The notes below the pieces were generated by a model. The model searched no databases, had not been told where the DNA came from, and saw only the letters and a list, made by a program, of their open reading frames with translations. 64,000 nucleotides of DNA from contig DATCMI010000001.1 of NCBI GenBank assembly GCA_036563485.1, positions 952,938 to 1,016,937 of the forward strand, given 5' to 3'. This document shows positions 1-64,000 of this stretch, one piece after another. This DNA is from Sphingomicrobium sp. GTDB lineage: Bacteria; Pseudomonadota; Alphaproteobacteria; Sphingomonadales; Sphingomonadaceae. The position numbers and the translations under genes are program-made. How positions within the stretch are numbered: the first letter of the stretch is position 1; every line of letters begins with the position of its first letter.

Positions 1-83
1 CGCTGCGCTCGCAATGACGCGCGATCCAGGGCTTTGGAAAAACCGCTCATCCTGAGTGGCCGCGCAAGCGGCGTATCGAAGAA
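1..83. repeat. Intergenic palindromic repeat remnants
   Basis: No gene is visible here. The stretch opens with a CGCTCGCAATGACG-type motif and continues with CATCCTGAG followed by a perfect small hairpin (GCCGC at 59-63, loop GCAA, GCGGC at 68-72) and TCGAAGAATC. From memory, both resemble short dispersed intergenic repeats common in sphingomonad genomes. The hairpin ends just before the stop codon of the minus-strand mipA-like gene, so it may also protect or terminate that transcript. There is no clear U-tract. Confidence 0.45.
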
Positions 84-860
84 TCAGCGCTTGATCGTAA
101 ACGTATAATTTAGCCCGGCGCCGACCGACACCTGGTTGCGCGACCCCAGCTCGCGGACGATCGGCGACTTGGCCGCATCGCCGACCAGCCGCTCGTAGCG
201 GGCGAAGCCGAACATGCCCCAGCGCGGGTTGAACTGCAGCGAAAGCCCGCTCGCCATCGCGACGCCATGGACTCCGCCGCCTGGCTGGTAAGCCGGCAGG
301 CCGCTCGCCAGCGCCGCAACCGGAGTCACGCCGAAATAGGCTCGCTGATACTTCTTGTCCGAAAACAGCAGCCGCGGGCCTACCGAGAAGACATATTTGT
401 CTCCGTCGCGCCACACGTGATCGGCGCCGATCTGGCCGACCAGCCCTTCATGGCCGCCGAGCCCCTTCACCAGCTCGCCCCGAAGATGAAGCGACCGGTT
501 GATCTCATAGCTTGCGAACGCACCCGCTTCGAAGGTCCGCTTCACCTTGCCGAGCGGCGCGCCGACATCCGAGTCCTTGCGGGCGTTTGAGAGGCTGGCG
601 GCGGGGCCGAACTTGAACCCGCCCGTCGAGACGACGGGGATGCCGAACCGGTAATCAGGCGCTTCGAAGCCAAACTCGTTGCTGCCGCGGTCGATGTCGA
701 CGTCCCATAGCGGGCCCACTTCCATCTTGTCGGAGCCGACGAAGTCCGGCCGCAGCTGCGCGCCGGCACCGACGCGAACGCGGATGTCCTTGCGTTCCTG
801 CGCCAGGGCCGGGGTCCAGGCCGGCGCCAACGCCACGGCCGCGATCAAAAGCTTCTTCAT
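84..860 (-). CDS. MipA/OmpV family outer-membrane protein
   Basis: The 258-aa product begins with a Sec signal peptide (MKKLLIAAVALAP...ALAQ) and continues as an Ala/Gly/Tyr-rich beta-barrel ending in VGAGLNYTFTIKR, with alternating hydrophobic strands and a near-terminal aromatic as expected for an outer-membrane barrel. The pattern fits the MipA/OmpV family (MltA-interacting protein), an outer-membrane scaffold or porin-like protein. An ATG-ATG pair occurs at 863 and 860, preceded by a GGGCGAG Shine-Dalgarno. I chose 860 because it starts the signal peptide. A 23-residue upstream extension is possible but has no signal character. The gene is probably monocistronic, as cysNC ends 72 bp upstream. 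The family assignment is good; the exact function is unknown. Confidence 0.8.
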   Translation of the reverse strand: MKKLLIAAVALAPAWTPALAQERKDIRVRVGAGAQLRPDFVGSDKMEVGPLWDVDIDRGSNEFGFEAPDYRFGIPVVSTGGFKFGPAASLSNARKDSDVGAPLGKVKRTFEAGAFASYEINRSLHLRGELVKGLGGHEGLVGQIGADHVWRDGDKYVFSVGPRLLFSDKKYQRAYFGVTPVAALASGLPAYQPGGGVHGVAMASGLSLQFNPRWGMFGFARYERLVGDAAKSPIVRELGSRNQVSVGAGLNYTFTIKR

Positions 861-932
861 CATCTCGCCCAAACAGCCTTTGTGGAACTTGGTTGCACCT
901 GCGTATCGGTTTCTAGACCCAAAGACCACGCT

Positions 933-2855
933 TCAGCGCCGCTCCATCAGCTTTTCGACGATCAGCTCGGCCGCCTGTTCGGCGCTGAGCTTGGTCGTGT
1001 CGATATGGATTTCCGCCTGTTCGGGCGGCTCGTACGGGCTGTCGATCCCGGTGAAATTCTTGATCTCGCCGGCCCGCGCCTTGGCATAGAGCCCCTTCAC
1101 GTCGCGCTTTTCGGCTTCGGCGATCGGCGTGTCGATGAACACTTCGATGAACTCGCCGTCGGGAAGCATCTGACGGACCATCTCCCGTTCGGCCCGGAAG
1201 GGCGAGATGAAGGCCGTCAGCACGATCAGGCCGGCGTCGGCCATCAGCCGCGCGACCTCGCCCACGCGGCGGATATTCTCGATCCGGTCGGCTTCGGTGA
1301 AGCCGAGGTCGCGGTTGAGCCCGTGGCGGACATTGTCGCCGTCGAGCAGGAAGGTGTGCCGCCCGCGCGCCGCAAGTTTGGTCTCGACGAGGTTGGCGAT
1401 GGTCGACTTGCCCGCGCCCGACAGGCCGGTGAACCACAGCACCGCCGGCTTCTGGCCCTTGAGCGCCGCATGGGTGTCGCGCCCGACGTCGAGATGCTGG
1501 CGGTGGATGTTCATGGCGCGGCGGAGCGCGAAATGGAGCATGCCGCAGCCGACGGTGGCATTGGTCAGCTTGTCGATCAGGATGAAGCCGCCGAGCGCCT
1601 TGTTCGGGCTCGTGCCTTCCACCGCATAAGGTTCGAACACGATCTCGCGGTCGGTCGCGATCTCGGCGACGCCAATACCGTTCAGCGCCAGCCGCTTGGT
1701 CGCGAGATGTTCGAGCGTGTTGACGTTGATCTCGTACTTCGGCTCCTGGACCGTTGCCGTGACGGTCTGCGTGCCGATCTTCATCCAATAGCCGCGGCCC
1801 GGAAGCAGCTCCTCATCGGCCATCCACACGATCGTGGCTTCGAACTGGTCGGAAACTTCGGGCGGGTCGCCGGCGGCTGCAATGACGTCGCCGCGTGAGC
1901 AATCCACCTCGTCGGTGAAGGTGACCGTCACGGACTCGCCCGCGGTCGCCTCGGTGAGGTCGCCGGTCAAGGTGACGATCCGGTCGATATGCGTCGTGCG
2001 GCCGGACGGCAGGATCCGCACTTCGGCACCGGGGCCCATCGTGCCCGATGCGATCTGGCCCGAAAAGCCGCGGAAGTTCTGGTTGGGCCGATTGACCCAT
2101 TGCACCGGCATTCGCAGCGGCTTGGCGGCGTCCGCCGCGGTGTCGAGCGGCACCGTATCGAGATGTTCGAGCAGGCTCGGCCCCTCATACCAGCCGGTGG
2201 CATCGCTGCGGCTCATGATATTGTCGCCGGCTAGGCCGGACACGGGAATCGGCACCCAATCGGCGATGCCGATCTGGTCTGCAAACCGGCGATAGTCGGC
2301 GCAGATCGCGTCGAACGCGCCTTGGTCGTAATCAACCAGATCCATCTTGTTCACCGCCAGCACAAAGCGGCGGATACCGACGAGCTTGGCGAGATAAGAG
2401 TGCCGCCGCGTCTGCGTCAGCACGCCCTTGCGGGCATCGACCAGCAGGATGGCAAGGTCCGCGGTCGACGCGCCGGTCACCATGTTGCGCGTATATTGCT
2501 CATGGCCCGGCGTATCCGCGACGATGAACTTGCGCCTCGCGCTGGAAAAGAAGCGATAGGCGACGTCGATGGTGATGCCCTGCTCCCGCTCCGCCGAAAG
2601 CCCGTCGACCAGAAGCGCGAAATCGATCTTCGCGCCTTGCGTGCCGTGCTTCTTGCTGTCCGCTTCCAGCGCGTCGAGCTGGTCGTCGAAGATCTGCTTG
2701 GACTCGTAGAGCAGCCGCCCGATCAGCGTGGACTTGCCGTCATCGACGCTGCCGCAGGTGATGAAGCGAAGCAGCTCCTTGCGCTCCTGCTCGGCGAGCC
2801 AGGCGCGGACATCGCGGCGGATCAGGTCCTGGTCGGAATCAAGCGGGCGGCTCAT
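933..2855 (-). CDS. cysNC: Bifunctional sulfate adenylyltransferase subunit 1 / adenylylsulfate kinase (CysN-CysC fusion)
   Basis: A 640-aa cytoplasmic enzyme. Residues 1 to about 435 form a CysN-type GTPase: G1 loop [13 protein letters not shown]3 DTPGHEQY, G4 NKMD, followed by EF-Tu-like barrels. The C-terminal ~200 residues form an APS kinase (CysC) with P-loop GLSGAGKST and the [11 protein letters not shown] motif. With CysD it makes APS from sulfate and ATP, driven by GTP hydrolysis, and then phosphorylates APS to PAPS for sulfate assimilation or sulfation. The ATG overlaps the cysD stop by one base (TGATG), so the pair is translationally coupled. The fused layout (about 640 aa) is common in alphaproteobacteria. 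The sequence looks intact. Confidence 0.97.
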
Positions 2856-3754
2856 CAGAAATAGCCCTCCTGCTTCTTCTTCTCCATCGACGCGCTGCCC
2901 CCGTCCTTGTCGATGATCCGGCCCTGCCGCTCGCTGGTCTTGGTCAGCAGCATCTCGGCGACAATATCTTCTATGGTCTGCGCTTCGCTCTCGACCGCGC
3001 CGGATAGTGGGTAGCAGCCGAGGGTACGGAACCGCACCTTGCGCGGCTGCGGCGTTTCGCCGTCAAGCGGGAAACGCTCGTCATCGACCATCAGGATGAG
3101 GCCGTCGCGGACGACCGTCGGCCGGTCCGCCGCGAAGTAGAGCGGCACGATCTCGATGCCTTCGCGCATGATGTACTGCCAGACGTCGAGCTCGGTCCAG
3201 TTCGAGATCGGGAAGACCCGCATGCTCTCGCCCTTCGCCTTGCGCGCATTGTAGAGGTTCCACAGCTCCGGGCGCTGCCGCTTCGGATCCCAGCGGTGGT
3301 TGCGGTCGCGAAAGCTGAACACGCGTTCCTTGGCGCGGCTCTTCTCCTCGTCGCGCCGGGCGCCGCCGAACGCCGCGTCGAAGCCATATTTGTCGAGCGC
3401 CTGCTTCAGACCTTCGGTCTTCCACATGTCGGTGTGCATCGGGCCGTGGTCGAACGGGTTGATACCTTGCTCCATCGCCTCCGGGTTGCGGTGGACCAGC
3501 AGCTCGATCCCGTCTTCCGCCCCCACCTTCTCGCGGAGCGCATACATGTCCCTGAACTTCCACGTCGTATCGACGTGGAGCAGCGGGAAGGGCAGCGGGC
3601 TGGGCGCAAAAGCCTTCTTGGCCAGGTGCAGCATCACCGCCGAATCCTTGCCGATCGAATAGAGCATCACCGGCCGCTCGGCCTCGGCGACGGTCTCGCG
3701 CAGGATGTGGATGCTCTCGGCTTCGAGCCGGTCGAGATGGGTCAGCGCTTTCAC
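2855..3754 (-). CDS. cysD: Sulfate adenylyltransferase subunit 2 (CysD)
   Basis: A 299-aa PAPS-reductase-like ATP pyrophosphatase. The PP-loop is visible as [16 protein letters not shown] near residue 35, with [16 protein letters not shown] and the C-terminal [11 protein letters not shown] typical of CysD. It is the catalytic adenylyltransferase half that works with the CysN GTPase domain encoded immediately downstream. It is first in the cysD-cysNC operon. The start at 3754 ([15 protein letters not shown]) matches the family's usual N-terminus. No CysB-type or S-box element was recognised in the 119-bp divergent interval to the EF-hand gene. Length and motifs are complete. Confidence 0.97.
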
Positions 3755-3873
3755 GGCTGGGCTGATAGCATGCGGCAGCGTCGCGTCGAGTAGCGCAGCC
3801 GGTCGACGGCATGGCGCGAACCGGCTATTGCCGCTGCAAGGCCCGAACTCTTTGTCTTCGTTAGGGAATTGAC

Positions 3874-4383
3874 ATGACCATATTGCCCATTCGCTTCGCC
3901 GTAGCCGCCGTGATCGCCGCCGTCGCCGTCTCGCCGCTGGCCGCCCAGAGCGCCGCCGGTACGCAGGCCGCTCCGGCGGTGCCGACCCGCACGCAGCTCG
4001 TCACGATGCTCGACGCCGGCTTCAAGAGCCTCGACACCAACAACGACGGGACTCTGTCGCAAAGCGAGGTCGCCGCTGCCGAGACCAAGATCATCCAGAC
4101 CCGCGTGGCGCAGATTCGCACCCGCCTGGAAGCCGAGTTCACGGCCGCCGACACCAACAAGGACGGGCAGCTCAGCAAGGCCGAGTTCATGGCGGCCGCG
4201 CCGCAGGCTCCGGCGACCGGCCCCAACGGCGCCGAGGCGCTGGCCCGCTACGACAGCAACAAGGACGGCAAGATCAGCGCCGCCGAGTTCCGCGCCCCGC
4301 GCGTCGCCGCTTTCGATGCGATCGACACCAACAAGGACGGCACCTTGAGCAGCGCCGAGCGCCGGGCCGGACAGAAGCGCTAA
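3874..4383 (+). CDS. Exported EF-hand calcium-binding protein
   Basis: A 169-aa product with an N-terminal signal peptide (cleavage probably after LAAQ) and four canonical EF-hand loops: [36 protein letters not shown] and [12 protein letters not shown]. Each keeps the Asp/Asn ligands, the central Gly and the final Glu, so it should bind up to four Ca2+ in the periplasm or outside the cell. The start is the ATG at 3874, followed directly by a hydrophobic stretch. It is transcribed divergently from cysD. Its role is unknown; calmodulin-like sensors and calcium buffers are both possible. Confidence 0.85.
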
Positions 4384-4390
4384 GGCGCGC

Positions 4391-4699
4391 CTACAGCCGC
4401 TCGGCCGCCGACGCGCGGATCATCACCTCGTCCTGCGCGAACCGCCGCTCGAGATCGCGGCGGTATGCGTCCCACCAGGCGCGGTCGAGCGCGTCGGCGA
4501 TCACTTCGAAGATGACGATGGCGTCGCGGTCGACCTCTCCGCCTTCGCTTTCCCAAAGCCCCTCGGCCGGCGCGCGCGTGAACGCCGTCAGCCCGCCGAA
4601 CCGCTCGACCAGCTCGCTTCGAACCTCGCCGAACAGCGCCGGCGGCTGGTCCGACCCATCGTTCCGCTTCAGCGGCAGGAAGACCTCGATCACGTGCAT
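4391..4699 (-). CDS. Conserved hypothetical protein, 102 aa
   Basis: A small soluble acidic protein without signal peptide or membrane segment. It starts MHVIEVFLPLKRNDG and has a Trp-rich stretch (ALDRAWWDAYRRDLERRF). The layout (an N-terminal strand, then a helix, then two-strand pattern) is reminiscent of ferredoxin-like or dimeric alpha/beta-barrel proteins, but I recognise no specific family. It is convergent with the EF-hand gene (7 bp apart). Upstream lie a palindromic repeat and the thiC riboswitch on the other strand. Codon use matches its neighbours, so it is probably a real gene of unknown function. Confidence 0.65.
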   Translation of the reverse strand: MHVIEVFLPLKRNDGSDQPPALFGEVRSELVERFGGLTAFTRAPAEGLWESEGGEVDRDAIVIFEVIADALDRAWWDAYRRDLERRFAQDEVMIRASAAERL

Positions 4700-4714
4700 G
4701 CCCTACCAACTTTC

Positions 4715-4740
4715 GTCATGCCGGACTTGATCCGGCATCC
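4715..4740. repeat. REP-like palindrome
   Basis: The core ATGCCGGA (4718-4725), a 5-nt CTTGA loop and TCCGGCAT (4731-4738) form a perfect 8-bp hairpin. GTCATGCCGGACTTGATCCGG is a familiar dispersed intergenic palindrome of alphaproteobacteria. It sits between the start of the 102-aa gene and the TPP riboswitch and is probably not part of the riboswitch fold. Confidence 0.6.
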
Positions 4741-4760
4741 GCCATACTCTCTAAGCTCAA

Positions 4761-7300
<2,540 letters not shown>

Positions 7301-7301
7301 T

Positions 7302-7434
7302 CTGCGAGCTCCGCTGGAGCGAACAGTTCAAGCCTCAGCCTCGACCCACAACACCGCCGAGCAATATCACGACCAGACGCTCTCCGCGGAAGGCGCGAAG
7401 ACGGCATTTCTGGAGCATGTGCGGGTCGGCGCGG
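7302..7434 (+). pseudogene. Decayed fragment of the thiC 3' region
   Basis: This stretch aligns with thiC positions about 6424-6555. A 26-nt run is identical (7356-7381 against 6477-6502), and translation gives [18 protein letters not shown] against [18 protein letters not shown] in intact thiC. Upstream, ELRWSEQF matches EFRWRDQF in a different frame, so at least one frameshift separates the halves. The cysteines of the cluster motif are lost or shifted. It has no start codon of its own and is a non-functional partial duplication. Confidence 0.85.
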
Positions 7435-7465
7435 GCATAGAGCACGACTGAGCGCGGCGAGCGCG

Positions 7466-9100
7466 TCAGGCCTCCAGTACGTCCAGCACGTCGGCTTGGC
7501 CCGGCGTAGCAAGGCGGCCGACCACTCGGCAGCGAAGGCCTTCCGGCAGGAAATCGATCGTCGCCGTGCCGTTCAGTTCTGTGGCGAGGCTCCGCTCGAT
7601 CAGGCGAGTCCCGAAGCCCCTCCGCGCCGGCTCCGTCGCCGGCGGGCCGCCGCTTTCCGCCCACAGCAGTTCGAACGCCCTCGCATCCCCGCTCCAGCGG
7701 ACCGTGATGTGGCCTTCGCGCACAGACAATGCGCCATATTTCACCGCATTCGTGGCCAGCTCGTGCAAGGCGAGTGCGAGGGTCACTGCAGTCTGCGGCG
7801 GCACGTGAATGTCCGGCCCTTCGCGGCTGCAGCGGTCGTCACTGCAAAATGGCGCAAGCGCGACCTGCACGATTTCGTCGAGCGAGGCGCTCCGCCACCG
7901 CTCGCGAGTGAGCAGGTTATGGGCCTGCCCAAGCGCCTGCAACCTTAACTCGAAGGCGCGGATCGATGCCCTCGGGTCGGCAGCCTCGCGAAAGGTCTGA
8001 TGGGCGAGGCTCTGGACCACCGATAGCGTGTTCTTCACCCGGTGGTTCAGCTCGCCGATCAACATCTGCTGGTTGCGCTCGCTACGCAGCCTCGCATCCG
8101 ACGCTTGCCTAAGGGCCGCTGCGGCCGCGTCGAACTCGGTGAAGCCCGTTGACCCGCCCCTGAAGTCAGCGTCCGGGTCAAGGACTTGCCCGAGTTGCTC
8201 GAGACCCCTGGTGAGGCGGCGGCCAAGGATCGCTGCCAGGGCACATCCAAGCAGGACGAGGATCAGCGCGAACAGCGAACCGTGCATCAGCGCGCCGAGC
8301 GAGCCCTTGTCGGCCGACTTCAACGGCATGCCGACAATGACCGACCAGCCGGAACGGGGAGAGCGCTGAAACGCGGTAAGCATGCGCACGCCTTCCAGGC
8401 TCTCACTTTCGAGCGATGCTGCATCGGCCGCCTGCATCCGCTCCCGAAGGACCGACGTCGTTGCTTTGCCGACGAACGCGTCGGGACGGATGTTGCGCCA
8501 GATTACAATGCCATTGCGGTCGACGAGGCTCGCCAGTTCGCCCGCCTCCTGGTTCTGCCGACGGACGATCGCTCTGAAGAATTCGGGCCGGAAGACGACA
8601 CTTAAGGCATAGGCTGGGGGTCGAGAAAATTCGTCCCCGACATCGACACAGACGATCCTCGCCTGGATGGCGCCGGCGGATAGATCGCAGACATGCTGAC
8701 GCCCGGCGTCCAGCGCCTGCCACATTTTCTGCGGCGGAGGTGCCTTCGGCAACGCCGCTCCGCGCGCAAGACGGGTGTTTACCCATTGCCGGCCGTCGCG
8801 GCTCTGGACCACGATCCACGCGTCTTTGGTCGTGAAGGCCGCCCGCGCCTGTCGGTCGACGGCAGACCAGTCGCGGTTGCGCATGGCGTCAGACGCCGAA
8901 AGCGCGCTCAGGACCCCCCGTGCACGCTCCAGCTCGGCATCGACGGCGAGCGACAGGACCTGCGCGGTCTCACGCCCCTGGGCTGCAAATTCACGCCTGC
9001 TGGTCTCGCGTGCCTGCCATAGCAGGACCCCGAAACCGATCGTGGAAAGCAGCATGCAAGTGACGACCAGGGCAATCAGATATGCACGAACAGATTTCAC
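7466..9100 (-). CDS. Membrane-bound HWE-family sensor histidine kinase
   Basis: 544 aa. A transmembrane segment at about residues 7-29, a roughly 240-residue periplasmic sensor with PAS/Cache-like character, a second membrane segment at about 272-293, then a cytoplasmic kinase. The phosphoacceptor is His353 in LIGELNHRVKNTLS. The N box is LHELATNAVKYG (near residue 451), and the WAESGGP segment carries the Trp-x-Glu that names the HWE/HisKA_2 group typical of alphaproteobacteria. No response regulator is adjacent, so its partner is encoded elsewhere. Members of this group often feed the PhyR-EcfG general stress response, but that link is only inferred here. Confidence 0.88.
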   Translation of the reverse strand: MKSVRAYLIALVVTCMLLSTIGFGVLLWQARETSRREFAAQGRETAQVLSLAVDAELERARGVLSALSASDAMRNRDWSAVDRQARAAFTTKDAWIVVQSRDGRQWVNTRLARGAALPKAPPPQKMWQALDAGRQHVCDLSAGAIQARIVCVDVGDEFSRPPAYALSVVFRPEFFRAIVRRQNQEAGELASLVDRNGIVIWRNIRPDAFVGKATTSVLRERMQAADAASLESESLEGVRMLTAFQRSPRSGWSVIVGMPLKSADKGSLGALMHGSLFALILVLLGCALAAILGRRLTRGLEQLGQVLDPDADFRGGSTGFTEFDAAAAALRQASDARLRSERNQQMLIGELNHRVKNTLSVVQSLAHQTFREAADPRASIRAFELRLQALGQAHNLLTRERWRSASLDEIVQVALAPFCSDDRCSREGPDIHVPPQTAVTLALALHELATNAVKYGALSVREGHITVRWSGDARAFELLWAESGGPPATEPARRGFGTRLIERSLATELNGTATIDFLPEGLRCRVVGRLATPGQADVLDVLEA

Positions 9101-9224
9101 GTTGGACGCCCCGCCCGAGAAGATGGAAGGCTGTTAGCAGGTTTTTGCGGCGTGGCGACTGCCCCTCCAACGCTTCGGGAAACGCCGCCACTCGACGATC
9201 TCAATCGCAGGTTTGGAGCCGATG

Positions 9225-9740
9225 ATGCTCAGCCGCTACACCGCTTCTGTGACCTACGATTTCCGCCCCGTCACCGCCGCCGACCTGCCCTTGCTCCGCT
9301 CCTGGCGCGCGCAGCTGCACTGGACCGAGTGGTGGGGCGACGCACAGGGCGACGAGGGGTTCTTCGAGGCTGCGTTGGCCGACCCGCATACCGCCTGCTG
9401 GCTGGTCGAGCTGGGCGGCCGCGCGATCGCTTACGCGCAGGATTATGACCCGCACGCCTGGCCCGGCCACCACTTCGCGCACCTGCCGCCGCGATCGCGC
9501 GGCGTGGACCAGTCGATCGGCCCTGCCGAGCTCGTTGGCCAAGGCCACGGCTCAGCCTTCGTGCGCGCACATGTCGAGCGGCTGTTCGCGGCCGGCGCGC
9601 CCGCCGTGGGAACCGATCCGGACCCCGACAACGCCCGCGCCATCCGTGCCTATGAAAAGGCCGGCTTCACCATCGCCGGCGGCCCGGTGGATACGCACTG
9701 GGGCCGGGCCTTGCTGATGGAGTGCCGGCCCTTCGCCTGA
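9225..9740 (+). CDS. GNAT-family N-acetyltransferase, AAC(6')-like
   Basis: 171 aa. It resembles the aminoglycoside 6'-N-acetyltransferase branch of GNAT proteins: YDFRPVTAADLPLLRSW at the N-terminus, HWTEWWGD, the AYAQDYDPHAWPGHHF stretch, and the acetyl-CoA-binding region GQGHGSAFVRAHVERLF followed by DPDPDNARAIRAYEKAGF. Two ATGs occur at 9222 and 9225. I chose 9225 because GGAG at 9215-9218 is then 6 bp away; a TTG at 9213 is less likely. The substrate may be an aminoglycoside, a siderophore or lysine, and sequence alone does not say which. Resistance should not be assumed. Confidence 0.8.
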   Translation: MLSRYTASVTYDFRPVTAADLPLLRSWRAQLHWTEWWGDAQGDEGFFEAALADPHTACWLVELGGRAIAYAQDYDPHAWPGHHFAHLPPRSRGVDQSIGPAELVGQGHGSAFVRAHVERLFAAGAPAVGTDPDPDNARAIRAYEKAGFTIAGGPVDTHWGRALLMECRPFA

Positions 9741-9814
9741 CTGACACGCAGCTCGGCTCAGCGTCCACGTCGAAACGACCAAGTCGCGACTGATTCGTGA
9801 ATCCGCCTCGCTTG

Positions 9815-10249
9815 TCAGAAGCGCGGGTTCGGGTTTGACTGGTCCTTCGGCGGCCCGGCCACGACGTCCCAATGTTCGACGATCTTGCAGTCCTTGAGCC
9901 GGAAGAAGTCGGCGATGGCATAGGGAGGCGCACCGGGTGCCGGCGTGAATCGCGCGTGCAGGGCGACAAGCTCACCCGCAGCGATGACGCGAAGGACCTC
10001 CCACCTCGCCTGCGGCACCGCCTTGATCAGTCCGGCCAGGAACGCCGCCGCGCCGTCGCGAGTGCCCTGCGGGACGTCGGGCTTATGCTCGATGAAGTCG
10101 GGCGAAACATATTTTGCGAACGCAGCCGCCGGCTGCTTCTGAATCAGAGCCTCGCGATAGAAGTTTGAGACGAGTTGCCGGTGCAGCTTCGCGCTCGGCT
10201 GGCATACGGCGGCGGCTTGGGCGAGCAGCGCCATGGTCGCGAGGATCAT
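9815..10249 (-). CDS. Exported SnoaL-like (NTF2-fold) protein
   Basis: 144 aa with a short signal peptide (MILATMALLAQAAAVC) followed by an NTF2/SnoaL-like domain: AFAKYVSPDFIEHKPDVPQG and the closing pattern IADFFRLKDCKIVEHWDVV, which is diagnostic of the SnoaL-like polyketide-cyclase group. The start at 10249 is supported by a GGGGGAA Shine-Dalgarno just upstream. A longer open frame extends upstream but lacks coding character. The protein is probably periplasmic with unknown activity; many of these are of undefined function. It is divergent from the cupin lipoprotein gene. Confidence 0.78.
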   Translation of the reverse strand: MILATMALLAQAAAVCQPSAKLHRQLVSNFYREALIQKQPAAAFAKYVSPDFIEHKPDVPQGTRDGAAAFLAGLIKAVPQARWEVLRVIAAGELVALHARFTPAPGAPPYAIADFFRLKDCKIVEHWDVVAGPPKDQSNPNPRF

Positions 10250-10401
10250 CGGCAATTCCCCCTTTTTTTGCGAAGCTGGCACTGCCTGGCGGCGACTGCA
10301 AACTAATCTGACGAAGTGCCGCTCGTCCTCACCACACGAGCGCGCGGCCAAGCTGCGCGGCGGGCCGGCGCTGTTAGCCTGCGGGCGAAAGGGGACAGGC
10401 G

Positions 10402-11055
10402 ATGCGCGCAAGTTCGATGCTAGTCCTTTGCCTACTTGCCTCCTGCAGCGGCAGAGAGGCCCCGGATGCAGAACGCACTGCATTCTCATCCGCGGCGACT
10501 GGAACCATCCGCAAATCCAATGCACCGGCGGCCAGGCCGAGCCTCGCGCCGTTCGTCGCGATGAGCTCGGACGTGGAGGTATTGCACGGCAATCCCGACC
10601 TGCCCGGCCAGCCGTTCGTCATCCGCATCCGCGAGCTGCCCGGAACCATCGTTCCGCCGCACTCGCATCCCGTCGACGAGCATTTGACGATCGTCTCCGG
10701 CACCTGGCACTTTGGCTTCGGGGACAGGTTCGATCGCGCGCGCCTCGCCGCGCTCCCAACCGGCAGCTATGGCTATGCGCCGAAGGGCAGCACGATGTTC
10801 GCTTACGCGCCCGACGGCGCAGTGGTTCAGGTTCATGGCGTCGGCCCGTTCCACATCAATTGGAAGCATGGGATCGCCACACTCGACGATCAGCCGGCGC
10901 GCTTCCGCTTCCGCCGGGGCGAGCGGGTCTCCACTTCCCGAGGCTCCGGGATGATCCGCCAAGGCTATGTTTCAGGCCCGTTGGTGCAGTACGAAATCGA
11001 GGGTGGCCCCACCGGGCTGTTCATGGCGCAGGAACGAGACCTTCGCCCGAATTAG
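10402..11055 (+). CDS. Cupin-domain lipoprotein
   Basis: 217 aa. The N-terminus is a lipoprotein signal with lipobox LASC (Cys15). The mature part carries a cupin barrel whose first motif PGTIVPPHSHPVDEHLTIVSG retains the His-x-His and downstream Glu/His metal ligands. It is therefore probably an envelope-anchored metal-binding cupin; enzymatic or sensory roles are both possible. A GGGGACAGGCG site precedes the ATG. Its 3' end is almost flush with the convergent DUF1810 gene (3 bp gap). Confidence 0.8.
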   Translation: MRASSMLVLCLLASCSGREAPDAERTAFSSAATGTIRKSNAPAARPSLAPFVAMSSDVEVLHGNPDLPGQPFVIRIRELPGTIVPPHSHPVDEHLTIVSGTWHFGFGDRFDRARLAALPTGSYGYAPKGSTMFAYAPDGAVVQVHGVGPFHINWKHGIATLDDQPARFRFRRGERVSTSRGSGMIRQGYVSGPLVQYEIEGGPTGLFMAQERDLRPN

Positions 11056-11058
11056 CAA

Positions 11059-11409
11059 TCAAGCGGAGCCGAAAATCTCCACGCTGGACCTGAACTTCAT
11101 CGCATCCAACTCGCCGAAGATCTCCTCAAGGCTCCGGCCCTTCTCCACCCACGACCGCACCGCCGCGACGCACTCGCGGTATCGCGACCCGAGCAGCGGA
11201 TGCGCCAGATAGGCGCGCGCTTCTTCCTCGCCTGACAAGCCGTAGAACTTCGCCATCGCGCTCCGCCCCAGCTCCGCACTCTGCGGAAAGATGAACCACA
11301 TCCAGTGGCTGCGCTTCTCGCCAGCGCGGATTTCCGCCAGCGCCTGCTCGTACACGCCGCCGCTCTGCGCTTCGAGGAAGCGCTGCAGGTTGAAGCAGTC
11401 CTCGGCCAT
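11059..11409 (-). CDS. DUF1810 family protein, short at the C-terminus
   Basis: 116 aa. The family signature is clear: FNLQRFLEAQ near the start, the SHWMWFIFPQ motif, and YLAHPLLGSRYRECV. DUF1810 proteins are small soluble proteins of unknown function, usually around 140 aa with a C-terminal block after the KFRSS-type segment. Here the frame stops right after EIFGSA, so the last 20-25 residues seem to be missing and the gene abuts the convergent cupin gene. It may be a functional short form or a truncated one. Confidence 0.75.
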   Translation of the reverse strand: MAEDCFNLQRFLEAQSGGVYEQALAEIRAGEKRSHWMWFIFPQSAELGRSAMAKFYGLSGEEEARAYLAHPLLGSRYRECVAAVRSWVEKGRSLEEIFGELDAMKFRSSVEIFGSA

Positions 11410-11423
11410 GCCGCCCGTCTAGC

Positions 11424-11768
11424 TCAGCGGGCGCAACCCTCAACTGCGGCGGCGATCGTCGGGCCCGATCCGGGCCGCGCTTCGCCGCTCAGGCGGAGGC
11501 TCGTGCCCGAGCGGCTGCCGCGCATCGTCAGGAAATAGGGCGAGTCCGTCTGCGCGGCGGGTACGGTCGAGAAGGTGCCGCCGCCGCCTTCGTCCGGCAC
11601 GAAGGCCCACGGGCGCTCAGCCTTGTCCTGGCTGGTGATGAAGCAGTCGCGGAATGATTCGAGGCTCCGCGCGCTGGTCCGCTGGACCTCGGCGGGCTGC
11701 GCCGCGGCACCGGCGGGGGCAGCCATGACGAAGACGGCGGACAGGCCGACCCAGATGCGGCAGGTCAT
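11424..11768 (-). CDS. Hypothetical secreted protein, 114 aa
   Basis: The product has a signal peptide (MTCRIWVGLSAVFVMAAPAGAAAQ) and a mature part of about 90 residues with two cysteines (FRDCFITS and VEGCAR) that could form a disulfide. I recognise no family. The start at 11768 is supported by GGAG six bases upstream. It lies 14 bp upstream of the DUF1810 gene on the same strand and may be co-transcribed with it. Function unknown. Confidence 0.65.
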   Translation of the reverse strand: MTCRIWVGLSAVFVMAAPAGAAAQPAEVQRTSARSLESFRDCFITSQDKAERPWAFVPDEGGGGTFSTVPAAQTDSPYFLTMRGSRSGTSLRLSGEARPGSGPTIAAAVEGCAR

Positions 11769-11894
11769 GAAACACTCCAACCCGCGCGCGCAATCCAGGA
11801 CGGATTGTCGAAAAAGCGTTGACGGTCAAAGGGTTAAACGCCGGACAACGGAAAAGGTCCCGCCGCTCATTTTTTGCGTCCTGAACTTGCGGCT

Positions 11895-12074
11895 TCAGCC
11901 GCCAAGCCTTGCGTTCAGCTCGGCCAGGCGGGCCCGCAGTGCATCGATATTCTCCGGCGTCGTCGCCTGAAGCTCGCGCAGGTTCTTTTCGTCGACGTGC
12001 GTGACCGTGCCGGACTCGATCGCCGCCAGCAGGCGCACCAGCCGATCGCGCTCGTCATGCCAGGTCTCGCTCAC
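11895..12074 (-). CDS. Small hypothetical protein, 59 aa, GTG start
   Basis: The frame opens with GTG at 12074 and reads VSETWHDERDRLVRLLAAIE, ending with NARLGG. It is charged, almost entirely helical by pattern and ends in a heptad-like Leu/Ala stretch (IDALRARLAELNARL), which suggests a short coiled coil. Codon third positions are strongly GC-biased in this frame, which supports coding. It sits directly downstream of another small gene (12084-12218) on the same strand, probably in one transcript. Function unknown. Confidence 0.55.
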   Translation of the reverse strand: MSETWHDERDRLVRLLAAIESGTVTHVDEKNLRELQATTPENIDALRARLAELNARLGG

Positions 12075-12083
12075 GAGCCGACT

Positions 12084-12218
12084 CTAGCGGTTCTTCAGAT
12101 GCTCGAGCTTTTCCAGCCCGCCGCCGCCCTTGGTCGAAGGATTGGCGGCAATGGTCTTCACCTTCGCCTTCTTCGGCTTGCGTGCTTCCTTGTTGGACTT
12201 CATCTGCCCCTTGGCCAT
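12084..12218 (-). CDS. Small basic protein, 44 aa
   Basis: The frame reads MAKGQMKSNKEARKPKKAKV and ends LEKLEHLKNR. It has many Lys residues and a Gly4 stretch, so it is strongly cationic and likely disordered. I recall similar small Lys-rich proteins annotated as hypothetical in sphingomonads. GAGGAACGGCC precedes the ATG at ribosome-binding distance. It may bind nucleic acid, but nothing proves this. Confidence 0.6.
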   Translation of the reverse strand: MAKGQMKSNKEARKPKKAKVKTIAANPSTKGGGGLEKLEHLKNR

Positions 12219-12293
12219 GGCCGTTCCTCTGCCGGGCGGAATGCCCCGGGCGCCGGCTTACACCATTGCGCCGCCGCGCGCGCCATGAAAGGC

Positions 12294-12322
12294 GGGCGCC
12301 CGCAGCGGAGCCGCGGACGCCC
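12294..12322 (-). terminator. Possible intrinsic terminator of the 12351-12722 lipoprotein gene
   Basis: On the minus strand GGGCGTCCGC and GCGGGCGCCC can pair over 10 bp (one G-U) around a GC-rich loop, followed by GCCTTTC. It lies 28 bp after the lipoprotein stop codon. The U-tract is poor, so this is a moderate call. Confidence 0.45.
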
Positions 12323-12350
12323 GAGTCCAGCGCGTGCTCTCGCCGGGGTC

Positions 12351-12722
12351 TTAGGGGTTGGTGCTGGTGTTGCCGGTCGTGCCGCCGCCGGTCGTCGTCC
12401 CGGTGCCGCCGCTCGTGCCGGTAGTGCCGGTGCCGCCCGTCGTGCCGGTGCCGCCCGTGGTCCCGGTCGTGCCGGTTCCAGTCGTGCCGCCGGTCGCATC
12501 CGTGCCGGTCGTGCCGGTCGCATTCATGTCGCCCGCATTCATGCCGGCGCCGGCATTCATGTCGGTGCCCATGTTCATGTCCGCGCCGGCGTTCATGTCG
12601 GTGGTCATGGACGGATCGCCCATCATATTGGCGTCGGCATTGTTCTGCTCGTTGCCGCCGCTGCTGCAGGCGGCCAGCGCTGCAAAGCCGATAACGGCCA
12701 GGCCGGTCTTGGTGATGTTCAT
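12351..12722 (-). CDS. Low-complexity lipoprotein with Met/Asn and Gly/Thr repeats
   Basis: 123 aa. A lipoprotein signal ends at the lipobox LAAC (Cys19). The mature chain has no globular look. Residues about 33-68 repeat a (T/A)DMNAG/MNMG unit about six times, and residues about 69-118 are nearly pure Gly and Thr (TGTTGGTG-type). The Met-rich part could bind soft metals such as Cu(I), or be a disordered spacer; this is inference. GAGGGATAAGCGAC precedes the ATG. The repeats read in frame without stops, which argues for expression. Confidence 0.7.
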   Translation of the reverse strand: MNITKTGLAVIGFAALAACSSGGNEQNNADANMMGDPSMTTDMNAGADMNMGTDMNAGAGMNAGDMNATGTTGTDATGGTTGTGTTGTTGGTGTTGGTGTTGTSGGTGTTTGGGTTGNTSTNP

Positions 12723-12939
12723 GTCGCTTATCCCTCGCGTTGGTGAAGCTTGGGATCCAGCGAGCGGCCAGCCGTGCGCGTTCCCGCAACTAACTTGTGT
12801 TGGGAAGATTCTTTGCCGCGCCGGTCAGCGGCGCTCACCGTAGGACGATTTCACCGGCTTCTCACATCCTCCTCATGCCGCTCATGCCGGCATCTGCCAC
12901 AAGTCGGCAGGCTTCAACTGACACGCACGGGAACGCGCC

Positions 12940-13506
12940 ATGACGAACGTCGACATTGAACGGAATTCAAGCCGGATCCGCGCCGCGGCCTGGGGCGCGA
13001 CCGCCGCACTGGTCCTGCTGCCTCTTTTTGCCCTTCGCATGGCGGATCCGGCGGCTTGGGACATCGCCGATCTGCCGTTTGCGTTCGTCATGATCGCGGC
13101 GGTCGGCATCGCATTCGAATTCGCGCTGCGCGTCCCCGTGCGCTGGGTCCGCACCGCGGGCACGGTCGCGGCATTGGCAACCGCTTTCATCCTGGTGTGG
13201 GGCAACCTCGCGGTGGGCTTTGCCGGTTCGGAGGACAACCGGGTCAACATCATCTTCTTCGCCGTCCCGGTGGGGGCGCTGGTCGGCAGCCTGGTTTCGC
13301 GCTTCCGGCCGTCCGGCGTCGCGATGGCGCTTACGGCGGCAGCAGTCGCGCAGATCCTCTGCGGCGTCGTCGCTCTCGCAGAGGGCTATTTCACGGGACC
13401 GCTGACGATTTCGTTCGCCGGCCTGTGGCTCGCCTCCGCGCTTCTGTTCGCCCGTTCGGCCGCGCGCTTGCCCGAGCTGGTGAAAGAGGCAACAGCGCCG
13501 CGATGA
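12940..13506 (+). CDS. Integral membrane protein, 188 aa
   Basis: About six hydrophobic segments are visible (around residues 13-34, 46-66, 68-92, 99-118, 126-148 and 153-175) with short polar loops. I recognise no family with certainty. The start at 12940 follows GGGAACGCGCC. The gene is coupled to the downstream DUF1993 gene by an ATGA overlap, so the two are probably one operon. Function unknown. Confidence 0.7.
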   Translation: MTNVDIERNSSRIRAAAWGATAALVLLPLFALRMADPAAWDIADLPFAFVMIAAVGIAFEFALRVPVRWVRTAGTVAALATAFILVWGNLAVGFAGSEDNRVNIIFFAVPVGALVGSLVSRFRPSGVAMALTAAAVAQILCGVVALAEGYFTGPLTISFAGLWLASALLFARSAARLPELVKEATAPR

Positions 13507-14057
13507 CCCTCGCCGACCTTCTCGTGCCCACCTATCGCAACATGTTGGGAACGCTTCGCGGGCTCCTCGACAAGGCAGAGGCGCAGTTCGGCGCTCGCGC
13601 GGACCGGCTGATGTCCGCCCGCCTCGCGCCCGACATGTTCTCGCTGGCGACACAGGTGCGGTTCGCCTGCGTTCAGGCGCAGGAAGCCCCGCTGCGGCTG
13701 ATGGGGCGATCGCTGGAGCCGCTCGATTCGTTGCTCAACGAAGGGCGCAACGCCGGCGAGCACCCCGGCTCACTCGCCGACGCACGTGGGCGGATCGACG
13801 AGGCGCTGGCCTTCCTCGACACGCTTGAGCCCGGCGCCATCGATGCCGATCCGCACGCCGCTCTGGAACTCACCTTGCCGATGGGCCTGACCTTCGACGT
13901 CACTCGCGAACAGTTCGCGCGCGACTGGGCGCTGGCGCAATTCTATTTTCATGTGATGGCCGCCTACGCGATCCTCCGCAAAGAGGGCGTGGAGATCGGG
14001 AAGGCAGACTATGTGCCGCACATGTTCGCCTACCTGCGCCCACCCGCGGACGCATGA
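13503..14057 (+). CDS. DUF1993 family protein
   Basis: 184 aa. The N-terminal MTLADLLVPTYRNMLGTL, the LAPDMFSLATQVRFACVQA segment and the C-terminal QFYFHVMAAYAILRKEGVEIGKADY block match the DUF1993 family. These are soluble four-helix proteins related to the DinB/YfiT-like fold, with unknown activity. The conserved His in FHVMAAY is retained. The start ATG overlaps the stop of the membrane-protein gene. It converges with the small gene at 14074-14244. Confidence 0.8.
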   Translation: MTLADLLVPTYRNMLGTLRGLLDKAEAQFGARADRLMSARLAPDMFSLATQVRFACVQAQEAPLRLMGRSLEPLDSLLNEGRNAGEHPGSLADARGRIDEALAFLDTLEPGAIDADPHAALELTLPMGLTFDVTREQFARDWALAQFYFHVMAAYAILRKEGVEIGKADYVPHMFAYLRPPADA

Positions 14058-14073
14058 TATAGGGTCGAGCGCC

Positions 14074-14244
14074 TCAGGCGCTGACGCGGAACCTCTTCTT
14101 GAGGTCGGCCTTGATCGACGCGCCGGCAAGATGGGCGTCGACCTGGCTATAGCCTTCCTGACGCAGGACCCGGCGGATCTCGTCAATGCTGGTGGAGGTC
14201 GGCGCGAGTTGGAACGCGCGTTCGATGATGTTCTGAGTTTGCAT
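14074..14244 (-). CDS. Small hypothetical stress-associated protein, 56 aa
   Basis: The frame reads MQTQNIIERAFQLAP and ends LKKRFRVSA. The middle (IDEIRRVLRQEGYSQVDAHL) looks like a helical, possibly DNA- or protein-binding domain. I do not recognise a family. The start at 14244 is preferred over an upstream start at 14268 because a perfect EcfG-type promoter lies at 14253-14277, which places transcription initiation at or next to this ATG and makes the mRNA nearly leaderless. Promoter context suggests general stress response control. Confidence 0.6.
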   Translation of the reverse strand: MQTQNIIERAFQLAPTSTSIDEIRRVLRQEGYSQVDAHLAGASIKADLKKRFRVSA

Positions 14245-14252
14245 GATGGTCC

Positions 14253-14277
14253 AACGGCTCGCGAGCAAGATCGTTCC
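14253..14277 (-). promoter_or_regulatory. EcfG-type (general stress) promoter
   Basis: On the minus strand GGAAC (14277-14273), a 16-nt spacer and CGTT (14256-14253) match the alphaproteobacterial EcfG consensus GGAAC-N16/17-CGTT exactly. It points into the 56-aa gene, whose ATG begins 9 nt further on. Confidence 0.7.
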
Positions 14278-14312
14278 GTCTCTGCAATGTTACTGCTGAT
14301 GTTCGGCAATGC

Positions 14313-14347
14313 AAAAAAGGGCCGCGGCCCCGAAGGAGACGCGGCCC
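14313..14347 (-). terminator. Intrinsic terminator of the cysteine-rich peptide gene
   Basis: On the minus strand an 8-bp perfect stem (positions 14340-14347 with 14319-14326, GGGCCGCG/CGCGGCCC) with a 13-nt loop is followed by six Ts (14318-14313). It starts 7 bp after the stop codon of the 32-aa gene. Confidence 0.88.
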
Positions 14348-14354
14348 CGCGGGC

Positions 14355-14453
14355 TCAGCAGCCGCAGTTCTTGCAGGTGCAGGGCTTGCACTGGCAACCG
14401 CGGCGCGCGTCCAGCTCGGCCGCCTTGGTCTGAAGTTCGTTCTGCGTCGTCAT
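14355..14453 (-). CDS. Cysteine-rich metallothionein-like peptide, 32 aa
   Basis: The peptide reads MTTQNELQTKAAELDARRG followed by CQCKPCTCKNCGC. The last 13 residues hold six cysteines in CxC, CxC and CxC-type spacing with interleaved Lys, the composition of a metallothionein metal-binding lobe. GGGAGAAG lies 5 bp before the ATG. A MerR-type promoter and operator lie about 50-80 bp upstream, and a strong terminator follows directly. All parts of a monocistronic gene are therefore present despite its length. It should bind d10 metals such as Cu(I), Zn, Cd or Hg; the specific metal is not determinable. Confidence 0.75.
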   Translation of the reverse strand: MTTQNELQTKAAELDARRGCQCKPCTCKNCGC

Positions 14454-14503
14454 TGGTCTTCTCCCTTTTGCCGCAACGGCATTGATTCGCCGCCGGTGAA
14501 GGG

Positions 14504-14535
14504 TCTATGACCTCCGTACCATGGTACAGGATCAA
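14504..14535 (-). promoter_or_regulatory. MerR-type long-spacer promoter and dyad operator
   Basis: On the minus strand a -35-like TTGATC (14535-14530) is followed by a 19-nt spacer and TCATAG (14510-14505). The spacer contains the perfect dyad GTACCATGGTAC (14515-14526), flanked as TCCGTACCATGGTACAGGA on the plus strand, which resembles the classical mer operator. Spacers of 19-20 bp with a central dyad define MerR-activated promoters. The site drives the cysteine-rich peptide and overlaps the start codon of the divergent regulator, which may use TTGATT (14482-14487) and TATGAC (14506-14511) as its own promoter. Confidence 0.72.
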
Positions 14536-14928
14536 GCAAAAAGTTCGGACACCATCGGCGGTCTGGCCAAGGCTGCCGGCGTCGGCGTGGAAACCGTCCG
14601 TTATTACCAGCGCCGCGGCCTGCTTCCGGAACCGCCGCGCCCGCCTGGGGAGGTGCGCCGCTACAGTGCCCATGACCTCAAGCGGCTCCACTTCATCCGC
14701 TCGGCGCAGGCTGCAGGCTTCACGCTCAACGAGATCAAGGAGCTGCTCGAGCTCGACGCGTCCGACGACCGCGCCCGCGCCCGGGAGCTCGCCCGCGGCC
14801 GCGTCGCCGCGCTCGACGCGAAGATCGAGGAGCTGCGTGAGGCGCGCCAGGCGCTGGCTGGTCTGGCCGCCGCCTGCGCGAAGAAGGACGGCGGTCCCTG
14901 CCCTATCCTGTCGGCCTTCGACCGCTAG
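14521..14928 (+). CDS. MerR-family transcriptional regulator
   Basis: 135 aa. The N-terminal winged HTH is typical (TIGGLAKAAGVGVETVRYYQRRGLL, then RRYSAHDLKRLHFIRSAQ), followed by a dimerisation helix and a C-terminal loop with Cys119 and Cys127 (CAKKDGGPCPIL), matching Cys117 and Cys126 of MerR. The third Hg ligand, Cys82 of MerR, is replaced in the SDDRA segment, so a MerR-like three-coordinate Hg site is incomplete. The start codon lies inside the operator, so its own transcript may be leaderless and autorepressed. The divergent target is the metallothionein-like peptide. Confidence 0.88.
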   Translation: MVQDQAKSSDTIGGLAKAAGVGVETVRYYQRRGLLPEPPRPPGEVRRYSAHDLKRLHFIRSAQAAGFTLNEIKELLELDASDDRARARELARGRVAALDAKIEELREARQALAGLAAACAKKDGGPCPILSAFDR

Positions 14929-14976
14929 CCCGCCCGGCTCAACAGCCGATCAGGACGCCGCGGCGGGTTATTTTTT
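14929..14976 (+). terminator. Probable terminator of the merR-like gene
   Basis: CCCGCC (14929-14934) can pair with GGCGGG (14962-14967) around a loop of about 27 nt with further internal pairing, and is followed by TTATTTTTT. The T-run overlaps the last codons of the convergent peroxiredoxin gene. Confidence 0.5.
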
Positions 14977-15501
14977 CAGCCTTTTCACTGCGGCGAGCGT
15001 CTGCTGGACATGCTCGCTCCAGTTCATGTCGGAGTGGACGAAGGCGACACGCCCGTTCGGCGCAATGACGTAGGAGGTGCGGTTGGTCATCGTCGCGAGC
15101 CGGTTCACCACCGGCATGGCGACGTCATAGCCCTTGATGATGGGACGGGTGGCGGTCGCCACTGGGAAGGCGTTGCGGCATTCCTCGACGGAGAAGCGCT
15201 TGAGGGTCGGCAGGTCGTCGGCCGACATGCCGATCACCTGGGCACCGGCTTTCTTGAAGTCGTCCGCGGCTTCGCTGAACGCATGTGCTTCCAGCGTGCA
15301 GCCTTTGGTGAAGGCCTTAGGGAAGAAATAGAGGACGACCGGCCCTTTGCGCAGCTGCTCCTTCAGGTGCAGCTTGAACGCCTTGCCGGCAATCGCTCCC
15401 GTGGTGACGAAGTCGGGCGCCTTTGCGCCGACCGGAAGTGCGGCAATGGCCGGCGTGACCGCAAGCGCGGCAGCAACGGCGGCGATGATCGTCTTGCGCA
15501 T
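14968..15501 (-). CDS. Exported thioredoxin-like peroxidase (PrxQ/Bcp type)
   Basis: 177 aa with a signal peptide (cleavage near AIAA, residue 21) and an AhpC/TSA fold. The peroxidatic cysteine is Cys68 in PKAFTKGCTLEA, placed as in Bcp/PrxQ (usual motif F.P...T.GCT.E). A second cysteine, Cys108 (EECRNAF), may resolve it. It should reduce peroxides in the periplasm. TAGGAGG precedes the ATG. Its neighbour, a metal-responsive regulator, and the PspC pair upstream fit an envelope-stress neighbourhood, but co-regulation is not shown. Confidence 0.88.
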   Translation of the reverse strand: MRKTIIAAVAAALAVTPAIAALPVGAKAPDFVTTGAIAGKAFKLHLKEQLRKGPVVLYFFPKAFTKGCTLEAHAFSEAADDFKKAGAQVIGMSADDLPTLKRFSVEECRNAFPVATATRPIIKGYDVAMPVVNRLATMTNRTSYVIAPNGRVAFVHSDMNWSEHVQQTLAAVKRLKK

Positions 15502-15580
15502 TGGTCTGGCCTCCTAAGGAGCAGACATTAGCGCGAACTGGAAAGGAGCGGAATTGGGAAGCGAGGTGAGGGGCTGGCGC

Positions 15581-15766
15581 CTATTTCGCAGGCGCCAGCA
15601 GCCCTGCCAGCACATAGAAAAGAAGCATCACGGGACCGGTGATCAGCGTCGCGGCGACAAAGCCGAGGCGGATCAGCGTCGCGTCGACACCGGTGTAGTC
15701 GGCGAGGCCCGCCGCGACACCCATGACCTTGCGATCGTCGCGGTTAATGAGGAAACGTCCGTTCAT
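15581..15766 (-). CDS. PspC domain protein
   Basis: 61 aa, nearly all of it one PspC domain: FLINRDDRKVMGVAAGLADYTGVDATLIRLGFV, then a hydrophobic helix ITGPVMLLFYVLAGLLAP. PspC proteins sit in the inner membrane and take part in the phage-shock (envelope stress) response. This one is a minimal stand-alone form without the C-terminal extension of E. coli PspC. It is second in a two-gene unit with the 35-aa membrane peptide (24 bp gap) behind a sigma-54-type promoter. Confidence 0.88.
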   Translation of the reverse strand: MNGRFLINRDDRKVMGVAAGLADYTGVDATLIRLGFVAATLITGPVMLLFYVLAGLLAPAK

Positions 15767-15790
15767 TGTCTTGGTCTTTCGTTTGAGCGC

Positions 15791-15898
15791 TTAGACGATC
15801 GGCAGCGAGGTTGCGGCCGAGACGAGAAGCATCGCGGAGACGAACGCGCCGGCGAACACGGTCGCGGTGTGGCGGGCGGAAGCGAAATTGGCGAACAT
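15791..15898 (-). CDS. Small membrane peptide, 35 aa, upstream of pspC
   Basis: The frame MFANFASARHTATVFAGAFV continues with a hydrophobic stretch and ends SLPIV. It is one potential transmembrane helix with a short positive N-terminus. AAAGGGTAGTTCA precedes the ATG. It is the first gene after the sigma-54-type promoter and lies next to pspC. Similar one-helix peptides accompany pspC in sphingomonads from memory; PspB-like or regulatory function is a guess. Confidence 0.62.
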   Translation of the reverse strand: MFANFASARHTATVFAGAFVSAMLLVSAATSLPIV

Positions 15899-15950
15899 TG
15901 AACTACCCTTTTTGTCGTTTGCGGGTCCCACCATTGGGCCCTGCAACTAT

Positions 15951-15970
15951 CAATGCATGGGGCGTGCCAA
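15951..15970 (-). promoter_or_regulatory. Sigma-54 (-24/-12) type promoter
   Basis: On the minus strand TTGGCACGCCCCATGCATTG matches the RpoN consensus TTGGCACG-N4-TTGCA with one mismatch. GG and GC are separated by exactly 10 bases as required. It points into the 35-aa peptide and pspC, with a predicted start near 15943 and a 45-nt leader containing a GGGCCC-rich hairpin. The 40 bp upstream are unusually AT-rich for this genome, as often seen for IHF-bent sigma-54 promoters. Confidence 0.68.
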
Positions 15971-16056
15971 TTTGAGATTATCCAATAATTACAATGAAAT
16001 GGCGCAGCGCAGCTTCTCGCCACGCCGCGCCCTGAGCCGAGAGTTGGGAAATTTTC

Positions 16057-16920
16057 CTAGCTCGACGTGGAATCGCCGCCGTCGGGATGCATGACCTGCC
16101 CAGTCATGTAGCTGGAATCTTCGCAAGCCAGGAACAGGAACGACGGCGCGACCTCGTTCGGCTGTCCGGCGCGGCCCATCGGCGTGTCCTTGCCGAACTC
16201 GGGGATCTTCTCCTTCGGCTGGCCCCCGAACGGGTTGAGCGGAGTCCAGATCGGTCCGGGAGCGACCGCATTCACGCGAATCCCCTCCTCGGCGAGGTTC
16301 AGCGCCAGCGAGCGCGTGAAAGCCGTGATCGCGCCCTTGGTCGAGCTATAGTCGAGAAGGATCGGCGCGCCCTTGTACATGGTCACCGACGTGCAGTTCA
16401 CGATCGCCGCGCCCTTCTTGAGGTGCGGCCGCGCCGCCTGCGTCATGAAGAACATGCCGAAGATGTTGGTCTGGAAGGTGCGGCGCAGCTGCTCCTCGCT
16501 GATATCCTCGACCTTCTTCTCCCAATGCTGTTCGCCGGCATTGTTGACGAGGATGTCGAGCGCGCCGAGTTCGTCGACCGTCTGCTTGACCGCAGCCTCG
16601 CAGAACTCCTTGCTGCCGATGTCGCCGGCGATGGTGATCGCGCGGCGGCCTTCCTGTTCGACGATCTGCTTCGTCTTCTCGGCATCGTCGTGCTCGCAAA
16701 GGTAGAGGATCGCGACGTCGGCGCCTTCGCGGGCAAACAGCGCCGCCACGGCGCGGCCGATGCCGCTGTCCGCTCCGGTGATCAGCGCGACCTTGCCTTT
16801 CAGCCGGTCCGAGCCGCGGTAGCGCGGCTCCCAATCGGGCTTCGGGTCGAGCTGGCTTTCGTGACCGGGAAGCTGGTCCTCGTGGACCATCGGTTCGATC
16901 GTGTCGCTATCCTGGTTCAT
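16057..16920 (-). CDS. SDR-family oxidoreductase (YghA-like)
   Basis: 287 aa. The N-terminal ~40 residues form a polar extension, followed by a classical short-chain dehydrogenase fold: the NAD(P) motif GKVALITGADSGIGRAVA (TGxxxGIG), NNAG, the catalytic Ser and YSSTKGA (Tyr and Lys of YxxxK), and a C-terminal GQVMHPDGG. It belongs to the YghA/glucose-dehydrogenase-like branch that often carries stress-response promoters. It lies 5 bp downstream of the 70-aa hydrophilic protein gene, sharing the EcfG-type promoter at 17159-17185. The substrate is unknown. Confidence 0.88.
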   Translation of the reverse strand: MNQDSDTIEPMVHEDQLPGHESQLDPKPDWEPRYRGSDRLKGKVALITGADSGIGRAVAALFAREGADVAILYLCEHDDAEKTKQIVEQEGRRAITIAGDIGSKEFCEAAVKQTVDELGALDILVNNAGEQHWEKKVEDISEEQLRRTFQTNIFGMFFMTQAARPHLKKGAAIVNCTSVTMYKGAPILLDYSSTKGAITAFTRSLALNLAEEGIRVNAVAPGPIWTPLNPFGGQPKEKIPEFGKDTPMGRAGQPNEVAPSFLFLACEDSSYMTGQVMHPDGGDSTSS

Positions 16921-16925
16921 GGCAG

Positions 16926-17138
16926 CTACTCCTTGGCGGCCATGCCCATGCCGCGTTGTCCGAATTCTTCGGGCGTCGGCTGTTCCTGCGGATCGCCGGC
17001 TGCCGGCTTTTCGACCGCCGTGGCGCCATGCGCTTCAGGCTTGTCGGTGAGCCGATGCCCGTCGCGCGGGTCGTCGGACATTGCGTTGTTCTGGTTCTGG
17101 GTAGTCGGTTGTTCGCTGCTGTGGCTGTTCTGGCCCAT
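16926..17138 (-). CDS. Small hydrophilic protein, 70 aa
   Basis: The protein starts MGQNSHSSEQPTTQNQNN and ends QRGMGMAAKE. It is rich in Gln, Asn, Pro and Glu, with no cysteine and almost no aliphatic residues, so it is probably intrinsically disordered and hydrophilin-like. The start at 17138 has an excellent AAGGAGATCGAC site; an in-frame GTG-type extension to 17195 lacks one. It is first in an operon with the SDR gene behind an EcfG-type promoter, which suggests a desiccation or osmotic-stress role (inference). Confidence 0.68.
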   Translation of the reverse strand: MGQNSHSSEQPTTQNQNNAMSDDPRDGHRLTDKPEAHGATAVEKPAAGDPQEQPTPEEFGQRGMGMAAKE

Positions 17139-17157
17139 GTCGATCTCCTTTGCCTGA

Positions 17158-17185
17158 CTAACCGCCAGCCTCGGGAGCGGGTTCC
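17158..17185 (-). promoter_or_regulatory. EcfG-type promoter of the hydrophilin-SDR operon
   Basis: On the minus strand GGAAC (17185-17181), a 17-nt spacer and GGTTAG (17163-17158). The -10 block GGCGGTTAG is identical to that of the promoter at 17459-17483. It overlaps the end of the upstream 79-aa gene. Confidence 0.6.
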
Positions 17186-17191
17186 TACGGC

Positions 17192-17431
17192 TCAACCGCG
17201 TTGCGGCTTGTCGTTCTTCTTCTGCGATTCAACCGCTTTCGTCTCGCCGGCGCGGCAGCGCGCGACCAGGGTCGGGTAGTCGAAGCCGTTGTTCTCGAGC
17301 AGCGCGGCGCTGGTGGCCGCTGCGCACTGCGCCTCATTCGCATATTGCGTCTGGAGCGTGGTGACGGGCGTGCACTGGCTGCCGCCGTCGGCGCAACCGA
17401 GAATGGCGATGACGAAGTAACCCGCACCCAT
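17192..17431 (-). CDS. Hypothetical small exported protein, 79 aa
   Basis: The product begins MGAGYFVIAILGCADGGSQC with a weak hydrophobic N-terminus, contains four cysteines (GCADGGSQC, EAQCAAA, VARCRAG) and ends in a charged Lys/Gln tail. The cysteines may form disulfides if it is exported. I chose the ATG at 17431 because AGGGG lies 9 bp upstream of it and directly abuts the alternative ATG at 17440. An EcfG-type promoter lies upstream. No family recognised. Confidence 0.6.
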   Translation of the reverse strand: MGAGYFVIAILGCADGGSQCTPVTTLQTQYANEAQCAAATSAALLENNGFDYPTLVARCRAGETKAVESQKKNDKPQRG

Positions 17432-17458
17432 GTGAAGCATCCCCTAAGATGCTGTTCT

Positions 17459-17483
17459 AACCGCCGAATTTTGCTTCGGTTCC
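17459..17483 (-). promoter_or_regulatory. EcfG-type promoter of the 79-aa gene
   Basis: On the minus strand GGAAC (17483-17479), a 16-nt spacer (CGAAGCAAAATTCGGC) and GGTT (17462-17459). It matches GGAAC-N16-CGTT with one mismatch. The predicted start lies 20-25 nt before the ATG. Confidence 0.62.
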
Positions 17484-17538
17484 CAACATTTACGGCGTCT
17501 TGTTTGCCGCTGGGCCTACCCGTTCCTACTTACGGGCG

Positions 17539-19359
17539 ATGGCGGTTGCGGAAGCTCAGAAGCAGGAACAGCAGAACGGCGGCTTCCGCGCGCTGTGGCG
17601 GTTCCTGCCGATGCTGTGGCCCAAGGACGAACCGCAGCTGAGGTTCCGCGTGGTCGCGGCGATGGTGCTGGTGCTTGCCGGCAAGGCCGCGGTGCTGCTG
17701 ATGCCCTTCGCGTACAAGGCGGTGGTCGATGGCATGTCGGAGGACAAGGCTGCGTTCGGCGTCGTTGCCATGCTCGTGGTCGGCTATGCCGGCGCCCGGT
17801 TCGCGGGGGTCCTGTCGGACAATCTGCGCAATGCGATTTTCGAGAAAGTCGGACAGGATGCGGCGCGGCGCCTCGCCGGCAAGGTCTTCCGCCACATCCA
17901 CGATCTGTCGCTTCGCTTCCATCTCGAGCGGCGCACCGGATCGCTGACCAAGATCGTCGAGCGGGGGACCAAGAGCATCGACATGATGCTCTACTTCCTG
18001 CTCTTCAACATCGGCCCGACGCTGATCGAGCTTACCGCGGCCTGCATCATCTTCTTCGTCAAGTTCGGCGCCGGCCTCGTCGCCGCCACCCTGGCGATGA
18101 TGACTGCCTACATCCTGTTCACGCGGCGGGTGACCGAGTGGCGGGCCGAGCTCCAGCGCCAGCTCAACGACGTCGATAACAAGGCGATCGGCCGCGCGGT
18201 TGATTCCCTGCTGAACTACGAAACGGTCAAATATTTCAACGCCGAAGAGCGGGAGGCCAAGCGCTACGACGACGCCATGACGTCGTTTGCCCGCGCGACC
18301 GTCAAGAACGAGCAGTCACTCGCGTGGCTCAACATTGGCCAGGCGCTGATCACCAACCTGATGATGGCAGGCGCCATGGTCTTCACGGTGTGGGGCTGGA
18401 GCCAAGGTCGCTTCACGGCCGGGGACGTCGTGTTCGTAAACACCATGCTCCTCCAGCTCTTCCGGCCCCTCGACATGCTCGGCTGGGTCTATCGCTCGAT
18501 CCGCCAGGGGCTGATCGACATGGAGGCGATGTGGAACCTCGTCGACACCCATGCTGATGTTACGGATGCGCCGGGTGCCAGGCCGCTCGAGGTCACGACC
18601 GGCAGCTTGCGCTTCGAGAACGTGCGCTTCGGTTATGAGAGCGGCCGCGAAATCCTGAACGGCCTGTCGTTCGACATTCCGGCGGGCACCAGCTGCGCCA
18701 TCGTCGGCCCATCGGGCGCCGGCAAGTCGACGATCGCCCGGCTGCTCTACCGCTTCTACGACCCGACCAGCGGCAGCATCGTCATCGACGGTCAGAACAT
18801 CGCCGCCGTTACGCAGAAGAGTCTGCGCGGCTCGATCGGCATCGTTCCCCAGGATACGGTGCTGTTCAACGACACGATCGGGTTCAACATCGGCTACGGC
18901 CGCGACGGCGCGACGCAGGCAGAGATCGAAGGCGCCGCCAAGGGCGCCGCGATCGATCGCTTCATCGGGGCATTGCCGGATGGTTATGGTTCGATGGTCG
19001 GCGAACGGGGCCTCAAGCTGTCGGGAGGCGAGAAGCAGCGGGTGGCGATTGCCCGCACCTTGCTCAAGGACCCGCCGATCCTCGTCCTCGACGAGGCGAC
19101 CAGCGCGCTCGACAGCCGCACCGAACAAGCGATTCAGGAGACGCTCGACCGCGTTGCGCGTAGCCGCACCACGATCATGATCGCGCACCGCCTGTCGACG
19201 ATCGTCAACGCCGACCAGATCATTGTCCTGGATGAGGGGCGGGTGGCGGAGCGCGGCACGCACGACGAGCTGCTCGAAAAGGGCGGCCTCTATGCGGAGC
19301 TATGGCAACGCCAGGCGTCGGAACGGCTTGCCGAAGCGATTGCCGAAGCCGCGGAATAG
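17539..19359 (+). CDS. ABC exporter, Atm1/HMT1 type (fused permease and ATPase)
   Basis: 606 aa. Residues 1 to about 330 form a six-helix exporter membrane domain; the rest is an ATPase with Walker A GPSGAGKST (near residue 390), signature LSGGEKQR and Walker B ILVLDEATSALD, ending with the H-loop AHRLST. NYETVKYFNAEEREAKRYD is diagnostic of the Atm1/ABCB7 group, which exports glutathione-linked compounds and supports Fe-S assembly or metal detoxification. The ATG at 17539 gives the usual N-terminus; open frame extends upstream without signal character. The gene is divergent from the EcfG-controlled small genes. Confidence 0.92.
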   Translation: MAVAEAQKQEQQNGGFRALWRFLPMLWPKDEPQLRFRVVAAMVLVLAGKAAVLLMPFAYKAVVDGMSEDKAAFGVVAMLVVGYAGARFAGVLSDNLRNAIFEKVGQDAARRLAGKVFRHIHDLSLRFHLERRTGSLTKIVERGTKSIDMMLYFLLFNIGPTLIELTAACIIFFVKFGAGLVAATLAMMTAYILFTRRVTEWRAELQRQLNDVDNKAIGRAVDSLLNYETVKYFNAEEREAKRYDDAMTSFARATVKNEQSLAWLNIGQALITNLMMAGAMVFTVWGWSQGRFTAGDVVFVNTMLLQLFRPLDMLGWVYRSIRQGLIDMEAMWNLVDTHADVTDAPGARPLEVTTGSLRFENVRFGYESGREILNGLSFDIPAGTSCAIVGPSGAGKSTIARLLYRFYDPTSGSIVIDGQNIAAVTQKSLRGSIGIVPQDTVLFNDTIGFNIGYGRDGATQAEIEGAAKGAAIDRFIGALPDGYGSMVGERGLKLSGGEKQRVAIARTLLKDPPILVLDEATSALDSRTEQAIQETLDRVARSRTTIMIAHRLSTIVNADQIIVLDEGRVAERGTHDELLEKGGLYAELWQRQASERLAEAIAEAAE

Positions 19360-19415
19360 CTCGGTTTTTCTTCGAACAGGCTGGACCCCTGCGTGCTGAG
19401 GGGTACGGAACCCGT

Positions 19416-21179
19416 GTGGCTGACCCTCACCTGATCCTCAAAGAAATCTTCGGTTTCGACCAGTTTCGCGGCGTGCAGGAACGGGTCGTGGACCGCGTCC
19501 TCGCCGGTAGTCACACGCTCGCGGTCATGCCCACGGGTGCGGGCAAGTCGCTTTGCTACCAGCTCCCGGCGCGTGTCCGCCAAGGCACCGCGCTCGTCAT
19601 CTCGCCCCTAATCGCGCTGATGCACGACCAGATCAGAAGCGCCGATGCGATCGGCCTCAAGGCGGCGTCGTTGACGTCAGCCGATGCGGATCGCGACGCG
19701 ACGCTCGAGCGGCTGCGCGCGGGCGAGCTCGACCTGCTCTACGTCGCTCCGGAGCGAGCGACCACGGACGGGTTCCGGCGCCTGATCGGCCGTATCGATA
19801 TGGCGCTCATCGCAATCGACGAGGCCCATTGCGTGAGCGAATGGGGCCACGACTTCCGTCCCGATTACAGGCAGCTGCGCGGGCTTCTCGACGATAATCC
19901 CGACGTGCCGCGCCTGGCGCTGACTGCCACTGCCGACCGGCGGACCCGCGCCGACGTCTTGGCTCAGTTAGGTATCCCGCAAGACGGGCTAATCGTCGCC
20001 GGGTTCGACCGTCCGAACATCCGCTATCATGTCCGCCCGCGCGATCAGGGCAGCAAGCAGCTAAGCGCTTTGCTCGGCAGCCGCCCCGGCTCGGCGATCG
20101 TCTATGCGCCGAGCCGCGATAATTCGGAGAAGATCGCAGAAGCGATCGCTGGCAGCGGCCGCCCTGCGCTTCCCTATCATGCGGGGCTCGACCCGCAGGT
20201 CCGTGCCCGCAACCAGGCTGCGTTCGTCCAGTCCGAGGAAATGGTGATGGCGGCGACGGTGGCGTTCGGGATGGGCATCGACAAGCCGGACGTGCGGACG
20301 GTCGCCCACGCAGGCATCCCCAAGAGCATCGAGGCTTATTATCAGGAGACCGGCCGCGCCGGCCGCGACGGCGAACCCGCCGAAGCGTGGCTGTTCTGGT
20401 CGGCCCAGGATTTCGCCCGCGCCCGCCAGCGCATCGAGCAGGAAGTCGAAGTCGACCGGCGCCCGGCGGAGCGGGAGCGTCTCAACGCTCTTGCCGCCTT
20501 CGTCGAGGCCGCGACCTGCCGCCGGGCAATCCTGCTGCGTCACTTCGGGGAGGATCCACCGGAGCGCTGCGGCAATTGCGACAATTGCCTCGAGCCGCCG
20601 GCAACGGTCGATGCGACGGAGATCGCGCGCAAGCTGCTGTCCGCCGCCTTCCGCACCGAAATGCGGTTCGGCGTCGGACATCTCGCCGACGTGCTTGCCG
20701 GCAAGGAAACCGACAAGGTGCACAATTTCGGCCATCACCGGCTGTCAGTGTTCGGGATTGCCGATGCCGACGAGCTAGCGCTGATCCAGCCGGTGTCGCG
20801 CGCACTGATCGCCCGCGATGCCCTGCGCGCCGACGCTTATGGCGGGCTGAGCTTCGGCCCCGGCGCAAAGGCGATCCTTAAAGGTGAGGAGCAGGTGACG
20901 ATCGCCGTGCCGCCACCGCGCGCTCGCCGCAGCCGCAACCGCGACACCGCCCCGTCGGACCCGCTGTTCGAAGCCTTGCGCGCGGCCCGCCGCGAACTGG
21001 CCGCGGAAGCCGGCGTGCCGCCCTATGTCGTCTTCCACGATTCCACGCTGCGCGAGATCGCCGCGCGCAAGCCGCGCACGCTCCACGAGCTCGCCGACGT
21101 TCAGGGGGTCGGCGCAAGCAAGCTCGAGCGCTATGGTGAGGCGATCATTGCCGTCCTCGCATCACGGGAAACTGCCTAA
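19416..21179 (+). CDS. recQ: ATP-dependent DNA helicase RecQ
   Basis: 587 aa. A superfamily 2 helicase with Walker A MPTGAGKSLCYQ, DEAH box IDEAHCVSEWGHDFRPDY, motif VI ETGRAGRDG, the RecQ zinc cluster (CRRAILLRHF...ERCGNCDNC) and an HRDC domain at the C-terminus (LHELADVQGVGASKLERYG). It unwinds recombination and replication intermediates. The GTG at 19416 places the protein at RecQ length (609 aa in E. coli); the open frame continues upstream into the ABC gene, so the exact start is uncertain. The stop overlaps the next ATG (TAATG). Confidence 0.93.
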   Translation: MADPHLILKEIFGFDQFRGVQERVVDRVLAGSHTLAVMPTGAGKSLCYQLPARVRQGTALVISPLIALMHDQIRSADAIGLKAASLTSADADRDATLERLRAGELDLLYVAPERATTDGFRRLIGRIDMALIAIDEAHCVSEWGHDFRPDYRQLRGLLDDNPDVPRLALTATADRRTRADVLAQLGIPQDGLIVAGFDRPNIRYHVRPRDQGSKQLSALLGSRPGSAIVYAPSRDNSEKIAEAIAGSGRPALPYHAGLDPQVRARNQAAFVQSEEMVMAATVAFGMGIDKPDVRTVAHAGIPKSIEAYYQETGRAGRDGEPAEAWLFWSAQDFARARQRIEQEVEVDRRPAERERLNALAAFVEAATCRRAILLRHFGEDPPERCGNCDNCLEPPATVDATEIARKLLSAAFRTEMRFGVGHLADVLAGKETDKVHNFGHHRLSVFGIADADELALIQPVSRALIARDALRADAYGGLSFGPGAKAILKGEEQVTIAVPPPRARRSRNRDTAPSDPLFEALRAARRELAAEAGVPPYVVFHDSTLREIAARKPRTLHELADVQGVGASKLERYGEAIIAVLASRETA

Positions 21180-21586
21180 TGATACGCCAGCTCGACGAAC
21201 GAACCTGCGTCAGCGGACAAATCGCCGCGGACCACGTCGGCGATCTGGCAGCGCAAGGCTTCACGGTCATCGTCAACAATCGCCCCGATGGCGAGGAAGA
21301 CGGGCAGCCGAGCGCCTCCACCATCGAGCAGGCGGCAGCGGCCGCCGGCCTCAAATATCACCACATCCCGATCGTCCGCGGCATCGGACCGTCGGACGTC
21401 GAAGCGATGGAGGAGGCACTTGCCGGTGCCGGGGACGGCAAGCTTCTCGCATTCTGCCGCTCGGGAACTCGCTCGGCTTACGCGATCGCGGTCGCAAGGC
21501 GGCGGTCCGGCGCGTCACCGGATGAGGTTGAACGCTCGCTCAGCGACGCCGGGTTCGACCCGGGCCCGATCGCGCACCTGCTTTAG
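21179..21586 (+). CDS. TIGR01244/DUF442 family protein (phosphatase- or sulfurtransferase-like)
   Basis: 135 aa. The N-terminal RQLDERTCVSGQI and GFTVIVNNRPDGEE, then the loop AFCRSGTRSA, match the beta-lactamase-hydrolase-like/DUF442 group, which has a dual-specificity phosphatase-like fold with a Cys-x3-Gly-x-Arg active loop. It may act as a phosphatase or persulfide-handling sulfurtransferase; in related operons it is linked to sulfide oxidation. Here it is translationally coupled to recQ by a one-base overlap, with no sulfur genes adjacent. It ends 4 bp inside the convergent DUF2007 gene. Confidence 0.8.
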   Translation: MIRQLDERTCVSGQIAADHVGDLAAQGFTVIVNNRPDGEEDGQPSASTIEQAAAAAGLKYHHIPIVRGIGPSDVEAMEEALAGAGDGKLLAFCRSGTRSAYAIAVARRRSGASPDEVERSLSDAGFDPGPIAHLL

Positions 21587-21789
21587 CCGTCCTGTTCGAG
21601 TAGCTGCCGCGCTTGGTCCAGGTCCTCGTCGAGGACCATCAGCCGCACCGGCATGAACAGGCCGCCGTAGAAATAGTTGATCTCGGTATCGAACAGCACC
21701 GCCTCGACGCCTTCGCTTTCAAGGAACAAGCGCGCGAGGTCCGCTTCGACGCGGCTATTGTATCGGGCAGCTTCGACGAGCGCGGTCAC
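21583..21789 (-). CDS. DUF2007 family protein
   Basis: 68 aa with a GTG start. The pattern ALVEAARYNSRVEADLARLFLESEGVEAVLFD followed by VRLMVLDEDLDQARQLL matches DUF2007, small alpha/beta proteins described as putative signal-transducing proteins. It is last in the unit tldD - DUF924 - DUF2007, each joined by a GTGA or ATGA overlap. Function is unknown. Confidence 0.82.
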   Translation of the reverse strand: MTALVEAARYNSRVEADLARLFLESEGVEAVLFDTEINYFYGGLFMPVRLMVLDEDLDQARQLLEQDG

Positions 21790-22328
21790 CAGGACGGAAT
21801 GTCGTCCGCCGCCTGCTCCTCGGCCCGCGGCGCGCGACCGAGCACCGCGTTGCGATGCGGGAAACGGCCGAAGCGGGCGATGACGTCGCGGTGCTCGCGC
21901 GCGAAGTGCAGCTTTTCCTCGTCGCCAAGCGCGGTGAAAAGCAGCAGCGACCGGTCCTGGTCTCCGAGATCCTCGCTGTGCATGAAGGGCATGTAGAGGA
22001 AGCCGCGCTCCTCCGGCTCAAGCTGGCCATCGAACTCCTTGTCCACCGCGCCCTTGGCGATCGCCAGCGCGAGATGATCGGTGGCGAACTGGTCGGCGTG
22101 GCCGCGGAACATGTTGCGCGGGAGCTGATCGAACAGGATCACGGCGGCCAGCGCGGTCAGCGGGTCATTGAGGAAGCTGCTTGCGGGCAGCTGCCGCTTC
22201 TCCGCCCATAGTTTGAGGAAGCGCTCGCGGCAGCGTTGGTCGAGCTCGTCGCCGCCCCCGAACCACTGGTCCTTGCTCAGACCGAACCAGAATTTGAGGA
22301 CATCGGCGCGCCAGTCGCTGCCGGTCAC
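21786..22328 (-). CDS. DUF924 family protein
   Basis: 180 aa, GTG start overlapping the tldD stop (GTGA at 22325-22328). The signature elements LKFWFG near the start, AAVILFDQLPRNMFRG and the FLYMPFMHSEDLGDQ segment are typical of DUF924, an all-helical TPR-like cytoplasmic family without known activity. The open frame extends upstream into tldD, but the GTG gives the family's usual N-terminus ([16 protein letters not shown]). Confidence 0.85.
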   Translation of the reverse strand: MTGSDWRADVLKFWFGLSKDQWFGGGDELDQRCRERFLKLWAEKRQLPASSFLNDPLTALAAVILFDQLPRNMFRGHADQFATDHLALAIAKGAVDKEFDGQLEPEERGFLYMPFMHSEDLGDQDRSLLLFTALGDEEKLHFAREHRDVIARFGRFPHRNAVLGRAPRAEEQAADDIPSW

Positions 22329-23746
22329 GCGGCGGTGCCTCCAACCGTCAGCCCGTCGACCAGCAGGGTCGGCTGACCGACGCCTGCGGGCACGCTCTGC
22401 CCGCCCTTGCCGCACACGCCGACGCCCTCGTCGAGCTCGAGATCGTTGCCGATGCCCTTGACCCGGGTCAGCACCGTGGGGCCGTCGCCGATCAGGGTCG
22501 CGCCCTTGACCGGCTCGGCAATCCGGCCGCCGCGGATGCGATAGGCTTCGGTGCAGGAGAAGACGAACTTGCCGCTGGTGATATCGACCTGGCCGCCGCC
22601 GAAACTCTTCGCGTAAATGCCGTCCTTCACGCGTTCGACGAGCTCACCCGGATCGTCCTTCCCGGCGAGCATGAAGGTATTGGTCATGCGCGGCATCGGC
22701 GCATGAGCGAAGCTCTCGCGCCGGCCGTTTCCGGTCGGATCGACGCCCATCAGCCGCGCATTCAGGCGGTCCTGCAGATAGCCCTTGAGGATGCCATCCT
22801 CGATGAGCACGGTTCGGCCTGTGGGCGTGCCTTCGTCGTCGATGGTCAGGGAGCCGCGGCGGTTTTCCATCGCACCGTCGTCGACGACGGTGACGCCCGG
22901 CGCCGCGACCCGGTCGCCGAGCCGCCCGGAGAAGGCCGACGTGCCCTTGCGGTTGAAATCCCCTTCAAGGCCATGGCCCACCGCTTCGTGAAGCAGAACG
23001 CCAGGCCAGCCGGGCCCGAGCACGACGGGCAGTTCGCCGGCCGGCGCGGCGACGGACTCGAGATTGGTCAGCGCCTGCGCAAGCGCGATGTCGATCGCGC
23101 GGCTCCACTCCGCCTCGTTGAACAGCCTGCCGTAAAGGTGGCGGCCGCCGAGGCCGTGGCTGCCGGTCTCGCGGCGGCCGTTCTGCTCGGCGACGATCTG
23201 CACATTGAGCCGCACCAGCGGGCGAACGTCGGAGGCAGTGAATCCGTCGGCACGAAGGATGTCGATGACGTTCCAGCTTGCCAGCAGGTAGACGCTGACC
23301 TGCACGACGCGCGGATCGCGGGCGCGCGCGGCGGCGTCGATCCGCTGGCAAAGCTCGACCTTGGCGGCGAACGGAACTTCGGCGAGCGGATCGTCGGCGC
23401 CGTACATCGCCTGGTTGGTGCGCGCCGGCGGCGGCGCAGGCGAGGCGGTGCGGGGATCGAGGATCTTCAGGGTCGCTGCGGCGCGTTCGATCGCCGCCTC
23501 GCTGATCTCGTTGGCGTGGGCGAACGCGGTGGTCTCGCCACTGACGCCCCGCAGGCCGAAGCCCGAGGAGCTATGATAATCGGCAGTCTTCAGCCGGCCG
23601 TCGTCGAAGCCGAACGCCTCGCTGACGCCATATTGAAGATAGAGCTCGCCGTCGTCGTGAGCGGAGAGATGCGTGGCCGCGAGCCGGCGCGCCGCGTCGG
23701 GATCGAGGCTCCGGTAAAGGAAGCTACGCGGGTCGGCGACGGTCAT
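22325..23746 (-). CDS. tldD: Metalloprotease TldD
   Basis: 473 aa. The zinc-binding HExxxH motif appears as [14 protein letters not shown]. The C-terminal [30 protein letters not shown] is the standard TldD end. TldD pairs with TldE (PmbA) to degrade unfolded peptides and mature peptide antibiotics and modified peptides. TldE is not in this window. The ATG overlaps the stop of the upstream zinc-finger gene by 4 bp. The length equals that of other TldD proteins. Confidence 0.95.
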
Positions 23747-23946
23747 GCCGCCTGGCTGTCCGCAGGTCCCCCTTCAAGAACGAAACGGCGATCGCAATAG
23801 CCGCACTCGACGAAGCCGGTATCCGGTTCGATCCTCAGGAATACGCGCGGATGCCCCAGGACCGGCGAGACCTCCCCAGAGCCGTCGCATGCGACCTGGA
23901 CGCTGGAGACTCGGATCACTTCCGGCGGCGGGATTTCTGATGCCAT
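23743..23946 (-). CDS. zf-CHCC zinc-finger protein (NDUFS6-like)
   Basis: 67 aa. The motif VACDG, then [10 protein letters not shown] and [12 protein letters not shown], gives the Cys-His-Cys-Cys zinc site of the zf-CHCC family, found in alphaproteobacteria and as mitochondrial complex I subunit NDUFS6. It probably binds zinc and may assist complex I, but no nuo genes are near. The ATG at 23946 was chosen over a TTG at 23955. It is first in the tldD operon. Confidence 0.85.
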
Positions 23947-23988
23947 GTCCGCCAATTAGTGCTGGACGCGGCGCCTCACAAGGTGCGG

Positions 23989-24513
23989 TCAGGGATATTG
24001 AACCGTGACCGTGAAGCTGCCGAGATAGCTGCCGTCCGCCTGTCCCGCCGCGACGTTGAGACGCGCGCCGACCGCGAAATCGAACGTCTGGGTGATCGGG
24101 AAGCGGCGGTTGCTCGGCCCGTCGAGGGTGAAATTGGTGACCGTCATCGTTTCCGTGCCGCCGACGCGCGTCAGGGTGACCGGCTGCTGCGGGAGACGGA
24201 TGAGGACGATGGAATTGCGCGAACCGGTGGTGGTGAAGCTCGCCGGCTGCTGCGCCGATCCGACGACAGTGAGGGGCCCGGTGGTTGTCATCGTGCCGCT
24301 TACCGGGTCGATCACGGCAGTGCCTGCACCCGCGACGATGATCGAGCCGAAGTCGAGGTCGGCCGTCCTCACCACGGTCAATGGCCGGAGGATCGTCGTA
24401 GTGCCGGTCGCGTCGGTCGTTGCAGCGACACTCTGTGCGCTCGCCGTGCTTACGAGCAGCATTGGGCATGCTGCCGCGCCAAGGGCGAGAACAAGGGAAA
24501 GCTGCCGTTTCAT
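23989..24513 (-). CDS. DUF4402 domain exported protein (orphan copy)
   Basis: 174 aa. A signal peptide (cleavage at STASA-Q, near residue 27) precedes a beta-rich DUF4402 domain: TTTILRPLTVVRTADLDFGSIIV at the N-terminal edge and GSYLGSFTVTVQYP at the end. It is the same family as the three subunit-like genes at 61.4-63.2 kb and shares their ILRPLTLV-type start and penultimate Tyr. The usher and chaperone are 33 kb away, so it may be an additional subunit. A palindromic GGTTAACC lies just upstream. Confidence 0.85.
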   Translation of the reverse strand: MKRQLSLVLALGAAACPMLLVSTASAQSVAATTDATGTTTILRPLTVVRTADLDFGSIIVAGAGTAVIDPVSGTMTTTGPLTVVGSAQQPASFTTTGSRNSIVLIRLPQQPVTLTRVGGTETMTVTNFTLDGPSNRRFPITQTFDFAVGARLNVAAGQADGSYLGSFTVTVQYP

Positions 24514-24527
24514 CGACCCGCGGATTA

Positions 24528-24573
24528 TTAGGTTAACCTGAAGATCACTCTAGCGGTTAGGGTAAACGGCTGA
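24528..24573. promoter_or_regulatory. CtrA-like TTAACC motifs upstream of the orphan DUF4402 gene
   Basis: The interval between the divergent DUF4402 and ABC ATPase genes contains the palindrome AGGTTAACCT near 24530-24539 and GGTTAGGGTAAACGG near 24555-24569. TTAACC half-sites are typical of CtrA-bound promoters in alphaproteobacteria, though no full TTAA-N7-TTAA is present. Low-confidence regulatory call. Confidence 0.35.
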
Positions 24574-24625
24574 TTCACCTTGCCGGTGCTTGTCGCTGCG
24601 CCGGGCGGCTCTTATGCCCGCGGCC

Positions 24626-25552
24626 ATGATCGAGCCGGCAATCCGTATCGAAGCGCTGTCCAAGACTTATGCCGGCGGCAAGAAGGCGCTCGACGAAGTC
24701 ACGTTCGACGTTCCCCGCGGGCAGATCTTCGGACTGCTGGGGCCTAACGGCGCCGGAAAGTCGACGTTGATCAACATCCTTGCGGGGCTGGTCGTCAAAA
24801 GCGGGGGCAAGGTCTCCATCTGGGGCTTCGATATCGACCAGCACCCGCGGAACGCCAAGCGCGCGATCGGTGTCGTCCCGCAGGAGATCATCTTCGACCC
24901 GTTCTTCACGCCGCGGGAGACGCTGGAGATTCAGGCGGGGCTGTACGGCATCCCGGCGGGACAGCGGCACAGCGACGCGCTGCTCGCCGCCATGCACCTC
25001 ACGGACAAGGCCAATGCTTATTCGCGCACTTTGTCGGGCGGCATGAAGCGGCGGCTGCTAGTCGCCAAGGCAATGGTCCATTCGCCACCGATCCTGGTGC
25101 TCGACGAACCGACCGCGGGTGTCGACGTCGAACTCCGCCGGCAGCTGTGGGACTATGTCCGCGAGCTCCATGCCAAGGGTGTGACGATCGTCCTGACGAC
25201 CCACTATCTCGAGGAAGCCGAGGAGTTGTGCGACCGCATTGCCATCATCAACCATGGCAAGGTCATCGCCAACGAGCCGACGCGGGAACTTGTCGCCAAG
25301 GCGCAGGAGAAAGCGGTCGTCGTCACCTTCGACCAGGACGTGAAGGAAGTGCCGCAGAACGTCTGCTTCCAGAACATCAAGCTGGTCGATGAGCGCACGC
25401 TCGCGATCACCTATCGCAAGGACCAGGCGAATGCGGGTGAGGTGCTCGGTGCCCTGACCGCCGACGGCCTGTCGATCGTCGATGTGACGACCCGCGACCC
25501 GGACCTAGAGGATGTGTTCCTGAGCCTGGTGTCGGAGCCGCAGGCCGCGTGA
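24626..25552 (+). CDS. ABC-2 type transporter ATPase subunit
   Basis: 308 aa. Walker [10 protein letters not shown], the Q-loop region VVPQE, signature LSGGMKRR and Walker [11 protein letters not shown] are intact. The C-terminal ~90 residues form the extra domain of ABC-2 ATPases (NodI/CcmA-like drug or polysaccharide export). The membrane partner is not adjacent; nadB follows directly, overlapping by a GTGA. ATGs exist at 24614 and 24626, and I chose the latter because it starts the usual [14 protein letters not shown]. An ABC-2 permease must be elsewhere or lost. Confidence 0.85.
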
Positions 25553-27129
25553 AGACCACGGCCGACGTCCTGATCGTCGGTTCGGGCGCGGCGGGGCTCA
25601 CTGCCGCGCTCAACCTGGCCGAAACGCACAAGGTGGCGGTGATTGCCAAGGGGGCCTTAGGCGAGGGCGCGACGAGCTGGGCGCAGGGTGGCGTCGCCGC
25701 GGTGCTGGAGGAAGGCGACAGCTTCGAAGCCCATGTGAACGACACGATGGTCGCCGGGGCAGGTCTCAACGACCGCGCCGTGGTCGAACATGTCGTTGAG
25801 GCGGCGCCGCGCGCGATCCAGCACCTGATCGATCTTGGAGTGCCCTTCGCGCAGGACGGCAATGCGCTGCACCTGACCCGGGAGGGCGGGCACAGCCACC
25901 GGCGCATCGTCCACGTCGCCGACGCCACCGGTTATGCCATCCAGCAGGCGCTCGAAGGCGCGGCGGCCAAGCACCCGAATATCAAGCTGCTGCCCGACAT
26001 GGTGGCGGTCGATCTGGTCACGGGACGGCACGCAAGCCAATTTTCCACCAGCGGCGCCGTCCACGGCCTTTACGCCTACAATCGAAAGAAGAAGCGGGTC
26101 GAAACGCTGACCGGCCGCGCAACCATCCTGGCGACCGGCGGAGCGGGGCGTGCGTACCTCTATTCGACGGCCCCGCGCGGCGCGACGGGCGACGGGATCG
26201 CGATGGCGTGGCGCGCCGGCTGCCGGGTGTCGAACATGGAATTCATGCAATTCCACCCGACCTGCCTCTACAATCTTCAGGTCAAAAATTTCCTGATCAC
26301 CGAAGCGGTGCGCGGCGAAGGCGGGATCCTGAAGCACCCGGTGACCGGCCACCGCTTCATGCCGGACTATGACAAGCGCGCGGAGCTTGCGCCGCGCGAT
26401 ATCGTGGCCCGGGCCATCGACGCCGAGATCAAGCGGGATGGCCTCGATTACGTCTTCCTCGACATCTCGCACCGGGAGCCGGATTTCGTTCGGCAGCACT
26501 TCCCGAACATTTACGACAAGCTGATCGGCCTCGGCATCGACATCACTCGCGATCCAATCCCCGTCGTGCCGGCGCAACATTATACTTGCGGCGGCGTGGT
26601 GGTGGACCAGCATGGCTGCACCGACGCTCCCGGCCTTTATGCAGCCGGTGAAGTCACGCAGTCGGGATTGCACGGCGCCAACCGCCTGGCGTCGAACAGC
26701 CTTCTGGAGTGCCTGGTGTTCGGCGAAGCGGCCGCGCGCCATATCGCCGACAATTGGGACGCTCTTCCGCAGGTGCCGCTAATCCGCCCCTGGGACGAAA
26801 GCCGTGTCACCGACAGCGACGAAGAAGTCGTCATCACCCAGACCTGGGGGGAGATCCGGCGGATGATGTGGAATTATGTCGGCATCGTCCGCACCACCAA
26901 GCGGCTGGAACGGGCCAAGCACCGCATCGACATGCTGCGCCAGGAAGTGAAGGAATATTACGCGCATTTCCGCGTCACTCCGGACCTGATCGAGCTCCGC
27001 AACCTGGTCGAAGTCGCTGACCTGATCATCCGCAGCGCCCTTGCCCGTCACGAAAGCCGCGGACTTCACTTCACCCTGGATTATCCGAGGGCGGCCGCCG
27101 ATCCGAAGGATACCGTCCTCGTTCCCTAA
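25549..27129 (+). CDS. nadB: L-aspartate oxidase NadB
   Basis: 526 aa, GTG start overlapping the upstream ATPase stop. It has an FAD-binding Rossmann N-terminus ([20 protein letters not shown]), the [16 protein letters not shown] segment, [21 protein letters not shown] and the [20 protein letters not shown] block of the succinate dehydrogenase/fumarate reductase superfamily. It oxidises aspartate to iminoaspartate, the first step of NAD synthesis. NadA and NadC are not in the window. Motifs and length are complete. Confidence 0.96.
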
Positions 27130-27172
27130 TCAAATCATTGGCTTAGTCCGCCTTTGCCGATAGCATCCGCCG

Positions 27173-27709
27173 ATGCGCTGGATTGCTCCTGTTGCGGCGG
27201 TCACGATCGCCTGCTCGTCACCCGCTGCCGCAGGTTCCAAGGAGGACTGGGACAAGGCGAGCTCGGTGGGCCGCAGCGCTCTGGTCGTTGCCGCGCTCGG
27301 CATCCCCGCCGTTCAAGGGGATTGGAAAGGCGACAAGCAGGCCGCCGTCGCGATCGGCGGGACATGGGTCGTGACCGAAGCGCTGAAACGAGCAACGAAC
27401 GAGCAGCGGCCGGACCGCAGCGACGACAAGAGTTTCCCGTCGGGTCACACTTCGAGCAGCTTCGCGGCAGCCGCGACACTGGAGAAGCGTTATGGCTGGA
27501 AAGTTGGATTGCCCGCCCATCTGGTCGCTGCATTAGTCGGCGTCGCGCGCGTCAAGGCGAAGAAGCACTACGTCCATGACGTCGTGGCCGGCGCGCTGCT
27601 CGGCGAAGCGACCGGCTGGCTGGTGACGTCAAAGAAGGACCAAAAGGTTCAGTGGCTGCCGTACGCAAGCCGGCACGGCGTCGGCGCCAGCCTTGCGATG
27701 CGCTTCTGA
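27173..27709 (+). CDS. PAP2-family phosphatase (lipid phosphatase-like)
   Basis: 178 aa with a signal-like N-terminus. The three phosphatase motifs are visible: KRATNEQRP (Kx6RP), SFPSGHTSSS (PSGH) and VARVKAKKHYVHD (Rx5HxxxD). It should dephosphorylate a lipid phosphate or undecaprenyl pyrophosphate-like substrate on the periplasmic side. Membrane segments are few and short for the family, so it may be a soluble or loosely membrane-bound periplasmic member. Confidence 0.88.
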   Translation: MRWIAPVAAVTIACSSPAAAGSKEDWDKASSVGRSALVVAALGIPAVQGDWKGDKQAAVAIGGTWVVTEALKRATNEQRPDRSDDKSFPSGHTSSSFAAAATLEKRYGWKVGLPAHLVAALVGVARVKAKKHYVHDVVAGALLGEATGWLVTSKKDQKVQWLPYASRHGVGASLAMRF

Positions 27710-27728
27710 ACCCGGCGGCGGCCGATCC

Positions 27729-28160
27729 CTAACCGACAACAGCCGCGATGATCGCGACTGAGACAGCCCAGCCGAAAATCAGCAGCGGCAAGGCAAGGAC
27801 CAAAGTCACCGCCTCGCGTGCCGGCGTGCGGCCGGTCAGCGTGTCGATGCCGTTGTCGAGGAACTCGTCCCAGCTAAGCGCCTTGGTGCCCTGGCCACGC
27901 GCAGCCTTCACGAAGATCGCCGGCAGCGCGAAGAAAGCGGTCAGGAAGGCGAAGACGACTGCATAGCTGATCGCCATGTCGGTCCGGAACGCGAAGGCGA
28001 GCACCCCCATCATCCCCGCGAACAAAGAGGCCATCGCGACGTAGATGCCCGCCGGCAATCCGAAGCTGTGGTCGGCGCATGCGCGCTCCAGCGGCAGTGC
28101 GGGCGGCGCAACGAGTTCGTCGCGGTGAAGCAGCTGGGCGTGGTCGAGGCGAGCGGTCAT
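27729..28160 (-). CDS. Membrane protein, 143 aa, function unknown
   Basis: A polar N-terminus of about 30 residues precedes three hydrophobic segments (about residues 38-58, 63-85 and 116-142). The loop KALSWDEFLDNGIDTLTGRTP is amphipathic. I recognise no family. Two ATGs and a TTG stand in a row at 28160-28166; 28160 gives 7 bp spacing from GGGAG. It is convergent with the PAP2 gene and divergent from polA. Confidence 0.68.
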   Translation of the reverse strand: MTARLDHAQLLHRDELVAPPALPLERACADHSFGLPAGIYVAMASLFAGMMGVLAFAFRTDMAISYAVVFAFLTAFFALPAIFVKAARGQGTKALSWDEFLDNGIDTLTGRTPAREAVTLVLALPLLIFGWAVSVAIIAAVVG

Positions 28161-28296
28161 CATCAATCTCCCTGTTTGATGATGGGTGAATGCCTGCGGG
28201 GCGACGCTGCCAGCTATCCGTAGTTTTCCCGATGAGCAGTCCCCACATCGGCGGTCAGCTTCCCTCGCGCTGCGACCCTGCTAAACCGCCAAGTTC

Positions 28297-31131
28297 ATGT
28301 CTGACGCTTCCCAGTCTGCTACCACTACGCCTGCCGCCACCCCGCACCTCTATCTGGTCGACGGGTCGAGCTACATCTTCCGCGCCTATCACCGGCTGCC
28401 GCCGCTGACGAACCGCCACGGCCAGCCTGCGGGCGCGGTCTACGGCTATACGACCATGCTGTGGAAGCTGGCCGACGGGCTCAGCAAGGCCGACGGGCCC
28501 ACGCACATGGCGGTCATCCTAGACGCGTCTGAGCAGACGCACCGCAACCAGATGTACGACCAGTATAAGGCCCACCGGCCGCCCCCGCCCGAGGATCTGG
28601 TCCCCCAATTCCCGCTGATCCGCGTCGCCACTCGCGCTTTCTCGATCCCGTGCATCGAGGAAGAGGGGTTGGAAGCGGACGACATCATCGCCTGCTACGT
28701 CACGGAGGCGAAGAAGCAGGGCTGGAAGGTCACGATCGTCAGTTCCGACAAGGATCTGATGCAGCTGATCGACGAGGATGCCGGCATCGACATGCTCGAC
28801 ACGATGAACGACCGGCGCATCGGACGCACCGAAGTGCTCGAGAAGTTCGGCGTTCCCCCTGAGAAAGTCGGCGATGTGCTGGCACTGATGGGCGACAGCG
28901 TCGACAATGTGCCCGGCGTGCCGGGGATCGGGCCGAAGACGGCGAGCCAGCTCATCCAGCAATATGGCGACCTTGAGACGGTGCTGGCGTCGGTCGATCA
29001 GATCAGCAAGCCGAAGCTCAAGCAGAATCTCGTCGATTTTGCCGCCGATGCGCGGCTCTCGCGCGAGCTGGTGCGCCTGGTGTGCGACGCGAATTTGCCC
29101 GAGCCACTCGACGCGCTCGAATTGAAGAACATCCCGAAGGAACCGCTTGCCGAGTTCCTCCAGGACCAGGGGTTCAAGACGCTCTACGCGCGGCTGATGG
29201 GAGGCACCCCGACGCAGACCGGCGCTACCGTACGCAATGACGTCATGGCGGCGATGGACCGCAAGCCGAGCGAGCCCGCGCCTGCCGAACGCCAAGAAAT
29301 CGACCGCTCGAAATATGAGACGGTGGCCGACGAAGCAACGCTCGACCGCTGGATCGCGGAAGCTGCGGCGCAGGGCTATGTCGCGGTCGATACCGAGACC
29401 GACTGCATCGACTGCATCATCGCGAAGCTGGCGGGCATCAGCATGGCGACCGCGCCGAACCGCGCCTGCTACATTCCGGTCGGCCATAGCGGCGCAGACC
29501 TGCTGTCCGATGCACCCGACCAGCTCCCGATGGATCTCGTCCTCGGCAAGCTGAAGCCGCTCCTTGAAGACCCGTCGGTCCTGAAGATCGGGCACAATTT
29601 CAAATATGATTGGGTGATGTTCGACAAGGCCGGCATCTGCGTCGCGCCGGTGGACGACACGATGGTCATGAGCTTCGATCTCGATGCGGGTCGGAGCTTC
29701 GGGCACGGCATGGACGAGCTCGCCAAGCTGCACTTCGAGCATGAGTGCATCAGCTACAAGTCGCTATGCGGGACCGGCGCCAAGCAGATTACCTTCGACA
29801 AGGTGCCGCTGGGTCCGGCAACCGAATATGCTGGCGAGGATGCCGACATCACGCTGCGGTTATGGCTGCGGCTGCAGCCGCGGCTGGCGCAGGAGAATGT
29901 CGCCCGTGTCTACGAGCGGGTCGACAAGCCTTTGGTGCCGGTGATCAGCCGCATGGAGCGGCGCGGGATCAAGGTCGACCGCGATTATCTGGCGAAGCTG
30001 TCGGCCGACTTCGGAACCGAGATCAAGGCGCTGGAGGAAAAGGTCTATGAGGCGGCGTGCGGGCCGTTCACGATCGGATCGCCGCAGCAGCTCGGCGAAG
30101 TGCTCTACGGCCGCCTTGGCCTCAAGGGCGGCCGCAAGGGCAAGAGCGGCCAATATTCAACCGACGTCAACGAGCTGGAGCGGCTTGCCGCCGAAGGCGT
30201 CAGCTGCGCGACCCTGGTGCTGGAATGGCGCCAGCTCACCAAGCTGAAGAATACCTACACCGACGCGCTGCAGCAGCAGATCAACCCGGAGACCGGCCGG
30301 GTCCACACCAGCTTCAGCCTGACAGGGGCGCAGACCGGGCGGTTGTCGTCGAACGATCCGAACCTGCAGAACATTCCGATTCGCACCGAGCTCGGGCGCA
30401 AGATCCGCGACGCTTTCGTCGCGGAAGCGGGGCACAAGCTCCTCTCCGCCGACTATAGCCAGATCGAGCTTCGCCTGGCGGCGCACATGGCCGACGTCCC
30501 GCAGCTCAAGGAGGCGTTCAACGCCGGCGCCGACATCCACGCGATCACCGCCGAGGAGCTGTTCGGCACCGTCGACCGCGACACGCGCGGCAAGGCGAAG
30601 ACCGTCAACTTCGCCATCCTCTACGGCATTTCTTCCTGGGGGCTCGCGGGCCGGCTCGGCGTGCCGAAGGACGAGGGCAAGGCGATCATCGACCGCTACT
30701 TCGAGCGGTTCCCGGGCATCCAGGACTATATCCAGTCGACGCTCGCCTTCGTTCGGGAACACGGCTTCACCCGCACCTTGTTTGGGCGCAAGACCCACTT
30801 CGAGCCGAACATCCGCTCGCCCAACCCATCGATCCGCGGCGGCGCCGAGCGTGCGGCGATCAACGCGCCGATCCAGGGCACCAGCGCCGACCTCATCAAG
30901 CGGGCAATGGCGCGGATGGACCAGGCGCTGGCCGACGCCGGCCTGCGCGACGTCAAGATGCTGCTCCAGGTCCACGACGAACTCGTCTTCGAGGTCCCGG
31001 ACGGCCGCGAGGAAGAAGCCGCAGCCGTCATCAAGAGGGTGATGAGCGACGCTGCGGGACCGGCGCTGAAGCTCGACGTGCCGCTCGACGTCGAGGTCGG
31101 CTGGGGCGAGCATTGGGGCGCCGCGCATTGA
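28297..31131 (+). CDS. polA: DNA polymerase I
   Basis: 944 aa. A 5'-3' exonuclease domain covers residues ~15-300. A 3'-5' exonuclease domain (~345-540) keeps the catalytic acids DTET, NFKYD and EYAGEDAD, so proofreading appears intact. The family A polymerase domain holds DYSQIELRLAA, RGKAKTVNFAILYG and the metal-binding VHDELVFE. It fills gaps in replication and repair. No clear Shine-Dalgarno precedes the ATG at 28297. Its last bases overlap the start of the flippase gene. Confidence 0.97.
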   Translation: MSDASQSATTTPAATPHLYLVDGSSYIFRAYHRLPPLTNRHGQPAGAVYGYTTMLWKLADGLSKADGPTHMAVILDASEQTHRNQMYDQYKAHRPPPPEDLVPQFPLIRVATRAFSIPCIEEEGLEADDIIACYVTEAKKQGWKVTIVSSDKDLMQLIDEDAGIDMLDTMNDRRIGRTEVLEKFGVPPEKVGDVLALMGDSVDNVPGVPGIGPKTASQLIQQYGDLETVLASVDQISKPKLKQNLVDFAADARLSRELVRLVCDANLPEPLDALELKNIPKEPLAEFLQDQGFKTLYARLMGGTPTQTGATVRNDVMAAMDRKPSEPAPAERQEIDRSKYETVADEATLDRWIAEAAAQGYVAVDTETDCIDCIIAKLAGISMATAPNRACYIPVGHSGADLLSDAPDQLPMDLVLGKLKPLLEDPSVLKIGHNFKYDWVMFDKAGICVAPVDDTMVMSFDLDAGRSFGHGMDELAKLHFEHECISYKSLCGTGAKQITFDKVPLGPATEYAGEDADITLRLWLRLQPRLAQENVARVYERVDKPLVPVISRMERRGIKVDRDYLAKLSADFGTEIKALEEKVYEAACGPFTIGSPQQLGEVLYGRLGLKGGRKGKSGQYSTDVNELERLAAEGVSCATLVLEWRQLTKLKNTYTDALQQQINPETGRVHTSFSLTGAQTGRLSSNDPNLQNIPIRTELGRKIRDAFVAEAGHKLLSADYSQIELRLAAHMADVPQLKEAFNAGADIHAITAEELFGTVDRDTRGKAKTVNFAILYGISSWGLAGRLGVPKDEGKAIIDRYFERFPGIQDYIQSTLAFVREHGFTRTLFGRKTHFEPNIRSPNPSIRGGAERAAINAPIQGTSADLIKRAMARMDQALADAGLRDVKMLLQVHDELVFEVPDGREEEAAAVIKRVMSDAAGPALKLDVPLDVEVGWGEHWGAAH

Positions 31132-32699
31132 CGAAGAGCGACGCCGCGCCCGCTGAGCAGCCCCAGGCACACGATGCCGACATGGCGACGCTCGCGCGGG
31201 GCGGCCGCCTCAATGTCTTCGGCTTCGTCCTTCGCCTGGTCGCCCGTATCCCGTTCCTGTTCATCGCCGGGCGGATGTACGGCGCCGCCGAACTCGGCCG
31301 GTTCGCCTATGCGGTGCTGGTCGTCGAGTTCGCAGCGCAGATCGCGGCTCTCGGGCTCAGGCGCGGCCTCGCGAAGATGCTTGCCGACGCGAAGAAGCCG
31401 CAGGCCTGCGTCGTTGCCGACGCGATGCTGGTTACGGCCATTGGCGCAGCGATCGGAATGGCGATCCTGATCGGCTTTCCCCGCGCCATGTACCCGACGA
31501 CGCGCATCTCGGGCATGGACCATTTGCTGGCGATCACGGTCATCGCCATCGCCTGGACCGACATCGCGCTGGCGGCGCTTGCCTACCAGCACGACGTCGG
31601 GTCGACGGTCCGGGCTCGCTCGATCGTCGAGCCGTGGACGATCAGCATTGTCGCCTTTGTCTGGGCCTATATCTCGATCGATGACGGGCTGATCGTCTCC
31701 TACGTTTTCTCGATGGTAGCAGCGTTGATCGCGTCCCTCATCCCGCTGGTGAAATGCTACGGCCTCCCGCACGGGTGGAAACCCGACCTTGCCGGCGCTT
31801 CGCAGACCGCCTGGCGGAATATCCCGCTAGCGGCCGCGGACGCGGTTGAATGGGCCTCGCGCCGCGTCGATCTCGCCGTCCTCGGCGCCTTCCTGCCGGC
31901 GACGGTAGTCGGCATCTATTATGTCGCGCAGCAGGTTGCGACGCTGCCGGCCAAGCTCAAGACCAGCTTCGAGCCGGTGCTCGGCCCGGCGATTGCACGC
32001 AAGGTGAAGAGCGGCGACCTCGTCGGCATCGCCAAGCAGGTAAGGCAGGTGACCTACTGGATCCTTGCCGCACAGGTCGGCATCGCGCTGGCACTGGCGG
32101 TCCCGGGCCGTGCCGTCATGGGGCTCGTCGGTTCGGGTTTCACCGGCGGCACGGCGATGCTGGCCTTCCTGCTCGCCGCCGAAGTGATCGCCGCCACTGC
32201 CGTCGTCAGCGAAGCGGCGCTGATCTACGTCGCGCGCAAGCGGAACATGATGATCAGCCTGATCATGCTGGCGGCCGAGGCAGGGCTTGCGGCGGCGTTG
32301 ATCCTCATCATGAAAGACCATGAATTGCCGATCGCTTACCAGGCAACCGGCCCGGCCATCGCTCTGTGCGTCGCGCTCGCCTTCGCCTCCGTGGCCAAGT
32401 CGTGGCTGGCGAAGAAGGTGCTCGGCGCATCGGTGTCTGGGTGGCGCTGGGATCTCGGCTGGGCGACCGCCGCCGCGGTGATCGTCGGTGCCGGCGTGCG
32501 GCTGTTGCTACCGGAGACGTGGCAGTTGATCGTGGGCGTTCCCGCGATCCTGATCGCCTTCTTCGCGATCCTGTGGACCAAGGGGCTGTCCAAGGAAGAC
32601 CGCGAGCTGTTCAGCATGCGCGGCTCCGAAGTACGAGGCCTTCGCGAAGCCGAAGCCGCCGCTCGTGCCCGCGACCAGGTTCAGGACGACATCGTCTAG
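31128..32699 (+). CDS. Polysaccharide/lipid-linked oligosaccharide flippase-like membrane protein
   Basis: 523 aa with about 12-14 transmembrane helices. N-terminal GRLNVFGFVLRLVARIPFLFIAGRMYGAAELGRFAY is characteristic of the Wzx/RfbX branch of the MATE-like superfamily. It probably moves a lipid-linked glycan across the inner membrane for exopolysaccharide or LPS. I propose the TTG at 31128 (TTGA overlap with polA) or the ATG at 31182 as start. No glycosyltransferases are adjacent, so the glycan is unknown. The C-terminal ~30 residues are polar and acidic. Confidence 0.8.
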   Translation: MTKSDAAPAEQPQAHDADMATLARGGRLNVFGFVLRLVARIPFLFIAGRMYGAAELGRFAYAVLVVEFAAQIAALGLRRGLAKMLADAKKPQACVVADAMLVTAIGAAIGMAILIGFPRAMYPTTRISGMDHLLAITVIAIAWTDIALAALAYQHDVGSTVRARSIVEPWTISIVAFVWAYISIDDGLIVSYVFSMVAALIASLIPLVKCYGLPHGWKPDLAGASQTAWRNIPLAAADAVEWASRRVDLAVLGAFLPATVVGIYYVAQQVATLPAKLKTSFEPVLGPAIARKVKSGDLVGIAKQVRQVTYWILAAQVGIALALAVPGRAVMGLVGSGFTGGTAMLAFLLAAEVIAATAVVSEAALIYVARKRNMMISLIMLAAEAGLAAALILIMKDHELPIAYQATGPAIALCVALAFASVAKSWLAKKVLGASVSGWRWDLGWATAAAVIVGAGVRLLLPETWQLIVGVPAILIAFFAILWTKGLSKEDRELFSMRGSEVRGLREAEAAARARDQVQDDIV

Positions 32700-32711
32700 C
32701 TGGCGTCCTGC

Positions 32712-34298
32712 CTAATGCCGGAAGTGACGCATTCCGGTGAAAACCATTGCCAGGCCTGCCTCGTTGGCGGCGGCGATGACCTCGTCATCGCGGATGGAGC
32801 CGCCGGGCTGGATGACGGCGGTCGCCCCCGCCTCGGCGGCGGCGAGCAGGCCGTCGGCGAACGGGAAAAAGGCGTCCGAGGCCACTGCCGAGCCTACGGT
32901 GCGCGGCTCCGGCCAGCCATTGGCCTCCGCAGCTTCCTTCGCGCGGATGGCGGCGATGCGTGCGCTGTCGCGGCGGTTCATCTGCCCGGCGCCGATGCCT
33001 GCCGTGACGCCGTCCTTCGCATAGACGATGGCGTTGGACTTCACATGCTTGGCCACCGTCCAGGCGAACAGGCAGTCGGCGAGCTCCTGGCTCGTCGGCT
33101 GGCGCTTGGTCACACACTTCAGCTCTTCGCGCGTGACCATGCCACTGTCGCGGTCCTGCACGAGCAGTCCGCCGGTGATGAGCGCCAGGCTCTGCCCGCC
33201 GCGGCGCGGATCGGGGAGTTCGCCGAGCAGGAGGCGCAGGTTCTTCTTCTTGGCGAAAATCGCGCGCGCTTCCTCGTCGGCGTCAGGCGCGACCACCACT
33301 TCGGTGAAGATCTCGGTGATGGCAGCCGCCGTCTCCGCGTCCAGCGGCCGGTTGGTTGCGACAATGCCGCCGAACGCCGAGACGCTGTCGCAGGCGAGCG
33401 CTTCGCGCCAGGCGTCGATCAAAGAGGCGCGCGTTGCGACGCCGCAGGGGTTCGCATGCTTGACGATCACGATTGTGGGATCGCCGTCGCGGAACTCGGA
33501 AACGAGCTCGAGCGCCGCATTGGCGTCGTTCAAATTGTTGTAGCTGAGTTCCTTGCCCTGCACCTGGCGCGCTTGCGCGATGCCGGCCGCGGCCGGGCCG
33601 ACCGGCACGTAGAGCGCGGCCTGCTGGTGCGGGTTCTCTCCGTAGCGCAGGCCCATCTTGAGCGTCGACGCGAGGGTCCACCTTTCGGGGAAGCGCTGCC
33701 CCTGGTCGGCGAAGGCGAACCATTGAGAGATGGTGGAGTCGTAAGCCGCCGTTAGCGCATAAGCCTTGGCCGCCAGCTTGCGCCGGAATTCGAGCGTCGT
33801 GCCGCCGTTCGCGTCCAGCTGGTCGAGCAAGGCCGCATAGTCCGCAGGATCTGTGAGGATAGCGACATCGGCGTGGTTCTTGGCCGCGGAGCGCACCATC
33901 GACGGCCCGCCTATATCGATATTCTCGATGATCGTGTCGCGGTCGGCGCCGCTCATCACTGTGTTGAGGAACGGATAAAGGTTGACGACGACGAGATCGA
34001 TGGCGCCGATCCCATGCTCGTCCATGGACGCGACATGCTCAGGGTTGTCGCGCACGGCAAGAAGACCGCCGTGAACCTTCGGGTGAAGGGTCTTCACCCG
34101 ACCGTCCATCATCTCCGGGAACCCGGTAAGCTCCGAAATGTCGCGGACATTCGCACCGCTCGTCCGCAGCTTGGCCGCCGTGCCGCCTGTCGAGACGATC
34201 TCGACATCATGCCGCGCGAGACCGGCCGCGAGCTCGTCGAGGCCGCTCTTGTCGGAAAGCGAGATCAGCGCCCTTTTGACGGGGACCACATCAGTCAT
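32712..34298 (-). CDS. purH: Bifunctional AICAR formyltransferase / IMP cyclohydrolase PurH
   Basis: 528 aa. The N-terminal MGS-like IMP cyclohydrolase domain ([21 protein letters not shown]...STGGTA) precedes the AICAR transformylase domain ([24 protein letters not shown]). It carries out the last two steps of IMP synthesis. The start at 34298 ([17 protein letters not shown]) is the normal family start; open frame upstream runs towards the heparinase gene. It is last in the rsmB - rpe - heparinase-like - purH series. Confidence 0.96.
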
Positions 34299-34315
34299 CG
34301 ATTGCCCTTTGCTGC

Positions 34316-35968
34316 TTAGCTGGCGCGGCGGAATTGCCAGCCGATTTCGCCGCCCAATGCCGACACTTCCCCGGTGATGACAAGCTGCATCGACCGCTTC
34401 GGCGCGCCGCCGCCGTCGATCCAGAGGCTTTCCTCGATCGCCAAATTGCCGCCGCGGCAGCGGAAGTTCCACGGCGGCGCCCCCTTCGACCTGAGGATCG
34501 CGCCCATGCCGTCCGCGGTGACCGTCGGCTCCACCCCCGGCGCGAGGTGGAAGCGCACGGCATAGGGCGCCGATTCGCGGATCTTCTTGCGGCCCTTCGG
34601 CTGCAGCTGGTCGGCGCCACGCAGCTCCTTGCCGTCATTACCGAGCATCAGGCTGCGCTTGTGGACCATGCCGAAGGCGCGAACGTAGCCGTCGTGGCTC
34701 GCCTCCAGCCGGCTGGCGTCATTGTCCTCGCTGCGGTCCGTCGCGACATCCTCGACACCTTTCCCGAGTGCCCCGTTTTCGAGGATGTTCGTGGAATTGG
34801 TGTCCGCGAGGACGAGGGTGCTGTGCGCCGCAGTCGTGCGCAGGCCCTGCACCAGTTCGTCGGGAAGGTTGGTCGGGATCGGCCCCGGCCCCCCGCAATT
34901 GACGACCAGCCGCTGGCCGCCGTCCGACATTTCGAATGCGAGCGTCGAGGCAGAACCCTGCTCCGCCATCTTCTGCGGCGGCGGGGGCGCGGCGTCGAGG
35001 ACGACGATCGTGCCCAATGCCGACATGCGGTGATAGCCCCAACCGCGCGCCTGCCGCAGTGGACGGGCACGAAGGCCGCAGCCCTCAATAAGCGAGGTCA
35101 GGCGCGACGCACTGCCCGGATTGCAGCCCTGCCAGCTCGAGAGGGCGCCGTCGCCCATGGTGACGCCATGAAGCGCGGCGAGCGATGCCTGCGCCGCCGC
35201 GTCGATCCCATCGGGGATCGTCTGCTTCGCCGCCTGATAGCAGGAGCGGAGCAGGCCCATCCGGTCGACCAACTGCATCTGTTCGAACGGCGACCGGCTG
35301 ATCAGCCCGCCATCGTCGAACTGGGCCGAGGCGAGCGCTCGAGCCAGTCCAGCCTCGCCGCGCGCGAGCCGGGGCACCCCGCCCTGGACCACCAGGCCGG
35401 CAGCAACAACGCCGCACCACGCCGTTACCCGGTCGATCCCGGCTGCGGCCTTGTCGGCATTGCTTTCCAGGTGCCGCGCGCCGCGCGCGAGCGTGTTGAG
35501 CAGCGCGGAGCGATAGCCGCTGTCGGTGCTCGACAGGATGTAGGGCGCATAGGCCGTCCAGAAGAGGATCCGCTCACCCCAGAGATGCGGCGCCCACGCT
35601 TCGTCGACCTTCGTGCCATGGGCCAGCAGCCACCTGCCGGCCACGGCCTCGCCAAGTCGCGCGCCTTTCTCACGCGAGGCGGCAGCGGCAAGGTCGCGAA
35701 GCCAGGAGAAGCCCTGCAGCGCCTCAGCCACGGCACCCGCTGCACCGACGCTCGCGAAATCCAGGTCTTTGAGCGGAAGCGTTTCGCTGCCGACGGTCAG
35801 GCGCGCCGCAAGCAGCGCTTCGCCGCGCTGCCGATCGCCCTGGACGTGATCGCGCGGGACCGCCGCCAGCTTGAGGCTCTGCTTGCCGCCGCGAAGCCGC
35901 GACAACAGCGAGCCGCGGGCGAGTTTGGAGACGATCGCGCGCTGCTCGGCCGCGCTCTCGCCGCTCAT
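34316..35968 (-). CDS. Heparinase II/III-like protein
   Basis: 550 aa. The N-terminal half is helical (alpha/alpha toroid-like, with [25 protein letters not shown]), and the C-terminal half carries the heparinase II/III beta-sandwich with [25 protein letters not shown] and [18 protein letters not shown]. No signal peptide is visible, although the family's lyases are often periplasmic. Its constant place beside rpe and purH in sphingomonads suggests a conserved housekeeping or envelope-glycan role rather than heparin use; this is inference. The start overlaps the rpe stop by 4 bp. Confidence 0.85.
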
Positions 35969-36627
35969 TCTTGGCCCCTGAGCGCCTTGATGTTGTTGGC
36001 GTAGGCGTCGGGCCCGCCGCGGAAGGTCGCGGAGCCCGCAACAAGCGCCGCAGCGCCGGCGGAGATGGCGAGTGGCGCAGTGTCAGGATCGATGCCGCCG
36101 TCGACTTCGACAATGACGTCCAGCGATTCCTTGGAAACGCGATTGGCGATCGCTTCGATCTTCTTAAGCTGGCTGGAGATGAACTTCTGGCCGCCGAAGC
36201 CCGGGTTCACGCTCATAACGAGCACCAAGTCGACCTCTTCGAGGACATAGTCGAGCATCTTGGCCGGCGTGGCCGGGTTCAGCGAAACGCCGGCTTTCTT
36301 GCCCAGCGCCTTGATGCGCTGGATCGTGCGGTGGAGGTGCGGCCCGGCCTCCGGATGCACGGTTATGATGTCTGCGCCGGCCTCGGCGAAGGCGTCGAGG
36401 AACGGATCGACGGGGGAGATCATCAGGTGGACGTCGAACGGCTTGTCGGTGTGCGCGCGAAGCGCCTTCACCACCGCCGGTCCGATCGTGATGTTCGGCA
36501 CGAAATGCCCGTCCATGACGTCGACATGGATCCAGTCCGCGCCGGCCTCGTCGACCGCGCGCACTTCCTCGCCGAGCTTGGCGAAATCGGCCGACAGGAT
36601 CGAAGGAGCGATGATGGTTTGAGGCAT
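35965..36627 (-). CDS. rpe: Ribulose-phosphate 3-epimerase
   Basis: 220 aa TIM barrel. Motifs [52 protein letters not shown] and VEVDGGI are all present, including the metal-binding His and Asp residues. It interconverts ribulose 5-phosphate and xylulose 5-phosphate in the pentose phosphate pathway. Coupled to the heparinase-like gene through an ATGA overlap and preceded by rsmB (18 bp). Confidence 0.97.
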
Positions 36628-36645
36628 TGGCCCGATTAGACGGGA

Positions 36646-37896
36646 TTATGCAGTGCGGACAAGGCGCGCCATGAAGAAGCCATCGAGACCGCCCGCATCG
36701 GCGAGCGTACCGGGCAGGATCCGCACCCAGCCCCTATCCTCGACACGCACGAAGTCGGGCAGACCTTCCGGCGCCGCTAGCTCGAAACCGCTGCTGCGCG
36801 ACAGGAAGCTCTCAATGACCTGTTCCCCTTCCGCTGGCTCCAGCGAACAGACCGAATAGACGAGCGTGCCCCCTGGGTTCAGCCATTCGGCCGCGCGGTC
36901 GAGGAGCGCGCCCTGCAGCTCCGCGCCCTGGGCGATGATGCGCGGCCGGGCGCGGTAGAGGACTTCGGGGTGCCGCCGGAACGTGCCGGTCGCCGAGCAG
37001 GGCGCGTCGAGGAGGATGGCGTCATAGCTTCGCTCCGGCCGCCATTTCAGCGCGTCCGTCGTGACCAGCTCTGCCCTCAGCTTCGTGCGGTCGAGATTCT
37101 CCCGCAGTCGTGCGAGACGACTTTTCGACGAGTCCACGGCCGTGACCCGATGTCCCGCGGCAGCCAATTGCATGGTCTTGCCGCCCGGCGCGGCGCAGAG
37201 GTCGAGCACATCCTGTGCGCCTTCGGGGATGAGCCGCGCGGGAAGCGAGGCCGCGAGGTCCTGCACCCACCAGCCGCCGCCGCTGAACCCGGCGAGATCG
37301 GGAACGGCGCTGCTTTCGAGGCGGACGTGCCGCGCTGCAAACGACGTGCCGTCATGTTCCTCCGCATACGCCTGGGCCGCAGCATCGTCCGCAAAGGTCA
37401 GGTCAAGCGCCGGACGGCTGGCAATCTGCCGCCGCGCGGCCTCGACGATAGGTTCGCCCCAGGCTTCCGCCCAGCGCTGTTCTACCTCTTCAGGGAGGTG
37501 AGGGGCGTTCCCGGCAGGCAGGCCGCGCCTCAGCAGCGTCCCAAGGACACCGTGGACGAGCCTGCGCGGACCGCCGTCGACCAGCGGCAGCGCCGTCGCG
37601 ACCAGCGCATGCTCGGGCGTGCCGAGCCCGATCTTCTGCCCGAGCGCAAGGCGCAGCACCATCCGCGCCTTGCTGTCGTCGGGCAGCCGCTGGCGTGTCG
37701 CGCTGTCGATCAGCGCATCGAGGTCGGGCAAGCGGCGCAGCGCTTCGCCGGCAATTGCGATCGCAAGCGCGCGGTCGACCGGCACTAGGTTGGTCGCTCG
37801 CGACGCGGCAGCGTCGATCGTCTGCCCGCGGCGAAGCACGGCATCGAGGATCTGAAGCGCCGCGCGCCGGGCGGGCACGCCTTCATCGCTTGGCAT
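36646..37896 (-). CDS. rsmB: RsmB-type 16S rRNA (cytosine-C5) methyltransferase
   Basis: 416 aa. The N-terminal NusB-like domain (ARRAALQILDAVLRRGQTIDAA) precedes a Rossmann methyltransferase with SAM motif VLDLCAAPGGKTMQLAA, motif IV DAPCSATGTFRRHPE and the motif VI VYSVCSLEPAEGEQ, whose two cysteines are the m5C catalytic pair. It probably methylates 16S rRNA C967. I start at 37896 (MPSDEGVPARRAAL); an in-frame ATG at 37926 would run into the divergent DUF1674 gene. Confidence 0.92.
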   Translation of the reverse strand: MPSDEGVPARRAALQILDAVLRRGQTIDAAASRATNLVPVDRALAIAIAGEALRRLPDLDALIDSATRQRLPDDSKARMVLRLALGQKIGLGTPEHALVATALPLVDGGPRRLVHGVLGTLLRRGLPAGNAPHLPEEVEQRWAEAWGEPIVEAARRQIASRPALDLTFADDAAAQAYAEEHDGTSFAARHVRLESSAVPDLAGFSGGGWWVQDLAASLPARLIPEGAQDVLDLCAAPGGKTMQLAAAGHRVTAVDSSKSRLARLRENLDRTKLRAELVTTDALKWRPERSYDAILLDAPCSATGTFRRHPEVLYRARPRIIAQGAELQGALLDRAAEWLNPGGTLVYSVCSLEPAEGEQVIESFLSRSSGFELAAPEGLPDFVRVEDRGWVRILPGTLADAGGLDGFFMARLVRTA

Positions 37897-37924
37897 GGGG
37901 GGACGCGCTCTCCATCTTGGCGTC

Positions 37925-38092
37925 ATGAAACGCCCCAAACATCTTCAGGCCCCCAAGCATCTCAGCCCGTCGCCGCCGGTGCCCGAGCCGGAGCCCTCGG
38001 ATCCTGCCCAGCCGCCGGTCGGCGAGGAGCAGAGGCTCGACCCCACCCGCTACGGCGATTGGGAGAAGAAGGGCATCGCGATCGATTTCTAG
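37925..38092 (+). CDS. DUF1674 protein (SDHAF4-like succinate dehydrogenase assembly factor)
   Basis: 55 aa. The C-terminus RYGDWEKKGIAIDF is the diagnostic DUF1674 motif, shared with mitochondrial SDHAF4, which shields flavinylated SdhA before complex II assembly. The N-terminal ~35 residues are Pro-rich and disordered. The start is ATG 37925. Its stop overlaps the convergent gpsA stop by 4 bp. The sdh genes are not in the window. Confidence 0.88.
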   Translation: MKRPKHLQAPKHLSPSPPVPEPEPSDPAQPPVGEEQRLDPTRYGDWEKKGIAIDF

Positions 38093-39066
38093 ACGCCTTC
38101 GTGGCGTGGCGGGCGCGTAAGCAAAGCATCCAGCACCTGGTTGACGTCGGCGCGGCCGGCGATCAGCGCGTCCACCGCTTCGACGATCGGCATGTCGATA
38201 GACTTCTTGCGCGCGAGGCGCGCAAGGACCGGCGCAGTGAACGCGCCTTCGGCCACCGTCTTGCGGTGGGACAGCAGCTCGGCCGCGGGACGGCCCTGAC
38301 CGATGCCGAGGCCCAAGGAGAAGTTGCGCGAACTGGTGGACGAGCAGGTGAGGACGAGGTCGCCAAGGCCTGAAAGGCCGGCGAGCGTCTCCGGCCGAGC
38401 ACCGTAAGCGCGGCCGAAGCGCGTCATTTCCGCGAAGCCGCGGCCGATCAAGGCAGCACGGGCATTCTGGCCAAGACCTTTGCCCTCGACCACCCCGCAG
38501 GCGATGGCGAGCACGTTCTTGACTGCGCCGCCCACCTCCGCGCCCGCGACATCGTCCGACAGGTAGATGCGGAAGGTGGAGCGGGCGATCCGCTGGCGCA
38601 GTCGTTCGGCCAGTTCCGCGTCCTTCGCGGCAAGAGTGACGGCGGTCGGCAGACCCTTGGCGACCTCATGTGCGAAGGTCGGGCCTGATAGCACCGCCAC
38701 CCCGGCGTTCGGGCAGGCCTCGGCCGCGACATGATGGAGCAATTCGCCGGTCCGCTCCTCGATACCCTTTGAGCAGAGGACCAGCGGCCCGTCCCAGTTC
38801 GACAAGCCGGCAAGCACCGAGCGCATGTGCTGCGCCGGCGTGACGACCAACAGCGCATCGCAGCCGTCGAGATCGGCGAAGTCGTTGGTTGCGGTGATCG
38901 CCGGGGCCAGTGGGACGCTCGGAAGGTAGATTGAGTTTTCGTGCCGTTGGTTGATGGCGGCAGCGACCTCCGGCTCCATCGCCCACAGCAGCGTCTCGCC
39001 GCCCGCGGACGACACCTGCGCAAGCGCAGTCCCCCACGCGCCGCCTCCGACGATTCCGAGCCTCAC
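38089..39066 (-). CDS. gpsA: Glycerol-3-phosphate dehydrogenase [NAD(P)+]
   Basis: 325 aa, GTG start. N-terminal Rossmann motif GIVGGGAWGTALA, LCSKGIEE, the catalytic-Lys region GGAVKNVLAIACGV, and GLSGLGDLVLTCSSTSSRN are all as expected. It makes sn-glycerol 3-phosphate for phospholipid synthesis. The start overlaps the tsaD stop (GTGA). Confidence 0.96.
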   Translation of the reverse strand: MRLGIVGGGAWGTALAQVSSAGGETLLWAMEPEVAAAINQRHENSIYLPSVPLAPAITATNDFADLDGCDALLVVTPAQHMRSVLAGLSNWDGPLVLCSKGIEERTGELLHHVAAEACPNAGVAVLSGPTFAHEVAKGLPTAVTLAAKDAELAERLRQRIARSTFRIYLSDDVAGAEVGGAVKNVLAIACGVVEGKGLGQNARAALIGRGFAEMTRFGRAYGARPETLAGLSGLGDLVLTCSSTSSRNFSLGLGIGQGRPAAELLSHRKTVAEGAFTAPVLARLARKKSIDMPIVEAVDALIAGRADVNQVLDALLTRPPRHEGV

Positions 39067-40094
39067 GCCTTCACTCCCGCGCCGCGAACCTTTTCCGCCG
39101 CTTCATCCAGAGGCCAACGCGCCCGCGCCGGCGCATCGAGGCCGTCGACCAAGCCGGCGGCGAAACGCTCCGCCCCTGCCCAGGCGATCATCGCGGCATT
39201 GTCCGTGCACAGCCATCCGGGAGGGACGCTGAAGCGGCGGCTTTCCTCAGTTGCGAGACTTGCAAGCGCGGTGCGGATGGCATGATTGGCCGCAACACCG
39301 CCGGCGACCACCAGCGTCGGTGCTTCGCTCTTGCGCAACGCAAGTCGGGTGCGGTCGACGAGGCAGTCGACGACCGCTTGCTGAAAGCTCGCAGCGATAT
39401 CGGCCTGCTTGTGCTCATCGGCCACGACAGCGCGCTGCACCGCGCTCTTCAAGCCGGCGAAGGAGAAATGCGGCTCGCCGGAGCCGACGAGCGGACGGGG
39501 CAGCGGCACTGCCAAGGGATCGGCGTCCTTGGCGAGCTCTTCGATCGCCGGGCCGCCGGGGTAGGCGAGGCCGAGCAGCTTCGCGGCCTTGTCGAACGCC
39601 TCGCCGGCGGCATCGTCGATGGTCGTCGCCAGCCGCCGGTAATCGCCCACGCCGCGCACCTCGAGCAACTGGCAATGCCCGCCCGAGACGAGCAGCAGAA
39701 GGTAAGGAAAGCCGAGGTCGGGATCGACCAACCGCGGCGACAGAGCATGGCCTTCGAGGTGATTGACGGCAATCAGCGGCTTCCCGGACGCAAGCGCAAG
39801 CCCCTTGCCGGCGAGCAGCGCGACCATCACGCCGCCGATCAGGCCCGGCCCGGCAGTCGCGGCGATCGCATCGACATCGGCAAGCGGCGTCTTGGCGTCA
39901 TTCAGCACCTTTTTGATCAGGTCGGGAAGCACCTCGACATGGGCGCGGGCCGCAATCTCCGGAACGACGCCGCCAAACGGCTGATGGGCGCTATTCTGCC
40001 CCACCACCGCCTGCGCGAGAATCTCCCCTTCGCTGGTCACCAAGGCGGCAGCGCTGTCGTCGCACGAAGATTCGAGGCCGAGGATGAGACTCAT
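39063..40094 (-). CDS. tsaD: tRNA N6-threonylcarbamoyladenosine transferase TsaD
   Basis: 343 aa ASKHA-fold enzyme. LGLESSCDDSAAALV at the start, AVNHLEGHALSPRL (the metal-binding HxxxH), LLVSGGHCQL and VAGGVAANHAIR match TsaD (formerly Gcp/YgjD). With TsaB and TsaE it transfers threonylcarbamoyl to A37 of ANN-decoding tRNAs. The ATG at 40094 gives the standard N-terminus. It is divergent from hemC over 51 bp and coupled to gpsA. Confidence 0.96.
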   Translation of the reverse strand: MSLILGLESSCDDSAAALVTSEGEILAQAVVGQNSAHQPFGGVVPEIAARAHVEVLPDLIKKVLNDAKTPLADVDAIAATAGPGLIGGVMVALLAGKGLALASGKPLIAVNHLEGHALSPRLVDPDLGFPYLLLLVSGGHCQLLEVRGVGDYRRLATTIDDAAGEAFDKAAKLLGLAYPGGPAIEELAKDADPLAVPLPRPLVGSGEPHFSFAGLKSAVQRAVVADEHKQADIAASFQQAVVDCLVDRTRLALRKSEAPTLVVAGGVAANHAIRTALASLATEESRRFSVPPGWLCTDNAAMIAWAGAERFAAGLVDGLDAPARARWPLDEAAEKVRGAGVKA

Positions 40095-40145
40095 TTCGTG
40101 TCCGGCCCTTTGCCTGATCATCCAGACTTGCACTAGGGGTGGGGC

Positions 40146-41060
40146 ATGCAGGGACTTCGCCTCGGGACTCGCGGTTCGCCGCTGGCGCTGGCGCAAGCGC
40201 GCAAGGTTGCCGCAGCAATCGAGACCGCGCAGCGCTGGCCAGAAGGCTGGGTGCAGATCGTGCCCATCACCACCACCGGCGACAAGGTGAAGGACCGGCC
40301 GCTAGCGGAGATCGGCGGCAAATATCTTTGGACCAAGGAGCTCGACCGCGCACTGATGGAAGGCGAGGTCGATTTCTGCGTTCATTCGATGAAGGACGTC
40401 GAAAGCGAGCGGCCGGAGGGCATTCACATCGCCGCAGTGCGCCCCCGAGGCGATGCCCGCGACCGGATCATCGGCGCCAAGTCGATCGACGAGCTGAAGC
40501 AGGGCGCGGTCGTCGGCACATCATCTCCCCGGCGCAAAGCTCAGATGCTGCGGCTTCGCCCTGACCTGAAGGTGGTTTCGCTGCGCGGCAACGTCGAAAC
40601 GCGGCTGAGAGCGGTCGAGAGCGGAGACGTCGACGCAACCTTGCTCGCTTCGGCGGGGCTCAAGCGGCTGGACATCGACGCCGGCACGTCGATCCCCACT
40701 GAAATCATCCTTCCCGCCCCAGCGCAGGCGGTGATCGGCATGGAGTGCCGGACGAACGACACGCGCACCCAGAGCGTGCTGACCACGGTCAACAACCAGA
40801 TCACCTACGATTGCGTGATGGCCGAGCGGGCCTTCACCCGGGCGCTCGGCGCGTCCTGCTCGTCGCCGGTCGCGGCTTTCTGCGTCCTAGAGGATGGCGA
40901 CCTGCGCATGCGTGGCCAGATCTTCAGCGATGACGGCAGCGAGATGGTCGAGGAGCGCACCGTCTTCGACTGCGGCGACGTCAACACGCCGGCGGGCCTG
41001 GCTCAGTCATTGCTCGACCGTGCACCGGATGCGGTGCGGAGATTGTTCTCGCCCGAATGA
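40146..41060 (+). CDS. hemC: Porphobilinogen deaminase (hydroxymethylbilane synthase)
   Basis: 304 aa. LRLGTRGSPLALAQA at the start, VHSMKDV with the catalytic Asp region, SSPRRKAQ and the cofactor-attachment segment ALGASCSSPVAAF, whose first Cys carries the dipyrromethane, are all present. It makes hydroxymethylbilane in haem synthesis. Coupled to hemD by an ATGA overlap. Confidence 0.97.
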   Translation: MQGLRLGTRGSPLALAQARKVAAAIETAQRWPEGWVQIVPITTTGDKVKDRPLAEIGGKYLWTKELDRALMEGEVDFCVHSMKDVESERPEGIHIAAVRPRGDARDRIIGAKSIDELKQGAVVGTSSPRRKAQMLRLRPDLKVVSLRGNVETRLRAVESGDVDATLLASAGLKRLDIDAGTSIPTEIILPAPAQAVIGMECRTNDTRTQSVLTTVNNQITYDCVMAERAFTRALGASCSSPVAAFCVLEDGDLRMRGQIFSDDGSEMVEERTVFDCGDVNTPAGLAQSLLDRAPDAVRRLFSPE

Positions 41061-41719
41061 GCCGCGTGCTGGTCCTTCGGCCGGAGCCCGGCGCAAGCGC
41101 GACCGTGGCGAAAGCGCGCGAGCAGGGGCTCGACGCCGCAGCCGTGCCGCTGTTCGAGGTCGAGCCCATTGACTGGGAAGCGCCCGAACCAAGCAACTTC
41201 GACGGCGTGCTGTTCACCAGCGCCAATGCGGTTCGCCATGGCGGCGACAAGCTCAAGGACTATCGCGGGCTCCAGGCCTATGCCGTTGGTCAAGCGACTG
41301 CCGACGAAGCGCGCGACGCGGGTTTTGGGATTGCCTCGGTCGGAAATTCTGGCGTCGCCCGGCTGCTGCACTCGATCGACGCTGACCTGAGGCTTCTGCA
41401 CTTGTGCGGCGAGGACCGGCGGGATCCCGAAGGCGCCAAGCAGGAGATCACGACCGTGGCGGTTTACCGGTCGAAGCCGATCGAGGCGCCGGACCTGAGT
41501 TGCGCGAACGGCGCGGTGGCGCTGATCCACTCGCCCCGCGCCGGGGCCCGCTTTGCCGAGCTGATCACGGAAAAGGGGCAGACCTCAATTGCCGCAATCA
41601 GCGAGGCCGCGGCGGAGGCAGCCGGAGACGGATGGGCCCGGGTCGAAGCAGCGCCCGAGCCGACCGACGACGCCCTGCTGGCCCTTGCCGCCCGCCTGTG
41701 CAACAAACCGGTCCTGTAA
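41057..41719 (+). CDS. hemD: Uroporphyrinogen-III synthase
   Basis: 220 aa. The sequence is only weakly conserved across this family, but LVLRPEPGASATVAKAREQGLDA, FTSANAVRH and the later IHSPRAGARFAELI segments together with position after hemC support HemD. It cyclises hydroxymethylbilane to uroporphyrinogen III. The stop overlaps the next ATG by one base (TAATG). Confidence 0.88.
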   Translation: MSRVLVLRPEPGASATVAKAREQGLDAAAVPLFEVEPIDWEAPEPSNFDGVLFTSANAVRHGGDKLKDYRGLQAYAVGQATADEARDAGFGIASVGNSGVARLLHSIDADLRLLHLCGEDRRDPEGAKQEITTVAVYRSKPIEAPDLSCANGAVALIHSPRAGARFAELITEKGQTSIAAISEAAAEAAGDGWARVEAAPEPTDDALLALAARLCNKPVL

Positions 41720-42510
41720 TGAACGCGACACGTGACCGGATGGGGTGGGGCGCGCGGCTGCTGATCGCCTTCGTGCTGATCCTCGTCGGCGCCGCCGCCG
41801 CGGTATGGAGCCTTGCTCATTATCAGCCCGCCGCCCGGTTCCTGGGCGTGGCGCCGCCACCGGCCGCAGCAGCTCAGCCTCCGGTGCAGCGGATGACATC
41901 ACAGCAGCTTGTCGCTCCGCCGCCGACCCAGCCGGACCCGCGGATCGCGGATTTGGAGAAGCGGCTAGCGCAGGTCGAGAATGCTGCGCAGCAGGCGGAG
42001 GGCTCTGCCGGGAGGGCCGACGCGCTGGTCGTCGCGTTCGCGGCCCGCCGCGCGATCGATCGCGGGGTTTCCCTTGGCTATCTCGAACGACTGCTGCGCG
42101 AGCGGTTCGCCACCACTCACCAGCATGCCGTCGCGACGATCATCACAGCGTCGCACCAGCCGGTCCGCCTCGAGGAACTGACGGCCCAATATGAAGCGCT
42201 CGGCCCCGAGCTTCGGCGCGGCGGCCCACAAGAGGGCTGGTGGAGCAATTTCCGCCGCGAGCTGGGGCAAGTGGTCCAGATCCGCGCGGCCGACCGACCT
42301 GCAGCCAATCCTGACGCGCGGTATCGGCGCGCGCAGCAGCGGCTTGAGCAGGGCGATGTCGACCAGGCGCTTGCCGAGACGATGCGGATGCCCGGCGCGA
42401 GCCGCGCCGGCGAGTGGATCGCCAAGGCGCGGCGGTACATCGCCGCCCATCGCGCTCTCGACGAGATCGAATCCGCCGCACTCCTTCCGACTCCCAATCA
42501 GAACGGCTGA
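41719..42510 (+). CDS. Membrane-anchored hypothetical protein (HemX/mitofilin-like position)
   Basis: 263 aa. One transmembrane helix at about residues 14-35, then a Pro/Ala-rich linker, a short coiled coil (DLEKRLAQVENAAQQAE) and a helical C-terminal domain. It follows hemD in the same place as HemX/HemY or mitofilin-type proteins in other proteobacteria, and a C-terminal mitofilin-like arrangement is plausible, but I could not confirm this by motif. Probably a periplasm-facing inner-membrane protein. Confidence 0.65.
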   Translation: MNATRDRMGWGARLLIAFVLILVGAAAAVWSLAHYQPAARFLGVAPPPAAAAQPPVQRMTSQQLVAPPPTQPDPRIADLEKRLAQVENAAQQAEGSAGRADALVVAFAARRAIDRGVSLGYLERLLRERFATTHQHAVATIITASHQPVRLEELTAQYEALGPELRRGGPQEGWWSNFRRELGQVVQIRAADRPAANPDARYRRAQQRLEQGDVDQALAETMRMPGASRAGEWIAKARRYIAAHRALDEIESAALLPTPNQNG

Positions 42511-42632
42511 CCGCAAACCCTGCTTGGCAAGCGACTCGCCGGATGCGAATCTTCGCGCCGGCACAGGCGAGGTTCAGCCGCCGCCTGCTAAGCCTTTGTC
42601 GTGCTTCGTGAAGTCGGGGGAATTCTGAACTC

Positions 42633-43730
42633 ATGACGTCATTCAAGACGGGCGTAGGGCTTGCGCTGGTGTTCGGCGCCGTGACGCAGGTCAGCGCTTC
42701 CGGTGTCCCGCAACCGCTTCCCGCCAAGCCTCTCCGCGCTGCCGTGGCTGCCCAGCCGGTCGTGCGCGCACCGGTAGCGCCGCAATATATTCGTGAACGC
42801 GTTACCCAGCTTGGCCGCGCCTTCGACGGCCAGGTCGGCATCGCCGTCAAGTCGATCGAAGACGGCTGGGAAGTGGGCTGGAAGGCCGACGAACTCTATC
42901 CTCAGCAGAGCGTCAGCAAATTGTGGGTGTCGATGGCGGCGCTCGACGCGGTCGATAAGGGTCGCGTCGCGCTCGATGACAAGGTCACTCTTCGGCGCGA
43001 CGATCTAACCGTCTTTCACCAGCCGATCCGCAGCCTGATCCTCGGTCAGGGCCAATATACCACGACGCTCGGCGACCTGATGTTCAAGGCGATCACGACC
43101 AGCGACAATACCGCCAACGACAAGGTGATGCGGACGGTCGGCGGCGCCGAAGCGGTGCGCGACATGATCAAGGCCAAGCGGCTGGGTGCGATCCGCTTCT
43201 ACAATGGCGAGCGGGCGCTTCAGAGCAAGGTCGCAGGCCTGGTCTGGACCCCAAGCTACTCGATCGGCAACGCCTTCTTCGAAGCCCGCGACGCGCTTCC
43301 GCTGTCGGTGCGCCGATCGGCATTCAACCGCTACATCGCCGACCCCTATGACGGCGCCTCGCCCCATGCGATTACCAATGCGCTGGCGCGGCTCAAGCGC
43401 GGCGAGCTTCTGTCGCCAGAGTCGACGCGACGCCTGCTCACCATCATGAGCAATACGAAAACCGGGCCGAACCGCCTGAAGGGCGGGCTGCTGCCGGGCT
43501 GGACGCTCAATCACAAGACCGGCACCGGCCAGGAATTCGGCGGCTACCAGACCGGCTATAATGACATCGGCATCCTGACCGCGCCAAACGGCAAGAGCTA
43601 TGCGGTCGCGGTGATGATCAAGAAGACGTCCACTCCGCTGCCCGTGCGCATGACGATGATGAGCAACCTCACGAGAGCGGTGATCGCGCAGCACGACCAG
43701 CTGAATGGCGGAAGCGTCCAGCGCCGCTAG
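42633..43730 (+). CDS. Class A beta-lactamase-like serine hydrolase
   Basis: 365 aa with signal peptide (cleavage near residue 24). Active-site elements appear in class A order: Ser93-Val-Ser-Lys96 (SxxK), Ser157-Asp-Asn159 (SDN), Glu193-Arg-Ala-Leu-Gln197 at the spacing of the Glu166-x-x-Leu-Asn170 omega-loop motif, and Lys295-Thr-Gly (KTG). Asn170 is replaced by Gln, and about 34 extra residues lie between the omega loop and KTG. It may be a beta-lactamase or a related peptidase/esterase; resistance is not shown. A GGGGGAA site precedes the ATG. Its 3' end overlaps the next gene by 26 bp. Confidence 0.82.
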   Translation: MTSFKTGVGLALVFGAVTQVSASGVPQPLPAKPLRAAVAAQPVVRAPVAPQYIRERVTQLGRAFDGQVGIAVKSIEDGWEVGWKADELYPQQSVSKLWVSMAALDAVDKGRVALDDKVTLRRDDLTVFHQPIRSLILGQGQYTTTLGDLMFKAITTSDNTANDKVMRTVGGAEAVRDMIKAKRLGAIRFYNGERALQSKVAGLVWTPSYSIGNAFFEARDALPLSVRRSAFNRYIADPYDGASPHAITNALARLKRGELLSPESTRRLLTIMSNTKTGPNRLKGGLLPGWTLNHKTGTGQEFGGYQTGYNDIGILTAPNGKSYAVAVMIKKTSTPLPVRMTMMSNLTRAVIAQHDQLNGGSVQRR

Positions 43731-44343
43731 CCCGGCAGCGCGGCTCGCCGGAACGCCGGGTGTCCAGCGGGTGCCCACCCGTGAGCTGGAGCTGTTCATC
43801 CTCCGCCGCTTCCTCGACCCCGCCACCTGCATGGCGCTGGTCACCCTCATCGACGAACGCCGCCGGCCGTCTGACATTGCCGACGACGTCGGCGTGGCGA
43901 ACTTCCGGACCAGCGAGACTTGCGACCTCGATTGGCGCGACCCGCTCGTCGCCAACGTCGACCAGAAGATCGCGGAGCTGCTCGGCCTTTCGCTGCAGGC
44001 AAGCGAACCGCTCCAAGGCCAGCGCTACGCCCCCGGCCAGGAGTTCAAGCCGCACACCGATACGTTCGAGCCGGGCGGCTACGATTATCTCGTCCACACG
44101 GCCGACACGGGGCAGCGGACCTGGACGGCGATGATCTACCTCAACGAGCCGGAGGATGGCGGCGCCACGCGGTTCAAGATTATCGGCAAGACGGTGCAGC
44201 CTGAGACCGGCAAGCTGCTCGCGTGGAACAACCTGCTGCCCGATGGACGCCCGAACCCGGCGACCCTGCACCAGGGCATGAAGGTGCGCCGCGGCACCAA
44301 ATATGTGCTGACCAAATGGTTTCGGGAGCGCCCTGCCGGCTGA
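43705..44343 (+). CDS. 2-oxoglutarate/Fe(II) oxygenase, prolyl 4-hydroxylase-like
   Basis: 212 aa. The double-stranded beta-helix core has the iron ligands in FKPHTDTF (His-x-Asp) and the distal His in TLHQGMKV, followed by KYVLTKWFR, whose Lys/Arg would bind the 2-oxoglutarate carboxylate. RYAPGQEFKPHTD is typical of bacterial prolyl 4-hydroxylases. The substrate is unknown. The start overlaps the serine-hydrolase gene by 26 bp; an alternative start a little downstream cannot be excluded. Confidence 0.85.
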   Translation: MAEASSAASPAARLAGTPGVQRVPTRELELFILRRFLDPATCMALVTLIDERRRPSDIADDVGVANFRTSETCDLDWRDPLVANVDQKIAELLGLSLQASEPLQGQRYAPGQEFKPHTDTFEPGGYDYLVHTADTGQRTWTAMIYLNEPEDGGATRFKIIGKTVQPETGKLLAWNNLLPDGRPNPATLHQGMKVRRGTKYVLTKWFRERPAG

Positions 44344-44397
44344 GCGCTTTCACCACGCTCAACTAGATGACGCTTCAGCGCGGTGACTGCTCTGCCG

Positions 44398-45962
<1,565 letters not shown>

Positions 45963-45966
<4 letters not shown>

Positions 45967-46160
45967 TGGACGACAGGCTCCACGCAGATCGAATAACGCT
46001 CCGTCGCCGCACAACGGTCCCGGAAGGTTAGCCGCTGCCATTCCATCCGCGCCTTCAGCTCCTCGCTATACGGCCCATGGACGATTTCGGTGCCGGGCTT
46101 CAGGTCCTTGAAGTAGCAGTCCTGATATTCGCCGCCGATGACCCAATAACGCTGTCCCAT
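45963..46160 (-). CDS. DUF4170 family protein between aceA and aceB
   Basis: 65 aa. RYWVIGGEYQDCYFKDLKPGTEIVHGPY is the DUF4170 signature; the protein ends with ERYSICVEPVV. Its function is unknown. The gene lies between isocitrate lyase (11 bp upstream) and malate synthase (4-bp overlap), so it is co-expressed with the glyoxylate shunt. The ATG at 46160 was chosen because it begins the conserved block; an upstream start at 46175 would overlap aceA. Confidence 0.82.
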
Positions 46161-46171
46161 CCGTTTTCTCC

Positions 46172-47449
46172 TCACTCAGCAGCCACGAACTGCGCGGATT
46201 CGGTCGATTCCTCGAGCGCGGTGGTGGAGGCTTGCCCGCCGGACACCGCATTGGCGATCGCGTCGAAATAGCCGGTGCCGACTTCGCGCTGGTGACGAGT
46301 GGCCGTGTACCCGGCAGCTTCGCTGGCGAATTCGGCCTGCTGAAGCTCGGAATAAGCCGCCATGCCGCGGTCGCGGTAATCGCTCGCAAGCTCGAACATC
46401 GCATGGTTGAGGCTGTGGAAGCCGGCCAGCGTCACGAACTGGAACTTGTACCCCATGGCGCCGAGTTCGCGCTGGAAGTTGGCGATCGTCTCGTCATCGA
46501 GCTTCGCCTTCCAGTTGAAGCTGGGCGAGCAATTATAGGCGAGCTTCTTGCCCGGGAAGCGGGCGTGGATCGCTTCGGCGAAGCGGCGGGCCTCGTCCAG
46601 GTTCGGGTGGCTGGTTTCGAACCACAACAGGTCGGCGTGCGCCGCGAAGGCCAGGCCACGGGCAATGCAATGGTCGAGGCCGGTCCCATCCTTGAGCCGG
46701 AAAAATCCTTCCGGCGTTCGCTCGCCGGTGATGAACTGCCGGTCGCGTTCGTCGACGTCGCTGGTGATGAGCTTGGCGCTTTCCGCGTCGGTGCGGGCGA
46801 CGACGATCGTCGGGACGCCGCAGACGTCGGCCGCGAGGCGCGCCGCGTCGAGGTTGCGCACGGCCGCCTGGGTCGGGATCAGCACCTTGCCGCCGAGGTG
46901 CCCGCACTTCTTCTCGCTCGCGAGCTGGTCTTCGAAGTGAACGCCGGCCGCGCCCGCTTCGATATAGGCCTTCATGATCTCGAAGCAGTTGAGCGGACCG
47001 CCGAAGCCGGCCTCCGCATCGGCTACGATCGGGGCGAACCAGTCGCGCTTGGCGCCCCCTTCCATATGCTCGATCTGGTCGGCGCGGCTCAGGGTCTTGT
47101 TGATCTTCTTGCAAAGCTCGGGGCCCGAGTTCGCCGGATAGAGCGACTGATCCGGGTACATCGAGCCAGAGACGTTCGAATCCGCCGCGACCTGCCAGCC
47201 GGAAAGGTAGATCGCCTGCAGGCCGGCGCGGACCATCTGCATCGCCTGGTTCCCGCTGAGCGCGCCGAGCGCCCGCACCGGCTCGTCACGTTGGAGGAGC
47301 TCCCAGAGCTTGAGCGCACCGCGGCGGGCAAGCGTATGTTCGATCGGGATCGACCCGCGCAGTCGCTGCACATCCTCGACGCTGTAGGGCCGCTCGATAC
47401 CGTCGAAGCGCCCTTCAGGAGCCGCAACTACCAGGCCGAAATCGCTCAT
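46172..47449 (-). CDS. aceA: Isocitrate lyase
   Basis: 425 aa. The catalytic loop [14 protein letters not shown], the [21 protein letters not shown] segment, [14 protein letters not shown] and the [10 protein letters not shown] block are all present. It cleaves isocitrate to succinate and glyoxylate. It is the first gene of aceA - DUF4170 - aceB and is divergent from a RamB-like regulator over a 126-bp interval. The start [14 protein letters not shown] at 47449 has GAGGAATG-type context. Complete. Confidence 0.96.
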
Positions 47450-47575
47450 TCCTCGTCCTCCCGATTGTGAATTATCGGGAGAGAACCAGGACATTTTGAG
47501 AAAGCTTCACGAAAAAGAGTCGCTGTGAGTAGGTGCTCGCTTGTATCTTTGTAGAAATCTTGACAAGCTCACCCG

Positions 47576-48994
47576 ATGGCCCTGCAGCGCAAGCTCTTCC
47601 TCGGCGCGCGACTGAAAAGGCTCCGTCGCGAGCGCGGCCTGAACCAGAGCCAGATGGCCGAACAGCTCGGCATTTCAGGATCTTACCTCAACCATCTGGA
47701 GCGCAACCAGCGGCCGGTAACGGCGGGCATTTTGCTTCGGTTGGCCGAGGCATTCGATGTCGATGTGAAGGCGTTCGCGGCGGACAATGGCGAGGCGGGC
47801 GGGGCGACGCAGCTCAACGAAATTTTTGCAGACCCGATGCTCGCCGACTTGGGCGTGAGCCGGGCCGAGCTCGTCGAATTGACCGACAATGCGCCGTCGG
47901 TCGCCGAAGGCATCATGCGGATCTACACCGCGTTTCGCGACATGCAGCGGCACCCGCGCGAGGCGCAGACGGGCGGCGCCGACCCGCGCGTGCTGATCAC
48001 GCCGGAAACCTGGGTGCGCGATTACATCCAGGCGCAGCGGAACCATTGGCCGGACCTCGAGGAAGCCTGCGAGACGCTGGGCGGCGCGCTGACCGATGGC
48101 CTCTCGGTTGCCGAACCGCTCCGCCATCGGCTGAAGGAAGCATGGGGCGTCGAGGTTCGCGTCGTCGAGCCGGAAATCCTCGAGGATGCGAGCCAGCATT
48201 ATGATGCGCAGCGCCGCGTGCTGATGCTGTCATCGCTGCTTCGCCCGGAGAACCGCACCTTTGCGCTGGCGTACCAGCTGTCGCTGCTCGAGCTTGCGCG
48301 GCCGCTCGCGCGTATGCTCGACGAAGCGCGTCCGCCGGATCCCGGAAGCCGGCGGCTGCTGCACATGAGCTTCGCCAATTATGCCGCGGGCGCGATCATC
48401 ACGCCCTATGGCAAGTTCCTCCGGGCCGCTGAGGAGCATCGCTACGCGCTCGACCGGTTGATGGCGCAGTTCGGCGCAAACGTCGAACAAGTCGCGCACC
48501 GCCTGACGACACTGAGCCGCCCCGGCGCGAAGGGCGTGCCCTTCTTCATGCTCCGGGTCGACCCGGCGGGAAACATCTCGAAGCGTTACGCGGGCGAGAG
48601 TTTCCCCTTCTCCCATTTCGGCGGCACCTGTCCGCGCTGGCATCTTCATTCGGCCTTCCAGACCCCTGGGCAGACGCTCCGCCAGCTGATCGAGACTCCC
48701 GACGGACAGCGCTTCTTCACGATCAGCCGGACCATCGAGCGGCCGATCCGGCCGGACCTGCGCGACGAAGCGCTGCTGGCAATCGGGCTTGGATGTGACG
48801 TCAAGCATGCACATCGCATCGCGTATTCGGACGGCCTCGACCTGGTGAATACGCCGGCGACGCCGGTCGGGCCCGCCTGCGCCATTTGTCCGCGCCTGCA
48901 GTGCCCGTATCGGGCGACCGCGCCGGCCGGGCACATGCTCGCGGTGGAAGAAAACCGGAAGACGATTTCGCCTTATCCGTTCGTGCCTAGCTAG
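47576..48994 (+). CDS. RamB/ScfR-like XRE-family transcriptional regulator
   Basis: 472 aa. An N-terminal XRE helix-turn-helix (KLFLGARLKRLRRERGLNQSQMAEQLGISGSYLNHLERNQR, residues ~4-45) is followed by an ImmA/IrrE-like domain and a C-terminal domain with the cysteine motif CAICPRLQCPYR. This is the short-chain fatty acyl regulator family, whose actinobacterial member RamB controls aceA and aceB. Divergent placement next to aceA-aceB strongly suggests the same role here. In the interval CTTGT and ACAAG form an inverted pair at about 47539-47566. Confidence 0.9.
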   Translation: MALQRKLFLGARLKRLRRERGLNQSQMAEQLGISGSYLNHLERNQRPVTAGILLRLAEAFDVDVKAFAADNGEAGGATQLNEIFADPMLADLGVSRAELVELTDNAPSVAEGIMRIYTAFRDMQRHPREAQTGGADPRVLITPETWVRDYIQAQRNHWPDLEEACETLGGALTDGLSVAEPLRHRLKEAWGVEVRVVEPEILEDASQHYDAQRRVLMLSSLLRPENRTFALAYQLSLLELARPLARMLDEARPPDPGSRRLLHMSFANYAAGAIITPYGKFLRAAEEHRYALDRLMAQFGANVEQVAHRLTTLSRPGAKGVPFFMLRVDPAGNISKRYAGESFPFSHFGGTCPRWHLHSAFQTPGQTLRQLIETPDGQRFFTISRTIERPIRPDLRDEALLAIGLGCDVKHAHRIAYSDGLDLVNTPATPVGPACAICPRLQCPYRATAPAGHMLAVEENRKTISPYPFVPS

Positions 48995-49901
48995 GCGGCA
49001 GCGGCTCCCGCTCGAGCGCTGCGCGATCCCACTGCGCAAGGTCCGCCGCGACGTCATAGGTCGATTGAAAGAACTCCATCAGCATCCGCTCCGGGTCGGC
49101 TGACGCCCGAACTTCCGCATAGGGCAGAACGAACTCGCCGAACGTCTCGTCGAAGCGGCCGTGCTTGATGTCGGCGGCGCGGAAACCCTCCGGTTCGGGA
49201 TAGATGTAGCTGTAGAAGAAGGGCTCCGCGGCCGTGGCTCCACCCGCCCAGAATCCCGCGCTGCTGACTTCGTGGCTGTAGGCTTCGCGGGTGATCGCGT
49301 CGGGCAAGCCCGGGATGCCGCCTGGATGTTCCGGCGCCTTGCGTCCGGAGAAGCGGCTGACCGCCAGGTCGAAGCTTCCCCACCAGAAATGGACCGGGCT
49401 CGCCTTTCCGGTGAACCCGGCACGGAAATGATGAAAGGTCGGGAGCATGGCGCCGACGGCGCTGCGAAACCGCTCCGCCGCGCCGCGGTCGTAGACCCGC
49501 CGCGCATTGTCCTGCGCAAAGGGCGGCGCTTCCGGGATCTCGTTAGGCTTCCCGTCGAAACTGGACGGCAGGTCGTGCCGCTCCAGCATTGCGACCAAGC
49601 GCGCATGCAGGCGAGCCACGGTCCCGGCGTTGAGCGGCAACTCCTCCCGCCCGCCGTCGCTGATCCACAGGACGATCGCGTGGCGGCAGAGGTCGAGGGT
49701 CAAAGTGAACGTCCGCCCGCCGCTCGCCTGCGTCGGAATCGTGCCGAGCCCGCGCGCATTGGGCTGGAGCGCCGCATGCCAGCCGTGATTGACCCAGGGT
49801 GCGTGCGCGACGCGGATCTTGCCGATCATCTGTGACGCGAGGTGAAGCAGCGCCAGCGTCTCATGATCCCTGTCGACGCTGAGTTCGGGCCAGTCGCTCA
49901 T
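48987..49901 (-). CDS. DUF5996 family protein
   Basis: 304 aa soluble protein. WPELSVDRDHETLALLHLASQMIGKIRVAHAPWVNHGWHA at the start, TLTLDLCRHAIVLW, PVHFWWGSFDLAVSRFSGR and the C-terminal FFYSYIYPEPEGF are the conserved blocks of DUF5996. Activity is unknown. The ATG at 49901 was chosen (MSDWPELS). The 3' end overlaps the convergent regulator gene by 8 bp. Confidence 0.8.
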   Translation of the reverse strand: MSDWPELSVDRDHETLALLHLASQMIGKIRVAHAPWVNHGWHAALQPNARGLGTIPTQASGGRTFTLTLDLCRHAIVLWISDGGREELPLNAGTVARLHARLVAMLERHDLPSSFDGKPNEIPEAPPFAQDNARRVYDRGAAERFRSAVGAMLPTFHHFRAGFTGKASPVHFWWGSFDLAVSRFSGRKAPEHPGGIPGLPDAITREAYSHEVSSAGFWAGGATAAEPFFYSYIYPEPEGFRAADIKHGRFDETFGEFVLPYAEVRASADPERMLMEFFQSTYDVAADLAQWDRAALEREPLPPS

Positions 49902-49961
49902 CGGCGAGTGCGTAGCATGTCTTTGCAATTTTCGCGCGGGCGCGGCTAAGGCGCTGCGGCC

Positions 49962-51020
49962 ATGTCCGACGCCCTTCTCGACCGCATCGCCGCCGCCGCC
50001 GATCTGGCTGAACTCGACTCCGTTCGCGTCGCGCTGCTCGGCAAGTCGGGCGAGATCACGGCGAAGCTGAAGTCGCTTGGGTCAATGGACCCGGACACGC
50101 GGGCCGCCGAAGCGCCGAAGATCCACGCTCTTCGCGAATCCGTCACGGCGGCGATCGCGGAACGGAAGGCCGGTCTTGAAGCCGCCGAACTCGATCGCAA
50201 GCTGGCGACCGAGAAGATCGACCTCTCGCTGCCGGCGCCGGAAAGCCCGTCCGGCACGGTCCACCCGGTCAGCCAGGTGCTGGACGAGCTCGCCGAAATC
50301 TTCGCCGACCTCGGCTTCTCCGTCGCCGAGGGGCCGGAGATCGAAAGCCAATGGTATAATTTCACCGCGCTCAACATGCCGGAGAGCCACCCGGCGCGCG
50401 CCATGCACGACACCTTCTACCTCGAAGCGTCCGACGGCGAGGAGCCGAAGGTGCTGCGGACGCATACCTCCCCGGTGCAGATCCGCGGCATGCAGGAACA
50501 TGGCGCGCCGATCCGCATCATTGCGCCGGGGCGGGTCTACCGGTCCGACAGCGACGCGACCCACACGCCGATGTTCCACCAGATCGAAGGGCTGGTGATC
50601 GGCAAGGGCATTCACCTCGGCCATCTCAAATGGACGCTCGAGACCTTCCTCAAGGCATTCTTCGAGCGCGACGACGTCGTGATCCGCATGTTCCCCAGCT
50701 ACTTCCCCTTCACCGAGCCGTCGGCGGACGTGCAGGTCGGCTGGGGCTGGGAGAAGGGCCGCCGGGTAATCGGCGGCTCCGAAAACTGGATGGAAGTTTT
50801 GGGCTCCGGGATGGTTCACCCGCGGGTGATCGCGGCCGCCGGGCTCGATCCCGACGAATGGCAGGGCTTCGCCTTCGGCACCGGCGTCGATCGGCTGGCG
50901 ATGCTCAAATATGGGATGAACGACCTGCGCGCGTTCTTCGACGGCGATATCCGCTGGCTGAAGCATTACGGATTCCGCTCGCTCCAGGTGCCCACCCTTT
51001 CGGCAGGAGTGGGCGCATGA
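49962..51020 (+). CDS. pheS: Phenylalanine-tRNA ligase alpha subunit
   Basis: 352 aa. An N-terminal coiled coil (tRNA-binding) precedes the class II catalytic core: motif 1 region HPVSQVLDELAEIFADLGFSV, motif 2 GRVYRSDSDATHTPMFHQIEGL, and motif 3 GFAFGTGVDRLAMLKYG. It aminoacylates tRNA-Phe together with PheT, whose ATG overlaps the pheS stop (ATGA). No pheM leader or T-box was recognised in the short upstream interval. Confidence 0.97.
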   Translation: MSDALLDRIAAAADLAELDSVRVALLGKSGEITAKLKSLGSMDPDTRAAEAPKIHALRESVTAAIAERKAGLEAAELDRKLATEKIDLSLPAPESPSGTVHPVSQVLDELAEIFADLGFSVAEGPEIESQWYNFTALNMPESHPARAMHDTFYLEASDGEEPKVLRTHTSPVQIRGMQEHGAPIRIIAPGRVYRSDSDATHTPMFHQIEGLVIGKGIHLGHLKWTLETFLKAFFERDDVVIRMFPSYFPFTEPSADVQVGWGWEKGRRVIGGSENWMEVLGSGMVHPRVIAAAGLDPDEWQGFAFGTGVDRLAMLKYGMNDLRAFFDGDIRWLKHYGFRSLQVPTLSAGVGA

Positions 51021-53380
51021 AGTTCACCCTTTCCTGGCTGAAGGATCATCTCGAAACGACCGCGAGCGTCGATGAGATCGCGCATGCGCTGACCTGGCTC
51101 GGGCTCGAGGTCGAGGAAATCGTCAACCCGGCAGAAGCGCTGGCGCCATTCCGCGTCGCCAAAGTGCTGACTGCGGAGAAGCACCCGCAGGCCGACAAGC
51201 TGCAGGTGCTCACCGTGGACGCCGGCGAAGGTCCGGTCCAGGTGGTCTGCGGCGCGCCCAACGCACGGGCGGGCATGCTCGGCGTTTTCGGCCCGCCTGG
51301 CGCTTATGTCCCCGGAAGCGACCTGACGCTGAAGGTGGCGGCGATCCGCGGCGTCGAGAGCCGCGGCATGATGTGCTCGGTGCGCGAGCTTCAGCTCGGC
51401 GAGGAGCATGACGGCATCATCGAACTCGCCGCCGATGCGCCGGTCGGCGCGAAGTTCACCGATTATGCGCAGCTCGACGACCCGGTGCTCGACATCGCCG
51501 TGCTTCCGAACCGGCCCGATTGCCTTGGCGTTCGCGGCATCGCGCGCGACCTCGCGGCCAAGGGCTTGGGCCAGCTGAAGCCACTCCCCGTGGCCGCGAT
51601 CTCGCCAATGGGCCCCAACCCGATCTCGATCAGAATCGAAGAGGACAGCGGTTGCGCGGCCTTTGGCGGCCGCCTGATCCGCGGCGTCAAGAACGGGCCC
51701 AGCCCCAAGTGGCTGCAGCAGCGGCTTAAGGCCGTCGGGCTGCGGCCGATTTCGGCCCTGGTCGACATCACCAACTTCTTCTCGATCGACCGGGCGCGGC
51801 CGCTCCACGTCTATGATGCGGCCAAGCTGAACGGCGGGATCGTCGCCCGGCGCGGCCGCGAGGGCGAGCGCTTCCTGGCGCTCAACGACCATGAATATGA
51901 GGTCACGCCGAAGGACTGCGTGATCGCCGACAGCTTCTCGGTGCTCGGCTTCGGCGGCGTCATAGGCGGCGAAGATAGCGGCGTGACCGACGCGACCACG
52001 GACGTGTTCCTCGAGTGCGCCTGGTTCGATCCGGAGCAGGTCGCCGGGACCGGCAGGCGGCACATGATCAACACCGATGCGCGCGCCCGCTTTGAACGCG
52101 GCGTGGATCCGACGGCGCTCGCGGAGATGATCGAGGCGGCGACCGCGATGATCATCGACTTGTGCGGCGGCGAAGCGACGGAGGCGACGATCGCCAGCAC
52201 CAGCCGGTGGGCCGAGGTGGTTGCGCCCCGCAGCATAGAGCTTCGGCCGGAGCGCGTGCGCGATCTCGCCGGCCTCGACATCCCGGCCGCCGAGCAGCAC
52301 GAGATCCTTTCGCGCCTCGGCTTCGCCGTGAACGGCGATCAGGTGGTTCCCCCGGGCTGGCGTCCAGACATCGACGGCGAGGCCGACTTGGTCGAGGAAG
52401 TCGCCCGCTTGTACGGCTACGAAAAAGTGCCCTCGACGCCGCTCGATCGCGCACCCGGCGTCGCGACACCGACCGCGACGCGAGCGCAATTGGTGGAGCG
52501 GCGCGTCCGCCGCGCGGCGGCATCGCGCGGGCTCGACGAGGCGATCACCTGGAGCTTCATCTCGCAATCGGAAGCGGAGGCGTTCGGCGGCGCAGCCTGG
52601 ACGCTCGCCAACCCGATCAGCGAGGACATGAAGGTCATGCGCCCGTCGCTGCTGCCGGGGCTTATCGCGGCCGCACGCCGGAACCTCGATCGCGGCGCCT
52701 CATCGGTCCGGCTGTTCGAAATCGGCCGCCGCTATCTTGCCGAAGGCGAGCATCCGACCCTGGGGCTGATCCTTGCCGGCGAGAAGCGCGCGCGGGGCTG
52801 GCAATCTGGCAAGTCGCAGAGCTTCGATGCCTTCGACGCCAAGGCGGAAGTGCTGGCGCTGCTCGACGCCGCCGGTGCGCCGGTCGACAACCTCCAGGTT
52901 TTCCCCGACGCGGGTCCGACGTGGCACCCCGGCCGCTCGGCGACGCTGCGGCTGGGGCCGAAGACCGTGGTTGCGGCGTTCGGCGAGCTTCATCCGGCGC
53001 TTCAGAAGAGCATCGATGCACCTGCCGGAGCAGTCGCGGCCGAAATCTATCTCGACGCCATTCCGGCCGGCCGATCTGCAGGACGGACGCGCGGCGCCTT
53101 CACGCCGCCTGGCCTGCAGCCCGTGACCCGCGACTTCGCGTTCATCGTTCCCGCTGAAACAAGCGCGGACACGCTGCTCCGCGCCATCCGCGGTGCCGAC
53201 AAGGCCGCGATCACCGGTGTCCGGCTCTTCGACAGGTTCGAAGCGCCGGAAGGCCTCAGCCTTGCGTTTGAAGTGACGCTGCAACCGGCCGAGAAGAGCT
53301 TCACCGACGAGCAGATCGGCGAAATCTCGCGGCGCATCGTCGCCGCGGCCGAGAAGCTAGGCGCCCGGCTCCGCTCCTGA
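51017..53380 (+). CDS. pheT: Phenylalanine-tRNA ligase beta subunit
   Basis: 787 aa. Domains in order: EMAP-like tRNA-binding domain (residues ~40-150, KVLTAEKHPQADKLQVLTV), B3/B4 editing domain with VDITNF and RRHMINTDARARFERGVDP, B5 domain, a catalytic-like core and a C-terminal ferredoxin-fold anticodon-binding domain (GLQPVTRDFAFIV). The start MKFTLSWLKDHLETT is standard. The end overlaps the convergent plsC gene by 24 bp. Confidence 0.97.
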   Translation: MKFTLSWLKDHLETTASVDEIAHALTWLGLEVEEIVNPAEALAPFRVAKVLTAEKHPQADKLQVLTVDAGEGPVQVVCGAPNARAGMLGVFGPPGAYVPGSDLTLKVAAIRGVESRGMMCSVRELQLGEEHDGIIELAADAPVGAKFTDYAQLDDPVLDIAVLPNRPDCLGVRGIARDLAAKGLGQLKPLPVAAISPMGPNPISIRIEEDSGCAAFGGRLIRGVKNGPSPKWLQQRLKAVGLRPISALVDITNFFSIDRARPLHVYDAAKLNGGIVARRGREGERFLALNDHEYEVTPKDCVIADSFSVLGFGGVIGGEDSGVTDATTDVFLECAWFDPEQVAGTGRRHMINTDARARFERGVDPTALAEMIEAATAMIIDLCGGEATEATIASTSRWAEVVAPRSIELRPERVRDLAGLDIPAAEQHEILSRLGFAVNGDQVVPPGWRPDIDGEADLVEEVARLYGYEKVPSTPLDRAPGVATPTATRAQLVERRVRRAAASRGLDEAITWSFISQSEAEAFGGAAWTLANPISEDMKVMRPSLLPGLIAAARRNLDRGASSVRLFEIGRRYLAEGEHPTLGLILAGEKRARGWQSGKSQSFDAFDAKAEVLALLDAAGAPVDNLQVFPDAGPTWHPGRSATLRLGPKTVVAAFGELHPALQKSIDAPAGAVAAEIYLDAIPAGRSAGRTRGAFTPPGLQPVTRDFAFIVPAETSADTLLRAIRGADKAAITGVRLFDRFEAPEGLSLAFEVTLQPAEKSFTDEQIGEISRRIVAAAEKLGARLRS

Positions 53381-54058
53381 CACGAGGAGGTTGATCGCGG
53401 TGTGGACGCGCGCCTCGACTTCCTTCCGCGGAAGCCCTGCTGGGATCACCTCGCCGATCTTGAAGTTGATGGTGCCGCCCTGGTGCACGAAGCCGCGGCC
53501 CCACAACCGCCCGCTGTCCATCGCGACCGGCACGACGGGCAGGTTGAGCGCACGATACAGCGCGGCAAACCCTGATTTCAGCGGCGGCGTCTCGCCGTGG
53601 GGCACCCTGGTGCCTTCCGGATAGATGATGATCCCGCGCCCGCTGGCCACGGCCTTGCGCCCTTGCTCGACCAGCGCGCGCAGCGCCTTGGTGCCCGCCT
53701 CTCGATCGACGGCGATGATGCCGTAACGGCGAGTCATCCAGCCGAAGAGGGGGATGTTGGCCAGTTCCCGCTTGATGACGATCACCGGCACGTTGGTGAG
53801 GCGCACCATCTCCAGCGTCTCGAACATCGATTCGTGCTTCACGGCGACCAGGTAGGCTCCGGCCGGAACCTGCCCCTCGACTCGAACACGGATGCCGAGG
53901 ACCCTGCGTGCCAGCCAGTTGTTGAGGTCGGCCCAGGCGCGCACGGCCGCCAGCATCGGCCGTTGCGCAAATAGCCCGCCGCCCAGGCCAATAATGCAGA
54001 GCAGGATCGTGGCCGGATAGAAGACCACAGCGTAGATAAGCGACCGGAGCGCCGCCAT
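53357..54058 (-). CDS. plsC: 1-acyl-sn-glycerol-3-phosphate acyltransferase (PlsC-like)
   Basis: 233 aa. One N-terminal membrane helix (SLIYAVVFYPATILLCIIGL), then the acyltransferase motifs: AVKHESMFET (the HX4D motif, here HX4E as in many alphaproteobacteria), a middle block with GIIAVDRE and the IYPEGTRV motif. It acylates lysophosphatidic acid. It is the last gene of ftsE-ftsX-ydcF-plsC on the minus strand; its ATG overlaps the ydcF-like stop (TGATG). Confidence 0.9.
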   Translation of the reverse strand: MAALRSLIYAVVFYPATILLCIIGLGGGLFAQRPMLAAVRAWADLNNWLARRVLGIRVRVEGQVPAGAYLVAVKHESMFETLEMVRLTNVPVIVIKRELANIPLFGWMTRRYGIIAVDREAGTKALRALVEQGRKAVASGRGIIIYPEGTRVPHGETPPLKSGFAALYRALNLPVVPVAMDSGRLWGRGFVHQGGTINFKIGEVIPAGLPRKEVEARVHTAINLLVSGAEPGA

Positions 54059-54594
54059 CAGATGTCCGCCCACACTGCGACGCGGCGCAGCAGATATTTG
54101 TTGTACTCGGCGAACAGGATCAGGAAGCTCGGCTCCGTCCGGACCCCGTCGGGCACGATCCTGTATCTATCGCCAAGCACGCGGCGAAATTCGTAGCGGG
54201 CACGGCGCATGTGCCAGTCGCTGGTGATCAGCCGCAGCGACTTGAACCGGTGCCTTGCCAGCCAGCGGCCCGCTTCTTCGGCGTTCGAGCGCGTGTCCAC
54301 CGACTCGCTGCCGAGGTCGACGCAGCATTTGAGGAGAGCGCCGCTGCGCGGGATCCGCCGCGCGAGGTCGCCCTTGGTCACCGCGGGGTCCGCGCCCGCG
54401 ACGAGCAGCCGGCCCGCCCTACCCTCGCGCAGAACGTCGATTGCATGTTCGATGCGGCCGCTGCCGCCGGTTAGGACGACTGCGGCGTCCGTGTTCTGAA
54501 CCTTCGCGCCCGCCGGGCGGCCGAGGGTGAAGGCGAACAGCACGAAGCCGATCACGTAAAGCAGAACCAAAGCGGAGCCGAAGCGGGCGATCAT
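54058..54594 (-). CDS. YdcF/DUF218 family membrane protein
   Basis: 178 aa. One N-terminal transmembrane helix (ALVLLYVIGFVLFAFTL), then a DUF218 domain with AVVLTGGSGRIEHAIDVL, LVAGADP, DTRSNAEEAGRWL and ITSDWHMRRARYEFRR. DUF218 proteins (SanA, YdcF, ElyC) act in envelope biogenesis or barrier function. Coupled to ftsX by an ATGA overlap and to plsC. The start at 54594 gives the usual short N-terminus. Confidence 0.88.
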   Translation of the reverse strand: MIARFGSALVLLYVIGFVLFAFTLGRPAGAKVQNTDAAVVLTGGSGRIEHAIDVLREGRAGRLLVAGADPAVTKGDLARRIPRSGALLKCCVDLGSESVDTRSNAEEAGRWLARHRFKSLRLITSDWHMRRARYEFRRVLGDRYRIVPDGVRTEPSFLILFAEYNKYLLRRVAVWADI

Positions 54595-55460
54595 AAGGCT
54601 TGGCGCAGTGCCGCGAGAACAGCCCTTCGGGCAACCCATGTCGCAAGGGCCGCAAGCGCGAACGGCAGGGCGAGGAGCATCAGCAGGTCGAGCGCGAACA
54701 GACGCGCACCGCCGGTGAGATCCCCGACAAACGAGGCCCCGCTCGCCAGCAGCAGGAGGACGATCGCTCCCGCTGCGGCACCCGCCAAGGCACCGATCAG
54801 CGCGTCGATGGCGATCTTGCGCTGGAACAGGTGCGTGAGCTGGAGGTCGGTCGCGCCGATCCCGTGCATGACTTCGATGGTGAAGCGGTGAGTGTCGAGG
54901 GCGCCGCGGGCGGCCAGCACGACTGCGGCTGCGGCCGCGGCGCTGAGGAGCAGCACCAGGCCGAACGCCAGCCATTGAAGCGCGGTCATCGATCGCAGCA
55001 AAGGCGCGACGCGTTCGCGATGGGCGCTGATCCGCGCGTCGGGGGCGACGCTGCGCAGCCGGTTCTGGATCGCCGCAATGTCAATCTCAGGGCCCGCGTC
55101 GAAGTTCACCATCCCGGGCACCGGCAAATCGGCGCTATTCGCCGCCGCTCCCAGCCAACGCTCGAGCGTCCGGCGCATTTCCCGCTCCGGCACGGCTTCG
55201 ACCGCAGTGACGCCCGGAGCGCTCTTCAATGCTGCGACCACCTGCGGCAGGGCCCCTTCCCGGTGTGGTACTTCGACCGAATAGCGGCTCTCGATTGCGC
55301 GCGAGAGCGAGCCTGCGGTGTTCGCGAGCGCGAGACCCGTGGCGGCGATCAGCATGATCGAAAAGCTCATGATCGCGATGACCCAGGCCGTCGGACCGCG
55401 GAATCGGCTGGTGCCGAGCAGCCGGCGATCGGACGGCGAGGAGAACAGCCAGCCGAGCAT
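54591..55460 (-). CDS. ftsX: Cell division protein FtsX
   Basis: 289 aa with four transmembrane segments (about residues 24-50, 164-190, 217-240 and 255-285) and a periplasmic loop after the first, matching FtsX topology. With FtsE it forms the ABC complex that activates septal peptidoglycan hydrolases. The overall sequence is weakly conserved; the call relies on topology, the [15 protein letters not shown] region and position after ftsE (TGATG overlap). Confidence 0.86.
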
Positions 55461-56164
55461 CAGCCGCGCCCCGGCGGTGGGTTTCGGAGCATGCCGGTCG
55501 GGTCGACCACCCCGCCATTCTCGATACGAATCAGTTGCGCCCCCGGTGTCGCCTTGATGAGCCCAACGTCGTGCGTAGCGACCACGACCGTCGTGCCGAG
55601 CCGGTTCAGCGCCGTGAACAGGTGCATCAGCCGCTGCGCCATCTCCGCATCGACATTGCCGGTCGGCTCGTCGGCCACCAGCAGCTCCGGCCGGTTGATC
55701 ACGGCGCGGGCAATGGCGACGCGCTGCTGCTCACCGCCGGAAAGCGTCGGCGGACGGGCGCTCGCGCGATCGGCCAGGCCCACCCACGCAAGCATTTCCC
55801 GTACCGGCCCTTCGACCTCTTCGTCGCTCGCGCCGCCGATCCGCAGCGGCAGGGCTACATTGTCGAAGGCGGAAAGGTGCCGGACCAGCCGGAAATCTTG
55901 GAACACCACCCCGATCCGGCGGCGGAACGGCGGCAGCGCCTCGCGCGGCGCTTCGCTGAGCTCTTCGCCGAACAGCCGGATGCGCCCACGCGTCGGCCGC
56001 TGTGCCAGGTAGAGGAGCTTCAGCAGCGAGGTCTTGCCGGCGCCGGAGGGCCCGGTGAGGAAATAGAAGCCCCCGTTCGCGAGGCGGAAGTCTAGATCAC
56101 GCAGAACTTCGGCGCCCGTGCCGTAGCGCAGGCCGACGCTGTCGAATTCCGCAATCGCAGCCAG
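55460..56164 (-). CDS. ftsE: Cell division ATP-binding protein FtsE, probable CTG start
   Basis: 234 aa. Walker [10 protein letters not shown], signature LSGGEQQR, Walker [11 protein letters not shown] and the FtsE-type [22 protein letters not shown] are intact. No ATG precedes the first conserved block ([14 protein letters not shown]). GGGGAGGGA lies 8 nt before a CTG at 56164-56162, which would give the family's usual N-terminus; the nearest alternative is TTG at 56194 with a weak site. I therefore propose initiation at CTG. It is first in ftsE-ftsX-ydcF-plsC. Confidence 0.88.
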
Positions 56165-56272
56165 CTGACGTTCCCTCCCCGCTTGCCCTTGCAAAGCCGC
56201 TTGCCTTGCAAAGGCCCATCCGTTGCTGTTTAGCTTGCGCGCACCGTCTCGGAAGAGGGCTTTTGTAACGCG

Positions 56273-57187
56273 ATGATCCTCACCTGTCCGAACTGCGACA
56301 CGCAATATGTGGTGAAGGACGGCGCGATCCCGCCGGGCGGCAGGCAAGTTCGATGCGCCGCGTGCAAGCATAGCTGGCACCAGGATCCCGAAGAAACCGC
56401 TTCTGCCGAAGATATTGGGACGTCCGAGCAAGAACCAGAAGCGTTCGCACCCACGAGCGAAGAGATCGCGCCCGAGGAGCAGCCCGTCGCCGAGGAACAG
56501 GTTTCCGAGGAGCGCGAGGACGAGGACGAGAGCTTCGTCGAGGCGACCCTGATCGAACCGCGGTCCGGCCCCGAGGCGGAGGAGCGCGCGTTCGAAGCCG
56601 CCCAAGCCGAAGCTCCGCCGGCCGACGAACCCCAGTCCGAAACGTCGACCTACGCCGCCGCGCCGTTTGATATGCGCAAAGCCGAGGAGTCCGACTGGAG
56701 CGAGCCGGCCCATGGCGAAGCACAGGACGACGAGTTCAGCCCGTTCGCAGCGACGCCGGAGCCGCAGCGGAAGGGGCGCAATACACTGCTGGCCACCCTC
56801 ATCATCGTCCTGGTGGTTGTCGCGGCCGCTGCCGCCTTCTGGTTTCTGGCACCCGCCGATTTGAAGGCGAAGCTCGGCATTGGCGCCGCCGGTGCCACGC
56901 CGCTCGCGCTCGTCACCACGCATATGGACCGCCAAAGACTAGCGAGCGGCAACGAGACGCTGACCATTAATGGACGGGTGATCAATCCGACCGGCAAGGA
57001 GCAGTCCGTTCCGCCGCTCCAGGCGCAGCTCAAGACCAAGGCTGGAGAGGTCGTCTACAGCTGGACGATTGCCCCGCCGGCGCGTTCGCTACCTGCGGGC
57101 GCCAGCGCCAGCTTCTACAGCACCGAAGTGGATGTTCCCGCTGGCGGCGACGAGCTGACGATCACGCTCGGCACCAAGGAAAGCTAA
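56273..57187 (+). CDS. Zinc-ribbon (MJ0042-type) membrane protein with DUF3426-like domain
   Basis: 304 aa. An N-terminal zinc ribbon (LTCPNCDTQY...RQVRCAACKHSWHQ) with two CxxC pairs, then about 125 acidic, Pro/Glu-rich residues, one transmembrane helix (residues ~165-187) and a periplasmic domain (GRVINPTGKEQSVPPLQAQL) of the DUF3426/FxLYD sort. These proteins are common in alphaproteobacteria next to ftsE; function unknown. It is divergent from ftsE, with which it shares a short promoter interval. Confidence 0.85.
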   Translation: MILTCPNCDTQYVVKDGAIPPGGRQVRCAACKHSWHQDPEETASAEDIGTSEQEPEAFAPTSEEIAPEEQPVAEEQVSEEREDEDESFVEATLIEPRSGPEAEERAFEAAQAEAPPADEPQSETSTYAAAPFDMRKAEESDWSEPAHGEAQDDEFSPFAATPEPQRKGRNTLLATLIIVLVVVAAAAAFWFLAPADLKAKLGIGAAGATPLALVTTHMDRQRLASGNETLTINGRVINPTGKEQSVPPLQAQLKTKAGEVVYSWTIAPPARSLPAGASASFYSTEVDVPAGGDELTITLGTKES

Positions 57188-57191
57188 AAGC

Positions 57192-57425
57192 TTACTCGAA
57201 CTCGATCAGGCGGGCCGGCCGGACCAGTCCGTCTTCCGTCCGTACCTTGCGGTCGCGCGCTTTAGGCGCTTGCGGGTTCTCGTCACCGAACTTCAAGCGC
57301 ACACCAGAGATAATCCGCACCGATGCGGTCGCCTGTGCGACGGCACCGGACGGTGCCCAGCGCGGCGGCTGGACGGGCGCGGAAAGCGCGGCAGCGGAGG
57401 CGACGAGCCAGAGCATGGCGATCAC
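57192..57425 (-). CDS. Small exported hypothetical protein, 77 aa
   Basis: The N-terminus (MIAMLWLVASAAALSAPVQ) looks like a signal peptide. The mature part has a beta-like stretch (ATASVRIISGVRLKFG) and a basic C-terminal tail ending LIEFE. I know no family, although the ATASVRI-type segment resembles the edge strands of secreted sphingomonad proteins. Upstream lies CGTTTACCATTATGAACGG, which contains a CtrA-like half-site. It converges with the zinc-ribbon gene. Confidence 0.6.
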   Translation of the reverse strand: MIAMLWLVASAAALSAPVQPPRWAPSGAVAQATASVRIISGVRLKFGDENPQAPKARDRKVRTEDGLVRPARLIEFE

Positions 57426-57584
57426 CGTAACGCTTTCCGTTCATAATGGTAAACGGCGCGTTAGGGTTTGTCCCGAAATGGACCGATCTTGCCTGTGTGC
57501 GCGCGGCATTGCGCGGGTGCGGGGGCTTTGCTAGGGCGCGCGCCTTGCCAGTGCCGGCGAACCTAAGCCGGCTAAACATGACGT

Positions 57585-57671
57585 GCGGTCGTGGCGGAAC
57601 TGGTAGACGCGCAACGTTGAGGTCGTTGTGTCCGAAAGGACGTGGAAGTTCGAGTCTTCTCGACCGCACCA
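57585..57671 (+). tRNA. tRNA-Leu (anticodon GAG)
   Basis: An 87-nt class II tRNA. The acceptor stem pairs GCGGTCG with CGACCGC, the D-arm contains GGTAGAC, the anticodon stem CAACG/CGTTG encloses the loop TTGAGGT (GAG at 34-36), a variable arm TGTCCGAAAGGACG follows, and the T-arm is GGAAGTTCGAGTCTTC. CCA is encoded (57669-57671). It decodes CUC and CUU, the main Leu codons alongside CTG in this genome. Confidence 0.96.
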
Positions 57672-57714
57672 TCAAAAGTCAGGGCCAGTCCGGCGGATTG
57701 GCTGAACTTTTGAT
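57671..57714. terminator. Hairpin between tRNA-Leu and the usher-like gene
   Basis: ATCAAAAGT (57671-57679) pairs perfectly with ACTTTTGAT (57706-57714). Inside, CAGGGCCA and TGGCTG extend the stem with a bulge. It lies between the tRNA 3' end and the convergent usher-like stop, so it may end transcription from both sides. The AAAA/TTTT arms give a partial U-tract in either direction. Confidence 0.55.
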
Positions 57715-57729
57715 CAGAGCTCCCGACAT

Positions 57730-60432
57730 CTAGCGCAGCGAGCCGGGCCCCGCGCCACTAGTCGCTTGCGCGATTTGCGCGACGGGCGTCGGCTTGACGC
57801 TTCCAAGCCTCACGACCGACGTCTTCGCATCGATGGTGAACTGGATCCCCAGCTCGGGGCGGATTTTCGCGGCCGTCGCGGAAGCCGCCGCGACCCGCAC
57901 GCTGTAATTGCCGTATGCCACCCGTTCGAACAGGAAGAAGCCGTCGTAGTCGGTGCGCGCAGTCGCGATGACTTTTCCGGTCGCGTCGACCAGCTCCAGG
58001 TCGACGCCCTCGAACCCGGTGCCGCCGCTCTTGACCAAGGCTCCCTCGACGTCGCCGCCACCGACCAGCGCGATCTGCACCTCGGCAGGAATTCCGGGCC
58101 GCGGAACGACGACCTGGAGCGCCTTTTGGGGCACGAGCATCGGGTCTGACAGGCTGGTGAGGTCGACGCCGACGGCGACCGCCTGGTAGGCGGTAAGCCC
58201 ACCGACGATCGTCGTGCCGTCGCGCCCTGTTGCGCGCTCCGCCTGATGCGTACCGGTGGTAATCAGCGCGCCTTTCTCCCCCGGTTCGCCGGCATCGCGA
58301 ACGCCATTGTCGTTGAGGTCGCGGTACACGACGGCGCGGACTTCGCCGGCCTGCGCAAGCGGCTGGCGCGACAAGTGAAATCCGTGGCGCGGATCGAGCG
58401 AAAAGCTCAAGTTGAGGCCGACGGCGACTGAACCGTCGGTCGCGGCTTCGCCGGTCAAGGCGATGGCCATGCTGTCGAGCCGCCGGATGTGGGAGACGCT
58501 CGCCCGCGCGCGGCGGGCCGGGCCATCGTAGGCCAGAGCCCCTTCCCAATTCACTTTGTCGCTTGCAGCCCAGTAGGCCTGGAGTTCGGCGGTGCGGAAG
58601 CGCGCCTCGGGCGACACGTCGAATGCCGTCGCGCCGCGAACGCGGACGCCGCCGCCGAAATAGCCGCTGCCGATCAGGTTCAGGCTGGTCGTAGCTGGCA
58701 GGCTCTTGCCGCCGGGCACGAGTTGCTTGCTGTACTGGACGCCGGCGGCAAGGTTGAAGCGGTTTAGGCTAGCGGACAGGCGCGTCGCGGCTTCGAGCGT
58801 CTTGCTACCGTCCGTGCGATCGCTGAGATGCACGTCAGCGTGCGCCGGAAGCACGGCTCGCCCGATTTTCAGCGGCGCGTCGAGCGCGAGCCGATAGTCC
58901 CTGAGGCTCCGGACCGCGCCGCCCTGAAAATGAAAATCTTTTGCAATGAGCGCCTGGGCATTGACGTTGACGCCGCCCAGCTTGCCGATCAGCTGGGCGC
59001 GCGCGGCGATGCCGCCGCCGGACTCCCGCGCCGCGCTGACCTCCGCCATCGCGAGCCCGATCGAACGCCGGACCGACCCTTCAACGAAGGTCACGCGCTG
59101 ATCGTCGATGAGCATTACCCGTGCGAGCGCGGCGACCGACGTGCGCGTGTCGATCCCGTGCTCGAGTGCAACAGTGGCCTGGCTCTTCGCCACGCCTGCC
59201 CGGTCGGGCGGCTTCTCGATCATGAAGATGTCGTGCCCGGGCTGGCTGACTCCCGCCCAATACCAGGTCTTGCCGGGCGGCGCATTGTCCTGCCCGACAT
59301 TGACCAGCTCTTCGCGGGTCCGGGTCTGCCCCTGAGGTCCGTAGAGAACGATCCTGATCCGGTTCTCACCGTAAAGAAGCTGAACATCTTCAAAGGCATA
59401 GCGCTGCCCTGACCCGGCCTTCGCGAAGGCGAGAAGCTCATCGTTGCGGTAAAGCTCGGCCTCCCAGCCGGCGGGCAGGTCGCCCTCGAAGCGAGTGCGG
59501 TCGAACGCCGTCTGGGTTGTCAGTGGCCGGTTGGTGATGACGGCGCCGCGGCCGAGCGCGGCCGAGCCGGTCAGCTTGCTGTCGAAGCCTTCGACATCGC
59601 CGGCGCCGAAGTGGGTCGCTTTGGCAGGGCCCAGCAATTGCGCTTCCGGATCCGAGCGATAGGCGCGCAGGCGCACATTGGTCGGCATCCCCTTCTGGTT
59701 GGTCGAAACCTGCGCGTCATACGACAGGCGCGCAATCTCGCCAGCCGCGTACACCGAGGACTGGCGGTCCACGCGAATTCCGTCCTTGGCTCGGTAGGTG
59801 ACGCCCGCGCTAACCACGAAGTCGAGCGCGGGAGCGCGCCACATGCGATAAGGGACCCTAACCTGCGGCAGAGCCGCAAGATCGAACTTCGCCTTGCCGA
59901 TGCGTGCGGCGCGGGCTTGCCGCTCCATCGCCAGCTCCACCGGCAGCTTTTCCGCCGCTTCAAGAAGCAGGACGGACCCGGCGGTCATCGGCTTTACTGA
60001 TATCCCGAACCAGCGTGAGAGGGCGCTCGCCTGAACGCACCAGCCTTCAGGCGTTTCGCGGATCGTCCCGCCGGCGATCGGCTCGCTTCTGGAGCCGAAT
60101 GTCGCAGTCTGCGCCGCGAGGTCGATTGAAATCCGGTTGGCTTCCTTGAACGCCCAACCGCTCGCCCGTTTCGTACCCAGGTCAACGCGGACCGGCACGT
60201 CCAGGGTTGTCAAAAAGTCGCCTAAGACGACACATGTGCCTTCGGGCGCCTGATAGGCGCGCACACCATCGCCAAGCCGAAGCTGGCGAATGGTAACCTC
60301 GAGCAGGAACTGGTCGTCGGGGTCCGCGGTCCAGGCGGGCGCTTGGGCGGAAGGCGCAGAAGCGCCGACGCCGCCGGCGCACAGCGCCACCAGCATCGCG
60401 GCCTTCCGCCACCATTTCCGGCCGCCCAGCAC
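57730..60432 (-). CDS. Outer-membrane usher-like protein of a DUF4402 fibre locus
   Basis: 900 aa, GTG start with AGGA 8 nt upstream. A signal peptide (to about residue 30) precedes an N-terminal domain that binds or positions other parts, then about 500 residues of alternating beta strands (residues ~200-730) rich in Gly/Ala/aromatics as in outer-membrane barrels. It resembles divergent ushers of the CS1/CFA alternate type (about 860 aa). The C-terminal ~180 residues carry two Ig-like or CarboxypepD-type modules, one with VYRDLNDNGVRDAGEPG, a Ca2+-loop-like SdrD-B motif. The call rests on architecture and on the chaperone and subunit genes next to it. Confidence 0.72.
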   Translation of the reverse strand: MLGGRKWWRKAAMLVALCAGGVGASAPSAQAPAWTADPDDQFLLEVTIRQLRLGDGVRAYQAPEGTCVVLGDFLTTLDVPVRVDLGTKRASGWAFKEANRISIDLAAQTATFGSRSEPIAGGTIRETPEGWCVQASALSRWFGISVKPMTAGSVLLLEAAEKLPVELAMERQARAARIGKAKFDLAALPQVRVPYRMWRAPALDFVVSAGVTYRAKDGIRVDRQSSVYAAGEIARLSYDAQVSTNQKGMPTNVRLRAYRSDPEAQLLGPAKATHFGAGDVEGFDSKLTGSAALGRGAVITNRPLTTQTAFDRTRFEGDLPAGWEAELYRNDELLAFAKAGSGQRYAFEDVQLLYGENRIRIVLYGPQGQTRTREELVNVGQDNAPPGKTWYWAGVSQPGHDIFMIEKPPDRAGVAKSQATVALEHGIDTRTSVAALARVMLIDDQRVTFVEGSVRRSIGLAMAEVSAARESGGGIAARAQLIGKLGGVNVNAQALIAKDFHFQGGAVRSLRDYRLALDAPLKIGRAVLPAHADVHLSDRTDGSKTLEAATRLSASLNRFNLAAGVQYSKQLVPGGKSLPATTSLNLIGSGYFGGGVRVRGATAFDVSPEARFRTAELQAYWAASDKVNWEGALAYDGPARRARASVSHIRRLDSMAIALTGEAATDGSVAVGLNLSFSLDPRHGFHLSRQPLAQAGEVRAVVYRDLNDNGVRDAGEPGEKGALITTGTHQAERATGRDGTTIVGGLTAYQAVAVGVDLTSLSDPMLVPQKALQVVVPRPGIPAEVQIALVGGGDVEGALVKSGGTGFEGVDLELVDATGKVIATARTDYDGFFLFERVAYGNYSVRVAAASATAAKIRPELGIQFTIDAKTSVVRLGSVKPTPVAQIAQATSGAGPGSLR

Positions 60433-60465
60433 GGCTTGGATCCTGTTTCGGTCCCGTCCTTGCCT

Positions 60466-61293
60466 CTAGCGCAGCACCGCCTGGGTCTCGGCGATCTTCT
60501 CGGAACCGTCGTTGAAGGTCTCCAGATATTGGACCGTCACGGGGCCGGAGACATCGCCTTTGAACTCGGTGCTGACGGGGATGGTCACCTTGCGCTGGCC
60601 AACGTCGGTGTAGACGGCGACGGCCCGCTGGATGGCCACCGGATCCTTGACGCCGGCTTTGAGCACCCGGACCTCGCCAAAGGTCGAGCGGGTGCCCGTC
60701 CGGCTGAGCTCGAGCGCGATGGCCGGCTTGCCATCATCCTTTTGAAGCTTGACGTCCGTGATCGCCGCCTTGGCCTGGAGGTTGCCGAGGCGGACGATGA
60801 CCGGGATGGTGACGCCGTAAACGGGGATAAGCTGCAGGCGCAGTCCCTTGGCCTGCTCGTCTTCCGGCTTGGCGACGGCGGTCGGCGGCGGAACCGCGCG
60901 GAACAGCAGGTGCACTCGATATTCGCCGTCGGGCAGGCCCGCCGGAGGACGCGCGGAGATGCGGATCGCCTGCGGCTGGTTCGGCGGCAGAGTCACGCGG
61001 CGCGGGGCATAGACGATCATGTCGGCCGCGGCCTTTTCCTGCGGCGTCGGCTCCGTCACCTCGACGAGATTGCCGTCCGGAGTCATCCGGCGGAATTCGA
61101 CCGATACGCGATAGGTCGCCGGCTCGGTCCCGATATTGTTGAGAACGACTTCGGCGCCCTTGCGTCCGTCCAGCACCAGTCGCGTCGGCGCGACCAGAAG
61201 GTCACCGACGCCGGCATGGGCAATGGAGGAGGAGCTGACGATGGCTGCGCCGGCGATCGCCGCGCGGACGATCTTGTTGTTAAGAAAAGGCAT
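60466..61293 (-). CDS. PapD-like periplasmic fimbrial chaperone
   Basis: 275 aa with signal peptide (cleavage near SIAHA-G, residue 28). The first Ig-like domain shows DLLVAPTRLVLDGRKGAEVVLNNIGTEPATYRVSVE and the motif IVYAPRRVTLPPNQPQAIRIS typical of PapD-like chaperones (edge strand, then the Pro-rich G1 end). The second domain contains a VKLQKDDGKPAIALELSRTG segment. It should capture DUF4402 subunits in the periplasm and pass them to the usher encoded 33 bp downstream. Confidence 0.85.
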   Translation of the reverse strand: MPFLNNKIVRAAIAGAAIVSSSSIAHAGVGDLLVAPTRLVLDGRKGAEVVLNNIGTEPATYRVSVEFRRMTPDGNLVEVTEPTPQEKAAADMIVYAPRRVTLPPNQPQAIRISARPPAGLPDGEYRVHLLFRAVPPPTAVAKPEDEQAKGLRLQLIPVYGVTIPVIVRLGNLQAKAAITDVKLQKDDGKPAIALELSRTGTRSTFGEVRVLKAGVKDPVAIQRAVAVYTDVGQRKVTIPVSTEFKGDVSGPVTVQYLETFNDGSEKIAETQAVLR

Positions 61294-61353
61294 TCCGGAA
61301 GGTCCCCACTTTCGCTCCCGCGCAGGGAGCTACCGAGGGGATGTTTTGCTCCA

Positions 61354-61378
61354 GAATGGTTTATTTTCGGTCAACCAT
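61354..61378. repeat. 25-bp direct repeat, copy A
   Basis: GAATGGTTTATTTTCGGTC followed by AACCAT, which differs from copy B at 61915-61939 at one position. It contains the dyad ATGGTT/AACCAT. Copy A lies just downstream of the 61384-61896 gene and about 60-85 bp before the chaperone ATG. Confidence 0.8.
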
Positions 61379-61383
61379 AACGC

Positions 61384-61896
61384 TCATTGGTATTCGGCAA
61401 TGACGTCGAAGGTGCCCGTATAGTCGCCGCCCGCCGTCGTCGAACTGAGGGTGATGGACCCTCCGAGCTCGAAATTGTTTCCCGGCGCGCCCGACGAGGT
61501 CAGTGCGACCGAGGCCGGAGCGTCGACGACCATCTTCAGCGTTTGCGAAGGATCGGTGCTGTTGACGAGAGTCACATCCGGCGCGGTGATGCGGACCACC
61601 ATCTTGTTCGTGCCCGTCACATTGTATTGGGCAACCCTGGTTGCGCCCGAACAGATCACATTCGCATTTGCGCAGGTGAGCGCGCCGGTCCGTGACAGTG
61701 ACACCGTCGCTCCCGTCCAGCTGCCTGGCTTCAAGGTGATGGTGCCGAGATCGAGGTTCTGAAGCGACGTGAGAGTCAGCGGCTTGATGATATTTGCCTG
61801 AACCGCGGCGCTCTGGGTTGCTGCACGCGCGGGCTCGGCGCGCTGCCCGGCAAGGCACGCGACAGCGATCAGCAGCAATCGGGCATGGCTGGCCAT
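61384..61896 (-). CDS. DUF4402 domain exported subunit-like protein
   Basis: 170 aa. Signal peptide, then AVQANIIKPLTLTSLQNLDLGTITL at the N-terminal edge of the DUF4402 beta domain and ending GGDYTGTFDVIAEYQ. Two cysteines (TCANANVICSG) are spaced as in its paralogue at 62018. Penultimate Tyr matches classical pilins. The ATG at 61896 was chosen; a TTG at 61935 lies inside direct repeat copy B. The gene is flanked by the two 25-bp repeats and precedes the chaperone. Confidence 0.88.
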   Translation of the reverse strand: MASHARLLLIAVACLAGQRAEPARAATQSAAVQANIIKPLTLTSLQNLDLGTITLKPGSWTGATVSLSRTGALTCANANVICSGATRVAQYNVTGTNKMVVRITAPDVTLVNSTDPSQTLKMVVDAPASVALTSSGAPGNNFELGGSITLSSTTAGGDYTGTFDVIAEYQ

Positions 61897-61914
61897 GGTC
61901 CCGGTTTTCCACCG

Positions 61915-61939
61915 GAATGGTTTATTTTCCGTCAACCAT
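61915..61939. repeat. 25-bp direct repeat, copy B
   Basis: GAATGGTTTATTTTCCGTC followed by AACCAT, with the same ATGGTT/AACCAT dyad as copy A. It ends 19 bp before the ATG of the 61384-61896 gene, so it could be its promoter or operator. On the minus strand TTGACG is contained in it. Confidence 0.8.
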
Positions 61940-61950
61940 GAACGGCAACG

Positions 61951-61977
61951 AAAAAGGGGCCGCGGTGAGGCGGCCCC
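61951..61977 (-). terminator. Intrinsic terminator after the 62018-62551 DUF4402 gene
   Basis: On the minus strand GGGGCCGC (61977-61970), a 6-nt loop, GCGGCCCC (61963-61956) and TTTTT (61955-61951): a perfect 8-bp stem with U-tract, 40 bp after the stop codon. It makes the 62018 gene monocistronic or limits read-through to the downstream genes. Confidence 0.9.
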
Positions 61978-62017
61978 TTCGAACGTCGTGCGGGCAGAAC
62001 CCGCCGATGGTCACGGC

Positions 62018-62551
62018 TTATTGGTAGGCGGCAGTGACGTTGAAATTGCCGGTGTAGACGCCGTCCGGAGTCGTGTTGGCAACCGTGACTTCGCCGCCGA
62101 TGTTGAAGGTGCCGGCGCCGGTCGTCGCATCCAGGGTGACAGTCGTCGGGTAATATGCAGCGCCGCCCGAGTCAGTCGTCTTAAGCGTCAGCGTCACGGA
62201 ACCTGGACCAGTCATGGTGACGTCCGGAGCGCTGATCGTGACCACCTGGCCCTTCGTGCCGGTGAGGTCGTACTTCGCGACGGTCGTCGTGCCCGAGCAG
62301 GTGACATTGGCCGCACAGGTGCGGACATTCCCGCTGCTCAGCTTGACGGTTGCACTGTAGGTGCCCGTGCCGGAAAGCACGATGTCGCCGAGGTTGAGGT
62401 TCGCGCTGCTGACGAGCGTCAGCGGACGAAGGATGCGGACCTTGGCCGTAGCGTCGGTGCCGGAGGTCACGGCAGCAGCAGCCGGGGTCGCAGCAAAGGC
62501 CAGCGCCGCGGCCGTCGCGGCGAGCGACGTCATGCGAAGAAGCTTGTTCAT
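62018..62551 (-). CDS. DUF4402 domain exported protein, candidate major subunit
   Basis: 177 aa. Signal peptide (cleavage at TPAAA-A region), then ATAKVRILRPLTLVSSANLNLGDIVL at the N-terminal edge, a cysteine pair (RTCAANVTCSG) and the end GVYTGNFNVTAAYQ. With its own strong terminator and a GGGG-type ribosome site before the ATG, it looks like the highly expressed major subunit, though expression is not known. Most similar to the 61384 paralogue. Confidence 0.9.
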   Translation of the reverse strand: MNKLLRMTSLAATAAALAFAATPAAAAVTSGTDATAKVRILRPLTLVSSANLNLGDIVLSGTGTYSATVKLSSGNVRTCAANVTCSGTTTVAKYDLTGTKGQVVTISAPDVTMTGPGSVTLTLKTTDSGGAAYYPTTVTLDATTGAGTFNIGGEVTVANTTPDGVYTGNFNVTAAYQ

Positions 62552-62679
62552 CTTATATTCCCCACTGGTTCAGTTCGCGGCTCCCGGCACTGAGCGCGGT
62601 TTACCGTGACGACGCTATTAACCCTGCCCGCTTACATCTTCCCTCAAGGGCATGGTTAATGGCGGCTTAGGGATTGGCC

Positions 62680-63204
62680 TCACTGATATTCGACGGTGAT
62701 CGGCATCTCGCCGCGATAATTGCCCTCGGCGTCACCGCTGATTGTCACCCGGCCGCCGAAGCGAAAGCTGAGCTTGCCGGCGGAGTCGAGCTTGGGCAGC
62801 GCCGGCAGGTCGGTCATCACTTCGTCGACGCTGATCCGCCCGCCGCTGGTCGAATAAAGGTCGATGCGGCGCGGCATCTCGACACGGACCGCACGCGACG
62901 GTTCGCCGCGGACCACTGCACTGCCGACCATCGCGCGTGCGCTCATCAAGGCCACCGCGCCCTCGACGCGGTTGCTGCCGTCGGGCCGGACGACCGCTGC
63001 GCCACTGCCGGCTGCAGCAAGAACCAGGCGGTCGAAGTTGAGGTTCGTCTCGATCTCGAGCGTCAGCCCATCCGCATCGCTGCCGCCGTCGCGAGTCGTA
63101 CTCGGCTGGTCGCACAGGCGGCATTGCGCCGGCGCCGGAGCCACGCTTCCGCCGCCGGCGGCAAGTGCCGCAACCATAAGGGCAAGGAGTCTCGAAGCGC
63201 CCAT
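62680..63204 (-). CDS. Divergent DUF4402-like exported protein with CxxC
   Basis: 174 aa. Signal peptide (cleavage near APAQ), then CRLCDQPS at the mature N-terminus and a DGLTLEIETNLNFDRLVLAA block corresponding to the RPLTLV...NLDFG edge of its paralogues. The end NYRGEMPITVEYQ keeps the penultimate Tyr. It lacks the RPLTLV motif and the internal cysteine pair, so it may be a specialised (tip, base or regulatory) subunit. First gene of the minus-strand locus. Confidence 0.75.
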   Translation of the reverse strand: MGASRLLALMVAALAAGGGSVAPAPAQCRLCDQPSTTRDGGSDADGLTLEIETNLNFDRLVLAAAGSGAAVVRPDGSNRVEGAVALMSARAMVGSAVVRGEPSRAVRVEMPRRIDLYSTSGGRISVDEVMTDLPALPKLDSAGKLSFRFGGRVTISGDAEGNYRGEMPITVEYQ

Positions 63205-63229
63205 CGACGAGCGGAATAGGGGACGCAGC

Positions 63230-63244
63230 CTAAAACAGGGTTAA
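63230..63244. promoter_or_regulatory. CtrA-like box between the DUF4402 gene and pbp1A
   Basis: CTAA-AACAGGG-TTAA on the plus strand (TTAA-N7-TTAG on the minus) differs from the CtrA consensus TTAA-N7-TTAA at one base. It lies 26-40 bp before the 62680-63204 gene's ATG and about 80 bp before the divergent PBP1A-type gene. Confidence 0.4.
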
Positions 63245-63325
63245 CGGCGCGATAACGCCCGCCGCTTGCCGGGCTGCAGCAGCCCTATTGTCGGGTGGGG
63301 CGCAGCTTTCTATCCCAGCAGCCCA

Positions 63326-64000
63326 ATGGCTCGCAATCGCTCCGCTCCGTCGAGAGGCTTCTCGTTCATGGGTCTGGTCAAATGGGCGGCCTATGCGGCG
63401 TTGCTCGGGATCCTCGGCCTGGTCGTCGCCGTCGCGGTCGCGACCGCTTACCTGCCGAGCTACGGACAGCTGACGCAGCGTTCCGATCTTGGGCAGATGA
63501 TCCGCGTCCGCGCAGCGAACGGCCAGGTGCTGCTGTCCCTAGGCCCGAGCTTCGGGCGCTGGCTCCGCTACGACCAGATCCCGCCGGAGATGCGGGCGGC
63601 GATGATCTCCACCGAGGACCGGCGTTTCCGCAGCCATATCGGCGTCGATCCGCTCGGGATCGGCCGCGCGCTCGGGTCGGCGGTCACCAAGGGCCATCGC
63701 GTCCGCGCGACTTCGACCATCACGCAGCAGCTGGCGCGGAACATCTTTCTGACCAACAACCGCAGCTTCGTCCGCAAGATCAAGGAAGCCATCCTGGCGA
63801 TCGCGCTCGAGCGGAAGTTCGGCAAGGACCAAATCCTCGAACTCTATCTCAACCGCGTCTATTTCGGCGGCGGCGCCTACGGGATCGACGCGGCGTCGCG
63901 GAAGTTCTTCGGCCATGGCGCGGATCGCCTAAGCCTCGGCGAAGCAGCGATCATCGCGGGGCTCGTCAAGGCGCCGTCAAACTATTCGCCGACCGCCGAT
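63326..64000 (+). CDS. Class A penicillin-binding protein, PBP1A type (partial, runs off the window)
   Basis: The first 225 residues are visible. A short basic cytoplasmic tail, one transmembrane helix (residues ~18-42), then a GT51 peptidoglycan transglycosylase: catalytic Glu97 in STEDRRFRSHIGVD, the TITQQLARNIFL motif, RKIKEAILAIALER and LYLNRVYFGGGAYGIDAAS. The transpeptidase half is beyond position 64000. The ATG at 63326 has no strong Shine-Dalgarno. It polymerises glycan strands at the inner membrane. Similarity to PBP1A/MrcA is clear, but the exact paralogue cannot be named. Confidence 0.9.
   Translation, partial: MARNRSAPSRGFSFMGLVKWAAYAALLGILGLVVAVAVATAYLPSYGQLTQRSDLGQMIRVRAANGQVLLSLGPSFGRWLRYDQIPPEMRAAMISTEDRRFRSHIGVDPLGIGRALGSAVTKGHRVRATSTITQQLARNIFLTNNRSFVRKIKEAILAIALERKFGKDQILELYLNRVYFGGGAYGIDAASRKFFGHGADRLSLGEAAIIAGLVKAPSNYSPTAD

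Follow-up and report, generated by a model that had tools for sequence, protein, structure and literature searches.

The five-gene block on the minus strand at positions 57730-63204 of the window, the whole stretch of 64,000 nucleotides that was analysed, is in all likelihood an operon of the chaperone-usher superfamily, whose DUF4402 subunits would be joined by donor-strand exchange. The support computed here consists of the homology of the usher and the chaperone, the predicted pilin-like fold of DUF4402, the gene order, the co-occurrence of the genes, and the alternation at the subunit N-termini. A sequence-only reading of this DNA had described the block as an usher-sized protein, a chaperone and three DUF4402 proteins, and all the reading frames were found where it placed them. 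The features are as follows.

57730-60432, minus strand: putative outer-membrane usher, 900 aa (hhalign to archaic ushers; Foldseek to FimD/PapC)
60466-61293, minus strand: putative periplasmic PapD-like chaperone, 275 aa (Pfam PapD_N E 9e-4, profile matches, R126, P97)
61384-61935, minus strand: d1, DUF4402 protein, candidate polymerising pilin (Pfam 60.6 bits, sequence)
62018-62551, minus strand: d2, candidate polymerising pilin of the DUF4402 family, used for modelling (Pfam 62.9 bits, AlphaFold2, Foldseek)
62680-63204, minus strand: d3, DUF4402 protein, candidate tip subunit, first gene of the block (Pfam 74.5 bits, CRLC near the mature N-terminus)
23989-24513, minus strand: DUF4402 orphan located apart from the operon, N-terminus donor-strand-like (98.4 bits)
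87080-87499 of contig C1 of the same genome (G000), plus strand: further DUF4402 gene outside the block (profile search)

All three operon subunits exceed the Pfam DUF4402 cut-off of 25.2 bits. For d1, the in-frame ATG at 61896 is more probably the start than the TTG at 61935.

Most of the 900-aa protein shows homology to known ushers. Indeed, a profile of 17 ushers of this family matched five archaic ushers in hhalign at 98.5% (E 1.6e-15, 687 columns, profile columns 43-861), while the controls reached 9.1 when reversed and 0.1 in three column-shuffled trials; against four classical ushers the value was 92.5% (reversed control 0.8). The alignment, printed in part, has a recognisable plug and C-terminal domain and a weak N-terminal part. 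Foldseek, run with the usher model, returned FimD or PapC in all of its ten best rows (E 3e-14 to 8e-11, 752-1007 columns), followed by Sdr-type Gram-positive surface proteins at E 1e-10, but the model is poor (mean pLDDT 55.1, pTM 0.28) and its TM-scores to ushers are just 0.13-0.19. These results bear out the earlier claims that the large protein is an usher and that it is not a close classical PapC/FimD, as it lies nearer to the archaic than to the classical ushers. The check on an usher barrel and plug that the sequence-only reading had proposed has just an indirect answer, as the 900-aa model, at a mean pLDDT of 55, is unfit for the purpose. Single sequences gave low values in hhalign, with FimD, EcpC, FimC and EcpB at 10.9% or less and two of the five archaic ushers at 9.7 and 0.3 (the usher profile used in the single-sequence comparisons left out locus L075). 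Sequence searches of the PDB with the chaperone and the usher found no match beyond chance except for the Sdr-like C-terminal region of the usher, and profile searches for all three protein types, DUF4402 included, returned nothing useful.

The chaperone falls below the Pfam cut-off for PapD_N (19.6 versus 23 bits), and its family matches three archaic chaperones at 97.3% in hhalign (reversed and shuffled controls at most 1.2) and four classical ones at 94.6% (reversed control 0.2), in agreement with its earlier description as PapD-like; the single sequence of EcpE matches the family at 92.7%. Two columns correspond to FimC residues that we take to be its anchor pair. The arginine column is occupied by R38, kept in 57/59 family chaperones, while the column of the lysine in the FimC stretch SRIKLYYRP, presumably Lys112, holds a proline (P164; 58/59), so the classical Arg/Lys pair would be incomplete here. 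The superfamily proline is described as invariant in chaperones in a published account (PMC4654587); P97, kept in 58 of the 59 family chaperones, shares its column with a proline in 6/6 reference chaperones, in line with a PapD-like chaperone beside the usher. The same account gives a conserved Arg89 in strand F1 as the defining residue of non-classical, that is archaic or alternative, chaperones (PMC4654587). R126, an arginine in 57 of the 59 distinct family chaperones, shares its column with EcpB R109 and EcpE R115, EcpB R109 being Arg89 if 20 residues are cleaved, a count made in this analysis. By this residue the chaperone would side with the non-classical ones, with the proviso that the three archaic references have no arginine in the column (gap, A and T). 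A further criterion for non-classical chaperones is the second-domain tyrosine and arginine of the carboxylate anchor; R198 and Y228 are each kept in 55/59 family members, in columns that differ from those of the EcpB second-domain pair.

The DUF4402 proteins are very probably the fibre subunits of this assembly machine. The AlphaFold2 model of d2 is confident (pLDDT 87.5), and the best 20 Foldseek rows obtained with it are all chaperone-usher pilins, the first 12 being Caf1 chains, with a best E of 6e-4 and only two rows reaching E 0.001. VIA matched the DUF4402 model to FimG (Z 7.3, rmsd 3.3, 112 aligned) and to CsuA/B (Z 7.2, rmsd 9.0, 124 aligned), values that lie below 8, a level about which its own note warns, and that compare with up to Z 6.0 for unrelated chains. 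The pilin-like character of DUF4402 claimed by the sequence-only reading is thus upheld by the model and its matches, and the check named against it, a DUF4402 domain lacking an incomplete immunoglobulin fold, was withstood at the level of fold resemblance in a predicted structure. In addition, an hhalign comparison with seven archaic-locus pilins gave 83.9% for the last DUF4402 strand, across 30 columns and with no control above 0.2; classical pilins reached 6.1 and EcpA 1.8. The DUF4402 profile set comprised 105 of 114 proteins, after four longer than 300 aa, two duplicates from one overlapping locus and three doubtful reading frames had been dropped. None of the papers searched names DUF4402.

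The N-termini suggest how such subunits might polymerise. Hydrophobic alternation exceeded that of each protein's own shuffles in 62/68 operon DUF4402 N-termini and in 14/14 orphans, against 8/18 of the CxxC type (set by the motifs CRLC, CSLC or CQLC), for a total of 100 once identical stretches, and rows that lacked an anchor or were too short at the N-terminus, had been set aside. The polymerising subunits would therefore carry donor-strand-like extensions, as judged from a sequence pattern in related, non-independent proteins. d3 has CRLC near its mature N-terminus and no donor-strand-like extension, and it is a candidate for the tip because it combines the CxxC motif with the missing donor strand; more generally, CxxC-type DUF4402 proteins, d3 included, may be tip subunits. 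The orphan at 23989-24513 is possibly assembled by the same usher. In two loci, L149 and L150, a protein of 325 and 330 aa, respectively, that matches the DUF4402 profile directly follows the usher, and in L149 the DUF4402 part occupies residues 193-324, as would be the case in a two-domain tip adhesin, which both proteins by analogy resemble.

A recurrent arrangement of the genes is also present outside the window. All 40 scanned loci, which were selected for an usher or a DUF4402 match (two of them, L114 and L115, being identical with L009 and L011), contain DUF4402, chaperone and usher genes, in 39 cases on one strand. Among nine Sphingomonas loci, of which L008 is cut at a contig end with one subunit visible and L012 begins inside the usher, the 8/8 whose usher reading frame is complete carry, ahead of it, a chaperone gene and one or more DUF4402 genes. 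Since it is repeated in these eight loci and in the 40, the arrangement of the three gene types is not due to chance. The chaperone adjoins the usher in all 40 and in 12/12 of a smaller set, where a DUF4402-like gene upstream of the chaperone is missing in two (none in L071, downstream only in L072) and the DUF4402 match is weak in L069 (0.0024) and L076 (0.006). Co-occurrence, which the sequence-only reading had proposed as a check, points the same way: in 196 genomes of the order the usher is found in 54 (in G194 over a C-terminal stretch only), DUF4402 in 53 and both in 52 (Fisher 6.6e-44, uncorrected for kinship). In the phylum sample, the match is confined to short segments of the second half in several of the 21 usher genomes, and G452, G519 and G552 have an usher and no DUF4402 (Pfam, E 0.001). 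The earlier description of the system as one of sphingomonads proved too narrow, because Polaromonas and Pseudoalteromonas have related operons too.

No sigma-70-type promoter was found (0 versus 0.5 expected), terminator-like sites were at chance level (4 versus 4.8) and no Rfam family exceeded its threshold. CtrA sites were scanned in 39 upstream stretches, one from the window and 38 from the set of 40 loci (the script's thresholds removed L134 and L144). The CtrA half-site pattern was the sole one clearly enriched; full TTAA-N7-TTAA sites occurred in 0/39 and near-full sites in 4/39, against an average of 0.82 and a maximum of 5 in shuffles that preserve single-base content only.

Under the mechanism that we favour, the DUF4402 proteins, with export signals read by eye, would be Sec-exported pilins with an incomplete immunoglobulin-like fold, and the periplasmic chaperone would complete their fold while gripping the pilin C-terminus via its conserved arginine. 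The 900-aa usher would receive the chaperone-subunit complexes at the outer membrane and polymerise the subunits by donor-strand exchange, the alternating N-terminal extension of each new subunit filling the groove of the preceding one, with d3, encoded first and having CxxC but no donor strand, placed at the fibre tip. The resulting fibre might serve adhesion or biofilm formation and might take up orphan subunits in trans. A broader and tentative view, doubtful as a whole, sees here a fourth chaperone-usher lineage that would join DUF4402 pilins, a one-domain CxxC tip without a donor strand, accessory DUF4402 proteins supplied in trans from elsewhere, cell-cycle control of transcription by CtrA, and a gammaproteobacterial branch linking the usher to the septal wall via a SPOR domain.

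Other explanations have to be weighed against this one. The annotation would make the large protein unrelated, an Sdr/carboxypeptidase-regulatory domain protein of the outer membrane or surface. Indeed, Pfam finds only SdrD_B and related domains, near the C-terminus, and no match to the usher family PF00577 at E 10, while the seven plasmid records with a relative are labelled carboxypeptidase regulatory-like (or -like regulatory) in four cases, SdrD B-like in one and hypothetical in one, and carry no annotation in the last. The 687-column match with its failing controls, the ten usher rows in Foldseek and the chaperone adjoining in 12/12 and 40/40 loci nevertheless make this highly improbable, and an Sdr-type adhesin identity drawn from Pfam alone was rejected on the usher profile match and alignment. 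It is also rather improbable that the product of the two assembly proteins is a thin coat, as for Caf1/F1 antigen, instead of a pilus, the capsule-like layer that the sequence-only reading had named as a second option: the Caf1 chains lead the Foldseek rows, but VIA ranks FimG and CsuA/B highest, fold does not distinguish coat from pilus, and the several different subunits per operon, together with the two-domain proteins of L149 and L150, suit a tipped pilus.

A drifted but otherwise ordinary archaic system of the Csu/CupE type, set apart by sequence divergence only, seems unlikely, though less so than a coat. Its best arguments are that archaic ushers give the best usher profile match, that the last pilin strand resembles archaic-locus pilins and that the gene order runs from subunits to chaperone to usher. 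However, archaic ushers lie nearer to classical ones, at 99.9% with a score of 268, than to the present family, at 98.5% with a score of 139, the subunits are DUF4402 and not SCPU, and the genome of the window also carries L093, an archaic-like operon distinct from this one, though the subunits of the latter also miss SCPU.

A chaperone-usher operon with DUF4402 subunits would assign to DUF4402 a function accessible to bench experiments, and would open sphingomonad surface attachment to genetics. It would also add a chaperone-usher lineage that Pfam fails to recognise; 0/7 plasmid relatives are annotated as usher. Within the order, the presence of DUF4402 predicts that of the usher (52 genomes shared).

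Among known systems, the archaic one (Csu, CupE; SCPU pilins) shares with the block the 687 usher columns, the chaperone match at 97.3%, the last pilin strand at 83.9% and donor-strand-like N-termini. It differs in that the subunits here are DUF4402 and not SCPU, with no match to SCPU (PF05229) in the window's subunits or in genome G000, a criterion that is imperfect because the archaic-like L093 also lacks such a match. It differs further in that the usher here has an SdrD_B-type C-terminal domain and no PF00577 match, a family that L087, the archaic yardstick, matches with 109.5 bits and the L093 usher with 25.5, below the cut-off of 27.1. With the alternative system (ECP), the block shares the chaperone arginine column (EcpB R109, EcpE R115) and the EcpE match at 92.7%, whereas the EcpC usher at 1.2% and the EcpA pilin at 1.8%, each from a single sequence, differ. 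The classical systems (Fim, Pap, Caf1) resemble it in the DUF4402 model, which is like the Caf1 and FimG folds, and in the ushers (92.5%) and chaperones (94.6%), but the lysine of FimC SRIKLYYRP is replaced by proline. All in all, the system looks like a known kind, the chaperone-usher pathway, in a new variant with DUF4402 subunits and an usher missed by standard family libraries.

The five open reading frames that a sequence-only reading had claimed for the block at window positions 57730-63204 were recovered at their coordinates, every one on the minus strand. In transcription order, they are:

62680-63204, minus strand: d3, DUF4402 protein, above the DUF4402 cut-off
62018-62551, minus strand: d2, DUF4402 protein, above the DUF4402 cut-off
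61384-61935, minus strand: d1, DUF4402 protein, above the DUF4402 cut-off
60466-61293, minus strand: chaperone, PapD_N score under the cut-off
57730-60432, minus strand: usher-like protein, with SdrD_B and related domains near the C-terminus only

The genome, a single contig of 2.33 Mb, has one usher copy and five DUF4402 matches, of which two fall outside the block. A 36-nt repeat (61343-61378 and 61904-61939, 89% identical), which carries an ATGGTT...AACCAT inverted repeat, precedes the chaperone gene and d1. The same genome holds a second, archaic-like chaperone-usher operon (G000:C1:397525-402389, or L093:5526-10390) composed of a subunit, a chaperone (PapD_N, 35.8 bits), an usher (PF00577, 25.5 bits, under the cut-off) and a 334-aa protein.

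The usher-like protein and its relatives can be connected to known ushers by hhalign. In particular, 17 family ushers match five archaic ushers (four adjoining SCPU pilins and the one from L093, in the window's own genome) at 98.5% (E 1.6e-15, 687 columns), the controls giving 9.1 when reversed and 0.1 when column-shuffled in three trials; used one at a time, three archaic ushers reach 86-92% and the other two 9.7 and 0.3. The match to four classical ushers is 92.5% (reversed, 0.8) and that of archaic to classical ushers 99.9%, thus placing the family ushers further from both than archaic and classical ushers are from one another. The usher alignment (printed in part) puts the plug around window residues 316-380 and extends into the C-terminal domain; its N-terminal part is weak. 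Foldseek with a poor AlphaFold2 usher model built from nine sequences (pLDDT 55.1) returned FimD or PapC at places 1-10, followed by Sdr-type proteins (E 1e-10), a ranking that backs local order only since TM-scores to ushers are 0.13-0.19.

L070:5855-9430 encodes an usher with a SPOR domain (PF05036), the host genome belonging to a different family of the phylum; the Pseudoalteromonas operon (L113) is flanked by SPOR proteins. At L075:9838-18000 (genome G137), the usher match lies within a 2721-aa open frame that runs off the stretch, has no Pfam match at E 0.01 and may be either a giant fusion or a frameshift. Ushers of a related type, 1184-1328 aa long, occur in L143, L144, L145, L147, L148 and L151; the SdrD_B domain of L151 lies at 1237-1286, so extra sequence precedes it.

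The chaperone family gives profile matches of 97.3% to three archaic (controls at most 1.2) and 94.6% to four classical chaperones (reversed, 0.2). Arginine at the position of window residue R126 is found in 57/59 distinct family chaperones; this column also takes in residue 109 of the EcpB precursor and residue 115 of EcpE, and holds a gap, A and T in the three archaic references. If the EcpB signal peptide is 20 residues, by our own count, residue 109 is Arg89, which an excerpt of PMC4654587 gives as conserved on strand F1 in non-classical (archaic or alternative) chaperones. R198 and Y228, each kept in 55/59, might form the second-domain part of the anchor; in the alignment neither shares a column with EcpB's anchor residues.

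As to the subunits, the d2 model has a pLDDT of 87.5, the first 30 residues being poor, and its Foldseek rows 1-20 are all chaperone-usher pilins (Caf1, CsuA/B, FimG, CfaB, CS17), two of them reaching E 0.001, the best at 6e-4. Comparison by VIA gave Z 7.3 with FimG (rmsd 3.3, 112 aligned) and 7.2 with CsuA/B (rmsd 9.0, 124 aligned), both under the Z of 8 asked by VIA's own note. The last DUF4402 strand matches pilins encoded at archaic loci, at 83.9% across 30 columns. N-terminal hydrophobic alternation exceeds its own shuffles in 62/68 operon subunits and 14/14 orphans (DUF4402 genes outside the operon) versus 8/18 subunits of the CxxC type, the type of d3; these counts fit a donor strand on polymerising subunits and a first subunit that would be without one, as expected of a tip. 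In L149 and L150, the usher is instead followed directly by a DUF4402 protein of 325 and 330 aa, respectively, resembling the tip adhesins CupE6 and CsuE, for which an excerpt of PMC10104325 describes two Ig-like folds.

DUF4402, chaperone and usher genes stand together in 40/40 scanned loci, which were picked for an usher or DUF4402 match and include L009 and L011 again; all lie on one strand in 39/40, the exception being L144 with divergent subunits. Nine Sphingomonas loci encode usher relatives (51-72% identity), and eight have a complete usher frame, each preceded by a chaperone gene and one or more DUF4402 genes. In a set of 12 loci whose ushers are more distant, the chaperone adjoins the usher in all, and DUF4402-like genes lie upstream in 10 (weak in L069 and L076) and downstream only in L072; none was found at L071. 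Among the named relatives outside the order, one operon lies between IS6 transposases on a Polaromonas sp. JS666 conjugative plasmid and another on a replicon of Pseudoalteromonas xiamenensis; both records annotate the usher as a carboxypeptidase regulatory-like (or -like regulatory) protein, and the Polaromonas record labels its chaperone a fimbria/pilus periplasmic chaperone. DUF4402 tandem pairs occur in L062, L063, L094, L096 and L099, with no chaperone or usher gene found within the stretch fetched; their host genomes also carry the operon.

Within the order, 196 genomes were scanned; 54 match the usher profile and 53 DUF4402, with 52 in common. Usher without DUF4402 is limited to G133 and G194 (the latter through a C-terminal stretch), and the reverse to G083 (E 6e-4, under the family cut-off). 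Both are present in 12 of the 15 genomes listed for the window's genus and neither in three. In the phylum sample (398 genomes), the usher profile matches 21, several through short stretches only, and DUF4402 14, with 11 above the cut-off. Ten of these 11 also match the usher profile, and in the eleventh (G437, locus L134) the DUF4402 genes stand beside a chaperone and an usher that is divergent (E 1e-4). Pfam DUF4402 was not found in G452, G519 and G552 of this sample, though the usher is present, nor was the usher in G522, G232 and G282, where DUF4402 is under the cut-off.

CtrA control of the operon is a lead, suggested by upstream motifs. The CtrA half-site is TTAACCAT in an excerpt of PMC3692519, and its pattern, TTAACCNT, was scanned in either orientation over the 360 bases surrounding the start of the first subunit gene detected. 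It occurs in 19/39 loci (shuffles: mean 0.89, maximum 3), against an overall rate in loci L114-L153 of 0.054 per 360 bases, or about 2/39; the window itself carries TTAACCCT. Full CtrA sites were found in 0/39 of these stretches.

The searched literature, with most subscription papers and all preprints outside it, holds no mention of DUF4402 or PF14352, of DUF4402 with usher, or of chaperone-usher with carboxypeptidase regulatory-like. Judged by title or abstract start, none of the papers found there on chaperone-usher and Sphingomonas treats this system, nor, judged by title, do the further papers found.
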